A DNA stretch of 50,871 nt, from the NCBI GenBank assembly GCA_002730525.1, contig PCAK01000021.1:1-50871 (forward strand), in the 5' to 3' direction. A program made the position numbers and the translations under genes. A model generated the notes under the pieces. It ran no database searches, was not told the origin of the DNA, and worked only from the letters and a program-made list of their open reading frames with translations. This document shows, in pieces, positions 1 to 50,871 of the stretch (the first letter of the stretch is position 1; every line of letters begins with the position of its first letter). This DNA is from Acidobacteriota bacterium (GTDB lineage: Bacteria; Acidobacteriota; Vicinamibacteria; Vicinamibacterales; UBA823).

Positions 1-33
1 GATTTGCTCCGGCGTGCAGCGTTTCTTCGGCAT
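1..33 (-). CDS. IS3-family transposase OrfA, N-terminus only
   Basis: An ATG at 33-31 on the minus strand is preceded by a GGAG ribosome binding site (complement of 34-37) and runs off the window edge. The 11 visible codons read MPKKRCTPEQI. This is the typical opening of IS3-family OrfA proteins, the small helix-turn-helix DNA-binding partner that is joined to the DDE transposase OrfB by frameshifting. Too little is visible to judge whether the transposase is intact. Confidence 0.68.
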   Translation of the reverse strand, partial: MPKKRCTPEQI

Positions 34-98
34 CTCCTGCCCCCTCTCGGCCCAAAATCCTCTCTCTAGATTTGGACCGGTTTAAGGGGGCAAGGTCA
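1..98 (-). mobile_element. end of an IS3-family (IS407-like) insertion sequence, cut by window edge
   Basis: Read on the minus strand from position 98, the DNA begins TGACCTTGCCCCC, which resembles the TGACCTGCCCCC-type termini of IS407-group IS3 elements. About 65 bases further on a transposase OrfA starts at position 33. On the other side of position 98 the reading frame turns abruptly into the interior of a tyrosine recombinase, so 98/99 is taken as the insertion boundary. The second terminus and the target duplication lie outside the window. The family call rests on the terminus plus the 11 visible residues of OrfA. Confidence 0.72.
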
Positions 99-644
99 CC
101 GCCAGCTTTAGCATCGGTGGTGACCTTCGGCTATCTGACTGGCTGGCGCATCCAGAGCGAAGTCCTGCCACTCACCTGGGCCCGGGTCGACCGCCAGACG
201 GGCAGCGGTCGGCTCGATCCTGGGACGACCAAGAACGACGAGGGGCGAATCTTTCCCTATGGCGAGTACCTGCCAGAACTGCAGGCCGTCATCGAAACGC
301 AGTGGGCGGTCACGAAGGCGCTCGAGCAGGCCGAAGGGCGAATCATTCCCTGTGTCTTTCACCGTCACGGCAGGCCGATTCGTGATTTTCGTGCGGCTTG
401 GCAGAGCGCCTGCAGGGCGGCGGGGCACCCGTACCGAATCCCGCACGACTTCAGGCGGACGGCGGTCCGTAACCTCGTCCGGGCAGGTGTGCCCGAGCAG
501 ACGGCGATGCAGTTGACCGGCCACAAGACGCGGTCAGTATTCGACCGCTACGACATCATCAACGAGACCGATCTGCGGGAGGCAGTCCGCAAACTCGGGC
601 TCGCGGCAGGGACAGTTTCAGGGACAATTGGCCAAACTGGATAA
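99..644 (+). pseudogene. tyrosine recombinase/phage-type integrase, 5' end removed by IS insertion
   Basis: This is the C-terminal catalytic domain of a site-specific tyrosine recombinase, which integrates or excises genomic islands and phages. The full catalytic set is visible. Counting from the TTG at 72 that reads through the IS end, these are Arg26 in GWRIQSE, Lys54 in TKND, His125 and Arg128 in HDFRR, His151 in TGHKTRS and Tyr160 in FDRYD. The N-terminal core-binding/SAM-like domain and the first part of the catalytic domain are absent. Codons before position 99 encode IS terminus, not integrase. The gene points toward and ends about 40 bases from the 3' end of tRNA-Leu, the usual position of an island integrase. 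A shortened protein could still be made from the TTG, but without its DNA-binding arm it is unlikely to recombine. Confidence 0.85.
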
Positions 645-684
645 ACTTGGCGAGGCCTTTATTCGCTGGAAGTTATTGATTCTA

Positions 685-773
685 TGGTGCCGGAGGTGGG
701 ACTCGAACCCACACGGGGCGTAAACCCCACGGGATTTTGAGTCCCGCGCGTCTGCCAGTTTCACCACTCCGGC
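685..773 (-). tRNA. tRNA-Leu (anticodon CAA)
   Basis: The minus strand folds as a class II tRNA. The seven-base acceptor stem GCCGGAG (773-767) pairs with CTCCGGC (695-689), followed by discriminator A and an encoded CCA (687-685). The anticodon stem CGGGA/TCCCG encloses the loop CTCAAAA with anticodon CAA, reading UUG leucine codons. A long variable arm (TGGGGTTTACGCCCC) and the T-arm GGTTCGAGTCC fit tRNA-Leu. A TATACT -10 box lies at 822-817. The 3' end of this tRNA, next to the recombinase remnant, is a plausible attachment site. Confidence 0.96.
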
Positions 774-786
774 CCGTGCGTACAAT

Positions 787-804
787 GGCGAGCCTCGGCT
801 CGCC
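787..804 (-). terminator. perfect 8-bp hairpin between the DinB gene and tRNA-Leu
   Basis: GGCGAGCC and GGCTCGCC form a perfect 8-bp stem with a two-base turn. It lies downstream of the minus-strand DinB gene and upstream of the tRNA, and the minus strand continues CATTGT, so the T-tract is poor. It could attenuate transcription leaving the DinB gene, but it also lies inside the short leader between the TATACT box (822-817) and the tRNA, so a role in tRNA processing is equally possible. Confidence 0.35.
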
Positions 805-850
805 GGAAGGCGACCGAGTATAGCACGCGGTCTCGGGCTCCCCCCTGGCG

Positions 851-1341
851 CTACCCGGCGCGTTTCCGTCCGCGCTGCAGCCGCTTCAGCAGCTGGATCT
901 GGAAGGCGTGGTAGAGGTCGTGTGCGGCGATGCCTCGGATGAGCGCAGCCCACGTCAGCTGACTGCCGACCGGCCGCCGGCTGACCTGCGACCCACTCAA
1001 CCGCGCGAGCGCCGCACGGAGCCGCGCGTGCTCGGCGTCGAGCAGCGCCTTGCTCCCGCGCCAGTCGGGCCCCGCGTGGACGTGGGCGAAGGGAACCAGT
1101 CGCTGCCGCTGAGCGCGAAGCTGCCGCGCTTGGCTGCCGTCAGCCGGCGCCACGCGACGTACTTCCAGTAGGCGGCGTGCGTGGCGATTTTCCAGATGTT
1201 GTGGCGCCTGGGACCCGAGCGCCAGACGGCCTGGCGGGGCGTCACGCCGCGCAGCGACCCCTTGAGATTGGTCCCGTGCCAGGACTGGTGGTCGTAGGCT
1301 TCGTCGATCTGGGCCAGGAGCGCCCGAATCTGGGTCGACAT
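851..1341 (-). pseudogene. DinB-family (YfiT-like) metal-binding protein, single-base frameshift
   Basis: DinB-fold proteins are small four-helix-bundle, triple-histidine metal proteins that often act as thiol-dependent transferases; no substrate can be assigned here. The N-terminal frame starts at the ATG at 1341 and contains the typical SWHG and HNIWKIATHAAYWKY signatures. After GSDWFP it goes out of frame. The correct continuation (FAHVHAGPDW, then AAHDLYHAFQIQLLKRL with the C-terminal histidines) lies in the next frame and stops at 851. One extra C in the run at 1091-1093 (GGG on the plus strand) would restore a protein of about 163 residues. All expected histidines are present across the two frames, so the lesion is recent or a sequencing error. 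It is 23 bases behind the methyltransferase gene and probably cotranscribed. Confidence 0.8.
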
Positions 1342-1364
1342 GGCGCAGCGCTCGGCGTCCTAAC

Positions 1365-2024
1365 CTACGGCCGCGGCTGGCCGTCGAAGCGCCAGAGATA
1401 CAGCGTCCGCGGGTTGCCGCGCGAGTCGTTGAATGTCTCGACCGAGTCGGCCGCCCAGTCGCCCATGCTGAAAGCGTGCGAGACGATTCGCGCGCCGGCA
1501 GCGAGCTGGTTGGTGAGGATCGGGCGGAGCTTCAGGTTCGACGACGACAACAGGTAGAGCGTTACCACGGTTGCGTCCGAGACGTCGGTCGCCAGGGCAT
1601 CCCCGAGAATGAACGACACCCGGTCGCTGACGCCCTCGCGACGGGCGTTCGCGTTGGCTTCGGCGACCCGCTCGGGGTCGATGTCGACGCCGACCCCGCG
1701 CGCGCCGTAGTCGCGCGCCGCCGAGATCGGGATCCGGCCGTCGCCGCTGCCGAGGTCGTACACCACGTCGTCGGGACCGACCTCGGCGAGCTGCAGCATC
1801 CGGTCGACGACCACCTGCGGCGTCGGCACGTAGGGCGCCAGGCTCTGGCTGTCCTGGGCCGACGTGTCGACCGGCACAGGTACCGGTGCCGTGACGCCCG
1901 CGAATTCAGCCGGAATCTGCCCACCGGCATGGGCCGTGGGCAGCAGCTGGGCGGCGACGAGCATCCCGGCCACGGCGGCCACGGCCGCGACGGCGATTCT
2001 CAGCGTCTGTCGTCTGAAAGTCAT
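1365..2024 (-). CDS. class I SAM-dependent methyltransferase with a signal peptide
   Basis: A 219-residue protein. Residues 1-33 form a signal peptide: a basic start, an alanine/valine-rich core and a THA-GG cleavage region. The rest is a Rossmann-type methyltransferase with motif I VYDLGSGDGRIP near residue 90, the acidic motif II GVGVDIDP, and motif IV around FILGDALATD. In related bacterial proteins the same core is annotated only as a methyltransferase-domain protein, and the substrate is unknown. The ATG at 2024 has a good CCGGAGG ribosome binding site. The gene lies 43 bases behind the M20-like gene and 23 bases before DinB, so the three form a likely operon. An export signal on a SAM enzyme is odd because SAM is not expected outside the cytoplasm. 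Confidence 0.85.
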   Translation of the reverse strand: MTFRRQTLRIAVAAVAAVAGMLVAAQLLPTAHAGGQIPAEFAGVTAPVPVPVDTSAQDSQSLAPYVPTPQVVVDRMLQLAEVGPDDVVYDLGSGDGRIPISAARDYGARGVGVDIDPERVAEANANARREGVSDRVSFILGDALATDVSDATVVTLYLLSSSNLKLRPILTNQLAAGARIVSHAFSMGDWAADSVETFNDSRGNPRTLYLWRFDGQPRP

Positions 2025-2067
2025 TCTCTGGCCTCCGGGTGATCTCGGACGTTGCCTTGCGCATCTC

Positions 2068-3330
2068 TCAAGAGCCGCCCAGCGTCGCCGCCAGCAGCAC
2101 GACGTGCGACGCGGTTCGCATCATCGCGGGAATGTCGGCCCATTCGCCAGGCTCGGCGCGTTCACCGCCCCGCGATCCGCCCATCCCGATCGCCAAGCTG
2201 CCGTTGCCGATGGCGACATTCATGTTGGACGACCCACTGTTGCTGAGGGTCGGTTCGAGGCCGAGCTGTCGCGAGACCGCTTCGGCGGTCGTTACCAGGG
2301 CCGACTCCCGCGCGCCGGGAATCTGGCCGCCGGGGGTCAGCTGAAATGGTTCCATTTCGAGCTGGATGCCGGTGTCGGCCGCGACGTCGGCAAGCACCGA
2401 GGCGACCGCCGCCTCGATCGTTTCGATGACGTCCATGTCGAGCGACCGGATGTCTAGCGAGAACCAGCCGGTGGCCGGCTTGTGGTTGAAGACGGCGCCG
2501 CTCTGCAGCATCGCCACGTTGACGATCGTCCGCGAGTCCTGATGCTCGGCGGGATGGGGCAGTTGAAGGATCTGGTCGACGGCGCGGCCGATCGCCTGGT
2601 TGACGTTCGGCAGTCCGCCGCCCAGCGAGTGCCCGGGTGGTCCGGTGGCGACGCCCCGCCACCAGTGGATGCCGATGGCGCCGAAGCTGATCCGCCGGCC
2701 GTCGCCGAGGACATCGACGAAGCCGATGGCGCGATCCTTGAACGCCTCGTAGATGACCTTCATGCCGACCAGCCCTGTTTCTTCCTGGGCGACGGCGGCG
2801 AAGACGAGATCGTGTTCGGGTGAGACACCGGAGGCGACGAGCGCCTCGGCCGCGGCCAGGATGGAGGCCGACGTCGATGAGGTATTCGTGCCGGGACCGA
2901 CGAGGCGATCGCCCTCGACCCGTGGTGGGCCGGTCGTCGCGCGTTGATGCTCGGCCACGGTTGCCAGGTCGTCGAGTGTCGACACGAAGACCAGCGCTCG
3001 GCCGGAGCGTCCCGGGATGATGCCGATGGCGTTCGGCGTCTCGTCGACGACGACCGAGCTGAGGCCGATCTCGCGCATCCGCGCTGCGACCGCTTCCGCC
3101 CGGGCCTGTTCCTGCCCCGACGGGGAGACGATCGCGGCGATCTCGGCCAGAAACGCCGTCGTGGAGTCGCGGCTGGTCTCGACATGGCGGAGCGCATCCG
3201 AGACGGCTGCGGTCCCTCGAGTCGCGGCGACGTCGTCGTCGGCGTCGGTTTGGGCCCGGAGATCGGTCGCGCCAGGGCCAAGCAGGATACCGAGGAGCGC
3301 GAGGAGGCAGACGGTCGCTCGAGTCTTCAC
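2068..3330 (-). CDS. exported M20/PepT-like peptidase homologue with degenerate metal site
   Basis: A 420-residue protein with a signal peptide (residues 1-26, ending LRAQ) and the M20 two-domain layout: a catalytic domain split by a dimerisation domain around residues 225-330. Residues that normally bind two zinc ions are partly replaced. The HxD motif reads T118-L-D120, the GxGxxD motif reads GPGTNTSS (145-152) without the aspartate, and the closing histidine is missing in the GGSRGGERAEPGE stretch. The catalytic glutamates E183-E184 and the dimerisation-domain PGHS histidine (H234) are kept. It may be a binding protein or inactive enzyme rather than a peptidase. The GTG start at 3330 lies 8 bases after a TACAGT box. 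It is the first gene of the M20-methyltransferase-DinB group. Confidence 0.8.
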   Translation of the reverse strand: MKTRATVCLLALLGILLGPGATDLRAQTDADDDVAATRGTAAVSDALRHVETSRDSTTAFLAEIAAIVSPSGQEQARAEAVAARMREIGLSSVVVDETPNAIGIIPGRSGRALVFVSTLDDLATVAEHQRATTGPPRVEGDRLVGPGTNTSSTSASILAAAEALVASGVSPEHDLVFAAVAQEETGLVGMKVIYEAFKDRAIGFVDVLGDGRRISFGAIGIHWWRGVATGPPGHSLGGGLPNVNQAIGRAVDQILQLPHPAEHQDSRTIVNVAMLQSGAVFNHKPATGWFSLDIRSLDMDVIETIEAAVASVLADVAADTGIQLEMEPFQLTPGGQIPGARESALVTTAEAVSRQLGLEPTLSNSGSSNMNVAIGNGSLAIGMGGSRGGERAEPGEWADIPAMMRTASHVVLLAATLGGS

Positions 3331-3338
3331 GGGCCGGT

Positions 3339-3344
3339 ACTGTA
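3339..3344 (-). promoter_or_regulatory. -10 box of a probable leaderless promoter for the M20-like gene
   Basis: The minus strand reads TACAGT, then 8 bases, then the GTG start at 3330, which puts the predicted transcript start at or within a few bases of the start codon. No ribosome binding site and no clear -35 box are visible. Confidence 0.4.
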
Positions 3345-3508
3345 CCTCAGTTCCCTTGGCCGCCCGGGCCTCCCTCGGTGGCGCCGGCTTGCCTCCGTCG
3401 GGAAGGTTCTACCCGCCGCGTGAGCATCGGGAGCGATCAGGTCGGCAGAACTGCACGCATTCATGGCGAATAAGAGACGAAACTGATGAGTTTGTCGCGT
3501 GTTTTCGA

Positions 3509-3537
3509 TTGATTGTTGCGCTTCGGTACGCTATCCT
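3509..3537 (+). promoter_or_regulatory. sigma-70-type promoter of carD
   Basis: TTGATT (3509-3514), a 17-base spacer and TATCCT (3532-3537) form a good housekeeping promoter. It lies in the AT-richer part of the 277-base gap before carD and predicts a leader of about 64 bases with an AGAGAGG ribosome binding site at 3591-3597. Nothing else recognisable is present between 3345 and 3508. Confidence 0.6.
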
Positions 3538-3607
3538 TGTCGGGTTGGACTGTTGAAAAGCGGCGCACTCCTACGCGCCGGCAATGTCATAGAGAGGCTG
3601 GACATAC

Positions 3608-4189
3608 GTGGCATTTGACGTTGGCGACAAGGTCATCTACCCGAATCATGGGCTCGGAGTCGTCGAAACGATAGAAGAAAAGACGATCATGGGCACCACC
3701 TGCGGCTTCTACATGCTGCGGATGGCCTCGAGCGATACCACTGTGCTGGTGCCGGTCGACAACATCGAAGGCGTTGGCCTGCGGCGCGCCATTGGCGACA
3801 ACGAGATCGCCCGGCTCTACACGCTGCTGGGCAACGCCAAGATCGATACCCATCAGAACTGGAAGGGTCGCTTCAAGGACAATTCCGACAAGATGCGGAG
3901 TGGGTCCATTCAAGACGCGATCGATGTGCTGAAGAACCTGACGTTCCTCAGCCGCACCAAGAGCCTGTCGTTCCGCGAGAAGCGGATGCTGGACCGCGCG
4001 AAGTTCCTCGTCGTTTCGGAAATCGCCGAGGTGGCCCAGGAAACCTCGGAAGCCGTCGAGGAGCGCGTCGGTCGGGCGCTCGAGCGATGCTTCGCGGCCA
4101 AGGCGCGGGCGGAGGAACGGGCCAAGACGGCCAAGGCGTCGACGCGGTCCGGGAGCCGGCGGACGTCGCGGGCCGCGCGCGCGTCGTAA
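3608..4189 (+). CDS. carD: CarD/CdnL-family RNA polymerase-binding transcription regulator
   Basis: CarD-type proteins bind the RNA polymerase beta subunit and stabilise open complexes at housekeeping promoters. This 193-residue protein has the N-terminal Tudor-like RNAP-interaction domain (VGDKVIYPNHGLGVV, residues 5-19, through about 60). A helical DNA-binding domain follows, ending at about residue 150 (SFREKRMLDRAKFLVVSEIA). The basic, Ala/Arg/Ser-rich tail (165-193) is longer than in mycobacterial CarD and could add DNA affinity. The start is GTG with an AGAGAGG site upstream. It has its own promoter and a strong terminator, so it is monocistronic. Confidence 0.93.
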   Translation: MAFDVGDKVIYPNHGLGVVETIEEKTIMGTTCGFYMLRMASSDTTVLVPVDNIEGVGLRRAIGDNEIARLYTLLGNAKIDTHQNWKGRFKDNSDKMRSGSIQDAIDVLKNLTFLSRTKSLSFREKRMLDRAKFLVVSEIAEVAQETSEAVEERVGRALERCFAAKARAEERAKTAKASTRSGSRRTSRAARAS

Positions 4190-4214
4190 GGCGAGCCGAG
4201 CGTCGAATTCTGTG

Positions 4215-4248
4215 AGGCCTGATCCGGGAAACCGGGTCGGGCCTTTTT
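4215..4248 (+). terminator. rho-independent terminator after carD
   Basis: A 13-bp stem (AGGCCTGATCCGG with CCGGGTCGGGCCT, including two G-T wobbles) closes on a GAAA tetraloop and runs straight into a T-tract (4244-4248). This is the clearest intrinsic terminator in the window. Confidence 0.93.
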
Positions 4249-4270
4249 CGTTCCGAGTCCGATTCTGCGG

Positions 4271-5020
4271 ATGGTTGCACTGCGCTGGCTCATCGCCTGG
4301 GGGCGCTCGGTCGTTGCCTACGTCGTCGTGGGGCTGTACATCCTCGTGCTCGGCCCCCTGGCGCTGGCGATTGCGCTGGCGACGCGACGCCCGGAGGTGC
4401 TGTACTGGACGGGCTACGCCGGGGTGCGCCTGGCGTTGGCCATCCCCGGGATCCGAGTGCGGGCTGACGGCATCGAGCACGTCCGGCTCGATCGCCCGGC
4501 CGTCTACTGCGCGAATCACACCAGCAACGTCGAGCCGCCCATTCTGTTCGCGCTGTTCCTGCCGCTGTTTCCGCGGCTGCACATCCTGTACAAGGCCGGA
4601 CTACGCAAGACGCCGGTGCTGGGCAAGGCCTTCGAGCTCGCGGGCTTCGTCGGGGTTCACCGGGGCGAACCGGAGAAGAGCGCCGCGACAATCTCCGAGG
4701 CCGCGCGGACGCTCCGGCGCGGTGGGTCGTTCGTGATCTTTCCGGAGGGGACGCGCAGCCGGACGGACGAGCTGCTGCCGTTCAAGAAGGGTGGCTTCGT
4801 GATGGCGCTGGAAGCGCAGACGCCGATCGTGCCGGTTGCGATTCTCGGGGCGCGCGCGGCGATGTCTCGCGGCAGTGCGCAGGTGCGCGCCGCCACGGTC
4901 AGCGTCAGGTTTGGGCCTCCGATTCCGACGGCCGGGCGCGACTACTCACACCGCAACGTGCTGATTGCCGAGGTCCGGGCCGAGATCGAACGGTTGCGGG
5001 CGCTCGGTCCGGTCGGCTAG
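4271..5020 (+). CDS. plsC: 1-acyl-sn-glycerol-3-phosphate acyltransferase (PlsC family)
   Basis: The enzyme makes phosphatidic acid by acylating lysophosphatidic acid at the inner membrane. The 249-residue protein has a hydrophobic N-terminal anchor (about 14-38) and the PlsC motifs in order: NHTSNVEPP (82-90), GFVGVHRGEPEKS, FPEGTRSRTDELLPFKKGG and PIVPVAILGA. The catalytic HX4D motif reads HX4E here (H83, E88), a conservative change of the charge-relay residue. The ATG at 4271 lies just beyond the carD terminator. The stop codon overlaps the stop of the convergent gene through a shared CTAG. Related acyltransferases acting on other lipids cannot be excluded. Confidence 0.85.
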   Translation: MVALRWLIAWGRSVVAYVVVGLYILVLGPLALAIALATRRPEVLYWTGYAGVRLALAIPGIRVRADGIEHVRLDRPAVYCANHTSNVEPPILFALFLPLFPRLHILYKAGLRKTPVLGKAFELAGFVGVHRGEPEKSAATISEAARTLRRGGSFVIFPEGTRSRTDELLPFKKGGFVMALEAQTPIVPVAILGARAAMSRGSAQVRAATVSVRFGPPIPTAGRDYSHRNVLIAEVRAEIERLRALGPVG

Positions 5021-6138
5021 CTCGCGCCGAGCGAGAAGGTGAGCTGCCAGGGTTCGCCGAGGGCGCCGTCGGCGGCGGCGAACCCCGCGGCCAGATCCAG
5101 CCTGACGGTCGCGAACGGCGGCAGCGGCTCGGCGAACCGGATTTCCAGGACCCGGTTTCCCGCACGGTACTCGACCGTGAAGGCCGGCACCGGCGTGTCG
5201 GCGCCGAGATACGCGAGGTGGATCCGATCCCCGAACGAGGCATTGTCCATGTCGCGCGAGAACTGCAGCCGGATCCGCGTCGCTCGATCGACATCGATGT
5301 CGTCCTGCACCGGCGCGCTGAAGACGACTTCGGGCGCCGGCCCCCGCGGTCGTTCGATGATGACCGGCTCGGGCCGGGCTTCAGCCTTCGCCAACCCGAC
5401 GCGGCTCGCTTCGAGCCAGACCAGACCGCTGGCATAGCGCACCCGTCCGGTGACGTCGAGCCAACGGCTTGTTTCCGGTCGGAAGTCGACGTTGAGCGCA
5501 AAGTCGTCGCCGCGGGGTTCCCGGCCGGTCACCCACAGCGCGGCGTCGCCTGCGTGGACGACGAAGTCGAAGAGGCTCTGGGCCGGCGACTGCGGCAGGT
5601 CGCCATACAGGTTGCGACCCCGGAAGCGGCCCGTGACCGAGACGCTGTGGCCGACGTAGCGGTCGGGATCGAGGGCGACCGTCCGGAGCGTCGGGGCTAT
5701 CTGCGGCGGCGCCGGCACGCTGCGCCCGGCGGCGAGTACCAGCAGTTCTCCCCGCCCGGGCCAGGGTTTGCCGAGCAGCGTCTGGGCGACCCGCGCCAGG
5801 TCGTACCGCGCGAGGCGCGGGTCGTCGGCGTCGAGGCGCCCCACATCCCAGAACGTCCCCGACGCCTCGACGATGGCCTCCCCGACAGCCCCGACAGCCC
5901 CGGCGGCGCCGGCCCAGACCACGCGTGCCTCGCTGTCCTCGAGCCAGGTCGTGTCGTGGTCGAACGCGATCGCCGCGCGGACGATGACCGGCTCGTCGTG
6001 GAAGAAGTCGGGGAAGGCCACAAGCGCCTCCACCGTGGCCGCCTTCTGGAGGGTGGCCTGTGCCAGCGCGACCGGCGCGCTCGCGGCAAGCCAGGCGAGC
6101 GCGAGCAGGGCTGGCACGACCGTGGGCCGGCGGCGCAT
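5017..6138 (-). CDS. exported protein with a C-terminal bacterial Ig-like (SbsA/Big_5) domain
   Basis: A 373-residue protein. I place the start at the ATG at 6138 because it opens a clear signal peptide ([19 protein letters not shown], cleaved after ALAQA) and follows a TACGAT box by 6 bases; the reading frame itself extends further upstream. Residues 30-250 have no family I can name. The last 110 residues have the features of an SbsA/Big_5 Ig-like fold: [14 protein letters not shown], then [13 protein letters not shown], then an [19 protein letters not shown] strand pattern. It is probably a periplasmic or surface adhesion-type protein. The gene converges on plsC and is divergent from rex. 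Confidence 0.75.
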
Positions 6139-6144
6139 CGTCGG

Positions 6145-6150
6145 ATCGTA
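6145..6150 (-). promoter_or_regulatory. -10 box of a probable leaderless promoter for the Ig-like protein gene
   Basis: The minus strand reads TACGAT, 6 bases, then the ATG at 6138. The transcript would start at the initiation codon. There is no ribosome binding site and no convincing -35 box. Confidence 0.42.
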
Positions 6151-6219
6151 GCATGTGCCTGGTGGGTGCCCGGGGCGCCGGCCGGTTTGGTCGTGGGCTT
6201 GGCAGGCCCGCAGCTTTGC

Positions 6220-6225
6220 TATGAT
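6220..6225 (+). promoter_or_regulatory. -10 box of the rex promoter
   Basis: TATGAT lies 13 bases before the rex ATG at 6239, and a TTGGCA sits 15 bases upstream of it, a short spacer. The predicted leader is about 7 bases, so the mRNA would be nearly leaderless. An in-frame ATG inside the box (6221) could give a six-residue extension but would lie upstream of the predicted transcript start. Confidence 0.45.
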
Positions 6226-6238
6226 TGCCGCATCTCCC

Positions 6239-6883
6239 ATGTCGAGCCGGATATCCGAAGCGACGACGAATCGGTTGTCGGTCTACCTGCGCTGTCTGAA
6301 CGAGCTGGACGCCGCGGGCGTGCGCGCCGTGTCGTCGAAGGCGCTGGCCGAGCAGTTCGACCTGAACGCGCCGCAAATCCGGAAGGACCTGGCGCACTTC
6401 GGCGAACTGGGGGTGCGCGGCGTCGGCTACTACGTCAAGGACCTGAAGCGGCAGCTGCGACGCATTCTGGGTCTGGATCGCCGGTTGAAGGTGGCGATCA
6501 TGGGTGCCGGCAATCTCGGCCTCGCGCTGGCGGACTACCCGGGGTTTCGGCAGGAAGGCTTCGGCATCGCGGCGCTGTTCGACAACCTCTTGGACAAGGT
6601 GGGGCAGCAGTCGCGCGCGGGCGTGCCGATCTACGACATCAAGGAGCTGCGCAAGATCGCGCGACGCGACCAGATCGTCATCGCCGTGATCGCCGTGCCG
6701 TTCAGTTCGGCACAGGCCGTGGTCGACAAGGTCGTGGCGGCGGGCATCAAAGCGATTCTGAACTTCTCGCCAGGCGCCTTGCGGGCGCCCGACGACGTGA
6801 AGCTGAAGAACGTCGATTTGACGGTGTCGCTCGAGAGTCTGTCGTTCTATCTGGCACGGGAGGCAAGTGGCGACGACACGTAA
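6239..6883 (+). CDS. rex: redox-sensing transcriptional repressor Rex
   Basis: Rex is a dimeric repressor that senses the NADH/NAD+ ratio and controls fermentation and respiration genes. The 214-residue protein has an N-terminal winged helix (about 1-80) with the recognition segment [20 protein letters not shown], then a Rossmann domain with the NAD-binding loop IMGAGNLG (88-95). The swapped C-terminal helix holds [10 protein letters not shown]. The start at 6239 removes an unsupported 28-codon extension. Its stop overlaps moaC by 17 bases, so rex-moaC-acyl-CoA ligase is one operon. I see no canonical Rex operator in front of the gene. Confidence 0.93.
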
Positions 6884-7382
6884 GCGCAAGGCGAAGACGG
6901 CGGTCCGCAGGCGGCGCCTGTCGCACGTAGACGACGCGGGCCGGGTCCAGATGGTCGATGTGGGCGGCAAGGCGGTGACCCGCCGTGAGGCTGTGGCGCG
7001 CGGCGCGGTCACCATCGGCAAGGTGGCGCTGGCGGCCATTCGCGCCGGGCGCATCGCCAAAGGCGACCCGCTCCAGGCGGCCCGGCTGGCCGGCGTCATG
7101 GCGGCCAAGCGGACGGCCGATCTGATTCCGCTCTGTCATCCGCTGCCGCTGTCGCACATCGACGTGACACTCACGCCAAGACCGGACGGCTACGACATCA
7201 CCGCGACCGTGCGGACCGACGCGCGTACCGGCGTCGAGATGGAAGCCTTGACGGCCGTGTCGGTGGCCGCGCTGACGATCTACGACATGGTCAAGGCGAT
7301 CGATCGCGAGATGGTCATCGGCGACATCAGGTTGCTCGAGAAGACGGGCGGGCGATCGGGCACCTATCGGCGGTCTCCATGA
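6867..7382 (+). CDS. moaC: cyclic pyranopterin monophosphate synthase MoaC
   Basis: MoaC converts 3',8-cyclo-7,8-dihydro-GTP to cyclic pyranopterin monophosphate, the second step of molybdenum cofactor synthesis in the cytoplasm. The 171-residue protein matches the full family length: [18 protein letters not shown] near the N-terminus, then [38 protein letters not shown] and the catalytic-aspartate segment YDMVKAIDR. The GTG start lies within the end of rex, and the stop overlaps the next gene's ATG (ATGA), giving translational coupling. The first 18 residues are a lysine/arginine-rich extension not needed for the fold. No other molybdenum cofactor gene is nearby. Confidence 0.94.
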
Positions 7383-9193
7383 CCGAGCCCGACGTCCGGA
7401 CGCTCGCCGATCTGCCGTTCCACGTCTCGGGCCGTTTCCCGAAGCCGATTCTTCTGCAGCGCTGCCGCGTCGACGGCACGGATGACCTGTCGAGCAAGGA
7501 AGTCTTCGAAGGGGTGCGCGACCTCAGTCTGGGCCTCGGCGCCCTCGGAGTCGGGGCGGGCGACAAGATCGCGTTGGTTTCGGAGAGTCGTCCCGAGTGG
7601 ACGATGACCGACCTGGCCATCCTCACCGCGGGTGCGATAACGGTGCCGCTCTATCCGACGCTGGGCGCCGAGCAGATGCGCGGCATCCTGGCGGACTCGG
7701 GCGCGCGGTTCGCCGTCGTCTCGGACGAGGAGCAGGCCGCCAAGCTCCGCAGCGTGCGGCAGAGCCTGCCGTCGCTGGAGGCCGTGGCCGTGATCGATCG
7801 CGGCGAGGGCGACACGCCGGGCGCCGGCGCGACCGAGATGCGGCTGTCGGTCGTGGCCGCGCGCGGTCACAAGCGTCTCATGACCGAGGGCGGGCTCGGG
7901 CGTCGGTACCGCGAGGTAACGGCGGGGCTCGACCCCGATGCGGTGGCGACGATCATCTACACGTCGGGCACGACGGGCGAGCCGAAGGGCGTGATGCTGA
8001 CGCATGCGAACATCCTGTCGAACGTCAAGGCGTCGCGGCAGGTCATTCCGATGACATCGGAGGATTGGGCGCTGTCGTTCCTGCCGCTCAGCCATTCCCT
8101 CGAGCGCACCGTGATGTATCTCTACCTCTACGACGGCGTGACGGTGGCATTCGCCGAGTCGCTCGAGACGATCGGGCGCGACCTGCAGGCGGTTGCGCCG
8201 ACCATCATGACCGGCGTCCCGCGGGTCTTCGAGAAGGTGCAGGCGCGGGTCCTCGAGTCGGTCGCCCAGGCTCCGGCCCTGCGCCGGAAGATCTTCGGGT
8301 GGGCACTAGGTGTCGGCTGGGGGCGGGCGTCGCGGGAACTCGCCGGCCAGTCGGTGCCCTGGCCCCTCCGGCTGCAGAATCGGCTGGCCGACCGGCTCGT
8401 CTTCGGCAAGATCCGGGCGCGTACCGGCGGAAACCTCCGGCTCATCGTCTCGGGCGGGGCGCCGCTCGGGCGCGCGCCGGCTGAGTTCTTCTGCGCGATT
8501 GGGATGCCGATCGCCGAGGGATACGGCCTGACGGAAACGGCGCCCGTGCTCACAGTCAATCCGCGCGAGGCGGTGCGGATCGGGACGGTGGGCCCGGCGA
8601 TCCCCGGCGTCGAGCTCAAGGTGGCGGCGGACGGCGAACTGCTGGCCCGTGGTCCGAACATCATGCCCGGATACTTCGGGAAGCCCGAGGCGACCGCCGA
8701 GGTGATCAAGGACGGGTGGTTCCACACGGGCGACATTGCCGAGATCGACGCCGACGGCTACGTCACGATCACCGATCGGAAGAAGGACCTGCTGGTGACC
8801 TCAGGCGGCAAGAACATCGCGCCGCAGCCGGTCGAGGGGCGGCTCAGGGCCAGCCCGCTCGTCGCCGAGGCGGTACTGATTGGTGACCGGCGCCAGTACG
8901 TGACCGCGCTGCTGCTGCCCGACCGCGCGCTGCTCGAGGAGCAGGTCCGTCGGGCCGGCGGGGAGGCCCCTGCCCTCGAGGTGCTCGTCGAGCGCGACGA
9001 TGTGCGGGCGTGGTACCAGGCCGTGGTCGACGAGGTGAACAAGAGCCTGGCCGGCTTCGAGCAGATCAAGCGCTTCGCGGTGTTGGCAGCCGAATTCTCG
9101 ATTGCGGGCGGGGAGTTGACGCCGACGATGAAGGTCCGCCGCCGCGTCGTCACCGAGCGGTGGCAAGCGGTGATCGACGGGTTGTACTCGTAG
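7379..9193 (+). CDS. long-chain fatty acid-CoA ligase (AMP-forming)
   Basis: An adenylate-forming enzyme that activates fatty acids to acyl-CoA for lipid synthesis or degradation. The 604-residue protein has the family motifs: the ATP loop [13 protein letters not shown] (about 193-205), the A5-type [44 protein letters not shown] and the C-terminal lysine region ([10 protein letters not shown]). Length and [15 protein letters not shown]-like motifs fit the FadD/FadD15-like group. It is translationally coupled to moaC and ends 9 bases before the convergent lepB stop. Confidence 0.92.
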
Positions 9194-9202
9194 AGACGGT
9201 CT

Positions 9203-9964
9203 TCAGAACAACCGGGCGGTGGGAATCGGCCACCAGCGGATCTGCACCTTGCCGATGATGTACTTCTTCGGCACCATCCCCCAGTGCCGGCTGTCGGAAC
9301 TGTTGTTCCGGTGGTCGCCCATCACGAAGTAGTAGCCCTCGGGCACGATCTGCGGCCCGTAGTCCTCGTAACTGCGGAAATCCGGCGGCACGTACTCGTC
9401 GCGGACCGGCACGTCGTTCACGAAGACGCTGCCGTTGTCGATCCGCACAGTGTCACCCGCTTCCGCGATCACCCGCTTGACGAACGACTTGTCGGGGTCG
9501 AGCGGGTAGTAGAGCATGACAATCTCGCTGCGGCGCGGCGCGGTCAGCCGGTAGAGCAGCTTATTGACGATGAGCCGATCCTGGTCGGCCAGGGTCGGGG
9601 CCATGCTCTGGCCTTCGACGCGCGCCACCTGGAAGCCGAAGGTGACGATGAGCGTCGCGTAGACCGCGGCGGAGGCCAGCGTCTTGAGCCAGGCCACGAA
9701 TTCCATCACCACCCAACTGATGATCGTCGGCTTCGACGGCAGTTCGGTGGCCGGCGGCTGCGCGTGAACCGGGACGGGCGGCGCGGCCTCTCCAGGCTGT
9801 GCCGGATCCGCTTGCGTCTGGCTGGGGGGCTCCGACTGCGGCTCGGCCTCGTGCTGCTCGAGACTCAGGCGCAGCCGCTCCTCCCGCCCCGTGTCGGGCG
9901 TCGAGGAAGGCCAGTCAGGCGCGCGCCAGGCGCCGTCATCCGGTGGTGATTTCGGGTCGGTCAT
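9203..9964 (-). CDS. lepB: signal peptidase I
   Basis: Signal peptidase I removes signal peptides from exported proteins at the outer face of the inner membrane. The 253-residue protein has one transmembrane segment (about 92-111), the nucleophile Ser120 in EGQSMAPTL, the general base Lys163 in SFVKRVIA and the family box GDHRNNSSDSRHWG (216-229). The first 80 residues are an unusual Pro/Glu/Gln-rich, probably disordered cytoplasmic extension. The gene lies 37 bases downstream of the LytTR regulator on the same strand and may share its transcript. Confidence 0.94.
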   Translation of the reverse strand: MTDPKSPPDDGAWRAPDWPSSTPDTGREERLRLSLEQHEAEPQSEPPSQTQADPAQPGEAAPPVPVHAQPPATELPSKPTIISWVVMEFVAWLKTLASAAVYATLIVTFGFQVARVEGQSMAPTLADQDRLIVNKLLYRLTAPRRSEIVMLYYPLDPDKSFVKRVIAEAGDTVRIDNGSVFVNDVPVRDEYVPPDFRSYEDYGPQIVPEGYYFVMGDHRNNSSDSRHWGMVPKKYIIGKVQIRWWPIPTARLF

Positions 9965-10001
9965 CTCTGACAGGTCATCGGCGGTGCGGCCTGCGGGTTG
10001 C

Positions 10002-10775
10002 TCAGAGGCTCAGGTAGTCCCGCAACCGCTTGGTCTGCGCCCGGCTGACCGGGATCTCGGTGGCCTTCGCATCCTTCATCTTCAAGATGTAGTTGCGGCT
10101 GAACCAGGGCACGATCTCCTTCACCTTGTTGATGTTCACGACGTGCGACCGGTGCACCCGCCAGAAGATCGCCGGGTCCAGATTGGCCTGCAACTCGTCG
10201 AGCGTCCGGTGGTTGGACGTGCCCACCAGGTTCGCCGTGACAATTGTAATCGCATCGTCGATGAGCGACACGTAAATGATGTCGTCGGCCTTGACCAGGA
10301 CGAACCGGTCGTCCACTTTGACGGCGACGCGGTCCCGGCGGTTCTGCTTCTGGGCGACCAGGTCGACCAGCCTCTCCAGATCCTCCGCCGCCAGCCCGGG
10401 CGCGGGTGTCTGGGGTCGGCTCCTGACCCGGTCGACCGCCTTCGCGAGCCGTGAGGCCTCGACCGGCTTGAGGAGATAGTCGACGGCATTGACCTCAAAG
10501 GCCTCGAGGGCGTGCTGGTCGTAGGCGGTGACGAAGACGATCTGCGCGCGTGCCCGCTCGGTCAGCAGTTCGCGGGCGACCTGGAACCCAGTCAGGCCGG
10601 GCATCTGAACGTCCAGAAAGACCACGTCGGGATCGAGGTCGCCGATGATGCGCAGCGCCTCGGGACCGTCGCCGGCCTGGCCGATGACGCTGAGGTCGTC
10701 GAACTGCTCCAGCAGGAAGCAGAGTTCCTCGCGCGCGAGCTGCTCGTCGTCGACGACGACGGTGCGGAGATCCAT
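10002..10775 (-). CDS. LytTR-family response regulator
   Basis: A 257-residue regulator with a receiver domain (acidic pair D9-D10, phospho-acceptor D55 in FLDVQMPG, T83, K103) and a C-terminal LytTR DNA-binding domain. The LytTR signature is visible from about residue 150: ADDIIYVSLIDDAITIVT, FWRVHRSHVVNINKV and PVSRAQTKRLRDYL. LytTR regulators bind direct repeats upstream of cell-wall, autolysis and virulence-type genes. It lies 6 bases behind its partner kinase, so the pair is cotranscribed and coupled. Confidence 0.93.
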   Translation of the reverse strand: MDLRTVVVDDEQLAREELCFLLEQFDDLSVIGQAGDGPEALRIIGDLDPDVVFLDVQMPGLTGFQVARELLTERARAQIVFVTAYDQHALEAFEVNAVDYLLKPVEASRLAKAVDRVRSRPQTPAPGLAAEDLERLVDLVAQKQNRRDRVAVKVDDRFVLVKADDIIYVSLIDDAITIVTANLVGTSNHRTLDELQANLDPAIFWRVHRSHVVNINKVKEIVPWFSRNYILKMKDAKATEIPVSRAQTKRLRDYLSL

Positions 10776-10781
10776 GGGTGT

Positions 10782-12104
10782 CTAGGCGGTCACCTGTTCC
10801 GCGGCCACCAGCTCGGGAATCTCGATCCGGACGCAGGTGCCGTGGCCGGGCGTGCTGTCGAGCTTGAGCTGGTAGTTGGCGCCATAGATCACCCGCAGAC
10901 GCTCGTTGACGTTCTTGAGGCCGATGCCGCCCGAGGACGCCAGGTCCAGCTTCGGGTTCTGGGGCAGGCCGGTGCCGTTGTCGATGACTTCGATGATCGC
11001 GTGCCCCGCCTCGCGCACGCTGCGAATCGTCAGCCGCCCCTGCCCCACCTTGGGCGACAGGCCGTGCTTGATCGAGTTCTCGACCAGCGGCTGCAAGATC
11101 ATGCTGGGCACCACGACGTCCAGCGTGTCGGGGCCGATCTGCTTGTCGACGACGAGCGTGGGGCCGAATCGCACCGTCTCGATGTCGAGATACTCGTCGA
11201 TCGAGGCGAGCTCCTCGCGGAGCGTGACGAAGTGGTTGTGACTGCGCAGCAGTCGGCGGAGCAGTCCGGAGAGCTTGGTGATGACCATCCGGGCCTGGTC
11301 GGGCTGCGAGCGGATGAGCGAGGACGCCGACGTCAGCGTGTTGAAGAGAAAGTGCGGATTGATCTGGCTCGCCAGCGCCTCGACCTTGGCCGCCATCAAC
11401 AGCTTCTCCTGTTCCTGCAGCCGGTGCTCGATCCGGGCGCTGTTCCAGATCTTGATCGGCAGTGCCACCGAGAGTACGACGCCAAGCAACGTCAGCACCC
11501 ACATGACCGGGGTCGCCGCTTCGAGATAGAACAGCCGGCCCGTGAAGCGGTAGCCGAGGGCGTGGCGGAGCAGTTCGAGCGAGATCGGCGCGGTCAGCAG
11601 CGGCACCTGCCAGTCGATCTGAAACGACCGGACGAAGCGCCAGGCGCGGCGGTGCAGGTCGGTGAAGACGAACGGCGAGAACTGCCAGATTGCCTCTTTC
11701 GGGCACGCCTCGCGCAGGCCGCCGCCGGCGAAGCCGCAGCCAATGGCGAAGGGCAGCGCGACGAACTCGCCGGCGAGCAGCGCCGGGATGCCGGCCAGCG
11801 ATCCAACGATGACTCCGGTGTAGGGGCCGGCGATGAGCCCGGCGATGAAGGCGCCGGCCAGGGTCAGGTCGGCGGCCTGATAGCCGAGCAGTAGCCGAGA
11901 GACCACCCCGGTGCTCACAGGCACGCCGAACGCGAAGGCGAAGATCAACCGCTCACGCCAGGCGCGGCGCTCAGTGAGCAGCAGTCGGCGGAACCAGCGG
12001 AACCGGACGAGCATCGTCGCGACGACCGCGACGACTGCCAGCTTCACCATCAACGTGGTGAGCAGGAACTGCGTGGCCGAGAGAAATCTGGCTTCTTCTG
12101 GCAC
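10782..12104 (-). CDS. LytS-type sensor histidine kinase
   Basis: A 440-residue membrane kinase. Residues 10-220 hold six or so hydrophobic helices of the 5TM/LytS sensing type. The kinase core follows: phospho-acceptor H251 in NPHFLFNTL (His_kinase domain), N-box LVENSIKHGL, and ATP-lid glycine motifs DNGTGLP and GGIGLKNVNERL. It should phosphorylate the adjacent LytTR regulator. I use the GTG at 12104; an ATG at 12050 (MVKLAVVAVV) is a possible alternative that would trim a short polar N-terminus. The promoter lies only 14 bases upstream, which fits a nearly leaderless mRNA. Confidence 0.92.
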   Translation of the reverse strand: MPEEARFLSATQFLLTTLMVKLAVVAVVATMLVRFRWFRRLLLTERRAWRERLIFAFAFGVPVSTGVVSRLLLGYQAADLTLAGAFIAGLIAGPYTGVIVGSLAGIPALLAGEFVALPFAIGCGFAGGGLREACPKEAIWQFSPFVFTDLHRRAWRFVRSFQIDWQVPLLTAPISLELLRHALGYRFTGRLFYLEAATPVMWVLTLLGVVLSVALPIKIWNSARIEHRLQEQEKLLMAAKVEALASQINPHFLFNTLTSASSLIRSQPDQARMVITKLSGLLRRLLRSHNHFVTLREELASIDEYLDIETVRFGPTLVVDKQIGPDTLDVVVPSMILQPLVENSIKHGLSPKVGQGRLTIRSVREAGHAIIEVIDNGTGLPQNPKLDLASSGGIGLKNVNERLRVIYGANYQLKLDSTPGHGTCVRIEIPELVAAEQVTA

Positions 12105-12118
12105 GGGTTGGTTGAAAA

Positions 12119-12148
12119 ACTATAGCGAGCGCGCCGCGGGAGTGTCAA
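12119..12148 (-). promoter_or_regulatory. promoter of the LytS-LytR type operon
   Basis: On the minus strand TTGACA (12148-12143), an 18-base spacer and TATAGT (12124-12119) form a near-consensus sigma-70 promoter. The predicted transcript begins about 8 bases before the GTG start at 12104. Confidence 0.68.
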
Positions 12149-12294
12149 ACGGGACCGATCACGAAACGTCTTTTGAGTGAACAAGTTAGACCGGATCGTC
12201 GTCGAACCAGGTGGGGCGGTGGACCGCAAGGCGTTGACCTCAGGCCGTCGTTCGACCGAAGAAAGGAAGCAGAGGTCGGGCAGGGCGTGCTGCC

Positions 12295-12323
12295 TTGCCC
12301 CTCTGGGACCAGATGGGTATAGT
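12295..12323 (+). promoter_or_regulatory. promoter of the PmtA-like gene, overlapped by an inverted repeat
   Basis: TTGCCC (12295-12300), 17 bases and TATAGT (12318-12323) make a good sigma-70 promoter. The -35 box is part of an imperfect inverted repeat spanning 12270-12305 (CAGAG and GGGCAGGGC facing TGCCTTGCCC and CTCTG), so a regulator could bind over it. The remaining part of the gap, 12149-12269, shows nothing recognisable. Confidence 0.55.
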
Positions 12324-12384
12324 CGTGGGCCTTGCTTCTCCCGTGCGTGGCGAAGAGGTGGAGTGAGGTCCAGCGCGCGCACGG

Positions 12385-12404
12385 CGCGACCCGACAGGGT
12401 CGCG
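12385..12404 (+). other. leader hairpin before the PmtA-like gene
   Basis: CGCGACCC and GGGTCGCG form a perfect 8-bp stem with a GACA loop. It lies in the predicted leader and ends 10 bases before the GGAGG ribosome binding site. It may stabilise the mRNA or tune translation. Confidence 0.4.
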
Positions 12405-12428
12405 AACCAGTAACGGAGGCGTCTTCTT

Positions 12429-13133
12429 TTGGTATCGCTGTTCGGGCAAGACTCGGTGTCGAGCGACGACGTCGTCGTGTCGTCGGACGCCGCCACGCGC
12501 ACGCTCTCGGTCGTCTCCGTGGAAACCGGGTTCGTGAGGCGTGTCTACGAACGCATCTCGTCGGTCTACGACCTGATCTACGGCTGGACGCTGCACCCCG
12601 GCCGCCTGCAGACGATCAAGCGCCTGTCGATCAACACCGACGACGAGGTCCTCGAAGTTGGGGTCGGCAACGGGATCAACGCCCTGCTGTACCCGCGCGA
12701 CTGTCACGTCACCGGCATTGACCTGTCGCATTCGATGCTGGAGGGCGCGCAGCGTCGGCTCGATCGCCACGGCGTTAGCAACGTCCGGCTGAAGCAAATG
12801 GACGCCACGAAGCTGCGGTTTGCCGATTGTTCGTTCGACCTCGTCTACGCGCCCTACGTGATCAGCGTCGTTTCGGATCCCGTCGCCGTGGTGCAAGAGA
12901 TGCACCGGGTCTGTCGGCCCGGGGGGCGCATCATCGTGCTGAGCCACTTCCTCAGCGAGCACAGGCTGCTGGCGCGGATCGAACGGTTGCTGTCGCCACT
13001 CACCGTGCACGTCGGCTTCAAGGCTGATCTCGATCTGCCGGCGTTCCTGGTCCAGGCCGAGCTGGATCCCATCTCGATCGAGAAGGTCAACATTCCGCGC
13101 ATCTGGTCGCTCGTGACCTTCGTCAAGCACTGA
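12429..13133 (+). CDS. class I SAM methyltransferase, PmtA-like (phosphatidylethanolamine N-methyltransferase)
   Basis: A 234-residue cytoplasmic methyltransferase. After a variable N-terminus of about 35 residues come RVYERISSVYDLIYGWTLHPGR, motif I EVLEVGVGNGINALLYP, motif II TGIDLSHSML, and motif IV DCSFDLVYAPYVISVV. The YDxxYGWxLHPGR-like opening and the HFLSEH loop after motif VI are the pattern of bacterial PmtA enzymes, which methylate phosphatidylethanolamine stepwise toward phosphatidylcholine. The substrate is inferred; ubiquinone/menaquinone methyltransferases are related. The TTG start is supported by GGAGG 9 bases upstream. The gene stands alone with its own promoter. Confidence 0.75.
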   Translation: MVSLFGQDSVSSDDVVVSSDAATRTLSVVSVETGFVRRVYERISSVYDLIYGWTLHPGRLQTIKRLSINTDDEVLEVGVGNGINALLYPRDCHVTGIDLSHSMLEGAQRRLDRHGVSNVRLKQMDATKLRFADCSFDLVYAPYVISVVSDPVAVVQEMHRVCRPGGRIIVLSHFLSEHRLLARIERLLSPLTVHVGFKADLDLPAFLVQAELDPISIEKVNIPRIWSLVTFVKH

Positions 13134-13280
13134 CCCCGCAGCCCGTCGTTTCCGAGGCCGCGCACCGCGCGGCGCTTCCGTAGACCTCCATGCCGTCGCG
13201 GCTCACGCCGTTTGAGGGTCCGCGGCGCCGACGGCGCCTCTCGTCTGCCTCGGCTCCGGGTTGCGGAACGGGCGCTGCGC

Positions 13281-13286
13281 TATAAT
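13281..13286 (+). promoter_or_regulatory. -10 box upstream of the eight-gene TPR-VWA operon
   Basis: A perfect TATAAT with a TTGCGG 14 bases upstream, a short spacer. It is the only obvious promoter in the 310-base gap before the operon and predicts a leader of about 150 bases. The gap also holds a GGCGCC-GAC-GGCGCC palindrome (13224-13238). The reading frame is open from 13261, so a longer N-terminus starting at 13303 cannot be excluded. Confidence 0.5.
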
Positions 13287-13443
13287 CGGATCGATTTCTA
13301 GCATGTCTGTTGCAGTCAGTGGTGGAACTCTCGCGTCGTACCGAGACCGTCGAGGCGCCCGCCCCGCTAGGCGCGAGGAGGGAACGTGCCGGGAGCATTT
13401 GACCGACGAGGAACGCCGCGGGGCGGGATGCATCGACGGTCGA

Positions 13444-16023
13444 ATGCAGCGTGAGTTTCACCGCGGACTGCTAGTCACCCGGGCTCTCTCCTCCGCCTTC
13501 ATCGTCGCGACGGTCGTTTCCGCGATAGGGCCGGGTCCGGCCGGCGCGCAGGCGCCCGACGGCCAGCCTGCGGCCGTCAGCGAAGCCTCCGAACGCCACG
13601 AGTTTCTGCGTGCCGCGCGGCGCGCGCTCGCGCACGGCGATATCGCCGAGGCGGAGGACCTGGCTAACGCGCGCGAGGTCAATGACGCTGCGGCGGCGGC
13701 GGTGCGCGGCCGGATTGCCACCGGTCGTGGCGACTTCTCCGAGGCTGAGCGGCTGCTCGTGCCGGCGGCGGGCGCCGACCCCACGGGCGAGGCCGCGCTC
13801 GAACTGGGCCTGCTGATGGTTCGACTCGGCCGGGGTGAGGAAGCGCTGACGAGCCTGGCGCCGATCATTGCCACCGCGGCACGACGCCGGGTCGACGTCG
13901 AGTTGCTGCGCGTTGCGGAGGCCGCACGCGCGCTCGGACGCTTCCGCGATGCTAATACCTACTTCCGGCGCGCGGCCTCGGTGGCTGCGCAAGATCCGGC
14001 GATCAATACCGCCTGGGGCGAGTTGTTTCTCGAGAAGTACAACACGCAGGATGCGGTCCGATCGTTCCAGACCGCACTGGCCGCCGATTCCGAGTGGGCG
14101 CCCGCGCATATCGGTCTCGCCCGCGCGCTCGCCAGCGAGAATCCGCCGGCTGCGGCAGAGACCGCCGGCCGTGCGCTCGAGATCGACGAGTCCTCAGAAG
14201 CCGCCTACCTCCTGCTGGCCGAACTGGCGCTCGATGAACGGCGCTACGACGACGCCGGCGAGATGATCGAGCAGGCGCTCGAGATCAATCCCAACAGCTT
14301 GGAGGCGCGCGCGCTGCGTGGCGCCATCGCCTACGTCGAGGATCGGCTGCCGGACTTCGGCAACGAGGTGCAGGGCGTCCTCGCGCTGAATCCCACCTAT
14401 GGCAAGGTCTACCGCGTGGCCGGCGCCCAGGCCGCGAGTCACTACCGGTTCGACGAAGCGGTCCAGCTCGTCCGGCGGTCGCTGGAGTTGTCGCCAGACA
14501 GCTCGCTGGCGCAGGCCGAACTGGGGATGCACCTGCTACGGACCGGTGATGAGGCCGGCGCGCGCGAGACCCTCGAGCGCTCGTTCAAAGTGGATCCGTT
14601 CAGCGTCGTCACCTTCAATCTGTTGCGGATGCTCGACGCCGTCGACGAGTTCGAGACGATCGAGGCGGGGAACCTGGTGGTGCGCCTGCATCCCGACGAG
14701 GCGCCGGTGCTGGGTGAGTACGTCGTCTCGCTCGCGTCCGAGGCGCTCGACACGCTGTCGGCGCGCTACGGCGTCGAGGTGGACGGCTCGGTGCTGGTCG
14801 AAGTGTTCCCGCGGCACGACGACTTCGCCGTGCGCAACGTCGGACTGCCCGGGATGATCGGCGCGCTCGGCGCCTGCTTCGGTCGAGTGGTGACGATGGA
14901 TTCGCCAAGAGCCCGGCCGCCGGGGACGTTCAACTGGCAGGCGACGCTCTGGCACGAGATGGCGCACGTCATCACGCTGCAGATGTCGCGGAACCGTGTG
15001 CCGCGCTGGCTGACCGAGGGCATTTCGGTCTACGAAGAGGGGCTGGCCGAGCCGGCCTGGGGCCGCGACATGGAGTTGACGTTCGCGCAGGCGCTCGAGG
15101 CGGGCGAGACACTGCCGCTCAGCGAGCTGAACGCGGGCTTCACGGAGCCCGAGACGATCTCGCTCGCCTATTACGAGGCGTCGCTGCTCGTGGAGCATCT
15201 CGCCGATCTTTACGGCGAAACGGTGCTGCACGACCTCCTGCGTGGCTACGGCGATGGGCTCGACACCGACGCGGCGCTCGACCGGGCGGCCGGTGTCGAC
15301 TTCGACGACCTCCAGGCGACGTTCGACGTGGCGCTCGAAACGCGATTCGGCGATCTGCGCCAGGCGCTCCGCCAACCGGTGTCCGGAACGCTGCCCGAGG
15401 CCGGGAACGAACTGGAGATGCTGAGCGCGCTGGCGACGACCTATCCTGGCAGCTACGCCATTCAGGTGACCTACGGCCACGCGCTCTATCAGGCGGGCGA
15501 CCTCGACGATGCGGTCGAGGTGCTGGAGCGCGCGTCGGTGCTCGTGCCGATTGCGACCGGGGCGAACAGTCCGCGCGCGCTGCTGGCCGACATCGCGATC
15601 AGGCAGGAGGACCGCGAGCGCGCGATGCGCGAGCTGGCCGGATTGCTGGAGTACGACCACCGCGATATCGAAGTGGCGCGGCGACTGGCGGCGCTGGCCG
15701 AGGAAACCGGTCACACCGGGTATCAACGAACGGCCTATGAACGGATCATCGGCATCGATCCGTTCGACTCGGTGCCACACGCCGCGCTCGGCCGGCTCGC
15801 GATGGGCCGCGGTGAGATCCCGACCGCGATCCGGGAGTTTCGCGCCGCGCTGGCGGCCGGGCCCGTGGACGCCGTCGTAGCGCGCTGCGATCTCGCTGAG
15901 AGCCTGCTGGAAGCCGGAGAGATCGACGAGGCCAAGCGCCACGCGCTGGCCGCGCTGGAGCTGGCGCCGTCCTACGAACGCGGTCAGGAGTTGTTGCTGC
16001 GGACCGTCGGAGAAGTGCCGTGA
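13444..16023 (+). CDS. exported TPR-repeat protein with a gluzincin (peptidase MA-like) domain
   Basis: A 859-residue protein. I choose the ATG at 13444 because it begins a signal peptide (basic RGLLVTR, hydrophobic SAFIVATVV, cleavage after AGAQA). Residues 45-380 and 640-855 are TPR-type helical pairs. Between them is a metallopeptidase domain with H504-E-M-A-H508 and the downstream glutamate in WLTEGISVYEEGL, the zinc ligands of gluzincins. TPR arrays flanking a protease suggest a periplasmic scaffold that presents substrates. It is the first gene of the operon and its stop overlaps the next start (GTGA). Confidence 0.87.
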   Translation: MQREFHRGLLVTRALSSAFIVATVVSAIGPGPAGAQAPDGQPAAVSEASERHEFLRAARRALAHGDIAEAEDLANAREVNDAAAAAVRGRIATGRGDFSEAERLLVPAAGADPTGEAALELGLLMVRLGRGEEALTSLAPIIATAARRRVDVELLRVAEAARALGRFRDANTYFRRAASVAAQDPAINTAWGELFLEKYNTQDAVRSFQTALAADSEWAPAHIGLARALASENPPAAAETAGRALEIDESSEAAYLLLAELALDERRYDDAGEMIEQALEINPNSLEARALRGAIAYVEDRLPDFGNEVQGVLALNPTYGKVYRVAGAQAASHYRFDEAVQLVRRSLELSPDSSLAQAELGMHLLRTGDEAGARETLERSFKVDPFSVVTFNLLRMLDAVDEFETIEAGNLVVRLHPDEAPVLGEYVVSLASEALDTLSARYGVEVDGSVLVEVFPRHDDFAVRNVGLPGMIGALGACFGRVVTMDSPRARPPGTFNWQATLWHEMAHVITLQMSRNRVPRWLTEGISVYEEGLAEPAWGRDMELTFAQALEAGETLPLSELNAGFTEPETISLAYYEASLLVEHLADLYGETVLHDLLRGYGDGLDTDAALDRAAGVDFDDLQATFDVALETRFGDLRQALRQPVSGTLPEAGNELEMLSALATTYPGSYAIQVTYGHALYQAGDLDDAVEVLERASVLVPIATGANSPRALLADIAIRQEDRERAMRELAGLLEYDHRDIEVARRLAALAEETGHTGYQRTAYERIIGIDPFDSVPHAALGRLAMGRGEIPTAIREFRAALAAGPVDAVVARCDLAESLLEAGEIDEAKRHALAALELAPSYERGQELLLRTVGEVP

Positions 16024-16886
16024 CGGCGGTGCGGTCGAGCGCCGGTTGGAGCCGTGGCTGGAGCTATACCTGGAACGTGGCGTGGCGGCGACGGTCCCTT
16101 CGGGTGGTGTCGGGCCTGGCGTTGGTGGCGGCTGTCGCGATGGTGGCGGAGCCGATCGCGGCGCGTGTCGCCGACCAGATCCCGATCGTGTCGGGCGGCC
16201 GATTCGCTGGCCTCGAGTGGACGTTCGTCCGCGTCAGGTACAACTCGTGGGCGATGGACGAAGCCCGGTTCCGGCAGTACTGGAACGAACCGTGGGCGAT
16301 CGACGCCCCGGCGGCCGAGCAGAATCTCTCGCGACGGTTGTCGCGGATCACGTCGATTCAGGTGCACGACCCGATCGTGCTGACCCTCGACGATCCGCGG
16401 ATCTGGGAGTACCCGTGGCTCTACTTCGTCGAGCCGGGCAACCTCGAGTTGCAGCCAGGCGACGTTGAGACCTTGCGCGAGTTCCTGGCGCGCGGCGGCA
16501 CGATCACATTCGACGATTTTCATGGTCCGCTCGAGTGGGACCACTTCGTCGCGCAGGTCGGTCAGATCGTGCCCGGCCGTGAGATCGTCGAACTGGATAC
16601 CGACCACCCGATCTTTCACTGCTTCTACAGCGTCGACAAGTATCCGCAGATTCCCGGGCTGGGCGCGTTCTTCAGCGGCCGTACCTGGGAGAAGGGTGGC
16701 TTCGTGCCGCGCCTCCGCGCCGTGCTCGACGACGACGGGCGGCCGATGATGCTCATCAACTGGAACACCGACATGGGCGACGGCTGGGAATGGTCGAACG
16801 CGGAGGAGTATCCCGGCTACATCCAGTACACCGGGCAGTCGTACCGGATGATGATCAACGAGATCATCTACGCGCTGACCCATTAG
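16020..16886 (+). CDS. DUF4159 domain protein, membrane anchored
   Basis: A 288-residue protein with one N-terminal transmembrane anchor (about 28-45) and a large extracytoplasmic domain of the DUF4159 type. Visible hallmarks are FAGLEWTFVRVRYNSW, the DDPRIWEYPWLYFVEPG segment, EFLARGGTITFDDFHGP and the C-terminal YRMMINEIIYALTH. The fold is related to class I glutamine-amidotransferase-like domains, but no catalytic triad is evident. DUF4159 genes commonly lie in front of MoxR genes. The GTG start overlaps the upstream stop, and MoxR follows after 23 bases. Molecular function unknown. Confidence 0.88.
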   Translation: MTAVRSSAGWSRGWSYTWNVAWRRRSLRVVSGLALVAAVAMVAEPIAARVADQIPIVSGGRFAGLEWTFVRVRYNSWAMDEARFRQYWNEPWAIDAPAAEQNLSRRLSRITSIQVHDPIVLTLDDPRIWEYPWLYFVEPGNLELQPGDVETLREFLARGGTITFDDFHGPLEWDHFVAQVGQIVPGREIVELDTDHPIFHCFYSVDKYPQIPGLGAFFSGRTWEKGGFVPRLRAVLDDDGRPMMLINWNTDMGDGWEWSNAEEYPGYIQYTGQSYRMMINEIIYALTH

Positions 16887-16909
16887 TGACACGAACGGAC
16901 GAGCGGCGC

Positions 16910-17920
<1,011 letters not shown>

Positions 17921-17921
17921 G

Positions 17922-18830
17922 ATGGTGGTCGGAGCGACGGGGGGCGAGCTTCGGTTTCTCGACCCGGCCGTCATCGCGCGCATCGGCTCGATCGAGTTGA
18001 AGGCGCGGACCATCGTCGAAGGCTTTCTCGCCGGTCTCCACCGCAGTCCGTTCAAGGGATTCAGCGTCGAGTTCGCGGAGTACCGGCAGTACCTGCTGGG
18101 CGACGATCTCTCTACGATCGACTGGAAGGTCTACGCTCGCAGCGACCGGCACTACGTCAAGAAGTTCGAGGAGGAGACCAACGTCGACTGCCACGTGCTG
18201 CTCGACGTCAGTGGGTCGATGGGCTACGGCTCGACTGGGGGGACGAAGGCCGAGTACGCGTCGTATCTCGCCGCGGCGCTCGCTTACCTGATGAATCGCC
18301 AGCGCGACGCGGTCGGGTTCATGGCGTTCGACGACGACATCGTGACCCATCTGGCGGCCAGCGCGCGGCCGGGCCACCTCCGGTCGGTCCTGCTCGAGCT
18401 GGATCAGGTGAAGCTGGGGAGCCGGTCGAACGTCGCGAAGCCGCTGCACCAGCTCGCCGATGCGCTCGTCAAGCGTGGCATCGTGGTGCTGCTGTCCGAC
18501 CTGCTCGACGAGCCGGAGCAGGTGATCCGGGGGCTTCGCCACCTGAGGTTCCGCGGCGCCGACGTCGTCGTGTTCCAGCTGCTGGACCACGACGAGCTGA
18601 CGTTTCCATTCGAGCGGGTGACGCGTTTTCGCGATCTGGAGACGGCGGACGAAGTGCTGGCCGCGCCGCTCGAGATCCGCGACCACTACCTGCGCGAGAT
18701 CAACACGCTCGTGTCGCGGTACGAGCGTGAGTTGCGGCTCGTCGGCGTCGATTACCATCTGGTCGACACGTCGAAACCGCTGGACTTCGCGCTGATGAGC
18801 TACTTGTCGACTCGCAGCCGCCACCAGTAG
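17922..18830 (+). CDS. DUF58 protein with VWA-like fold
   Basis: A 302-residue soluble protein. It contains the DUF58 signature GFSVEFAEYRQYLLGDDLSTIDWKVYAR (residues about 46-73) and a VWA-type metal-ion site DVSGSM near residue 95. It has no transmembrane segment, unlike many DUF58 proteins. DUF58 proteins are the usual partners of MoxR ATPases, and here the genes are separated by a single base. It could link the cytoplasmic ATPase to the membrane VWA proteins encoded next. Confidence 0.92.
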   Translation: MVVGATGGELRFLDPAVIARIGSIELKARTIVEGFLAGLHRSPFKGFSVEFAEYRQYLLGDDLSTIDWKVYARSDRHYVKKFEEETNVDCHVLLDVSGSMGYGSTGGTKAEYASYLAAALAYLMNRQRDAVGFMAFDDDIVTHLAASARPGHLRSVLLELDQVKLGSRSNVAKPLHQLADALVKRGIVVLLSDLLDEPEQVIRGLRHLRFRGADVVVFQLLDHDELTFPFERVTRFRDLETADEVLAAPLEIRDHYLREINTLVSRYERELRLVGVDYHLVDTSKPLDFALMSYLSTRSRHQ

Positions 18831-18849
18831 GCGCCTGCTCGGAGCCCGA

Positions 18850-20718
18850 ATGTTCGGAGTGTCGTTCCTGGTGCCGGCGTTTCTGGTGGGCTTGGCCGCG
18901 GCCGCCATTCCGATCGTCCTGCATCTCCTGAAGCGTGAGACGGCGGTGCGTCGGGCGTTCGCGGCGGTCTTTCTCATCAAGCGAACGCCGGTGGAACAGG
19001 CAGCGCGTCGTCGGCTGCGTGAGTGGATCCTACTGGCGCTCAGGGTCACGGCGCTAGTGCTCCTGGCCCTGGCCTTCGCGCGACCCTACCTGGTGGACAC
19101 CACGGCCCAGTTCGGTGGCGTGACGGTCGTCGCGCTCGATCGGTCGTTCAGCATGTCCAGCGCGGGCCAGTTCGCGCGAGCGAGGGAACTGGCGCGGGAA
19201 GCCGTGAACGCGGCGCCGGCTGGGGACGCGGTCGCCGTGGTGGCGTTCGACGAGACCGCCACCGTCGTGGTCCAGCCGTCGGCCGGTCGACCGGCAGCGC
19301 TGACGGCGATCGAGGGCGTGTCGGCGGGCGCCGGCGCGACCCGCTACCGGGTCGGGCTGAGCCGTGCGGCGGAGGTGATCGGGACGCGCGCCGGACGGAT
19401 CGTGATCGTGACCGACCTGCAGCGCAGCGGCTGGGGCGCCGAGGGGCAAGGGGTCGTGCCCGATCGCATTCCCGTCACGGCGGTGACGGTGGGCTCGCCG
19501 GCCGGCAATCTCGCGGTGACCGCCGTCAGCGGTGGGCCGTCCGGCCCGCGCGCGACCATCCTCAATGGCGGCGACGGGTCACGGTTGGCGCAGCTCACGT
19601 TGTTGGTGGACGGGGTCGAGGTGGACCGCGCCTCCGTCACCGTACCGGCCGGTGTCAGCGCCGAGGTCGACTTTCCGGTCGTGCTCCCACGCCGCGGCGA
19701 GGCCAGTGTCGTCGTGGAGGATGACGCCGGCTACCCGGCCGACAACGCGCGCTACCTGCTGCTGGCGCCGCCAGAGCCGCTGGAGGTGGCAGTCGTCACC
19801 GCCGCCGGTGACGCGGCGGCCGAAGCCTTCTTTCTGCATCAGGCGCTGCAGGTGGCCGATGCCCAGGGCCGACTGGCGATCGAGCCGGTGGCCGCCTCAC
19901 GGCTGGCGGCGCGGTTGGCCGAGCCCGGGGCTGCGCCGGCGGTCGTGCTGGTGCTGACCAGTCGAGGTCTGGATCGCCGGGGCGTCGCGGCGCTGGACGA
20001 ATTCGCGCGGGCCGGTGGCGGCGTACTGCTGGTCGCGGGTCCCGACCTCGAGCCGATCATGCTCGGCGGCCTCGGCGGGGTCGGCCAGCCGGCGCCGGCC
20101 GCCGGTGACGCGGCGGCCGACCGGCAGTTGGTGCCAGCCGGCGGGCGGCACCCGATCTTCCAGGCGCTCGGGGAGCGGGTCGGCAACCTGGCGCAGGTCC
20201 GTTACGCGCGGACGCGGGCGATCGAGCCGACGGATGAGACCCGGGTACTGGCGTGGTTCAGCGATGGCGCGGCGGCGCTGGTGGAGCAGGACCTCGATAG
20301 CGGGCGACTCCTGGTCTTCGGCTCGGATCTCGACGACGCCTGGAACGATTTCCCGCGTCATCCGATGTTCGTGCCGTTCGTGCACGAGATGTTGCGGTAT
20401 CTGGGTGGAGATCGACGGGCGCGGCGCGAGTTGCTCGTGGGTGACGGTCCGGCGGCCCGCGTCGAAGAGACCGGATTCATGACGCTCGCCGATGGGGTGA
20501 GCGTGGCGGTCAACGTCAATCGGGCCGAATCCGATCCGACCCGGATGTCGGTGGCGCAGTTCGACGCGGCCGTGGCCCAAGCCCGCGGTGCCATGGCGGT
20601 GTCGACGAGCGATGCCGAGGGTGAGCAGGAGCGAGATCAAGGATACTGGCGCTACGGCCTCGGCCTGATGGCGCTGGCGTTCGCGGCCGAGAGCCTGCTC
20701 GGCAGTCGAATGGGATAG
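18850..20718 (+). CDS. BatA-like membrane protein with VWA domain
   Basis: A 622-residue protein with the BatA N-terminal domain: a hydrophobic helix (about 5-25), the LHLLKRET turn, and a second helix (about 60-80). A VWA domain from about residue 92 has the MIDAS motif DRSFSM. Two further extracytoplasmic segments follow; the one around 320-410 resembles a glutamine-amidotransferase-like fold (LAPPEPLEVAVVT, GGGVLLVAGPDLEPI). A final transmembrane helix lies near the C-terminus. Related Bat proteins are named for Bacteroides aerotolerance. The gene starts 19 bases after DUF58 and is followed by DUF4175 after 3 bases. Confidence 0.88.
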   Translation: MFGVSFLVPAFLVGLAAAAIPIVLHLLKRETAVRRAFAAVFLIKRTPVEQAARRRLREWILLALRVTALVLLALAFARPYLVDTTAQFGGVTVVALDRSFSMSSAGQFARARELAREAVNAAPAGDAVAVVAFDETATVVVQPSAGRPAALTAIEGVSAGAGATRYRVGLSRAAEVIGTRAGRIVIVTDLQRSGWGAEGQGVVPDRIPVTAVTVGSPAGNLAVTAVSGGPSGPRATILNGGDGSRLAQLTLLVDGVEVDRASVTVPAGVSAEVDFPVVLPRRGEASVVVEDDAGYPADNARYLLLAPPEPLEVAVVTAAGDAAAEAFFLHQALQVADAQGRLAIEPVAASRLAARLAEPGAAPAVVLVLTSRGLDRRGVAALDEFARAGGGVLLVAGPDLEPIMLGGLGGVGQPAPAAGDAAADRQLVPAGGRHPIFQALGERVGNLAQVRYARTRAIEPTDETRVLAWFSDGAAALVEQDLDSGRLLVFGSDLDDAWNDFPRHPMFVPFVHEMLRYLGGDRRARRELLVGDGPAARVEETGFMTLADGVSVAVNVNRAESDPTRMSVAQFDAAVAQARGAMAVSTSDAEGEQERDQGYWRYGLGLMALAFAAESLLGSRMG

Positions 20719-20721
20719 GCG

Positions 20722-23700
20722 ATGTCGCTGTCACACCACGAACTCGGCAGTTTTCTTGGACGCGTCCGGCGACGCTGGACGATGACCGCGATCCTGCGCG
20801 CGGCGGCGAGCGCCGCGGCAGGTGGCGGTGCGATCGTGCTGGCGGCGGTCATCGTCGATCGCGTCTGGCTGCCCTCGGACCTGCCGCTCGTGGTGCTGGG
20901 GGTGGTTGCGATCGGTGCCGCGCTGGGGTACGCCGCCTGGATGCTCTGGCCGCTGCACCGCGTGCCCTCGCACCGGCAGGTCGCCAGGTTCGTCGAGGAA
21001 CAGGTGCCGGAGTTGGAGGATTGGCTGGCCAGCGCCGCCGATCTCGGCGAACCGGGAGCGGACGCCGGCATCCACCGGTTGATCGTGGCCGACGCCGCGC
21101 GGCGCGTCGGCGGGATCGATCTCGAACGGATCATCGCGCGCGCGCAGATCACCCGGGCAATCGCCCTTGGATCGGCCGCGGGCATCGCCCTTGCTGTGGT
21201 GCTGGGGCTGGCCGCCGACCCGGCGCGTCGAGCCGTCGGCGCCGCGTGGCTCTATGCGTTCCCTGACAGCGTCCGCCTCGAGGTGTCGCCAGGGGATGCG
21301 CAAATCATGGCAGGGCAGCCGCTGAGTATCAGGGCCGAGGTCTCGGGCGTCGCCGAGGCTTCGGGTAGGACGCAGGCCTTGCTGCAGGTCGAGGCCGACG
21401 ACGGTTGGCAGGATGTCGAGATGGTGCCGGTCGGTGGGGGCTTCCAGTTCGAGTTCGCGTCGGTCGGCGAGAGCTTCAGGTATCGCGTGGCTGCGGCGAG
21501 CGCGCGCTCCGAGATCTACGAGGTCGTCGCGATGGTCCTGCCCGGCGTCGCCCGGATCGATGTCGAGTACGACTACCCGGCGTTCACCGGGCTTGAGCGG
21601 CGCGTGGAAGTCGACGGCGGCGATATCTATGCTCCGGCGGGTACGGCGGTCACGCTGACGGTTCACGCCGACAAGCCGGTCGAGGCAGGCGCGATGGTCT
21701 TGGGCGGCGGCAGCCGCGTGCCCCTGGCCCTGAAGGACGACACGGTGACCTTGAGCGCCGAGTTCGAGGTGACCGCCGACGACGCGTATCGTCTCGAACT
21801 GTCCGACGATGAGGGGCTGAGCAATCCTGGAGAGGTGCAGTACTTCATCCGCGCGATCGACGATCGCCCGCCCGACGTTCGCATTCTCAGGCCCGAAGGC
21901 GACCGTGTGGTCACGCCGCTCGAGGAGGTGACGATCGAGGCGCGGGCGGACGACGACTACGGCCTCGAGCGCTTCGAGATCGTCTACGCGGTGCGCGGCG
22001 GCGAGGAACGGGCCGTGCCGTTCCCGGGGTCGACCGGCCTGTCCACGCGCGCAGGCACGCATACGCTCTACGTCGAGGATCTCGACGTCGTGCCTGGGGA
22101 CTTCGTCACCTACTACGCGCGCGCGATCGACGTGAATCGGGCGAAGGCCTCCACCGAGGCGCGCAGCGACATCTATTTCCTTGATGTCACGCCGTTCGAG
22201 CAGGAGTTTGTCGAGGCGCAGAGCCAGTCGCAGAATGGCGACGGCGGCACCGGTCTGGCGGATCTGACCGCGTCGCAGCGGGCGATCATCGTTGCCACCT
22301 GGAAGCTCGATCGACGGCCCGATGACATGTCGGCCGACGACGATGTGCGCACGGTGGCGCGCGCGCAGGGTGAGTTGAAGCTCCGGACGCAGCAGGCGCT
22401 CGAGGAATTCAGCGGCGGATCCCCAGGGAGTGGCCCGCCGCCGGGGCCGGCGGCCGACGGCGATCCGCTGGCGCTGGCAGTGCAGGCCATGGGCGACGCC
22501 GAGGCCGAACTCGACGGGGTGCAGACCGAGGCCGCCTTGCCGCATGAGATGACGGCGCTCAACCAGTTGCTGCGCGCGCAGGCCGAGGTTCGGCGCCGCG
22601 AGGTGGCGCGGCAGCGGTCGGCGACCGGAGGCGGGGAGGGCCGCGCCGGGCAGGACCTCTCGGCCCTGTTCGATCAGGAGTTGCGCCGTCTGCAGCAGAC
22701 CAACTACGAGACCCGTTCGTCGGCGCGGCGGGACACGCCCGAGAGCGAAGCGCTGGCGCGCGTCAGGGAGTTGGCCCGCCGTCAGGACGATCTCGCGCGG
22801 CGCCAGCGAGACCTCGAGCGCCGCCGTGGCGAGCTGGATCCCGAGGAACTGGAACGCCAGCTGGACCGCTTGACCCGCGAGCAGACCGAGCTCCGGCGCG
22901 AGGCGGAGGAGTTGGCGCGCACGCTCGACCAGCTGGGCGAGGCTTCGAGCCAGCGACCCGGCGGGCAAGCGGCAGAGCAGACGGCGCGCGTGGGCGGCGA
23001 ACAGATGCGCGGGGTGTCGGAAGCGATGCGCGGGGCGACCAGTGAGTTGCGGCGCCAGGACCTGGAAAGCGCGGCGGCCCAGGGGCAGCAGGCGCTCGAC
23101 AGCCTCCGCTCGCTCGAGCAGGAGCTTCGCGCGCTCGATCCGGACGAACGTCGTCGAGCCCTGGGCCAACTGGAACTGGAGGCGAGGCAGCTGGCCGATG
23201 CCCAGGCCGGCATCGCGGATGAGGTCGAGCAGCTCGGCGGCGGCCAGGCCGCGCGCGGTCCGCGCGAGCGTCTGGCCGACGAGCAGTTCGGGATAGCCGA
23301 CCGCGTCGACGAACTGCAGGCCGATACGGAGGGGTTGGCACGAGCCGACGACGATGCCGACCGTCGGGCCGCGCTGGAAGCGGCGGGCGAGGCCTTGGCG
23401 TCCGAACGGATCGCCGATCGGCTCCGCGAGTCGGCCGAGGCGCTGCGCGGCGATACGGCGGAGGTCGACCAGGAGCTCGCCGAGTCCGAGCGCGCGCTGG
23501 CAGACGCGCTGTCGCAAACGGCCGAGCGCCTCGGTCGGGTGCCGGGCGGCGAGATGGCCGACGCGCGCCGGCTCTCGCAGGAACTCGAGTCGGCGCAGGC
23601 GCTGCGGGAACGGCTCGCCGACCTGGAACGGCAGATTGATGCCGAGGCCCAGGCCGCCGCCCCGGGCGAGCCATCGGGCGACCTGGGGAGCCTCGAAGCG

Positions 23701-24039
23701 GCCTACGAGGAAGAGTTGCGCTGGGCCGAGGAATTGGTGGCCGAGCTGCGCCGTGACGACCCATCGCTCGGGGGCCGGCTCGCCGCGGCTGCCGGGCAGT
23801 ACACGCGTTCGGCGCCTGGCACCGAGGCGTTCAAGCAAGACTTCGAACGCTGGGACGAACTGCGGGGCGACGTGGACGATGCGCTCGAGCGCTACACCGC
23901 CGGCCGGTCGCGGCAGCTGTCCATCGAGGAGCTGCGCGGTCGGCTGAGCAGCGGCGCCGACGAGCGGGTGCCCGAGAGTTACCGCACCCTGGTCGAGGCC
24001 TACTACGAGGCGTTGGCCGCGGCCGGGAGGCGGCGGTAG
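20722..24039 (+). CDS. giant DUF4175-type membrane protein with long coiled coil
   Basis: A 1105-residue protein. There are three predicted transmembrane helices (about 23-46, 53-75 and 146-164), then beta-rich Ig-like segments (about 180-490) with repeated RVEVDGGDIYAPAGTAVTLT-like strands. From about residue 620 to the end is an Arg/Glu/Gln/Ala-rich helical region with strong heptad character (ARRQDDLARRQRDLERRR and LEQELRALDPDERRRALGQ are examples). A linker near 575 is Gly/Pro rich (GGSPGSGPPPGP). This layout suggests a membrane-anchored scaffold or tether reaching far from the membrane. It sits between two VWA proteins in the operon. Function unknown; the region is strongly acidic/basic patterned and GC rich, which creates a long antisense shadow frame. 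Confidence 0.85.
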   Translation: MSLSHHELGSFLGRVRRRWTMTAILRAAASAAAGGGAIVLAAVIVDRVWLPSDLPLVVLGVVAIGAALGYAAWMLWPLHRVPSHRQVARFVEEQVPELEDWLASAADLGEPGADAGIHRLIVADAARRVGGIDLERIIARAQITRAIALGSAAGIALAVVLGLAADPARRAVGAAWLYAFPDSVRLEVSPGDAQIMAGQPLSIRAEVSGVAEASGRTQALLQVEADDGWQDVEMVPVGGGFQFEFASVGESFRYRVAAASARSEIYEVVAMVLPGVARIDVEYDYPAFTGLERRVEVDGGDIYAPAGTAVTLTVHADKPVEAGAMVLGGGSRVPLALKDDTVTLSAEFEVTADDAYRLELSDDEGLSNPGEVQYFIRAIDDRPPDVRILRPEGDRVVTPLEEVTIEARADDDYGLERFEIVYAVRGGEERAVPFPGSTGLSTRAGTHTLYVEDLDVVPGDFVTYYARAIDVNRAKASTEARSDIYFLDVTPFEQEFVEAQSQSQNGDGGTGLADLTASQRAIIVATWKLDRRPDDMSADDDVRTVARAQGELKLRTQQALEEFSGGSPGSGPPPGPAADGDPLALAVQAMGDAEAELDGVQTEAALPHEMTALNQLLRAQAEVRRREVARQRSATGGGEGRAGQDLSALFDQELRRLQQTNYETRSSARRDTPESEALARVRELARRQDDLARRQRDLERRRGELDPEELERQLDRLTREQTELRREAEELARTLDQLGEASSQRPGGQAAEQTARVGGEQMRGVSEAMRGATSELRRQDLESAAAQGQQALDSLRSLEQELRALDPDERRRALGQLELEARQLADAQAGIADEVEQLGGGQAARGPRERLADEQFGIADRVDELQADTEGLARADDDADRRAALEAAGEALASERIADRLRESAEALRGDTAEVDQELAESERALADALSQTAERLGRVPGGEMADARRLSQELESAQALRERLADLERQIDAEAQAAAPGEPSGDLGSLEAAYEEELRWAEELVAELRRDDPSLGGRLAAAAGQYTRSAPGTEAFKQDFERWDELRGDVDDALERYTAGRSRQLSIEELRGRLSSGADERVPESYRTLVEAYYEALAAAGRRR

Positions 24040-24050
24040 CCGCCGCGACG

Positions 24051-26273
24051 ATGATGGCGTTCGACGCGCTGATGCCCTGGTGGGCGCTGGCGATCCTCGT
24101 TGCCGGGGCGGTCGGCGTGACCGCGCGGGCCTACGCGCGACCGGTCGTGCCGATGTCGCCTCGGATCCGTCTCGTCCTGGCGGGCTGCAGGCTATGCCTG
24201 TTCTTCCTGATCATCTTGATTCTGCAGCGCCCGGTGCTGCTCGAGCCCTCGGACGACCGGCGTGACGCGATCGTCCCGATCCTGGTCGACGTGTCGCAGA
24301 GCATGCGCCTGAACGATGTTGGCACGAGTGTTGGGAATCGGCCGAGGATCGACGAGGCCGCGGGGATCGTGGAGAATCTTTCGCCCGCCGTCGCCGCGGC
24401 CTTCGAGGTCGAGGTGCTGGGCTTTGGTGAATCGCTGGCGCCGGTCGATCCCGGCGACCTCAGGGCCGATGGCCGCCGGAGCGATCTCGGCGGGGCGCTG
24501 CGCGGGATCAGGGAACGTTATCGTGGGCGATCGATCGCCGGCATCGTCGTCGTGTCGGATGGGGGGGAGTCGGGCGGCGATCCATCGACGCAGCCCGAGG
24601 ATGGAGATCCACCGGTCTTCGCCGTGGGCGTCGGGCGTCCGACGATCGCACGCGATCGCGAGGTGCTCGACGTCACGGTCGGGGCGCCGACCCTCACCAA
24701 CTCCGCCATTGACCTCCGCGCGTCGATCGCCAGCCATGGGTTCGATGCCGAGCCGATCGAGGTGCGGCTGCTCGAAGACGGGCGCCTCGTCCAACTCGAG
24801 CAGATGACGCCGACGGCAACGGGCGCGCCGATGGCGATCGCCTTCCGGGTCTCACCGAAGCCGGACGTGGCGACCCTCTACACCGTTGAGGTCGCTGAGG
24901 CCGGCTCAGAGTTGACGCACGGCAACAACGCCCAGCGCGTCCTGGTGCCGCCGGCGGGGCGCCCGCGTCGGATCCTGCTGGTGGAAGGGGCGCCGGGCTA
25001 CGAGCACAGCTTCCTGAAGCGGGCGTGGCTGCAGGACGAAGCGATCGAACTCGACTCGGTCGTACGCAAGGGCGTGAACGATCGAGGACAGGACACGTTC
25101 TACATTCAGGGTCACCCGGACCGCACGCCGGCTCTCGCCGCGGGTTATCCGCAGCATCGCCCCGCGCTCTTCGCCTACGACGCGGTCGTCCTGGCCAACG
25201 TGCCGGCGGAGTTCTTCACGCCTGATCAACTCGCCATGACGGCCGACTTCGTGTCGACTCGCGGCGGTGGGTTGCTCGTGCTGGGCGCGCAGACCTTCAC
25301 GGGCCGAGGGTTCGCAGCCACGCCGCTCGAGGAAGTCCTGCCGCTGTACGCGTCCGGCCGAACCTCGCAGATCGCGCCGCCCGCCGCGCGCGTGCCGAAC
25401 ACCGTCAGTCTCACCGAGGACGGCGCCCACCACGGGCTGATGCGTCTCGGCGCGACGCCGATGGCGACGCGGGCGCGGTGGGATGCGGCGCCCCCGCTGG
25501 CCGGCGTCGCGGCGCTCGGAGATCCCAAACCCGGCGCATCGGTCCTCGCCCATACGGTGGGCGCGGGCGGCGGATTGCATCCGCTGGTAGCGGTCCACCG
25601 ATACGGCCGCGGTCGCGCGATGGTGTTCACCGGGGAAGCCTCGTGGCGCTGGAAGATGCTCTTGCCGTCCGCCGACGACACGTACGACACGTTCTGGCGG
25701 CAATCGGCGCGCTGGCTCACGGACGGCACCCCCGGGCCCGTGACGCTGGCGATCGCGGGCGGCCGGGTGCCTGGAGAGACGGTCCGTTTGGAAGTGACGA
25801 GCCGGGACTCGACCTACACGGCCGTTGCGGACGCCTCGGTGACGGTACGCGTCGTCGATCCGGCGGGAGAGCTACAGGAGTTCCGGCCGGCGCTGGCCGA
25901 CGCGACCGCGGGTCGCTACGTCACCCAGTTCACACCGACGCAGACGGGCGTCTACCAGGTCGGCGCCACGGCCGATCAGGCAGCGGTCAACCTCGGCGAC
26001 GCCGACGGCTGGGTGCTGGTGGGCGGCGCCGATCGGGAGTTGACCGATCCGCGGCTTCACGGCGACGCGCTGGCTCGCCTGGCGGCGGCGACGGGTGGGG
26101 CGGTCGTGTCACCCGAGGCGCTGGGCGATCTGCCCCAGCAGCTTCGCGATCGCTCCGCCGATCCGGCGCCACCGGTGCGCCACGACCTCTGGCACAACGT
26201 CTGGGTGTTCGCCCTGCTCGTGCTGCTGCCGTCGACCGAGTGGATCGTCAGACGCCAGTGGGGGCTCCGATGA
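24051..26273 (+). CDS. membrane VWA protein with glutamine-amidotransferase-like domain
   Basis: A 740-residue protein with two N-terminal transmembrane helices (about 8-27, 44-62) and a VWA domain beginning VPILVDVSQSM near residue 75 (MIDAS intact). Next come a beta-sandwich segment and a class I glutamine-amidotransferase-like domain (about 300-460: RRILLVEGAPGYEHSFLKR, YDAVVLANVPAEFFT, GGGLLVLGAQTFTGRGF). No cysteine nucleophile is visible in that domain. A C-terminal helix (about 716-732) re-enters the membrane. In databases such proteins are often called glutamine amidotransferase, but enzymatic activity is doubtful. It is 11 bases after DUF4175 and overlaps the next start. Confidence 0.86.
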   Translation: MMAFDALMPWWALAILVAGAVGVTARAYARPVVPMSPRIRLVLAGCRLCLFFLIILILQRPVLLEPSDDRRDAIVPILVDVSQSMRLNDVGTSVGNRPRIDEAAGIVENLSPAVAAAFEVEVLGFGESLAPVDPGDLRADGRRSDLGGALRGIRERYRGRSIAGIVVVSDGGESGGDPSTQPEDGDPPVFAVGVGRPTIARDREVLDVTVGAPTLTNSAIDLRASIASHGFDAEPIEVRLLEDGRLVQLEQMTPTATGAPMAIAFRVSPKPDVATLYTVEVAEAGSELTHGNNAQRVLVPPAGRPRRILLVEGAPGYEHSFLKRAWLQDEAIELDSVVRKGVNDRGQDTFYIQGHPDRTPALAAGYPQHRPALFAYDAVVLANVPAEFFTPDQLAMTADFVSTRGGGLLVLGAQTFTGRGFAATPLEEVLPLYASGRTSQIAPPAARVPNTVSLTEDGAHHGLMRLGATPMATRARWDAAPPLAGVAALGDPKPGASVLAHTVGAGGGLHPLVAVHRYGRGRAMVFTGEASWRWKMLLPSADDTYDTFWRQSARWLTDGTPGPVTLAIAGGRVPGETVRLEVTSRDSTYTAVADASVTVRVVDPAGELQEFRPALADATAGRYVTQFTPTQTGVYQVGATADQAAVNLGDADGWVLVGGADRELTDPRLHGDALARLAAATGGAVVSPEALGDLPQQLRDRSADPAPPVRHDLWHNVWVFALLVLLPSTEWIVRRQWGLR

Positions 26274-27244
26274 CCCGGCGGTTCGTGGCGTGCCTCGCGT
26301 GTGTCGTCGGCCTGACGACCGCGGCGTCAACGTCTGTGGGGGCGCAGGAGCGGTTCGCCTTGATCGTGTCGGGGGCGTCCGGCGGCGCGCCTTACGCCGA
26401 ACGCTACGATACCTGGCGCGGCGCGCTGGTCACCTCGCTTCGCGGCGACCTGCGCTTCCAGGATGAACACCTGTTCGTCCTGGCCGAGACGCCGGGCCCC
26501 GGGGTGGGCCGGGCCTCCCGCGAGGGCGTCCGGGCGGCGATCGATACGCTGGGCGAGCGCCTCGGGGAGAACGCGACGTTGCTCGTGGTGCTGATCGGCC
26601 ACGGGACGTTCGACGGCAGCGACGCCAAGTTCAACCTCGTCGGACCTGATCTCGACGCCAGCGAGTGGCGCGGCCTGCTGGATCGGCTACCCGGTCGGCT
26701 CGTGTTCGCGAACACGTCCTCGGCGAGTTTCCCGTTCATGGCGCAGCTGGCCGGCCAGGATCGGATCGTCATCACCGCGACGGACAGCCCGGAGCAGAGG
26801 TACGAGACGCGGTTTCCCGCGTTCTTTGTCGATGCGTTCAAGGTCGAGCGGAGCGATTTCGACAAGGACGGGCGCGTCTCGATCTGGGAGGCGTTTTCGG
26901 GTGCCAGCATGGAGGTGGTGCGGTGGTACGAGCAGCAGGGCCGCCTGTCGGCGGAGCGGCCGGTGCTCGACGACACCGGTGACGGCGTGGGCAAGGAAGC
27001 GGGCGCGCCCGGGATCGACGGGACGACGGCGCGCCGCCTGTTCCTGGACCGGTCGGAGGAGGCGGTGCGGACCACGGATCCGGCGCTGGCCGCGTTGCTC
27101 GATCGCCGGCTCGATCTCGAACGCGCCGTCGACGACTTGAAGGTCAGGCGAGACCAGTTGACGGACGCCGCCTACGCCGCCGAACTTGAACGGCTCCTGC
27201 TGGAGCTGGCGCGCGTGTCGCGAGAAATCCGCATCCGCTCGTGA
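26270..27244 (+). CDS. exported caspase-fold (C13/C14-like) protein without catalytic cysteine
   Basis: A 324-residue protein. The ATG overlaps the upstream stop (ATGA) and opens a signal peptide cleaved after VGAQ. The caspase/legumain-like core is visible: RFALIVSGASGG strand, LLVVLIGHGTFDG with the catalytic-type H111, and RLVFANTSSASF where the nucleophilic cysteine should stand (148-154 read N-T-S-S-A-S-F). Family relatives next to VWA genes share this replacement, so the loss is probably ancestral. The SDFDKDGRVSIWEAF segment resembles a calcium-binding loop. A C-terminal coiled coil follows (from about residue 270). It closes the operon. Confidence 0.83.
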   Translation: MTRRFVACLACVVGLTTAASTSVGAQERFALIVSGASGGAPYAERYDTWRGALVTSLRGDLRFQDEHLFVLAETPGPGVGRASREGVRAAIDTLGERLGENATLLVVLIGHGTFDGSDAKFNLVGPDLDASEWRGLLDRLPGRLVFANTSSASFPFMAQLAGQDRIVITATDSPEQRYETRFPAFFVDAFKVERSDFDKDGRVSIWEAFSGASMEVVRWYEQQGRLSAERPVLDDTGDGVGKEAGAPGIDGTTARRLFLDRSEEAVRTTDPALAALLDRRLDLERAVDDLKVRRDQLTDAAYAAELERLLLELARVSREIRIRS

Positions 27245-27263
27245 TCGGTGGCCTGCGCGGAGG

Positions 27264-27917
27264 CTAACCCCACCACTCGACGCGCTGGCGCTCCGGCCGC
27301 CGGAAGAAGAAGATCGACGCTCCGCCCGCGACGAAGCCGGCCACGTGGGCCCAGAATGCGATGCCACCGCCCGTCGGCGTGAGCGATCCGAGTCCGGCGA
27401 CCAGCTGCATCAGGAACCAGATTCCGAGAAAATAGATCGTCGGCAGTTCGATGACGTCCCAGACGATGATGAGCGGAATGAGGGTGAGGACGCGTGACCT
27501 GGGGAACAGGACGAAGTACGCGCCCATCACGCCGGCAATGGCTCCGCTGGCGCCCACCATCGGGATCGCCGAGTTCGGAGCCGACCACGCCTGCACCAGG
27601 GCCGCGGCGATGCCGCACATCAGGTAGAAGACCAGGTAGCGCCCGTGGCCGATCCGATCCTCGACGTTGTCGCCGAATATCCACAGGTAGAGCATGTTGC
27701 TAAGAAAGTGCAGCCAGCCGCCGTGCAGGAACATCGACGTCACGAGCGTCGCCACCTGGAACGACGCCGGGATCAGGCCGAAGAACCGGATGAAGGCTTC
27801 CTGCGCGCCAGGACCGAGCGAGACTTGGTAGGCGAAGACCAGCGCGTTCAGCGCGATCAGGAGCATCGTGACGAACGGCGTCGTGCGCGACGGAATGACG
27901 TCCCGCAGCGGGATCAT
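27264..27917 (-). CDS. rhomboid-family intramembrane serine protease
   Basis: Rhomboids cleave transmembrane substrates inside the lipid bilayer. This 217-residue protein has six or seven hydrophobic helices. With numbering from the alternative GTG one codon upstream, the catalytic Ser125 lies in VGASGAIAGVMGAY, the catalytic His192 in FWAHVAGFVAGG, and the HGGWLHFLSNMLYLWIFG loop carries the oxyanion asparagine and histidine. All catalytic residues are intact. The ATG at 27917 is favoured because a TATACT box lies 6 bases upstream, but the GTG at 27920 is possible. It converges on the large VWA operon. Confidence 0.93.
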   Translation of the reverse strand: MIPLRDVIPSRTTPFVTMLLIALNALVFAYQVSLGPGAQEAFIRFFGLIPASFQVATLVTSMFLHGGWLHFLSNMLYLWIFGDNVEDRIGHGRYLVFYLMCGIAAALVQAWSAPNSAIPMVGASGAIAGVMGAYFVLFPRSRVLTLIPLIIVWDVIELPTIYFLGIWFLMQLVAGLGSLTPTGGGIAFWAHVAGFVAGGASIFFFRRPERQRVEWWG

Positions 27918-27923
27918 CACCTG

Positions 27924-27929
27924 AGTATA
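27924..27929 (-). promoter_or_regulatory. -10 box of a probable leaderless promoter for the rhomboid gene
   Basis: The minus strand reads TATACT, 6 bases, then the ATG at 27917, predicting a transcript that begins at the start codon. The same bases read TATAGC on the plus strand and might also serve the divergent zinc-ribbon gene. Confidence 0.42.
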
Positions 27930-27967
27930 GCGGAGGGCATTGCCGGTCCCGGGCGGGAGCGCGGCGG

Positions 27968-28231
27968 ATGATCTGCACGAACTGTGGCACGGAGATCGCC
28001 GAACGGGCGCTCATCTGTTTCCGCTGCGGCGTGGCGACGGCGCAATCGGTCAGGCGGCCGCCGAAACCACGACGTCGGCGGTGGGCGCTGGCCGTCGTGA
28101 GCGCGGTCGGTCTGGCGAGTGCCGGCGCCGCTCTTGGCGGGTGGGTGGCGCCCGGGGTACCGCACCTGGCGGCCTGGGCCATCGTGGGATTGGCGCTGAC
28201 GGGGTTGGTCTTTGGTCTGATTCGGCGCTGA
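27968..28231 (+). CDS. small zinc-ribbon membrane protein
   Basis: An 87-residue protein. The N-terminus is a zinc ribbon of the zinc_ribbon_2 type with two CxxC pairs (CTNC and CFRC, residues 3-20). A basic linker PPKPRRRR and two transmembrane helices (about 40-60 and 67-84) follow. Such proteins are widespread but uncharacterised; the ribbon should face the cytoplasm. It is divergent from the rhomboid and not obviously coupled to the downstream phosphatase. Confidence 0.8.
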   Translation: MICTNCGTEIAERALICFRCGVATAQSVRRPPKPRRRRWALAVVSAVGLASAGAALGGWVAPGVPHLAAWAIVGLALTGLVFGLIRR

Positions 28232-28254
28232 AGCGGCGGTGACGGCGCGCCCGA

Positions 28255-28284
28255 TTGCCGCCGCCGCGGGCGATACGCTAACAT
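28255..28284 (+). promoter_or_regulatory. promoter of the FHA-GAF-PP2C gene
   Basis: TTGCCG (28255-28260), 18 bases and TAACAT (28279-28284) resemble a sigma-70 promoter and predict a leader of about 26 bases before the ATG at 28317. The match is moderate. Confidence 0.4.
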
Positions 28285-28316
28285 GACGTTTCCGATGACC
28301 CAGTGGACGGCGATCG

Positions 28317-29930
28317 ATGGCTGACGCGCGGCTGGAAGTGACCGACGCGCTCGGGCGGCGGATCGTCCCGATCGACAAGGCGGAGTTTTCGCTCGGCCGG
28401 CGCGACACCAACGATCTACGCCTACAGGGATCGGAAGTGTCGCGTGACCACGCTGTCATCGTGCGCAAGGACGACGCCTTCTTCGTGAAGGATTGCGAGT
28501 CGCGCTATGGCACCTACGTCAACGACGACGTCTCCGGAGACCACGTACTGGAGCACGGCGACCAGATTCGCCTCGGGCGCGGCGGTGGCGCCGAGATCAT
28601 CTTCCTGGTGCAGGATGCTGAGACGGGGCCCGATCGAAATACGATGACGGCGGTCACGGATTTCCGGCATATCGCGGCGCTGCTCGAAGGTCTGCACGCA
28701 CTCGGTTCGGGCCGGGTGCTGGACGATGTCCTCTCGATGGTGATGGACTCCGCGATCACAGTCAGCGGCGCGGAGCGGGGCTTCATCATGCTGGCCAGCG
28801 ACGAGGGCCAACTGGAGTTCAAACTCGGTCGCGGGCGCGACCGGGCCGCCCTGGCGGGGTCGAAGTTCGAGACCAGCCGGAAGATTCCCGAGGAGGTCTT
28901 CGCGACGGGAGAACCCCGGGTCGAGGTCGACCTGATGGACGGTGACCTGGCCAACGTGCACATGGGTACGGTCGCGCTTGGAATCCGCAACGTGCTCTGT
29001 GTGCCGCTCAAGCTGGTGCGTTACGTCGACGAGGCGCATTCGCTCGAGGAACAGAAGCGGATCGGCGTGCTCTACCTCGACTCGCGCGACAAGGGCACGC
29101 TGACGTCGACTTCGACCTTGCAGGCGCTGGACACCCTGGCGACCGAGGCCGCCGTCGCGATCGAGAACGCCAGGCTGTACCGAGCCACGCTCGAGAAGGC
29201 GGAGCTCGATCAGGAGATGCGTATCGCGGCCGAGATCCAGCAGGCGCTGCTGCCGCGAGCCGCGCCCACGGCGAAGTACTTTGAGGCCTCGGCGGTCATG
29301 GAGGCGTGCCGGTCGATTGGCGGCGACTTCTTCGACTACGTCGACTTCCCGGACGGCTCGTTCGGGTTCGCGCTCGGCGACGTGGCCGGCAAGGGGCCGC
29401 CGGCGGCGCTGCTGGCCGCCATGCTGCAGGGCATGCTCTCGGCACAGGCCTACATGGCCCACGGGCCGGCCGAGACGATCGCCAGAGTGAATCAGGCGTT
29501 GTTCCGGCGGGCGGTCGAGGCGCGGTTCGTGACGCTGCTCTACGGCGTCCTGCGGCCCGATGGCCACCTGACCTATTGCAACGCCGGACACAATCCACCG
29601 TTCCTCGTTGGGTCGAGCGGCGTTCACCGGCTGGAGACGGGCGGTCTGATCGTCGGGCTGTTCGGCGGCGCCGAGTTCGAGCAGGAAATCCTGCAGCTGC
29701 AGGCGGGCGACGTGCTGGTGGTGTTCACGGACGGCGTGTCCGAGGTGCTCAGCAAGGATGGCGAGGAGTTCGGCGACGATCGGATCCTCGAGGCGATTCG
29801 CGCCAATCAAGATGCCTCGACGCAGGCGATGCTCGAGGCGGTGTTCGAGAGCGTTGCCGAGTTCACGATCGGCGCCGAGCAGAACGACGACATGACCGCC
29901 ATGGTCGTTCGCTATCTCGGTGACGGTTAG
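28317..29930 (+). CDS. FHA-GAF-PP2C (SpoIIE/RsbU-type) serine phosphatase
   Basis: A 537-residue soluble signalling protein. Residues 5-100 form an FHA domain that binds phosphothreonine (FSLGRRDTNDLRLQG and VSRDHAVI). Residues 125-290 form a GAF sensor domain. Residues 300-535 form a PPM/SpoIIE phosphatase domain. Metal-binding aspartates are intact in GGDFFDYVDF, LGDVAGKGPPAALLAAML, VVFTDGVSEVL and QNDDMTAMVVR, and AAEIQQALLPR is the typical linker helix. RsbU-type phosphatases dephosphorylate anti-anti-sigma factors; no such partner is in the window, so the target is unknown. The FHA domain suggests input from a Ser/Thr kinase. Confidence 0.94.
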   Translation: MADARLEVTDALGRRIVPIDKAEFSLGRRDTNDLRLQGSEVSRDHAVIVRKDDAFFVKDCESRYGTYVNDDVSGDHVLEHGDQIRLGRGGGAEIIFLVQDAETGPDRNTMTAVTDFRHIAALLEGLHALGSGRVLDDVLSMVMDSAITVSGAERGFIMLASDEGQLEFKLGRGRDRAALAGSKFETSRKIPEEVFATGEPRVEVDLMDGDLANVHMGTVALGIRNVLCVPLKLVRYVDEAHSLEEQKRIGVLYLDSRDKGTLTSTSTLQALDTLATEAAVAIENARLYRATLEKAELDQEMRIAAEIQQALLPRAAPTAKYFEASAVMEACRSIGGDFFDYVDFPDGSFGFALGDVAGKGPPAALLAAMLQGMLSAQAYMAHGPAETIARVNQALFRRAVEARFVTLLYGVLRPDGHLTYCNAGHNPPFLVGSSGVHRLETGGLIVGLFGGAEFEQEILQLQAGDVLVVFTDGVSEVLSKDGEEFGDDRILEAIRANQDASTQAMLEAVFESVAEFTIGAEQNDDMTAMVVRYLGDG

Positions 29931-29963
29931 CCCGGCTCAGGCCGGCGTCCCCCCGAGCGCCAT

Positions 29964-31193
29964 ATGCATCGGCTGATTCACGACTGGAACACGACGAACC
30001 CCACACCGATCCCGTCGCGGGTCGTGCTGAACGACGAGACGCTGCGTGACGGTCTCCAGTCGCCGTCGGTCACCACCCCCTCGATCGAGCAGAAGATCGA
30101 GATCCTCCAGTTGATCGACGCGCTCGGCATCGAGTCCGTCGCCCTCGGGCTGCCGGGTGCTGGGCCGCAGGTCGCGCGCGACGTCGAGCTGCTGGCCCGC
30201 GAGATTGTCAGCGCCAAGCTGTCGGTGCGGCCCAATTGCCCTGCGCGCACGACGCGCGCCGATATCGAGCCGATCGCGGAGATCTCGCAACGCGTCGGGC
30301 TGCCGATCGAGTGCTGCACGTTCATCGGGTCGAGCCCGATCCGCCGCTACACGGAGGATTGGTCGCTCGATCGCCTCCTCGCGTACACGGAGGAGGCGAT
30401 CGGGTTCGCCGTCGGCGAGGGGCTGCCGGTCATGTTCGTGACCGAGGACACCACCCGTGCCGATCCCGAGACGCTTCGCGCGCTCTATGCGACGGCGATC
30501 CGAGCGGGCGCGTCGCGGGTCTGTGTCGCCGATACGGTCGGGCACGCCACACCGGATGGTACGCGCGCCGTCGTCCGGTTCGTCTGCGACGTCGCGGCCG
30601 AGTGCGGCGATGGGGTGGAGGTGGACTGGCACGGCCATCGTGACCGGGACATGTCCGTCTGCAACAGCCTGTTCGCCCTGGAAGCTGGTGCGACGCGCGT
30701 GCACGCCGCCGCGCTCGGCATCGGTGAACGCGTCGGCAACACGCCGATGGACCTGCTGCTGGTGAATCTGGTCTTGCTCGGCTGGATCAACCGCGACCTC
30801 GGGCGGCTCTCCGACTACTGCCGAGCGGTGGCGCTCGCGTGTGACGTCGAGATTCCGACGAACTATCCGGTCATGGGCGCCGATGCCTACCGGACGGCGA
30901 CCGGCGTCCATGCGGCGGCGGTCATCAAGGCGCTGCACAAGGCCGATCCGGATCTGGCCGACGCCGTATACTCAGGCGTGCCGGCGCGGCTCGTCGGCCG
31001 GGAGCAGACGATCGACGTGGGCCCGATGTCGGGCCGCTCGAACGTCGTGTTCTGGTTCGAACGGCACGGCGTGCCGGTCACCGATGAAGCGGTGGACCGC
31101 GTGTTCGCGGGCGCCAAGTCGGCGAGCCGGGTGTTGAGTGATTCGGAGGTCGAAGCGCTGATTGCTGCCGAGCCCGACGGTCAAGCCAAGTGA
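29964..31193 (+). CDS. DRE-TIM metallolyase-family enzyme (isopropylmalate/homocitrate synthase-like)
   Basis: A 409-residue TIM-barrel enzyme of the family that condenses acetyl-CoA with 2-oxo acids or cleaves HMG-CoA. The N-terminal motif LNDETLRDGLQSP (about 22-34) is part-way between the RDGEQ of isopropylmalate synthase and the RDGLQ of HMG-CoA lyase. The metal-binding HxH appears as DWHGHRDRDM. The segment GERVGNTPMDLLL is typical of the synthase branch. There is no C-terminal LeuA allosteric domain. The last 100 residues resemble the post-barrel region of homocitrate/isopropylmalate synthases (GVHAAAVIKAL, GPMSGRSNVVFWFERHG). The exact substrate cannot be read from sequence. It stands alone. 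Confidence 0.82.
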   Translation: MHRLIHDWNTTNPTPIPSRVVLNDETLRDGLQSPSVTTPSIEQKIEILQLIDALGIESVALGLPGAGPQVARDVELLAREIVSAKLSVRPNCPARTTRADIEPIAEISQRVGLPIECCTFIGSSPIRRYTEDWSLDRLLAYTEEAIGFAVGEGLPVMFVTEDTTRADPETLRALYATAIRAGASRVCVADTVGHATPDGTRAVVRFVCDVAAECGDGVEVDWHGHRDRDMSVCNSLFALEAGATRVHAAALGIGERVGNTPMDLLLVNLVLLGWINRDLGRLSDYCRAVALACDVEIPTNYPVMGADAYRTATGVHAAAVIKALHKADPDLADAVYSGVPARLVGREQTIDVGPMSGRSNVVFWFERHGVPVTDEAVDRVFAGAKSASRVLSDSEVEALIAAEPDGQAK

Positions 31194-31249
31194 GTTCTGG
31201 GGTCCGGCGCGCCGCTTCCGAGCCTGACATCTTCTGACAACGAGCGGAT

Positions 31250-31316
31250 CGGACCTCGTGTGTGGGCGAGGTCCGTCGAGAATCACGAGCCCGGCGTAGG
31301 GTCAGGGCTCACGATT
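31250..31316 (+). other. two tandem hairpins in front of the outer-membrane protein gene
   Basis: The first is a perfect 9-bp inverted repeat, CGGACCTCG (31250-31258) and CGAGGTCCG (31267-31275). The second is an imperfect 12-bp repeat, AATCACGAGCCC (31281-31292) and GGGCTCACGATT (31305-31316) with a 2-by-2 internal loop. The second stem ends 15 bases before the ATG. Neither is followed by a T-tract, so leader structure or attenuation is more likely than simple termination of the upstream gene. Confidence 0.45.
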
Positions 31317-31331
31317 CGTTCGAGGAGCGGT

Positions 31332-32120
31332 ATGCGTGGAGCAGTGCGAGGCGTGCGGGGATTCGTGCGACTGGCCGCCGGTTGCGGAGTGATGCTGGCC
31401 GGCACCGGCATCGCCGGCGCTCAGACGTCTGACCTCGTGACCGATCGGCCCGACTCGACCGAGTCAGCGACGGTCGTCGGTAGGGGCTTGGTGCAGGTCG
31501 AGACCGGCTATCTCTTCGCCAGCACGGACGACGTGGGCGGCTACGAAGTGCCGGGCACGCTGGTGCGTGTCGGTCTCGGGGGGCGGACGGAACTTCGGCT
31601 CGGCCATGGCGGTGTCGTCGGGAGCGAGGGTCGTCATGGCTGGAGCGACAGCACGCTGGGCATCAAGGTCAATCTGATCGAGCAGGCGGACGGCTGGAGG
31701 CCGGAGTTGGCCGTGCTGGGTGGGCTGTCGCTCCCAACCGGTGAGACCGGCTTCTCGAGCGACGGCGTCGACCCGTCGTTTCTCGTCGTATTCGCGCACG
31801 AAGTGTCGGAGCGGGTCTCCGTCGGCTACAACCTCGGCGCGGCGTGGGAGTCGTCACCCGAGCAAGCCGACCGCGACGCGGCGGTGGTGTACTCGTTGGC
31901 GGTCGGGATCGGACTGACCGAGCGCCTGGGCACATTCGTCGAGCTGTTCGGCGACCAGCCGGCGAGGGAGCAGATCGACGCCGGCCTGTCACTGGACGGT
32001 GGGTTCACGGTTCTGCTGACCCCGCTGGTCCAACTCGACGTCTTCGTCGGCACCGGCCTCCACGGGTCGGTCGACGATGTCTTCGTGGGGACGGGGCTGA
32101 GCTTCCGCTTGCCCCGGTGA
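31332..32120 (+). CDS. outer-membrane beta-barrel transporter-like protein
   Basis: A 262-residue protein with a signal peptide (about 1-30, ending GIAGAQ) and alternating amphipathic strands through to a C-terminal FRLPR. The opening after cleavage, TDRPDSTESATVVGRGLVQVETGY, is the usual start of the transporter/MetA-pathway outer-membrane family (PF13557-like). The ATG at 31332 has GAGGAGCGG directly upstream, which rules out the longer frame from 31260. It ends 7 bases from the convergent citrate synthase. Substrate unknown. Confidence 0.8.
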   Translation: MRGAVRGVRGFVRLAAGCGVMLAGTGIAGAQTSDLVTDRPDSTESATVVGRGLVQVETGYLFASTDDVGGYEVPGTLVRVGLGGRTELRLGHGGVVGSEGRHGWSDSTLGIKVNLIEQADGWRPELAVLGGLSLPTGETGFSSDGVDPSFLVVFAHEVSERVSVGYNLGAAWESSPEQADRDAAVVYSLAVGIGLTERLGTFVELFGDQPAREQIDAGLSLDGGFTVLLTPLVQLDVFVGTGLHGSVDDVFVGTGLSFRLPR

Positions 32121-32127
32121 ATACCGG

Positions 32128-33414
32128 CTACCGGCGCTTCTCCCTTGGCACGTAGTCGCGCTGCGCGGCGCCGGTGTAGATCTGCCGCGGCCGCGTGATG
32201 CGCTGCTCCTCGTCGAGCAGCATCTCTTCCCACTGAGCGATCCAGCCGACAGTTCTGGGGATGGCGAACAGCACTGGGAACATGTCGGGCTGGAATCCCA
32301 TCGCCTCGTAGATCAAGCCCGAGTAGAAGTCGACGTTCGGATACAGGCGCCGCTCGACGAAGTAGTCGTCCTGCAGGGCGATCCGCTCCAGTTCGAGCGC
32401 GATCTGCAGCCTGGGGTTATGCCCGGTCACGGCGAAGACGAGATCGGCGATCCGCTTGATGATCTTGGCGCGCGGGTCGTACGACTTGTAGACACGGTGA
32501 CCAAAGCCCATGAGCCGCCGCTCGCCGCTCTTGACGCTCTCGATCACCTTCGGCACGTTCTCGATCGAGCCAATCTCCGACAGCATCCGGAGCACCGCTT
32601 CGTTCGCGCCGCCATGCAGCGGTCCGTAGAGGGCCGCCGCCGCGCCCGTCAGGGCGGAGTACGGGTCGGAATGCGCGCTGCCGATGGTTCGCATGGCGCT
32701 CGTGCTGCAATTCTGCTCGTGGTCGGCGTGCAGGATGAAGAGCACGTCGAGCGCCCGCTCAAGCACCGGATTCGGCTGATACTTCAGCTCGGCCATCTTG
32801 AACAGCATGTTCAGGAAGTTTCCGGTGAAGCTCAGCTCGTTGTCGGGCTGCACGTAGGGTCGGCCCTGACTGTGGCGATAGGCGTAGGCTGCGATGCTCG
32901 GAACCTTGGCGATGAGACGCAGGGTCTGGGTGCGTCGTGAGTCCTCGCTGAAGATGTCCTTGGCGTCGGGATAGAACGTCGAGAGCGCGCCGACGGTGCT
33001 GAGGAATATGCCCATCGGATGGGCGTCGTACCGGAACCCGTCCATGAACTTCTTCATGTTCTCGTGCAGCATCGTGTGGGTCGCGACCTTCGTCTTCCAC
33101 TTGGTCAGCTGCGCCGCGGTGGGTAGCTCGCCCGCCAACAGGAGATAGGCGGTTTCGAGGAAGTCGCTGTGCTCGGCGAGTTGCTCGATCGGATAGCCGC
33201 GGTACAGCAGGATGCCGCGGTCGCCATCGATGTTGGTGATCCGGCTGACGCAGCTCGCGGTGTTCACCAGCGCCGGGTCGTAGGTCTTGAGCCCGAAGTC
33301 GTCCGCGTCGGTCTTGATCTGGCGGAGGTCCATGGCGCGCACGGCGCCGCGCTCGATCGGCACCTCGTACTGCTTGCCGGTGCGGTTGTCGGTAATCGTC
33401 AGGGTGTTAGGCAT
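32128..33414 (-). CDS. gltA: citrate synthase
   Basis: Citrate synthase condenses oxaloacetate and acetyl-CoA at the entry of the TCA cycle. This 428-residue protein is full length for the type II (GltA) group. The catalytic residues are His267 in PLHGGANE, His306 in MGFGHRVYK and Asp362 in PNVDFYSG, with spacing equal or close to that of the E. coli enzyme. The N-terminal beta domain of GltA is present. The ATG has a GGAG site upstream. It is 45 bases downstream of glgE on the same strand and may also have its own promoter. Confidence 0.96.
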   Translation of the reverse strand: MPNTLTITDNRTGKQYEVPIERGAVRAMDLRQIKTDADDFGLKTYDPALVNTASCVSRITNIDGDRGILLYRGYPIEQLAEHSDFLETAYLLLAGELPTAAQLTKWKTKVATHTMLHENMKKFMDGFRYDAHPMGIFLSTVGALSTFYPDAKDIFSEDSRRTQTLRLIAKVPSIAAYAYRHSQGRPYVQPDNELSFTGNFLNMLFKMAELKYQPNPVLERALDVLFILHADHEQNCSTSAMRTIGSAHSDPYSALTGAAAALYGPLHGGANEAVLRMLSEIGSIENVPKVIESVKSGERRLMGFGHRVYKSYDPRAKIIKRIADLVFAVTGHNPRLQIALELERIALQDDYFVERRLYPNVDFYSGLIYEAMGFQPDMFPVLFAIPRTVGWIAQWEEMLLDEEQRITRPRQIYTGAAQRDYVPREKRR

Positions 33415-33459
33415 GAGGCTCCAGGGGCACGAGTCCGGATCGTCGACCGCCGTGCAGTC

Positions 33460-35535
33460 TTATTGTAGGACCTTCCGGCGCGAGCGGTCGAGCGGTGGCT
33501 CGACCGGCGCGATCCGCCAGACTCTGGCCGGGCGAACGGTGGGATCGATCTCCACCGTCTGACGTGCACCGTGCCAGACCGCGGAACTGCCGTCCAGGAG
33601 GTCGTCGGCGATTAGGGCACGGTCCGCGGCGATGGCCCACGCCTCCCGGGGAATCTCGATCGTCGCCGTGCGGACGCGTCCCGGGTCGAGAGCGACGGCG
33701 ACGCAGACGATGTCGCGTCGGTCGCCGGACACCTTGCTGTAGCAGATGACCGTGTCATCGTCGGTCTCGTGGAACCGGAGGCCGGCATCGGTCTGTAGCG
33801 CCGGATGCGCGCGCCGGATCCGATTGAGCGCGGTCAAGAGCGGCTTGATGTGCCCCGGCCGGTTCCAATCGCGGACCCGATACTCGAACTTCTCCGAATG
33901 CTGGTACTCCTCGCGCCCAGGGATCGCCTCGTTGTCGCACAGTTCGAACCCGCTGTACATCCCGTAGCTGGCGCCCAGCGTGGCGGCCAGGACCAGGCGG
34001 AGCTCGAAGGCCTGACGGCCGCCCGTCTGCAGGCAGGTCGGCAGCACGTCGGGGGTGTTCACGAAGAGATTGGGGCGGAGATACTCGCGGGTTGGCGCCG
34101 CCGCCAGTTCCTCGAGGTGCGAGGTCAATTCGAACTTGGAGTGACGCCAGAGAAAGTAGGTGTACGACTGCGAGAACCCCAGCTTGGCAAGCCGGAGCAT
34201 CACTTTCTGCCGCGTGAAGGCTTCGGCCAGAAAGACGACGTCGGGGTGATCGCGCCGGACCGTGGCGAGTAGCCACTCCCAGAACGCGAACGGTTTGGTG
34301 TGGGGGTTGTCCACCCGGAAGATGCGGACGCCCCGCCCGATCCAGAACGCGACGATCCGGTGTAGTTCGGCATACAGGCTCGGCGCACTCAACCCGTCGA
34401 ACCGGAACGGACAGATGTCGTCGTAGCGCTTCGGCGGATTCTCACCCCGCCGGAGCGTCCCGTCAGCCCGGCGAGGAAACCACTCCGGATGTTCGCGCAC
34501 GTACGGATGATCGGGTGAGCAGTGGAAGGCCAGGTCGAGCGCGATCTCCAGGCCGAGGTCGCGCGCGGACGCCACGAACCGATCGAAGTCCGCGAGAGTT
34601 CCCAGGCCCGGCTCGACGGCGAAGTGTCCACCGGCCGGTCCCCCGATGGCCCACGGACTGCCAGGGTCGCCGGCCGCGGCCGGCCGGTCGCCACCGCGCC
34701 CCTTGCGATCGGTGATGCCGATCGGATGAATCGGCGGCAGATAGACGACGTCGAACCCCATGGCCGCGATGTCGGGCAGGCGAGCCGCGGCGTCGCCGAA
34801 CGTCGCGCTGCGCGTGGCATCGGTGCCGGCCGAACGGGGGAACATCTCGTACCACGCGCCGAATCTCGCCCGCGAGCGCTCGACGTGCACCCGGTGCGGC
34901 GCGCTGGTCGCCACGCCGTGGTGGGGCGGAATCCGCGCCATGCGGCTCCGCAACTCGTCGGCGAGGCCGGCGGTGACTCTGGCGCCGGTCGGGCCCGGCG
35001 CCTCCAGCAGACGTGCCCGCGCGTCCAGCCAGGTCACGTCGTGTCGGGCGGTGCGCGTGAGGGCGTCGCGGATGACGACGGCGCCGTCTTGAAGATCGCG
35101 ATCGGTGACTCGATCGGTCGCATGGCGCGCGCGGACGGCCTTGCGCCACGTGCCGAAGTCGTCGATCCAGGCGGCGACGATGAACTCGTGGGTGCCGAGG
35201 GTGTCGACGGTGAACTCGGCGGCCCAGCGATCGTTCGAGAGCCGCCGCATGCCGACCTCCGACCACGGTGTCGTGGCACGGGAGGTGTCGCCCGCGTGTC
35301 GATGCCTGACCACGGCGCCGATCGCGTCGTGCGAGTCGGTGAAGATGTCGGCCGTGACCTCGACGCGATCCCCGGCGATCCGCTTGACTGGATAGCGGCC
35401 GCCGTCGACGGCCGGTGCGACCGTCTCGATGACGACCCGAGGGGTGCTGGTCGGCGACGCCGTTGCCGGCGGGCTCGCCGTCCCCACCACTGGCGCCGGC
35501 GCGAGGGCTCGAGGCGATGAATCCGATAGCGTCAC
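33460..35535 (-). CDS. glgE: alpha-1,4-glucan:maltose-1-phosphate maltosyltransferase
   Basis: GlgE extends alpha-1,4-glucans using maltose 1-phosphate. The 691-residue protein shows the GlgE layout: an N-terminal helical/beta domain with VEVTADIFTDSHD and RHDVTWLD, then the GH13-type barrel. The predicted nucleophile is Asp409 in FRVDNPHTKPF and the acid/base is Glu438 in FLAEAFTRQKV; the 29-residue spacing equals that of the characterised Streptomyces enzyme. Also present are YFLWRHSKFEL and a C-terminal beta domain. The first 33 residues are a low-complexity Pro/Ala/Thr stretch. The GTG start overlaps the stop of the restored FmdB frame (GTGA). No other GlgE-pathway gene (treS, mak, glgB) is in the window. 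Confidence 0.95.
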   Translation of the reverse strand: MTLSDSSPRALAPAPVVGTASPPATASPTSTPRVVIETVAPAVDGGRYPVKRIAGDRVEVTADIFTDSHDAIGAVVRHRHAGDTSRATTPWSEVGMRRLSNDRWAAEFTVDTLGTHEFIVAAWIDDFGTWRKAVRARHATDRVTDRDLQDGAVVIRDALTRTARHDVTWLDARARLLEAPGPTGARVTAGLADELRSRMARIPPHHGVATSAPHRVHVERSRARFGAWYEMFPRSAGTDATRSATFGDAAARLPDIAAMGFDVVYLPPIHPIGITDRKGRGGDRPAAAGDPGSPWAIGGPAGGHFAVEPGLGTLADFDRFVASARDLGLEIALDLAFHCSPDHPYVREHPEWFPRRADGTLRRGENPPKRYDDICPFRFDGLSAPSLYAELHRIVAFWIGRGVRIFRVDNPHTKPFAFWEWLLATVRRDHPDVVFLAEAFTRQKVMLRLAKLGFSQSYTYFLWRHSKFELTSHLEELAAAPTREYLRPNLFVNTPDVLPTCLQTGGRQAFELRLVLAATLGASYGMYSGFELCDNEAIPGREEYQHSEKFEYRVRDWNRPGHIKPLLTALNRIRRAHPALQTDAGLRFHETDDDTVICYSKVSGDRRDIVCVAVALDPGRVRTATIEIPREAWAIAADRALIADDLLDGSSAVWHGARQTVEIDPTVRPARVWRIAPVEPPLDRSRRKVLQ
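33462..33467 (-). promoter_or_regulatory. possible internal promoter for gltA
   Basis: TACAAT on the minus strand overlaps the last codons of glgE, with TCGACC 18 bases upstream. It would give a leader of about 40 bases for gltA. The -35 match is weak. Confidence 0.35.
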
Positions 35536-35898
35536 AGACCGCCCGCGTCGTCGTCCGAGTCCGCGCCGCCGTCGGACGCCAACGTTTCGTCCATCGCCTG
35601 GTCGAACTCGCTGCCGAATTCGTCGCCCATGTCACGGCTCATCTTCATTCATGAAGGCAGCCGCGCTCTTCGGGTCGTTCTGATCGACGCCTTCGGCCGA
35701 TGCCGATGCCGACGCCGACGCGGCGAGTGCTTCCATGCGAGCGTCATCGCCCCTGGGGGTCGCGAATCGGGAGACCAGCCGTTCGAGCCGGTCGCTACCG
35801 CAGTGGCGACAGCGCACCTCCCCGGTCCGGTCGCGGTTCATGACGAGCGCGTTCGTCTGGCGACGGCACGCGCCGCAGCGGAACTCGTAGATCGGCAT
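35532..35898 (-). pseudogene. FmdB-family zinc-ribbon regulator, frameshifted near its end
   Basis: FmdB-type proteins are small zinc-ribbon proteins of uncertain regulatory role. The N-terminus has the two Cys pairs (CGAC and CRHC, residues 8-33) after MPIYEFRC. As read, the frame stops after 88 residues (AAAFMNEDEP). One base inserted near 35647 explains this. Without it the frame continues FMKKMSRDMGDEFG, as in family members, through an acidic tail to a TGA at 35534-35532. That TGA overlaps the GTG start of glgE, so the restored frame is clearly the ancestral one. The shortened product keeps the zinc ribbon and might work. A TATGAT box lies 8 bases before the ATG. Confidence 0.82.
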
Positions 35899-35906
35899 CG
35901 CACGCC

Positions 35907-35912
35907 ATCATA
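35907..35912 (-). promoter_or_regulatory. -10 box of a probable leaderless promoter for fmdB-glgE
   Basis: TATGAT on the minus strand, then 8 bases, then the ATG at 35898. No ribosome binding site and no clear -35 box are present. Confidence 0.45.
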
Positions 35913-36227
35913 CGACACCCAGTCGGCGCCGGGCGATCCGAGGCGAGGGGGCATCCAGTCAGCGGGCCGGCGCTGACCGTGAGGTCGAGGCCAGCGGCCG
36001 GGATCCGTTTGGCCCGGCGCGGCGTCTGACCTTACATCAGGTATTCGAATGATACTCAGTAGCGAACTCCAGCTCCGCACCAGGCCCTGCTGCATCTGTA
36101 GCTGATCTCTTGCCCGGTGCCTTCTGCACCGCGCGCAAGGGATCTTCCCCGAATTCCCCAATAGTTCTTCGTTGTGAGAACCGCCCGCCGGCGTCGGCCG
36201 CGTGGCGATTGCGTGAGGAGAGTCTCA
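35913..36227. other. intergenic region between fmdB and the DUF1684 gene
   Basis: About 315 bases with no convincing gene. The right part (36030-36190) is visibly richer in A and T than its surroundings. It contains the palindrome ATTCGAAT (36043-36050), nested in GTAT/ATAC arms, and a GGTGC/GCACC hairpin near 36115. This is the expected place for the DUF1684 promoter, but I find no pair of boxes with good spacing. A GAGGAG ribosome binding site precedes the ATG at 36228. Confidence 0.4.
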
Positions 36228-37119
36228 ATGAGTGTGCGTCCATCGTGGTTTCTCGTGGCGGCGGCCATCGTGGCCGTGAGCGTCGTGCCGCTTGGCGCCG
36301 CGGAGTACAAGGCGGAGATCGAGGCGTTCCGTGCCCAGCAGGAAGAGCGTCTACGTAGCGACACCGGCTGGCTCGCCATGGGCGGTCTGTTCTTCCTGGT
36401 CGAAGGCGATTATCGGTTTGGCGCGAGCACACTGAACGACTTCGTGCTGCCCGAGGCCTCGGCGCCGGCAGAGGTCGGGGTGTTCGAGTACCGCGACGGC
36501 GAGACGACCGTCCGCGCGCGGCCGGGCACCACGATCGCGGTCAATGGCGAGCAGGTCAACTCAACGGTGCTCACCCCGAGCCTGAGCGAGCGCGGCGCCG
36601 ACAAGGTGACGGTGGGCGACCTCGAGTTGTGGGTCCACATCAGCGGCGACCGCAGGGCGATCCGGATTCGCGACCCGAACAGCGAGATCCGCCGCTCGTT
36701 CACCGGTCGAAAGTGGTTTCCGGCGGATGAGAAGTTCCGCGTCGTCGTGCGGCACGAGCCGCTTGCCGCACCGGAGCCGATCGAGGTGCCCAACGTCCTC
36801 GGCGACATCGAGCGCTACACGGCAACTGCGTTCGCGCACTTCGAGATCGACGGTCAGGCATTACAGCTTGAAGGGCATCGGCAGTCGCGGTGGGAGGCTG
36901 TGGTTCATCTTCCGTGACCTGACGAGCGGGAAGGAAACCTACCCGGCGACGCGCTCCCTGACGTCTGAGGTGCTGGAGAACGGCGAGGTCGTCATCGACT
37001 TCAACAAGGCGGTGAACCCGCCCTGCGCGTTCAACCCGTACACTACCTGCCCGCTCCCGCTGCCCGAGAACCGGTTGAGCGTCAGGGTCGCCGCGGGTGA
37101 ACTGAAGTATCACGACTAG
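36228..37119 (+). pseudogene. exported DUF1684 protein, single-base frameshift
   Basis: DUF1684 proteins are exported or cytosolic proteins of unknown activity with a very conserved C-terminus. The first frame begins at the ATG at 36228 with a signal peptide (cleavage near LGAAEY) and reads LRSDTGWLAMGGLFFL and SFTGRKWFPADEKFRV. After GQALQLEG it ends early at 36917. The conserved remainder lies one frame over: RLWFIFRDLTSGKETYPATR, then VVIDFNKAVNPPCAFNPYTTC and PLPLPENRL, ending at 37119. Removing one C at about 36876 restores a protein of about 296 residues with all hallmarks. The lesion is therefore a single insertion in an otherwise well-kept gene. Confidence 0.83.
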
Positions 37120-37151
37120 GAGGGGGCAGGCCCATTCCTCGCCGAGGGTAG

Positions 37152-37265
37152 CGCGCCCCTTTAGAGGCGCGAACGGCGCGGCGGATGCCGCGCCTCGACA
37201 CACAGGGCAATCCTCGCGGATTGCCCGTTCGCGGGCCTGAAGGCCCGCGCCACCGAGAGGCCTCT
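37152..37265. repeat. array of five consecutive palindromic hairpins
   Basis: Five different inverted repeats stand side by side. They are 37152-37171 (CGCGCC with GGCGCG), 37175-37194 (GGCGCGGC, loop GGAT, GCCGCGCC), 37205-37226 (GGGCAATCC, loop TCGC, GGATTGCCC), 37230-37249 (CGCGGGCC, loop TGAA, GGCCCGCG) and 37256-37265 (AGAGGCCTCT). Stems two to four are perfect. The array lies between the convergent DUF1684 and aminotransferase genes. It could act as a bidirectional transcription stop, but multi-stem cassettes of this kind also occur as dispersed intergenic repeats. No ORF is present. Confidence 0.8.
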
Positions 37266-37282
37266 GTACGGCGGCCGATCCG

Positions 37283-38572
37283 CTAGACGCCGGTCGCCTT
37301 GTAGCGCTTGATCGCCGCCACGGTGCGGTCGATCTCCGAATGCAGATTGTAGAAGTGCGGCGAGATCCGCAGGCCGTTGCCGCGGCCCGTGACGCCGATC
37401 TGCTCGTTCTCGTACAACGCATTGAAGAGGCCGCGTCCATCGAGGCCGTCGATCGCGAAGACGACGACCGCCACCGACCGCGTCGAGTCCTGGCTGGTCG
37501 AGAGCGTCACGCCGTCGATGGCGCTCACCTGCTCCATGAGTGATTGAGCCAGCTCCTGCGAGCGGGCCTGGATCGTCTTCATGCCGATCCGCTGCTGGAA
37601 CTTGAGCGCCTCGCCGAAGGCGATGATCGCGGGCTCGTCGCGCTGGCCGAAGCTCTCGAGCTTCTGGGAGATGCCGACATCGCCGCGGCCGGCGCTGAAG
37701 ATCGTGCCCCAGATCTGGTCGTGTGCCCGCTCGTTGACGAAGAGCACACCGGTTTCCTTGGGGCCGCATGGCCACTTGTGGGCGCTGCCACTGTAGAAGT
37801 CGGGCTGCATGTCGCTCAGGTCGACGTCCATCAGGCCGAAGCTCTGCGCGCCATCGACCAACGACAGCACACCGCGGTCGCGTGCGACCCGGCAGATCTC
37901 CTTCGCGGGGAAGAGGTCACCGACGGTGTTGGTGTGATGGGTGATCGCCACCAGCTTCGTCCGGCCGGTGATGGACCGCCGGACCAGGTCGACGTAGTAG
38001 TCGGCGCCCGGATGCGGACTCACGACTTCGAGTTCGGTCACGGTGAAGCCGTAGCGCTTCGCCTTCTCCTTCCACGCCGTGTTGTTGCTCGGGTGGTTCT
38101 GGTTGAAGATGATGACCTCGTCGTCGGCCGTCAACTCGACGCCGCTCGAGACGAGGTTGTTGGCCTCGCTCGTGTTCCGCGTGATGACGATCTGTTCCGG
38201 CGTCGTGTGGAGGAACTCGGCCAGGAGCTTCCGCGTGTTGATCTTGCCGGCGCTCATCTTGCCGCGATTCTGGAACGACGCGTCCCGGTCGATGTCCTTG
38301 GTGTTCTCGTACATCGCCTCGATGACCGGCAGCGACGACGGGCACAGGTTGGCCGCGTTCATGACGCTGACGTCCATTGGCATCAGGAACTGTTCGCGTA
38401 CCGAGCGCCAGAACTCCTCGTCGGGCGCGGCCGGGGTCTGGGGCAACGGCGCCGGTCGCTCGAAGGCGAGTCCGGTTCGGCCGAGCAGAGCGGCCGAGCC
38501 GCCGGCGGCCAGAAGTCGGGCAAAGCTACGCCGGCTGATGCCGTTGCTATCAGGTCGTGCATGCGCGGTCAT
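37283..38572 (-). CDS. Tat-exported class V aminotransferase-fold PLP enzyme
   Basis: A 429-residue protein. The ATG at 38572 follows a GAAGGAGAT ribosome binding site and opens a twin-arginine signal (ISRRSFARLLAAGGSAALL, residues 12-30). The rest is a fold-type I PLP enzyme of the class V group (cysteine desulfurase/kynureninase/isopenicillin-epimerase-like). Visible motifs include TRNTSEANNLV, THHTNTVGDLFP, the LVDGAQSFGLMDVD aspartate segment and the PLP lysine K266 in SAHKWPCGPKETG. There is no conserved desulfurase active-site cysteine loop that I can recognise. The substrate is unknown. Folding with cofactor before export would explain the use of Tat. Confidence 0.87.
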   Translation of the reverse strand: MTAHARPDSNGISRRSFARLLAAGGSAALLGRTGLAFERPAPLPQTPAAPDEEFWRSVREQFLMPMDVSVMNAANLCPSSLPVIEAMYENTKDIDRDASFQNRGKMSAGKINTRKLLAEFLHTTPEQIVITRNTSEANNLVSSGVELTADDEVIIFNQNHPSNNTAWKEKAKRYGFTVTELEVVSPHPGADYYVDLVRRSITGRTKLVAITHHTNTVGDLFPAKEICRVARDRGVLSLVDGAQSFGLMDVDLSDMQPDFYSGSAHKWPCGPKETGVLFVNERAHDQIWGTIFSAGRGDVGISQKLESFGQRDEPAIIAFGEALKFQQRIGMKTIQARSQELAQSLMEQVSAIDGVTLSTSQDSTRSVAVVVFAIDGLDGRGLFNALYENEQIGVTGRGNGLRISPHFYNLHSEIDRTVAAIKRYKATGV

Positions 38573-38670
38573 GTCGATCTCCTTCGATCGTGAACATGGG
38601 TCGGGTACGGCCGACAGCATACACCCATTTGGTGGGCGCGTACCGCCCACTGGGTGGAGAGGGTAGGGGG

Positions 38671-39297
38671 TCAGCGACGGGTCGCTCGCCGGTGGCGGCC
38701 GGGCTTGGCGATCCCTTTCCAGACTGTATCGACGATCCGGCGGGCCCAAGTACGGGGCATCTTGTCGCCGGTGAGGTAGTGGGCGTAGAACGAGCCGATG
38801 AGCATGTTGACCGCTGCGTCGAGATCGGCTCCCGCGCGCAATGCGCCCCCGGCTTCGGCTGACTCGAGCACCTCCCGCAGCAGCAGGCGGCGCGGGTGCA
38901 CGACCCGTTCCCGGAAAAGCGTGATCAGTTCTGGCGTGTGGCGTTCCTCGACCATGACCGCGCCGATGATTGCCATGCCGTTCGGCCGGAACAACGTCTT
39001 CTGGAGGGCGGCGAGGATCGTCTTGAGATCGGAGGGGGCCGAGCCCGTGGAGGGGATGGGCTCGGCTCCCTGGAGCTCCGCCAGCGCCGCCGTGGCCAAG
39101 TCTGCCTTACTCGACCAGCGCCGGTACACCGTCGGCTTGGTCACGCCCGCTTCGCTCGCCACAGCATCCATCGACATCCGCGAGTAGCCGTCCTCGGCCA
39201 GCTGCCGGAGCGCGGCTTTCAGAATGGCCCGGTTGACGCCTGGGTCGCGTGGCCGGCCTGGCCCCGTGCTTCCTACGGTTTCGCTGGATGGAATCAT
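38671..39297 (-). CDS. TetR/AcrR-family transcriptional regulator
   Basis: A 208-residue repressor-type protein. The N-terminal HTH spans about residues 22-66 (AILKAALRQLAEDGYSRMS, then VASEAGVTKPTVYRRW), and the C-terminal ligand-binding domain resembles the TetR_C group with a GSFYAHYLTGD segment. It lies 98 bases upstream of the aminotransferase on the same strand. The palindrome 30 bases before its start is a probable self-operator. It may also control the preceding M24/amidohydrolase genes or the aminotransferase. The inducer is unknown. Confidence 0.9.
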   Translation of the reverse strand: MIPSSETVGSTGPGRPRDPGVNRAILKAALRQLAEDGYSRMSMDAVASEAGVTKPTVYRRWSSKADLATAALAELQGAEPIPSTGSAPSDLKTILAALQKTLFRPNGMAIIGAVMVEERHTPELITLFRERVVHPRRLLLREVLESAEAGGALRAGADLDAAVNMLIGSFYAHYLTGDKMPRTWARRIVDTVWKGIAKPGRHRRATRR

Positions 39298-39326
39298 TCG
39301 GTCGCCGTCTCCTGACTGAGTGCTCT

Positions 39327-39347
39327 GGTATAATTACTATACCGTAT
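39327..39347. promoter_or_regulatory. probable TetR operator and promoter
   Basis: A perfect inverted repeat GGTATA-ATTAC-TATACC (39327-39343) is extended by ATACCGTAT (39339-39347), itself a palindrome. On the minus strand the same stretch contains TATAGT and TATACC, usable as -10 boxes, with TTTACG upstream. An AT-rich palindrome in the promoter of a tetR gene is the usual autoregulatory site of this family. Confidence 0.65.
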
Positions 39348-39399
39348 CGTAAAGGAACTAGCCGCGAGATGCAAGGAGAAAATCGACCGGCCGGCCGAC

Positions 39400-40716
39400 C
39401 TAGCGGATCAGCAGGATCCGTTCGTTGGCGGGGTAGAGCCACTCGACGCCGCGGACGGTGAGCACGGCGTCGTCCTCGAGCGGGATCCGCACCTTCGCAT
39501 CGCCCCATTCCGGGACGGCGGTGTAGGCGAACAGCTCGATCGAGAGCAGGTTGGTCGGGCGCAGGGTGTATTCGATCCGCACCGGGTTGAAGAACGCAAT
39601 CGACGGGCCGATGCCGTGGCCGGAGTTGCCAACCGAGTGCGACCCGACGACGACATCGGTGATGGCTGGGTCGTCGCTCGGCTGGTTGAAGGCGATCTTC
39701 TGAAACCCGGCCGCTGCCAGGGCGGTGTAGATCTCCTGTTCGGCCTGCGCGGCGGAGATGCCAGGTCGGATCGTCTCGGTGATGATGGCGCGCGCCTCCC
39801 GGCCCTTGTCGAAGGCGTGCTGGAAACTGGCCGGCGCATCGGATTCGCCCTCCTCGAGCACATAGGCAATCCGCTTCATGTCGGTGTACATGTTCAGGTA
39901 GCCGACGCCCCAATCGATCATCAGCAGGTCGCCCCGCCGGATGATCCGGCGATTCGATGTCGCGGCGATGCCGTCCGGGCCGGTGACGTAGACCGACGGC
40001 ATGCCAAACGACGTGTCGAGGCCGCGTGCGAGGAGCTGATCGAGCATCCACCACGCGACATCCTCGAGCATCGTGACGTTCGGCGTGATGACCTCGTTCG
40101 AGAATGCCCGCTCGGCGATCTCGCGGGAGATCTCACCGGCCTCGGCGAACGCCGCGATTTCGGTCGTCGTGCGGCGCGACCGGAAATCGGAGACGAGCTT
40201 CTCGGCCGAGACGAGGCGGGCGGCGTACGGCTCGCCCAGGGTTTCGACGAGTTGCTGGTGGCCGGTATATGTCAGGTTGTCGACTGGGCCGATCGCCCGT
40301 GACGTGTTGATCCCGATCCGCTGGGGGTCACGCTCGCGCACGAATTCGGCCAGCCGGTCGGCCGACTCGAAGAGGTCGTAGGCGCCCGACTCGCGGATCC
40401 GATAGCCGTTGATGCCGAGGGCCGCCCGCTCGATCCGGTCGCCGCCCCGGTCGGTGAAGACGTAGTAGCCGGTGCCGCCGGCATAGCCTTGGCCGAAGTC
40501 GAGCCAGAGCGTCCCGTAGTTGGCCTCGCGGATCATCGTGATCCACATGTCGATCCGGTTCTCCCGCATCGCCTCGGGGAGAACCTGGTCGAACTTCTCG
40601 CGACGGATCTGGTTCAGCCGCTCCCACCGGCGCCGTGCCTCCTGCGCCTCGGCGGGGAAGTCTCCCCATCCGAGGAGGACGACGAGACAGGCCGCGATGA
40701 TCTTGATACTGCGCAC
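39400..40716 (-). CDS. exported M24-family (Xaa-Pro peptidase-like) protein
   Basis: A 438-residue protein. The GTG at 40716 is chosen over an ATG 30 bases upstream: it starts one base after the upstream stop codon and directly opens a signal peptide (IKIIAACLVVLLGW, cleavage near AEAQ). An N-terminal creatinase-type domain is followed by the pita-bread M24 domain. Metal ligands are visible as the two aspartates in LMIDWGVGYLNMYTDMK, the histidine in SVGNSGHGIGPS, the glutamate in LLSIELFAYT and the one in VRGVEWLYP. It is the second gene of an operon with the triple-amidohydrolase protein, suggesting joint degradation of peptides in the periplasm. Confidence 0.87.
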   Translation of the reverse strand: MRSIKIIAACLVVLLGWGDFPAEAQEARRRWERLNQIRREKFDQVLPEAMRENRIDMWITMIREANYGTLWLDFGQGYAGGTGYYVFTDRGGDRIERAALGINGYRIRESGAYDLFESADRLAEFVRERDPQRIGINTSRAIGPVDNLTYTGHQQLVETLGEPYAARLVSAEKLVSDFRSRRTTTEIAAFAEAGEISREIAERAFSNEVITPNVTMLEDVAWWMLDQLLARGLDTSFGMPSVYVTGPDGIAATSNRRIIRRGDLLMIDWGVGYLNMYTDMKRIAYVLEEGESDAPASFQHAFDKGREARAIITETIRPGISAAQAEQEIYTALAAAGFQKIAFNQPSDDPAITDVVVGSHSVGNSGHGIGPSIAFFNPVRIEYTLRPTNLLSIELFAYTAVPEWGDAKVRIPLEDDAVLTVRGVEWLYPANERILLIR

Positions 40717-40717
40717 T

Positions 40718-43700
40718 TTACTGCTGCGGCCGGGGCCGTCCGCCATACTGCTCCCAGAGGCGCGTGTGGTGCGTCTCGAGACTGACTTCCTGGCCGCGGA
40801 TGAGCACGTGTTTCACCTGCGTCGGAATGTCGAGCAGGTCCCCTTCCGAGACGACGAGGTTCGCGATCATCCCTTCCTCGACCGAGCCGTAGAGGTCGCC
40901 GATGCCCAGGAGCTCGGCCGCGCCGCGCGTCAGGGCATGCCAGGCGGCGTCGCGTGGCAGGCCGAAGGCGACACCGAGCGCGGCGTGGTCCGGCAGGTTG
41001 CGCGCCGCGGAGGCGCCGCCGGTCCGGAAGGCGAACTGGACCCCGGCGTCGTGCAGCAGCTTCGCCGTGACGAAGATGGAGTCGTAGGGATCTCCGTCGG
41101 CCGGCTGGGCCTGAATCGGGCCCAGGATCACCGGCACGCCGGCTTCGGCGATCTCGTCGACCACCTTCCAGACGTCGCGCGTCCCGGCCAGAATCCCCCG
41201 AAGCTGGAACTCCTCGAGGAACGCCAACGCCGCCTTGATGCCGTCCTCGGTCGACGCCTCGAGAACGACCGGCAGTTCACCCATGACCACCGGCACGAGG
41301 GCATCCAGCGTGTAGGTCTGCTCGGTCGGCGCGATCATGCCCGCGGCCAGTGCGCCGGCGTGCGCGCGCGCCCGGTGCATCCAGTCGCGCAGCGTCGCGA
41401 GCTGCTCATCCACGGCGTCCTGGGTCGAAGGACCTCCGCCGCCGCCGCCGGGACCGCCGCCACCGCCCCCGATCTCGGGGAAGTTGATATGCATCGCCAG
41501 TGGGCTGCGTGCGACCACCTCCGGACCGGTCCAGCCCGCCATGTCGATGAGGGCGCTCTGGCCCTGGATGAGGCCGCCCGCGGGCGCGGCGATCGCGGTG
41601 GTGACGCCGTTGGCGCGCGCGATCGGGATCATCTCGGAGTCGGGATGGATCGCCACCGAGGCCTTCACGTGGCTGTTGATCTCCTCGATCTCCCTCGTGT
41701 CGTTCGTCTCACTCACGGCGCCGATCTCGGAGAGCCCGACCGAGGTGCCGGCGTTGATCATTCCCGGCGATACCGTCATGCCCGCGGCGTCGATGACCTG
41801 CGCATCATCGGGCACGCGGACGTCCTCACCGACGGCGGTGATCCGACCGCCCTGGATGATGATCGTCCCGCGCTCGATTGGCGCGCCCGTCATCGTGAGG
41901 ATCCGCCCGCCCACGATGGCGATTGGCGTCGTGTCGTCGGTCAGCATCGGCTCGGCGACGTCGCCGTAGCTCGCCGGCATCAGCTCGGCGCGGACGGCGG
42001 GGGGCAGCGTGGGCGGCGTCCAGTCGGCGATCCGGGCGTTCGGGCTGTCGACGTCCTGCTGAATGCCGCCCTCACCACCACCGGCCGGCGCCTCTGGCGT
42101 CAGCGTCGACAGGGCATCTTCGGTCGTTTCGACCTGGCTGCGGTCGAAGTAGATCTGGCCCTCGATGAGGGTGTACTGGACGCGCGTATTGCCCACGAAC
42201 GGATGCGCCGTGAAGATGGCGAGGTCACCGTCCTTCCCGACCTCGATCGAGCCGACGCGATCGTCGATGCCGAAGTGATTCGCGGCGTTCAGGGTGACCA
42301 ACTGGAGCGCCTCCTGCTCGGGCCCCCCGCCGTACTTCACCGCCTTGGCCGCTTCTATGTACAACCGGCGCACGCGCTCGTCCGAGTCGGAGTTCACCGA
42401 CACGGTCACGCCGCGCTCGTGCATGATCGCCATGTTGTAGGGGATGGCGTCCCACGCCTCCATCTTGTAGCCCCAGAAGTCGGTGAACGTCGACGCGCCG
42501 GCCCCGTGGGTGGCGATCTCGTCGGCCACCTTGTACCCTTCGAGGACGTGCTGCAGCGTCTTGATCCGGAATCCGAAATCCTCTGCAACCCGCAGTAGCA
42601 TCAGGATCTCGTCGGCGCGGTACGAGTGGGCGTGGACCTGGATCTCGCCCGAGACGATCTCGGACAGCGCTTCGAGCCGCAGATCGCGCCGCGGGGCCAG
42701 CGGGTCGCCGCCGCGCGCCCGCGCCCCTTCGTACTCGTCCCATTCGGCCTGGTACTCGCGCGCATCGGCGAAGCTCTTCCGGAGGAGGAACTCCACCCCC
42801 ATGCGGGTACCGGGATACCGCCGATCGACGCCCGGCGTGGCCGGGCGGCTGGCGCGCGTCGGATTCTCGCCGAGCGCGAACTTCACGCCGCGGGCGACGT
42901 CGTCGAACAGCAGTTCATCGGCCGACTTGCCCCAGCGCATCTTCAGAATTGCGTTCTGCCCACCGATCGCGTTCGCCGAGCCGTGCAAGACGTTGATCGT
43001 CGTCACGCCGCCCGCCAGCGCCCTGAAGATCGCATCGTCGCGATGGTTGATCACATCGATGATCCGGACCTCCGGCGTCACCGAGTTGACGCCCTCGTTG
43101 CCGCCGCCCTCGATCGACATGTGCGAGTGGGCGTCGAGCAGGCCGGGCGTGACCCACATGCCGGTCGCGTCGATCTCACGCGCGCCGGCGGGGATGACGA
43201 CCTGGGCATCGGGTCCGACGGCGGTGATCGTGCCGTTCTCGATCAGGACGGTGCCGTTCGAGATCGTGCCGTTCGCGGCCGTCATGATCGTGCCGTGGCG
43301 GACCGCCGTGGCCGGGACCTCGCCGCCGAGCGGACCGTAGGGGGCGCGCCGCTCCAACTCGGCGCGGCTGGGCGCCTCGGCATCGTCGTCGTCGGCGTCG
43401 TCTTCTTCTTCGTCGTCCGCGCTGGCTTGCCTGCCTCCGCGCGCGCCGTCGTCGTCTGCGTCGTAGCGGGCGCCGTCGACCCAGACCGCCTTCACGCGGG
43501 CCTCGGCGTCGAAGATCTCGCCTTCGACCGCGACGACGTTCGCCGCCTTGCCGACCTCGAGTGAGCCCAGCACGTCGTCCACGCCCAGGATCTCAGCCGG
43601 CGCGATCGTCAGCGCGCGCAGCGCGCCGTCGCGTGACAGGCCGGCGCCGACGGCGGTACGGAAGTTGTCGAGATAGTCAGCGGGATCGTCCAGGCCGGCG

Positions 43701-44776
43701 CCGGTGAACGCGACGGTGACCCCCGCCGCGTGCAGGCGGCCGGCGTTCGCCGCCGCGTCGGCGACATCCTCGGTGGTGGGATCGTCGACCGGGCTGGTGG
43801 CGAGGCCGCCGCCGAAGCCGACCGGGCCGCTGCGCGGCCGGAGGTCGAGCGAGACCAGCACGGGCTGATCGGCGGCGCGCAACGCGTCGGCGGCGCGCCA
43901 TCCCTCGACGGCGCCGCTGACGATCATGTCGAGTCCCAACTCGTCCGCGAGCTTCAGGGCGCGGCGGATCTCGTTCTCGGTCCAGGCGGTGAAGACGACC
44001 GGCTGGGCGCCACCGGCGGAGTTCTGCAGCGCCTCGAGCCCTTCGTCGTAGGCGGGGCGATCCGTCGAGGCCGGCTGCTCGCGATACCATGTCCACGCGG
44101 CGTCGTACCACTGCGCGTCGAGGTAGTGCTGGCGGATCGATGCCATCGTGCCCATCAGCGTGCCGGGGTACTCGCCGCGCAGCCGCTGGAAGCCGAGGTG
44201 CTGCGCCCACTGGCCGCGCACGACCTGATCGGTCAGGAGGCCGTCGCGCAGGGTGACGATAGTGCTCTGACCCTTGAAGACACCGAACGGCGGCGCGATC
44301 GCGGCGGCCGTGATCCCGGCGTTGCGGGCTGCCTGCAGGGCGTCGCGGTCGGCGGTGTAGGACGACACGGCCTCGAGCTGCGGCGTGAGGCCTGGCGTCG
44401 GCTCGCCGGCACGCTGGCGGGCCTGAATGGCGCGGGCCCGGGCCGCGTTGTCCTGGGGCAGCGTAGGCGGATCGGGCATGCCGAGCGCCGAGTGGGCATC
44501 CACGAATCCCGGATACAGCGTCCAGCCATCGGCGTCCATCACGATGGCGTCACCCGGGGGGTCGACGTTCGCGCCGATCGCGGCGATCTTGCCGTCGCGC
44601 AGGACGAGCGTTCCCGACGGGATCGGTCGAGAACTTACCGGCACGATGCGGGCGTTGACCAGCGCGTAGGTCGGGACGTCCGGCGCGGCCTTGACGCGCG
44701 CGGTCTGGCCGATCGCGATCGGCAGTGCCAGCAGGACGAGGGCGACGAACAGTCGCAGCGTGGTTCGACGGGCCAT
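40718..44776 (-). CDS. giant exported amidohydrolase with three tandem amidohydrolase-type modules
   Basis: A 1352-residue protein starting at the ATG at 44776 (GGAGG upstream) with a signal peptide (RLFVALVLLALPIAIG). Module 1 (about 30-445) has PGFVDAHSALG, where HxH is reduced to one histidine. An acidic Asp/Glu linker lies near 455-475. Module 2 (about 485-930) has the intact metal site: LLDAHSHM near residue 549, then VHAHSYRADE, LQHVLEGYK and VNSDSDE. Module 3 (about 945-1345) has PGMINAGTSVG, with the HxH lost. The middle module is likely the active hydrolase, perhaps an imidazolonepropionase- or dipeptidase-like enzyme. The gene is coupled to the M24 peptidase gene. Confidence 0.9.
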   Translation of the reverse strand: MARRTTLRLFVALVLLALPIAIGQTARVKAAPDVPTYALVNARIVPVSSRPIPSGTLVLRDGKIAAIGANVDPPGDAIVMDADGWTLYPGFVDAHSALGMPDPPTLPQDNAARARAIQARQRAGEPTPGLTPQLEAVSSYTADRDALQAARNAGITAAAIAPPFGVFKGQSTIVTLRDGLLTDQVVRGQWAQHLGFQRLRGEYPGTLMGTMASIRQHYLDAQWYDAAWTWYREQPASTDRPAYDEGLEALQNSAGGAQPVVFTAWTENEIRRALKLADELGLDMIVSGAVEGWRAADALRAADQPVLVSLDLRPRSGPVGFGGGLATSPVDDPTTEDVADAAANAGRLHAAGVTVAFTGAGLDDPADYLDNFRTAVGAGLSRDGALRALTIAPAEILGVDDVLGSLEVGKAANVVAVEGEIFDAEARVKAVWVDGARYDADDDGARGGRQASADDEEEDDADDDDAEAPSRAELERRAPYGPLGGEVPATAVRHGTIMTAANGTISNGTVLIENGTITAVGPDAQVVIPAGAREIDATGMWVTPGLLDAHSHMSIEGGGNEGVNSVTPEVRIIDVINHRDDAIFRALAGGVTTINVLHGSANAIGGQNAILKMRWGKSADELLFDDVARGVKFALGENPTRASRPATPGVDRRYPGTRMGVEFLLRKSFADAREYQAEWDEYEGARARGGDPLAPRRDLRLEALSEIVSGEIQVHAHSYRADEILMLLRVAEDFGFRIKTLQHVLEGYKVADEIATHGAGASTFTDFWGYKMEAWDAIPYNMAIMHERGVTVSVNSDSDERVRRLYIEAAKAVKYGGGPEQEALQLVTLNAANHFGIDDRVGSIEVGKDGDLAIFTAHPFVGNTRVQYTLIEGQIYFDRSQVETTEDALSTLTPEAPAGGGEGGIQQDVDSPNARIADWTPPTLPPAVRAELMPASYGDVAEPMLTDDTTPIAIVGGRILTMTGAPIERGTIIIQGGRITAVGEDVRVPDDAQVIDAAGMTVSPGMINAGTSVGLSEIGAVSETNDTREIEEINSHVKASVAIHPDSEMIPIARANGVTTAIAAPAGGLIQGQSALIDMAGWTGPEVVARSPLAMHINFPEIGGGGGGPGGGGGGPSTQDAVDEQLATLRDWMHRARAHAGALAAGMIAPTEQTYTLDALVPVVMGELPVVLEASTEDGIKAALAFLEEFQLRGILAGTRDVWKVVDEIAEAGVPVILGPIQAQPADGDPYDSIFVTAKLLHDAGVQFAFRTGGASAARNLPDHAALGVAFGLPRDAAWHALTRGAAELLGIGDLYGSVEEGMIANLVVSEGDLLDIPTQVKHVLIRGQEVSLETHHTRLWEQYGGRPRPQQ

Positions 44777-44827
44777 CAGACAACCTCCAGGGCGGCCGAC
44801 GCGGCCGCCGAACAAGACGGGGCCAGG

Positions 44828-44833
44828 ATTATA
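44828..44833 (-). promoter_or_regulatory. -10 box of the amidohydrolase-M24 operon
   Basis: A perfect TATAAT on the minus strand with a predicted leader of about 45 bases containing a GGAGG site. No good -35 box lies at the right distance. Confidence 0.5.
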
Positions 44834-44881
44834 GCAGCACCCGACCTCCATCCACGCTGGCCGAACCCAGCGGAAAACGCA

Positions 44882-44887
44882 TAGGAT
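44882..44887 (+). promoter_or_regulatory. possible -10 box for the Asp-box protein gene
   Basis: TAGGAT lies 10 bases before the GTG start at 44898. It is a weak match but fits the short-leader pattern seen at other genes in the window. Confidence 0.28.
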
Positions 44888-44897
44888 CGACCGGATC

Positions 44898-46268
44898 GTG
44901 ACCCGAATCGTGACAACCCGGGCCGGCTGGATCGTCGGCGCGACCCTGCTGGTGTGCGGGTCGGCGGCGGCGCAGGCTCATCGCGTGGTTCGCGTGACCG
45001 AGGCCGGTGCCCGCAACCCCAACGAGGTGTCGATCGCGATCGACCCGACCGATCCCGACCGGATCATCGCGGTGTCGAGAGCAGCCGAACGAAACGGGCG
45101 CTCGGTGAACTTCGAGTACGTGAGCGGCGATGGCGGCGCGACCTGGCGGACGCGCCGGTCCGAGAGCCCGCGCGGGCGGACGCATGGCGACGATGCCATT
45201 GCGATGGCGGCGGACGGCAGGGCGCATCATTCCTATATCTCGTTTGAAGGCCTCCGCCAGGAGCGGCCGGAGGCGCCGTCGAACGGGATCTTCGTGACGA
45301 CGACGCGCAATGGTGGCCGGTCGTGGTCGGCGCCGGTGGCGGTCCTCGACCACACGAACGCGATCACGCCGTTCGAGGACAAGCCGTACCTCGTCGTCGA
45401 CCAGGTCGCGGGGTCGCCGCATCGCAACGCGGTCTACATCGCCTGGACCCGGTTCGACGTCTACGGCAGCGCGCATCCCGACGACCGCTCGCACATCTTC
45501 GTCAGCCATTCGACCGACCGGGGCGCCACGTTCACGTCGCCGGTCCGGGTGTCGGACGTCGGCGGCGACACCCTCGACAGCGACGGCACGCTCGAAGGCG
45601 CCGTGCCCGCGGTCGGTCTGGCGGGTGAGGTCTACCTCGTCTGGGCCGGCCCGAGGGGACTCACCTTCGATCGATCGGACGACGGCGGTTGGACGTGGGG
45701 CGACGACCGGGTCATTCAGGAGACGCCCGGCGGGTGGGATATCGACGTCGATGGTTTCGCCCGGCACAACGGCATGCCGGTGACCGGCGTCGATCGGAGC
45801 GACGGCGCGCGGCGCGGCAGATTGTACGTGAACTGGATTGATGAACGGCATGGCGATCCCGATGTCTTCGTGATGTCGTCACCCGACGGCGGCGCGACGT
45901 GGTCCGACCCGGTGCGGGTCAACGACGACCCGGTGGGTAACGGTGCGGCGCAGATGTTCACCTGGATGGCCGTCGACCCGTCGGACGGCTCGGTGAACAT
46001 CGTCTTCTACGACCGGCGCGATCTCGAGGGGACGTCGACGGCCGTGACGCTGGCGCGGAGCGTGGACGGCGGCGAGACGTTCGTGAACTACACGATCGAC
46101 CTGGACGCGTTCGAGTGCAATCCGGCCGTCTTCTTCGGCGACTACACCGGCATCGACGCGCTCGACGGCCGGGTCGTGCCGGTCTTCATGCACTTCATCG
46201 ACGAGTCCGAGATGGCGGTGTCGGCGGCGATCTTCGAATTCGAGTCCGGCACCCAGCGTATCCGGTAG
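44898..46268 (+). CDS. exported BNR/Asp-box (sialidase-like) beta-propeller protein
   Basis: A 456-residue protein with a signal peptide (about 1-26, cleavage after AAAQA). Six Asp-box motifs mark the blades of a sialidase-type propeller: SGDGGATW, TRNGGRSW, STDRGATF, SDDGGWTW, SPDGGATW and SVDGGETF. The arginine triad and Tyr/Glu pair of true sialidases are not recognisable, so glycosidase activity is not claimed. The product may be a secreted binding or hydrolytic protein. The start codon is GTG. It is divergent from the amidohydrolase operon. Confidence 0.85.
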   Translation: MTRIVTTRAGWIVGATLLVCGSAAAQAHRVVRVTEAGARNPNEVSIAIDPTDPDRIIAVSRAAERNGRSVNFEYVSGDGGATWRTRRSESPRGRTHGDDAIAMAADGRAHHSYISFEGLRQERPEAPSNGIFVTTTRNGGRSWSAPVAVLDHTNAITPFEDKPYLVVDQVAGSPHRNAVYIAWTRFDVYGSAHPDDRSHIFVSHSTDRGATFTSPVRVSDVGGDTLDSDGTLEGAVPAVGLAGEVYLVWAGPRGLTFDRSDDGGWTWGDDRVIQETPGGWDIDVDGFARHNGMPVTGVDRSDGARRGRLYVNWIDERHGDPDVFVMSSPDGGATWSDPVRVNDDPVGNGAAQMFTWMAVDPSDGSVNIVFYDRRDLEGTSTAVTLARSVDGGETFVNYTIDLDAFECNPAVFFGDYTGIDALDGRVVPVFMHFIDESEMAVSAAIFEFESGTQRIR

Positions 46269-46323
46269 GGCAGGGCTTGGCTGGGCGAGCTGCGGGCCAC
46301 TGAAGATGCGTAGGGCAGGGATT

Positions 46324-46345
46324 TGGCTCTTCCATGAGAGAGCCA
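46324..46345. terminator. hairpin between two convergent genes
   Basis: TGGCTCT (46324-46330) and AGAGCCA (46339-46345) form a 7-bp stem with an 8-base loop between the Asp-box gene and the convergent PLP enzyme gene. There is no T-tract on either strand. Two copies of GTAGGGCAGGG (46265-46275 and 46310-46320) lie just to the left. Confidence 0.4.
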
Positions 46346-46352
46346 GCCGGTG

Positions 46353-47552
46353 TCAAGCTTTGAGTGCTTGGTCGAGGTCGGCGATAAGGTCCTCCGGATC
46401 TTCGATCCCGACCGAGTAGCGAACCAGCCCCTCCGGGATGCCCGCGGCCGCGCGCTCCTCTGGCGTCAATTCGACATGGCTCGTCGTCGACGGCGGCCCG
46501 ACGACCGTCTCGACCGACCCGAGGTTTGCCGCGCGGTGTGCGTAGCGAAGCCGCGGGAGGGCCCGACGCATCGCCTCGATGCCGCCGACCAGCTCGAAGC
46601 TGACGATCCCACCGAAACCCTGCATCTGCTTCCGGGCCACTGCATGCCCGGGGTCGCTGTCGAGGCCGGGATAGTGCACCCGCGCGAGAGCCGGATGGTC
46701 AGCCAGGTGTCTCGCGATCGTCAGTGCTGAACGACATTGACGCTCGATCCTCAGCTGCAAGGTCTTCATCCCGCGGAGCAGCAGGTAGGCGGCGGTAGGG
46801 TCGAGGGCGGCGCCGGTGATCTCGCGGTAGTGGTAGATGCGCGCGACGAGATCGCGCCCGCCGCAGACGGTGCCGCCGAGCGCATCGGCATGCCCGCCGA
46901 GAAACTTGGTCGCGCTGTGCACGACGAGATCCGCGCCCAGATCGAGCGGCCGCTGGTTGATCGGCGTGGCGAACGTGTTGTCCACGATGGTCACGGCACC
47001 CGCGCGGCGGCCGGCGTCGATGAGCCGTGCGAGGTCGAGGATCTTCAGCGTCGGGTTCGTCGGCGTCTCCAGGTACAGCACGCGGCAGCCTTTCGCCACG
47101 GCCGCTTCGACCGCGGCGTCGTCGGTGGGGCAGAGCGCGACCTCGACTGACTGGCGCGGCAGGAACTCGAGGAAGATCTTGTTGGTCCCGCCGTAGGTGT
47201 CCTGAATTGACACCACGCGGTCGCCAGGCGTGAGGAAGGTGAAGAGCGTGTTGCTGATCGCCGCCATCCCGCTGGCGAAGCTGGTCGCGCTCTCGGCGCC
47301 CTCGAGTTGTTGGATCTTTTGCTCGAAGGCCCGCACGGTCGGGTTGGTATTCCGGCTGTAGATGTCGCCCGGCGCCTCGCCGCGGCCGACGGCTTCCCAC
47401 TGGGCGACGTCTCGGTAGCCGAACGCCACGCTCCGGACGATCGGAACCTGCGTCCCGGCGCCCGGTGCCGGTTCGTCTTCACCGGCCCAGACCGACAGGG
47501 TGCCGGGGCCCGGCGTGCGTCTAGGTGCTGGCGGCAGGTCTTTGTCGGGCAT
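46353..47552 (-). CDS. cystathionine gamma-synthase/lyase-family PLP enzyme
   Basis: A 399-residue enzyme of the Cys/Met metabolism family, which catalyses gamma- or beta-replacement or elimination on sulfur amino acids. The start at 47552 gives the normal family length. Motifs include YSRNTNPTV, SFASGMAAISNTLF, the cofactor aspartate D191 in IVDNTFATP, the PLP lysine K216 in SATKFLGGHAD, and the C-terminal SLGSVET-like segment (here NLGSVETVVGPP). Whether it acts as MetB, MetZ or methionine gamma-lyase cannot be decided from sequence alone. A TATGAT box lies 9 bases upstream of the start. Confidence 0.9.
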   Translation of the reverse strand: MPDKDLPPAPRRTPGPGTLSVWAGEDEPAPGAGTQVPIVRSVAFGYRDVAQWEAVGRGEAPGDIYSRNTNPTVRAFEQKIQQLEGAESATSFASGMAAISNTLFTFLTPGDRVVSIQDTYGGTNKIFLEFLPRQSVEVALCPTDDAAVEAAVAKGCRVLYLETPTNPTLKILDLARLIDAGRRAGAVTIVDNTFATPINQRPLDLGADLVVHSATKFLGGHADALGGTVCGGRDLVARIYHYREITGAALDPTAAYLLLRGMKTLQLRIERQCRSALTIARHLADHPALARVHYPGLDSDPGHAVARKQMQGFGGIVSFELVGGIEAMRRALPRLRYAHRAANLGSVETVVGPPSTTSHVELTPEERAAAGIPEGLVRYSVGIEDPEDLIADLDQALKA

Positions 47553-47561
47553 GGTCCGGCG

Positions 47562-47567
47562 ATCATA
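47562..47567 (-). promoter_or_regulatory. -10 box of a probable leaderless promoter for the PLP enzyme gene
   Basis: TATGAT on the minus strand, 9 bases, then the ATG at 47552. No ribosome binding site is visible. Confidence 0.42.
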
Positions 47568-47591
47568 CGGGATCGCATGGGCGTCGGTCGG

Positions 47592-47620
47592 TTGACAAGC
47601 GCGCGGCTGGTGCCTATATG
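47592..47620 (+). promoter_or_regulatory. promoter of the exported aldolase gene
   Basis: TTGACA (47592-47597), 17 bases and TATATG (47615-47620) form a near-consensus promoter. The short leader contains AAGGGAGG at 47633-47640, a strong ribosome binding site, before the ATG at 47647. Confidence 0.72.
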
Positions 47621-47646
47621 GGTGCTGGAGCGAAGGGAGGTTCGCC

Positions 47647-48606
47647 ATGGCGTACATGATGAGACAGGTGATGTTCTCGGCGGTATTGGTGTCCGGTGGA
47701 ATGGTCGCCCTGGCCGGCTCGCAGTCGACTCCGACGCCGAAGCGGATCAACAAGGCGATCGAGCTACTGGAGCAGGGCCAGCCGATCTACTACACGCAGG
47801 TGAATCGCGGCGGCTACGACGAGGGCTTGGCGCTGGCCCAGACCTACGCCGACTACATCACCTACAACCTCGAGCACTCGGCCTTCGACATCGCCTCTCT
47901 CGAAGGGTTCATGCGCGGGCTGGTCGAGGGCGGGCCGACGAAGAGCGGCCACCGCACACCGACCGTCATTTGCGTCCTGCCGGTGCGCGGCCTCGACGGG
48001 CCGACGATGCGGGCGAACGGTTGGATGGTCGAGCAGGTACTCTCGGCCGGCGTCCACGGCGTGCTGCTCGTCCACGCGCGGTCACCCGACGCGGCGCGGG
48101 CGATGGTCGAGGCCGCCCGCTTCCCGCGTCGCGCTGAGGCCGCGACGGTTGGCCTCGCCGAAGGGCTGCGGGGGAGCGGTGCGCAGGGGAACGCGGCCCG
48201 GATCTGGGGGATCTCCTCGACCGAGTACCTGGAGGTTGCCGACCCGTGGCCCCTGAATCCGGACGGCGAGATCCTCCTCGGGCTCAAGATCGAGGACCGG
48301 CATGCGCTGGAGAACGCCGAGGCGTTGACGAAGGTGCCGGGCATCGGCTTCGCCGAGTGGGGTCCGGGCGACATGGCGATGTCGTTCGGCCTGTCACGCA
48401 ACGCCGACGGCGCCTGGCCAGCGGTGCTGGCCGCCGCGCGAGCGCGCGTGCTGAACGCGACGAAAGCGGCCGGCATCCCGTTCCTCAATGCGGTCACACC
48501 CGACAACGTCGAGGCGATGATCGACGGGGGCGTGATGATCGGTGCCGCGAACGAGGCCGCGGCGGAGCGGGGGAGACGTCACACCGGGCGGACGATGCCC
48601 TGGTGA
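47647..48606 (+). CDS. HpcH/HpaI-family aldolase with signal peptide
   Basis: A 319-residue protein. Residues 1-26 form a signal peptide or anchor (FSAVLVSGGMVALAGS). The rest is the HpcH/HpaI TIM barrel, whose members cleave 2-keto-3-deoxy acids with a divalent metal. The metal-binding glutamate lies in LLGLKIEDRHAL and the aspartate in EWGPGDMAMSFG. The substrate loop NAVTPDNVEAMIDGGVMIG is typical. The predicted export is unusual for a metabolic aldolase. It is expressed from a strong promoter, divergent from the PLP enzyme. Confidence 0.85.
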   Translation: MAYMMRQVMFSAVLVSGGMVALAGSQSTPTPKRINKAIELLEQGQPIYYTQVNRGGYDEGLALAQTYADYITYNLEHSAFDIASLEGFMRGLVEGGPTKSGHRTPTVICVLPVRGLDGPTMRANGWMVEQVLSAGVHGVLLVHARSPDAARAMVEAARFPRRAEAATVGLAEGLRGSGAQGNAARIWGISSTEYLEVADPWPLNPDGEILLGLKIEDRHALENAEALTKVPGIGFAEWGPGDMAMSFGLSRNADGAWPAVLAAARARVLNATKAAGIPFLNAVTPDNVEAMIDGGVMIGAANEAAAERGRRHTGRTMPW

Positions 48607-48619
48607 GGGAGTCTCGTTC

Positions 48620-50131
48620 CTACTCGCTGCGCAACGCGACGAGCGGATCGACGCGCGTGGCGCGGAGCGCCGGGAGGCAGCAGGCGGCGAACGCCGCCAC
48701 GAACAGGGCGAGCGGAACGACGAGGAAGGTGGCCGGATCGATCGGGGCCACGTCGTAGAGCTGGCTCGCCATGACCCGGGTCAGGGCGGCGGCCGCGGCG
48801 AGGCTGACGGCGATGCCGATCGCCGTCAGCGCGAGCCCGTGCCCGAGGACCAGTCGCATCACGGCTCCACGGTCGGCGCCGACCGCCATCCGGATGCCGA
48901 ACTCCCGCGTCCGCTGCGCGACCGAGTACGCTAGGACCCCATAGATGCCGACGGCGGCGAGCAGCAGCGCGATGCCGCCGAAGAGCGTCAGGAGCCGGCT
49001 CGAGGCGCGCTCCTGCGCGATCGACCTGCCGACGATCTCTTCCAGCGTCAGCACGCGTGACAGCGGCTGATCGCCGTCGATCGACAGGACGTCACGGCGC
49101 ACGACGCCGGCCAGTCCCCGCGGGTCGGAGTCGGTTCTGACGACAATCGACGTGAACTGGAAGGGCCGTTGCCAGAACGCCTCGTAGGTCTGGGCCCGCG
49201 CCGTCGACGCCAGATCGTACTGCTTGACGTCGGCGACGATGCCGACGATCTCGCGGACCCACGGTCCCCTGCCCGTGGGTCACATGGATCCGCTGCCCGA
49301 TCGGGTCCTCGTCGGGAAACTCCTGCCGCGCCATCGTCTCGTTGATCAGGAGCACCGGCACGCCGTCTTCACGGTCCAGATCGGTAAAGAACCTGCCCCG
49401 ACGCAGGGTGATGCCCATCGCCTCGAAGTAGCCTGGCGTGACGACGTAATGGTTCGTTAGCGGCATCTGGCCGGGTTCAGGCTCGGGACGTCCCTCCACC
49501 CGGTAGCCGAGGACGTAGTCGCCGAAGAACGGTAGCGACTGCGTGACACCGACGGCCCGGATGCCCGGGGCGGTGGCGATGCGATCGACGAGTTGTCGGT
49601 AGAAGGATCGGGCATCGCCGGCTCGGGATACGTCGCGTCGGGCAGGCTCAGGCCGACGACGAGGACGTTATCGGCGTCGAAGCCCGGATCGACCTGCTGG
49701 AGGAGCCAGAAGCTCCTGATCAGCAGGCCAGCGCCGATCAGAAGAACGAGCGCGAGTGCGACCTCGCCCACCACGAGCAGACTTCTCGCACGGCGCCGGC
49801 CACGGCCGCCGCTGGCACCATGCCCGCCTTCCTTGAGTGCGCCCACCAGATCGGGTCGGGAGGCCTGGACCGCCGGCATCAGGCCGAAGACGACACTGGT
49901 GGTCAGCGTGACGAGCGCGGTGAAGCCGAGCACCCGGGCGTCGAGCGCGATGCCGTCGATACGCGGCAGTTCGGGTGTCAGCGCGGGCAGCGCGCTGAGG
50001 CCCCAGGCCGCCAGGACCACGCCGGCGCCGCCGCCCAGCAGCCCGAGCACCAGGCTTTCGGTCAGGAGCTGGCTGACGACCCGGCCGCGTCCGGCACCCA
50101 GGGCGATCCGTGTGGCGATCTCCTTCTGGTA
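48620..50131 (-). pseudogene. ADOP-type FtsX/MacB permease, 5'-truncated with two frameshifts
   Basis: ADOP permeases are large Acidobacteria-type MacB/FtsX permeases without a linked ATPase. What remains is the C-terminal half: EIATRIALGAGRGRVV and two FtsX helices (about 50130-49640), a MacB-type periplasmic part (from LVVGLSLPDATYP), and the last FtsX domain (LLTLFGGIALLLAAVGIYG to VDPLVALRSE, stop 48620). One base is missing near 49613 and one extra base lies near 49265; correcting both gives one continuous frame. Upstream of 50131 the reading frame is not permease and soon meets a stop, so the N-terminal half has been lost. The gene converges on the aldolase gene. Confidence 0.82.
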
Positions 50132-50221
50132 AACCGGACCATGCTCAATCGCGTTGAATCCTCCACCAGTCAGCGGTAGAAGCTAGCCCTCCAGCCACAT
50201 CGTCGGAACCGAGATGGATAG

Positions 50222-50356
50222 ATGGCTCACTTCGTCCGGTTCGTTGCTCGTGTTGCCGTCCTGGTCGCGCTGACGGCTGGGGTGCCGGTGCAGGCGCAGA
50301 ATTTCCAGATTGACGTGCAGCGGGAGTGTATAGTCGGAGATATTGTTCTGACTTAA
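50222..50356 (+). CDS. small exported peptide or signal-peptide remnant
   Basis: A 44-codon frame that begins with a good signal peptide (MAHFVRFVARVAVLVALTAG, cleavage near VQAQN) and stops 18 residues later. I recognise no family. It could be the leftover N-terminus of a larger exported protein cut by the rearrangement next to it, or a genuine short exported peptide. It ends 16 bases before the next start. Confidence 0.4.
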   Translation: MAHFVRFVARVAVLVALTAGVPVQAQNFQIDVQRECIVGDIVLT

Positions 50357-50372
50357 CCATAGGAGCCAAGTT

Positions 50373-50759
50373 ATGTCTCTGTCTGATCAACTGGTACTTG
50401 AAGAGCAAGTCAATTCGTTCCGGCTGAAGATCACATCGATGACCAGCACCAAGGATGGCGTGCAGGTTAACGCTACTGGCACCGTCGAACGCTACGGCAA
50501 GGTCTTTCTCACATACAACTTCACGAACAATCCCGCCCAGGATGACACCGGGTCATTCATCGGATTCGGCTGGGGCATCACGGCGGACGGCACCAGGAAC
50601 CAAGGGGAACGCCGCGGGGTATTCACGAGCGATGGCCTTGTGGGCACTGTCTATTCACTCGACGACGTTTCTGACGGCTACCCCAACTTCTGCATCGAAA
50701 AGTGGGATCTGAAGAACGAGACCATCACAATGGAGTTCTCTCGGATCCAGAAGCATTAA
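50373..50759 (+). CDS. hypothetical protein, 128 residues
   Basis: I do not recognise this protein. It starts at an ATG with AGGAG 7 bases upstream. It has no signal peptide or transmembrane segment and is rich in beta-prone residues (KVFLTYNFTNN, GSFIGFGWGITADGT, ITMEFSRI), so a small all-beta domain is likely. Its codons end in A or T far more often than those of every gene to the left, which suggests recent acquisition. Neighbours are the small exported frame and, further left, the broken permease. Confidence 0.62.
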   Translation: MSLSDQLVLEEQVNSFRLKITSMTSTKDGVQVNATGTVERYGKVFLTYNFTNNPAQDDTGSFIGFGWGITADGTRNQGERRGVFTSDGLVGTVYSLDDVSDGYPNFCIEKWDLKNETITMEFSRIQKH

Positions 50760-50871
50760 CCTGACTTCTCGCGATGGTGGTGCCCTGCCCCCCTTGGTGG
50801 TCCATTGATTATGAGAGAGGTCGGGTCAGATTTCCCCTCCCATGAGCCAGCCCGGTCGGCCGTCTCCTTCA
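50760..50871. other. right edge, no gene visible
   Basis: The last 112 bases hold no supported ORF or RNA. A CCCTGCCCCCC run and the string GAGGTCGGGTCAGATTT occur here. Similar GGTCAGATTT strings are often seen near mobile REP-type elements, but this is too short to classify. Confidence 0.3.

Follow-up and report, generated by a model that had tools for sequence, protein, structure and literature searches.

A predicted exported amidohydrolase fusion with one putative catalytic module and two pseudoenzyme modules

The DNA analysed here, a 50,871-nucleotide stretch of an Acidobacteriota genome (contig PCAK01000021.1; hereafter the window), raises the question of why three amidohydrolase modules should be joined in one exported protein when only one of them keeps the residues of an enzyme. 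The gene in question, located on the minus strand, encodes a chain with a signal-peptide-like start and three full-length amidohydrolase modules, M1, M2 and M3 (Table 1). Its open reading frame extends from an ATG at 44776 to a TAA at 40720-40718. A second in-frame ATG is located upstream, at 44851; position 44776 is the better start, because it is preceded by a Shine-Dalgarno-like GGAGG (44788-44784) and followed by a signal-peptide-like start common to the relatives L052 and L054. Pfam analysis of the whole chain revealed Amidohydro_1 in three stretches, and all three amidohydrolase openings quoted in an earlier note on this DNA were found, so the triple fusion proposed there is borne out by the 1352-residue frame, the three module matches and the Pfam result. 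Full-length homologues of the fusion are present in genomes G001-G008, with 72-95% identity in the window's family. The copy in G006 (L043/L056) is broken within M3, probably by a frameshift; its contig contains ambiguous bases. Inspection of separate-module genes by eye revealed an N-terminal hydrophobic stretch on each.

Table 1. Features of the fused gene and of the gene that follows it (window coordinates).
Feature	Position	Strand	Basis
CDS, 1352 aa, predicted exported triple amidohydrolase-fold fusion M1~M2~M3	40718..44776	-	ORF, SD-like GGAGG, Pfam, full-length homologues
Signal-peptide-like stretch, N-terminal, ~30 residues, the sole one left in the fusion	44687..44776	-	read by eye
M1, amidohydrolase-fold pseudoenzyme; H-S-A at the HxH site, downstream ligands gone	43427..44701	-	profile homology, ligand count
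M1-M2 linker, acidic	43340..43426	-	sequence inspection
M2, putative catalytic module (by residues)	42113..43339	-	Pfam, 3ooq match, ligands in 70/70 M2 rows
H550 x H552, metal-binding motif of M2	43121..43129	-	ligand alignment
E637 of GENP motif, putative bridging ligand	42866..42868	-	69/70 M2 rows
H717, metal ligand of M2	42626..42628	-	70/70 rows; aligns with a His of 3ooq
H743, metal ligand of M2	42548..42550	-	70/70 rows
D797, catalytic Asp of M2	42386..42388	-	70/70 rows
M2-M3 linker	41951..42112	-	sequence inspection
M3, amidohydrolase-fold pseudoenzyme; all ligands gone; near-invariant E1017, D1026, E1029, R1054	40730..41950	-	profile homology, ligand count, conservation
M24 metallopeptidase gene	39400..40716	-	Pfam; starts one base past the fusion stop

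The metal site of the amidohydrolase superfamily comprises an HxH motif on strand 1, histidines on strands 5 and 6, and an aspartate on strand 8; following this scheme, we take the M2 ligands to lie on strands 1, 5, 6 and 8. M2 retains H550, H552, E637, H717, H743 and D797. The five core ligands (H550, H552, H717, H743 and D797) are complete in 70/70 rows of triad-type M2 (L124 and L126 included), whereas more than two of the five were present in 0/69 M1 rows and 0/72 M3 rows. The alignments used (A5-A7) comprise loci free of ambiguous bases, which leaves out L042-L044 together with the copies of them in the genomes; neither fragments nor near-copies were included, and the pair-type loci, which lack M1, were excluded from A6 and A7 (13/83 M2 rows and 13/85 M3 rows). 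The HxH site reads H-S-A in M1 and G-T-S in M3, the downstream ligands are absent from both, and the lost-ligand positions are occupied by widely varying residues. No replacement cluster of conserved histidines was found in the module alignments of M1 or M3. At 80% conservation there are eight His/Cys columns in M2, a single one in M3, near the C-terminus, and none in M1, while positions with polar residues conserved at 80% or more number 80, 21 and 17, respectively. M2 thus carries the HxH motif, the two histidines and the aspartate of a superfamily enzyme, its metal and activity being predicted from sequence, and M1 and M3 lack the metal ligands of such an enzyme. Consequently, M2 is the only module with a predicted metal site, and M1 and M3 are pseudoenzymes at the residue level.

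For the profiles of all three modules, the best solved-structure match, end to end, was 3ooq (E = 2.8e-60 for M1, 9.4e-91 for M2 and 9.1e-74 for M3), which covers profile positions 14-413 of 424 in M1 and 10-400 of 414 in M3. Both outer modules are therefore full-length homologues of a solved amidohydrolase. Their profiles also align with that of M2 over the full length (hhalign, probability 100), so the likeness of the modules is not due to chance. AlphaFold models of M1+M2 and M2+M3, built from the window rows and related loci only (five rows for the dead halves), were of low confidence (pLDDT 43.4 and 44.2), and for this reason no claim is made on module packing. When these pLDDT 43-44 models were compared with known structures using Foldseek, 3ooq again ranked first, with a TM score of only 0.23-0.25 by query, and the outer modules were not separable. 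Assignment as a Xaa-Pro dipeptidase of the NF051886 kind (NCBIfam) was rejected, since the score of 121.5 bits is below the cut-off of 500. The earlier note had described the outer modules as amidohydrolase copies and possible pseudoenzymes, and only the middle one as catalytic. Profile homology to 3ooq and M2 confirms the relationship, and the ligand counts, complete in M2 versus at most two of five in M1 and M3, agree with the division of roles at the residue level. The inspection of each metal site, which the note had named as a check, disclosed no rebuilt His/Cys site in M1 or M3, as far as sequence tells.

A survey of homologues for the same three modules, likewise named as a check, found the triad across the phylum, mostly not fully fused. 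M2 was identified at 58/58 loci, M2 with M3 at 57/58 and all three modules at 45/58, and the modules of any one locus never lie on both strands. Among the 13 loci at which the three do not occur together, those of G083 and G092 have an M1 match on another contig. Wide flanks were fetched for all matching genomes except 5/67 (G084, G107, G151, G162 and G167) and G124. Mostly, the modules are encoded by neighbouring genes, separate or partly fused. The arrangements comprise three separate genes (M1, M2, M3), M1~M2 followed by separate M3, M1 followed by M2~M3, M2~M3 followed by M1, and the complete fusion. Parsimony on the M2 tree placed 4 changes of fusion state at the M1~M2 junction and 6 at M2~M3. 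The fusion is hence one state of an older three-module unit.

Dead and live modules are divided by a single split (SH-aLRT 94) in a tree of 82 rows, from which the frameshifted Hymenobacter copy L158 was omitted, and the locus groups recur on both sides of it. In G088 and G060, with two triads each, the M1, M2 and M3 found at any one of the four loci agree on which locus of other genomes is nearest to them; the deeper copies of G010 and G067 exhibit no clean agreement between modules on their nearest loci. Correlations between modules were also seen, and are confounded by the species tree. The dN/dS values (six pairs, dS under 1.7) are about 0.10-0.15 for M1, 0.03-0.10 for M2 and 0.07-0.10 for M3. 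Purifying selection acts on M1 and M3, and both are passed on together with M2 as a unit. Lone catalytic relatives without partners were identified in 4/7 plasmid records (L160, L161, L162 and L164); therefore, the fold can work alone.

In the window, the stop codon of the fusion and the start of the M24 gene are arranged as TAA, one A and GTG (40716-40714), and the two genes are probably co-transcribed. The statement of the earlier note that the peptidase is translated right behind the fusion is thus correct for the window; the tight junction is not general, as about 100 bases separate the fused gene from the start of the M24 open frame in L051, the closest relative. M24 adjoins the fusion in 9/9 genomes of the window's family, and none was found beside the modules at the loci examined outside this family (L017-L037 with flanks of at most 1.5 kb). 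An M24-based mechanism was set aside, because among the loci examined this gene occurs only in the window's own family. Neighbour clustering yielded no phylum-wide accessory gene, with no neighbour family near the modules in more than 6 loci. Peptidase genes adjoin some triads (S9 in L075, M19 in L102 and S41/tricorn in L130), and a peptide transporter gene adjoins a pair in L159.

The adjacency of the same three units in many bacteria, separate or partly joined, suggests a lasting partnership between the dead units and the live enzyme. We consider it probable that they are long-standing partner subunits, most likely scaffolds, of one exported metallohydrolase, a physical role that we infer from these gene-level patterns. 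Such a protein would be an exported (periplasmic), metal-dependent amidohydrolase in which each chain has a single fold in three copies, one working and two dead. Its three modules may assemble into a single complex, either a 1:1:1 pseudo-heterotrimer or a larger oligomer of such trimers, and this complex would have taken the place of a homo-oligomer of the catalytic fold. M1 and M3 would be obligate structural or assembly partners by which the active site of M2 is stabilised or completed. Fusion would fix the module stoichiometry and save two signal peptides. Judging from fold and neighbours only, the substrate could be peptide-like or another amide or cyclic amide. A more detailed history is tentative and rather doubtful as a whole: one split of the dead lineage from the live paralogue, shared travel across Acidobacteriota, Gemmatimonadota, Bacteroidota and Alphaproteobacteria, doubling into two dead subunits, one working site of three with both dead subunits required, and repeated independent fusions from three genes to one chain.

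Alternatively, the dead modules could bind substrate or ligand in a regulatory capacity, a metal-free barrel pocket delivering substrate to M2 or sensing its product. M1 and M3 have retained the fold over its full length and possess conserved polar residues of their own (Q216, D220 and R240 in M1; E1017, D1026, E1029 and R1054 in M3), and the acidic and long linkers of the fusion would permit movement. We nevertheless regard this reading as unlikely, since the conserved polar positions are few in comparison with M2 and the lost-ligand positions vary widely, which argues against conserved pocket chemistry; an obligate scaffold or assembly role is more likely than a regulatory or substrate-binding one. 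The near-invariant acidic trio of M3, together with R1054, could also belong to a rebuilt, different active site that would make M1 and/or M3 enzymes, and some pair-type partners, L149_M3 among them, retain as many as three of the five ligands. The scarcity of conserved His/Cys columns in both modules compared with M2 makes this improbable.

Linkage, fusion and constraint are also compatible with independent functions in one pathway. The modules and the M24 peptidase might serve a single catabolic route, fusion being a mere convenience of co-expression, as the constant M24 adjacency in the window's family and the peptidase and transporter neighbours mentioned above (L075, L102, L130 and L159) would allow. 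However, M24 was not found at the other loci examined, no neighbour recurs throughout the phylum, and it is not obvious what step a module devoid of catalytic residues would add, so we give this explanation very little weight. That the fusion is an assembly or annotation artefact, or a decaying relic, is scarcely credible: the window's genome is fragmented and the G006 copy is broken, but full-length relatives in other genomes of the family (72-95% identity) and dN/dS well under 1 in all modules refute it in essence.

If the partner-subunit reading is true, the triad would provide a bacterial model of the passage from a homomeric enzyme to a heteromer with dead paralogues and on to a single chain, with the lone enzyme, the pair, the triad and each fusion state all available in living genomes. 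Many genes designated "amidohydrolase family protein" would then not encode enzymes on their own, and automatic annotation would be mistaken in calling the dead members hydrolases.

A search of open-licence papers yielded no published description of the triad, an absence that such a search leaves unproven, and no paper on 3ooq by name. The latter, an amidohydrolase of Thermotoga maritima MSB8 (locus presumably TM0814), is the solved structure nearest to all three modules and has the M2 ligand set; unlike the window chain, it consists of a single catalytic module, and we know of no dead partner for it. Its structure title gives no function. Further solved relatives of M2 are the prolidases/carboxypeptidases 3mtw (Cc2672), 2qs8 and 3feq/3n2c, whose sequence matches are partial only. 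CRMP/dihydropyrimidinase-related proteins, names of which appeared among the profile matches of the modules, are animal cytosolic proteins that have the amidohydrolase fold and have lost enzyme function. They resemble M1 and M3 in this loss, but have no operon partnership with a live bacterial paralogue.

Dead paralogues that activate a live enzyme within a hetero-oligomer are described for the trypanosomatid AdoMetDC-prozyme (PMC5201418) and deoxyhypusine synthase (PMC3663545) pairs. In a prozyme-like system the dead paralogue is bound to the live one, which depends on it; to judge by linkage, fusion and constraint, the triad may belong to this class. The trypanosomatid pairs differ in being eukaryotic, in having other folds and one dead paralogue, and in being apparently unfused. 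In Pseudomonas aeruginosa, an inactive dihydroorotase homologue is required for the activity and stability of its partner, aspartate transcarbamoylase (PMC7053772). This is likewise a dead subunit of the amidohydrolase superfamily on which a partner depends, but the active partner there is an unrelated enzyme, whereas in the triad it is a live paralogue, accompanied by two dead modules with which it can be fused.

The minus-strand gene described in the earlier note as a triple amidohydrolase fusion is real: an open reading frame of 1352 residues runs from an ATG at 44776, preceded seven bases upstream by GGAGG, to a TAA at 40720-40718. Its signal-peptide-like N-terminus, judged by eye, is also present in relatives. 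The three modules (M1, M2 and M3, N- to C-terminal), each of about 410-425 residues, lie in tandem, with an acidic linker between M1 and M2 and a longer one between M2 and M3. Amidohydro_1 (Pfam) was found in three stretches of the chain, whose best solved relative is the Thermotoga maritima amidohydrolase 3ooq. Family profiles built from 69 M1, 70 M2 and 72 M3 rows all had 3ooq as top match over nearly the full length (E-values of 2.8e-60, 9.4e-91 and 9.1e-74, respectively), and profile-profile comparison with M2 gave a probability of 100 for M1 (379 columns) and M3 (378 columns). The outer segments are thus related to amidohydrolases from end to end, as had been proposed; neither of the two AlphaFold models, with a mean pLDDT of 43-44, confirmed the fold.

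In a joint alignment of these rows, the metal site is complete in the middle module alone, which bears out the original reading. The five ligands H550, H552, H717, H743 and D797 are present in 70/70 M2 rows, and E637 in 69/70. None of the five is kept in 45/69 M1 rows, one in 19 and two in 5; the corresponding M3 counts are 57/72, 14 and 1. Of these ligands, M1 of the window retains just the first His of HxH; M3 retains none. At 80% conservation or above, M2 has 80 polar positions, M1 17 and M3 21; eight of those in M2 are His/Cys, versus zero in M1 and one in M3, so nothing at this level of conservation points to a rebuilt His-based site in M1 or M3. In M3, three acidic residues (E1017, D1026, E1029) and R1054 are near-invariant.

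Relatives were detected in 37 of 60 related genomes (threshold 1e-20) and in 67 of 149 genomes sampled across the phylum (1e-60); M1, M2 and M3 usually lie in adjacent genes. Among 58 phylum-survey loci read with their flanks, M2 is present in all, M2 with M3 in 57 and all three in 45; the single locus lacking M3 stops close to a contig edge. The 45 complete loci comprise 19 unfused, 14 with M1-M2 fused and 12 with M2-M3 fused. The main states among all classified loci are three separate genes (29), an M1-M2 fusion beside M3 (16), separate M2 and M3 (15), an M2-M3 fusion followed by M1 (13), M1 followed by an M2-M3 fusion (11) and the full fusion (7), with a few others; none has modules on opposite strands. 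The full fusion occurs in the family of the window and, apart from it on the M2 tree, in genome G010 (L057). This tree implies four changes for M1-M2 and six for M2-M3, gains and losses lumped. Since each separate-module gene inspected has an N-terminal hydrophobic stretch, all three products appear, from their sequences, to be exported.

Several individual loci deserve mention. The triad occurs as separate genes in a Gemmatimonadaceae MAG. The genes of locus L098, in one frame with only single stops between modules, are one step from fusion. In genomes G083 and G092, M2 adjoins M3 and the M1 match lies on another contig; M1 may therefore act in trans there. Loci L142 (G065) and L089 (G020) are arrays of several M2-like modules and an M3, including an M2-M2 fusion.

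Coordinates of the features discussed
Sequence	Position	Strand	Feature
window	37283-38575	-	class-V aminotransferase-fold protein; N-terminal RRSFARLL twin-arginine-like motif
window	40718-44776	-	M1-M2-M3 fusion
window	44898-46268	+	divergent BNR-repeat propeller gene adjoining the fusion; in 8/9 family genomes
L098 (G181)	4049-8257		M1, M2, M3 in one frame; single TAG stops between
L087	2138-4626		second tandem live-dead pair type

The M24 peptidase gene comes after the fusion in 9/9 genomes of the family; in the window it lies right behind it, as noted earlier, its GTG start one base past the stop. No neighbour common to the whole phylum was found around the module genes. Peptidase genes of other families adjoin some triads and a peptide transporter adjoins one live-dead pair, at most a weak hint of peptide-like substrates. 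The aminotransferase-fold protein scores 119.6 bits against PvdN, a periplasmic relative, below the cut-off of 650. The genome of the window comprises 3.3 Mb in 45 contigs; its named near relatives are mostly Acidobacteriota MAGs, with a UBA2161 copy 95% identical. One record (L042, NZSH01000063.1), with a fusion 74% identical and neighbours as in the acidobacterial family, is titled Woeseiaceae, a gammaproteobacterial name; this label is probably wrong.

The dead modules are under constraint. Mean pairwise identity over 66 complete loci is 0.37 for M1, 0.56 for M2 and 0.42 for M3, and dN/dS in the family is about 0.10-0.15, 0.03-0.10 and 0.07-0.10, respectively, in the six of ten pairs with dS below 1.7, the other four being saturated. 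Genomes with two or three triads carry strongly divergent copies. In G088 and G060, the modules of each of four loci share the same nearest locus elsewhere, which suggests that, in recent cases at least, each set is passed on as a cassette; deeper copies in G010 and G067 are less consistent (the nearest loci of L115 and L059, for example, vary by module).

In a first tree (113 rows) a single branch sets M1 apart from all other rows; M2 and M3 come close to being set apart in this way. A second, of 82 rows selected from 28 loci plus six loci of plasmid records, separates live modules (all five ligands; 34) from dead ones (48) by a single change (SH-aLRT 94). On the dead side M1 (18 rows, support 100) joins triad M3 (18 rows, 98) with joint support of 89; M1 therefore seems to have arisen by duplication of the older dead partner. 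Pair-type groups, such as L078/L081 with alphaproteobacterial L159/L163, reappear on both sides. As this tree is quick and its branches long, fast-evolving dead rows may have been drawn together by attraction. Some dead partners of the pair type are intermediate, one (L149) retaining 3/5 ligands. Seven plasmid records carry an M2 relative: a lone live module in four Bacillota/Actinomycetota records (L160, L161, L162, L164), a live-dead pair in two Alphaproteobacteria (L159, L163) and what resembles a frameshifted triad in Hymenobacter (L158). A second type of tandem live-dead pair (L084-L088, L090) has an M2-like live member with HxH, His, His and Asp but without the Glu; the dead paralogue reads HV..T.G at the ligand positions in L084-L088 and otherwise in L090.

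We conclude that the window encodes a predicted live metallohydrolase module fused to two dead paralogous partners. Both partners are long-standing, apparently exported, maintained by selection and passed on along with it. Repeated fusion, tight linkage and constraint suggest that M1, M2 and M3 form one complex in which the dead modules would serve as scaffold or assembly partners of M2. The main rival explanation is that they bind substrate or regulate. For a scaffold or assembly role there is a precedent inside the superfamily, the Pseudomonas pseudo-dihydroorotase (PMC7053772). A dead subunit aiding a live enzyme is of a kind already known; no description of two dead paralogues with a live one, in all fusion states in nature, was found in the open-licence literature searched.
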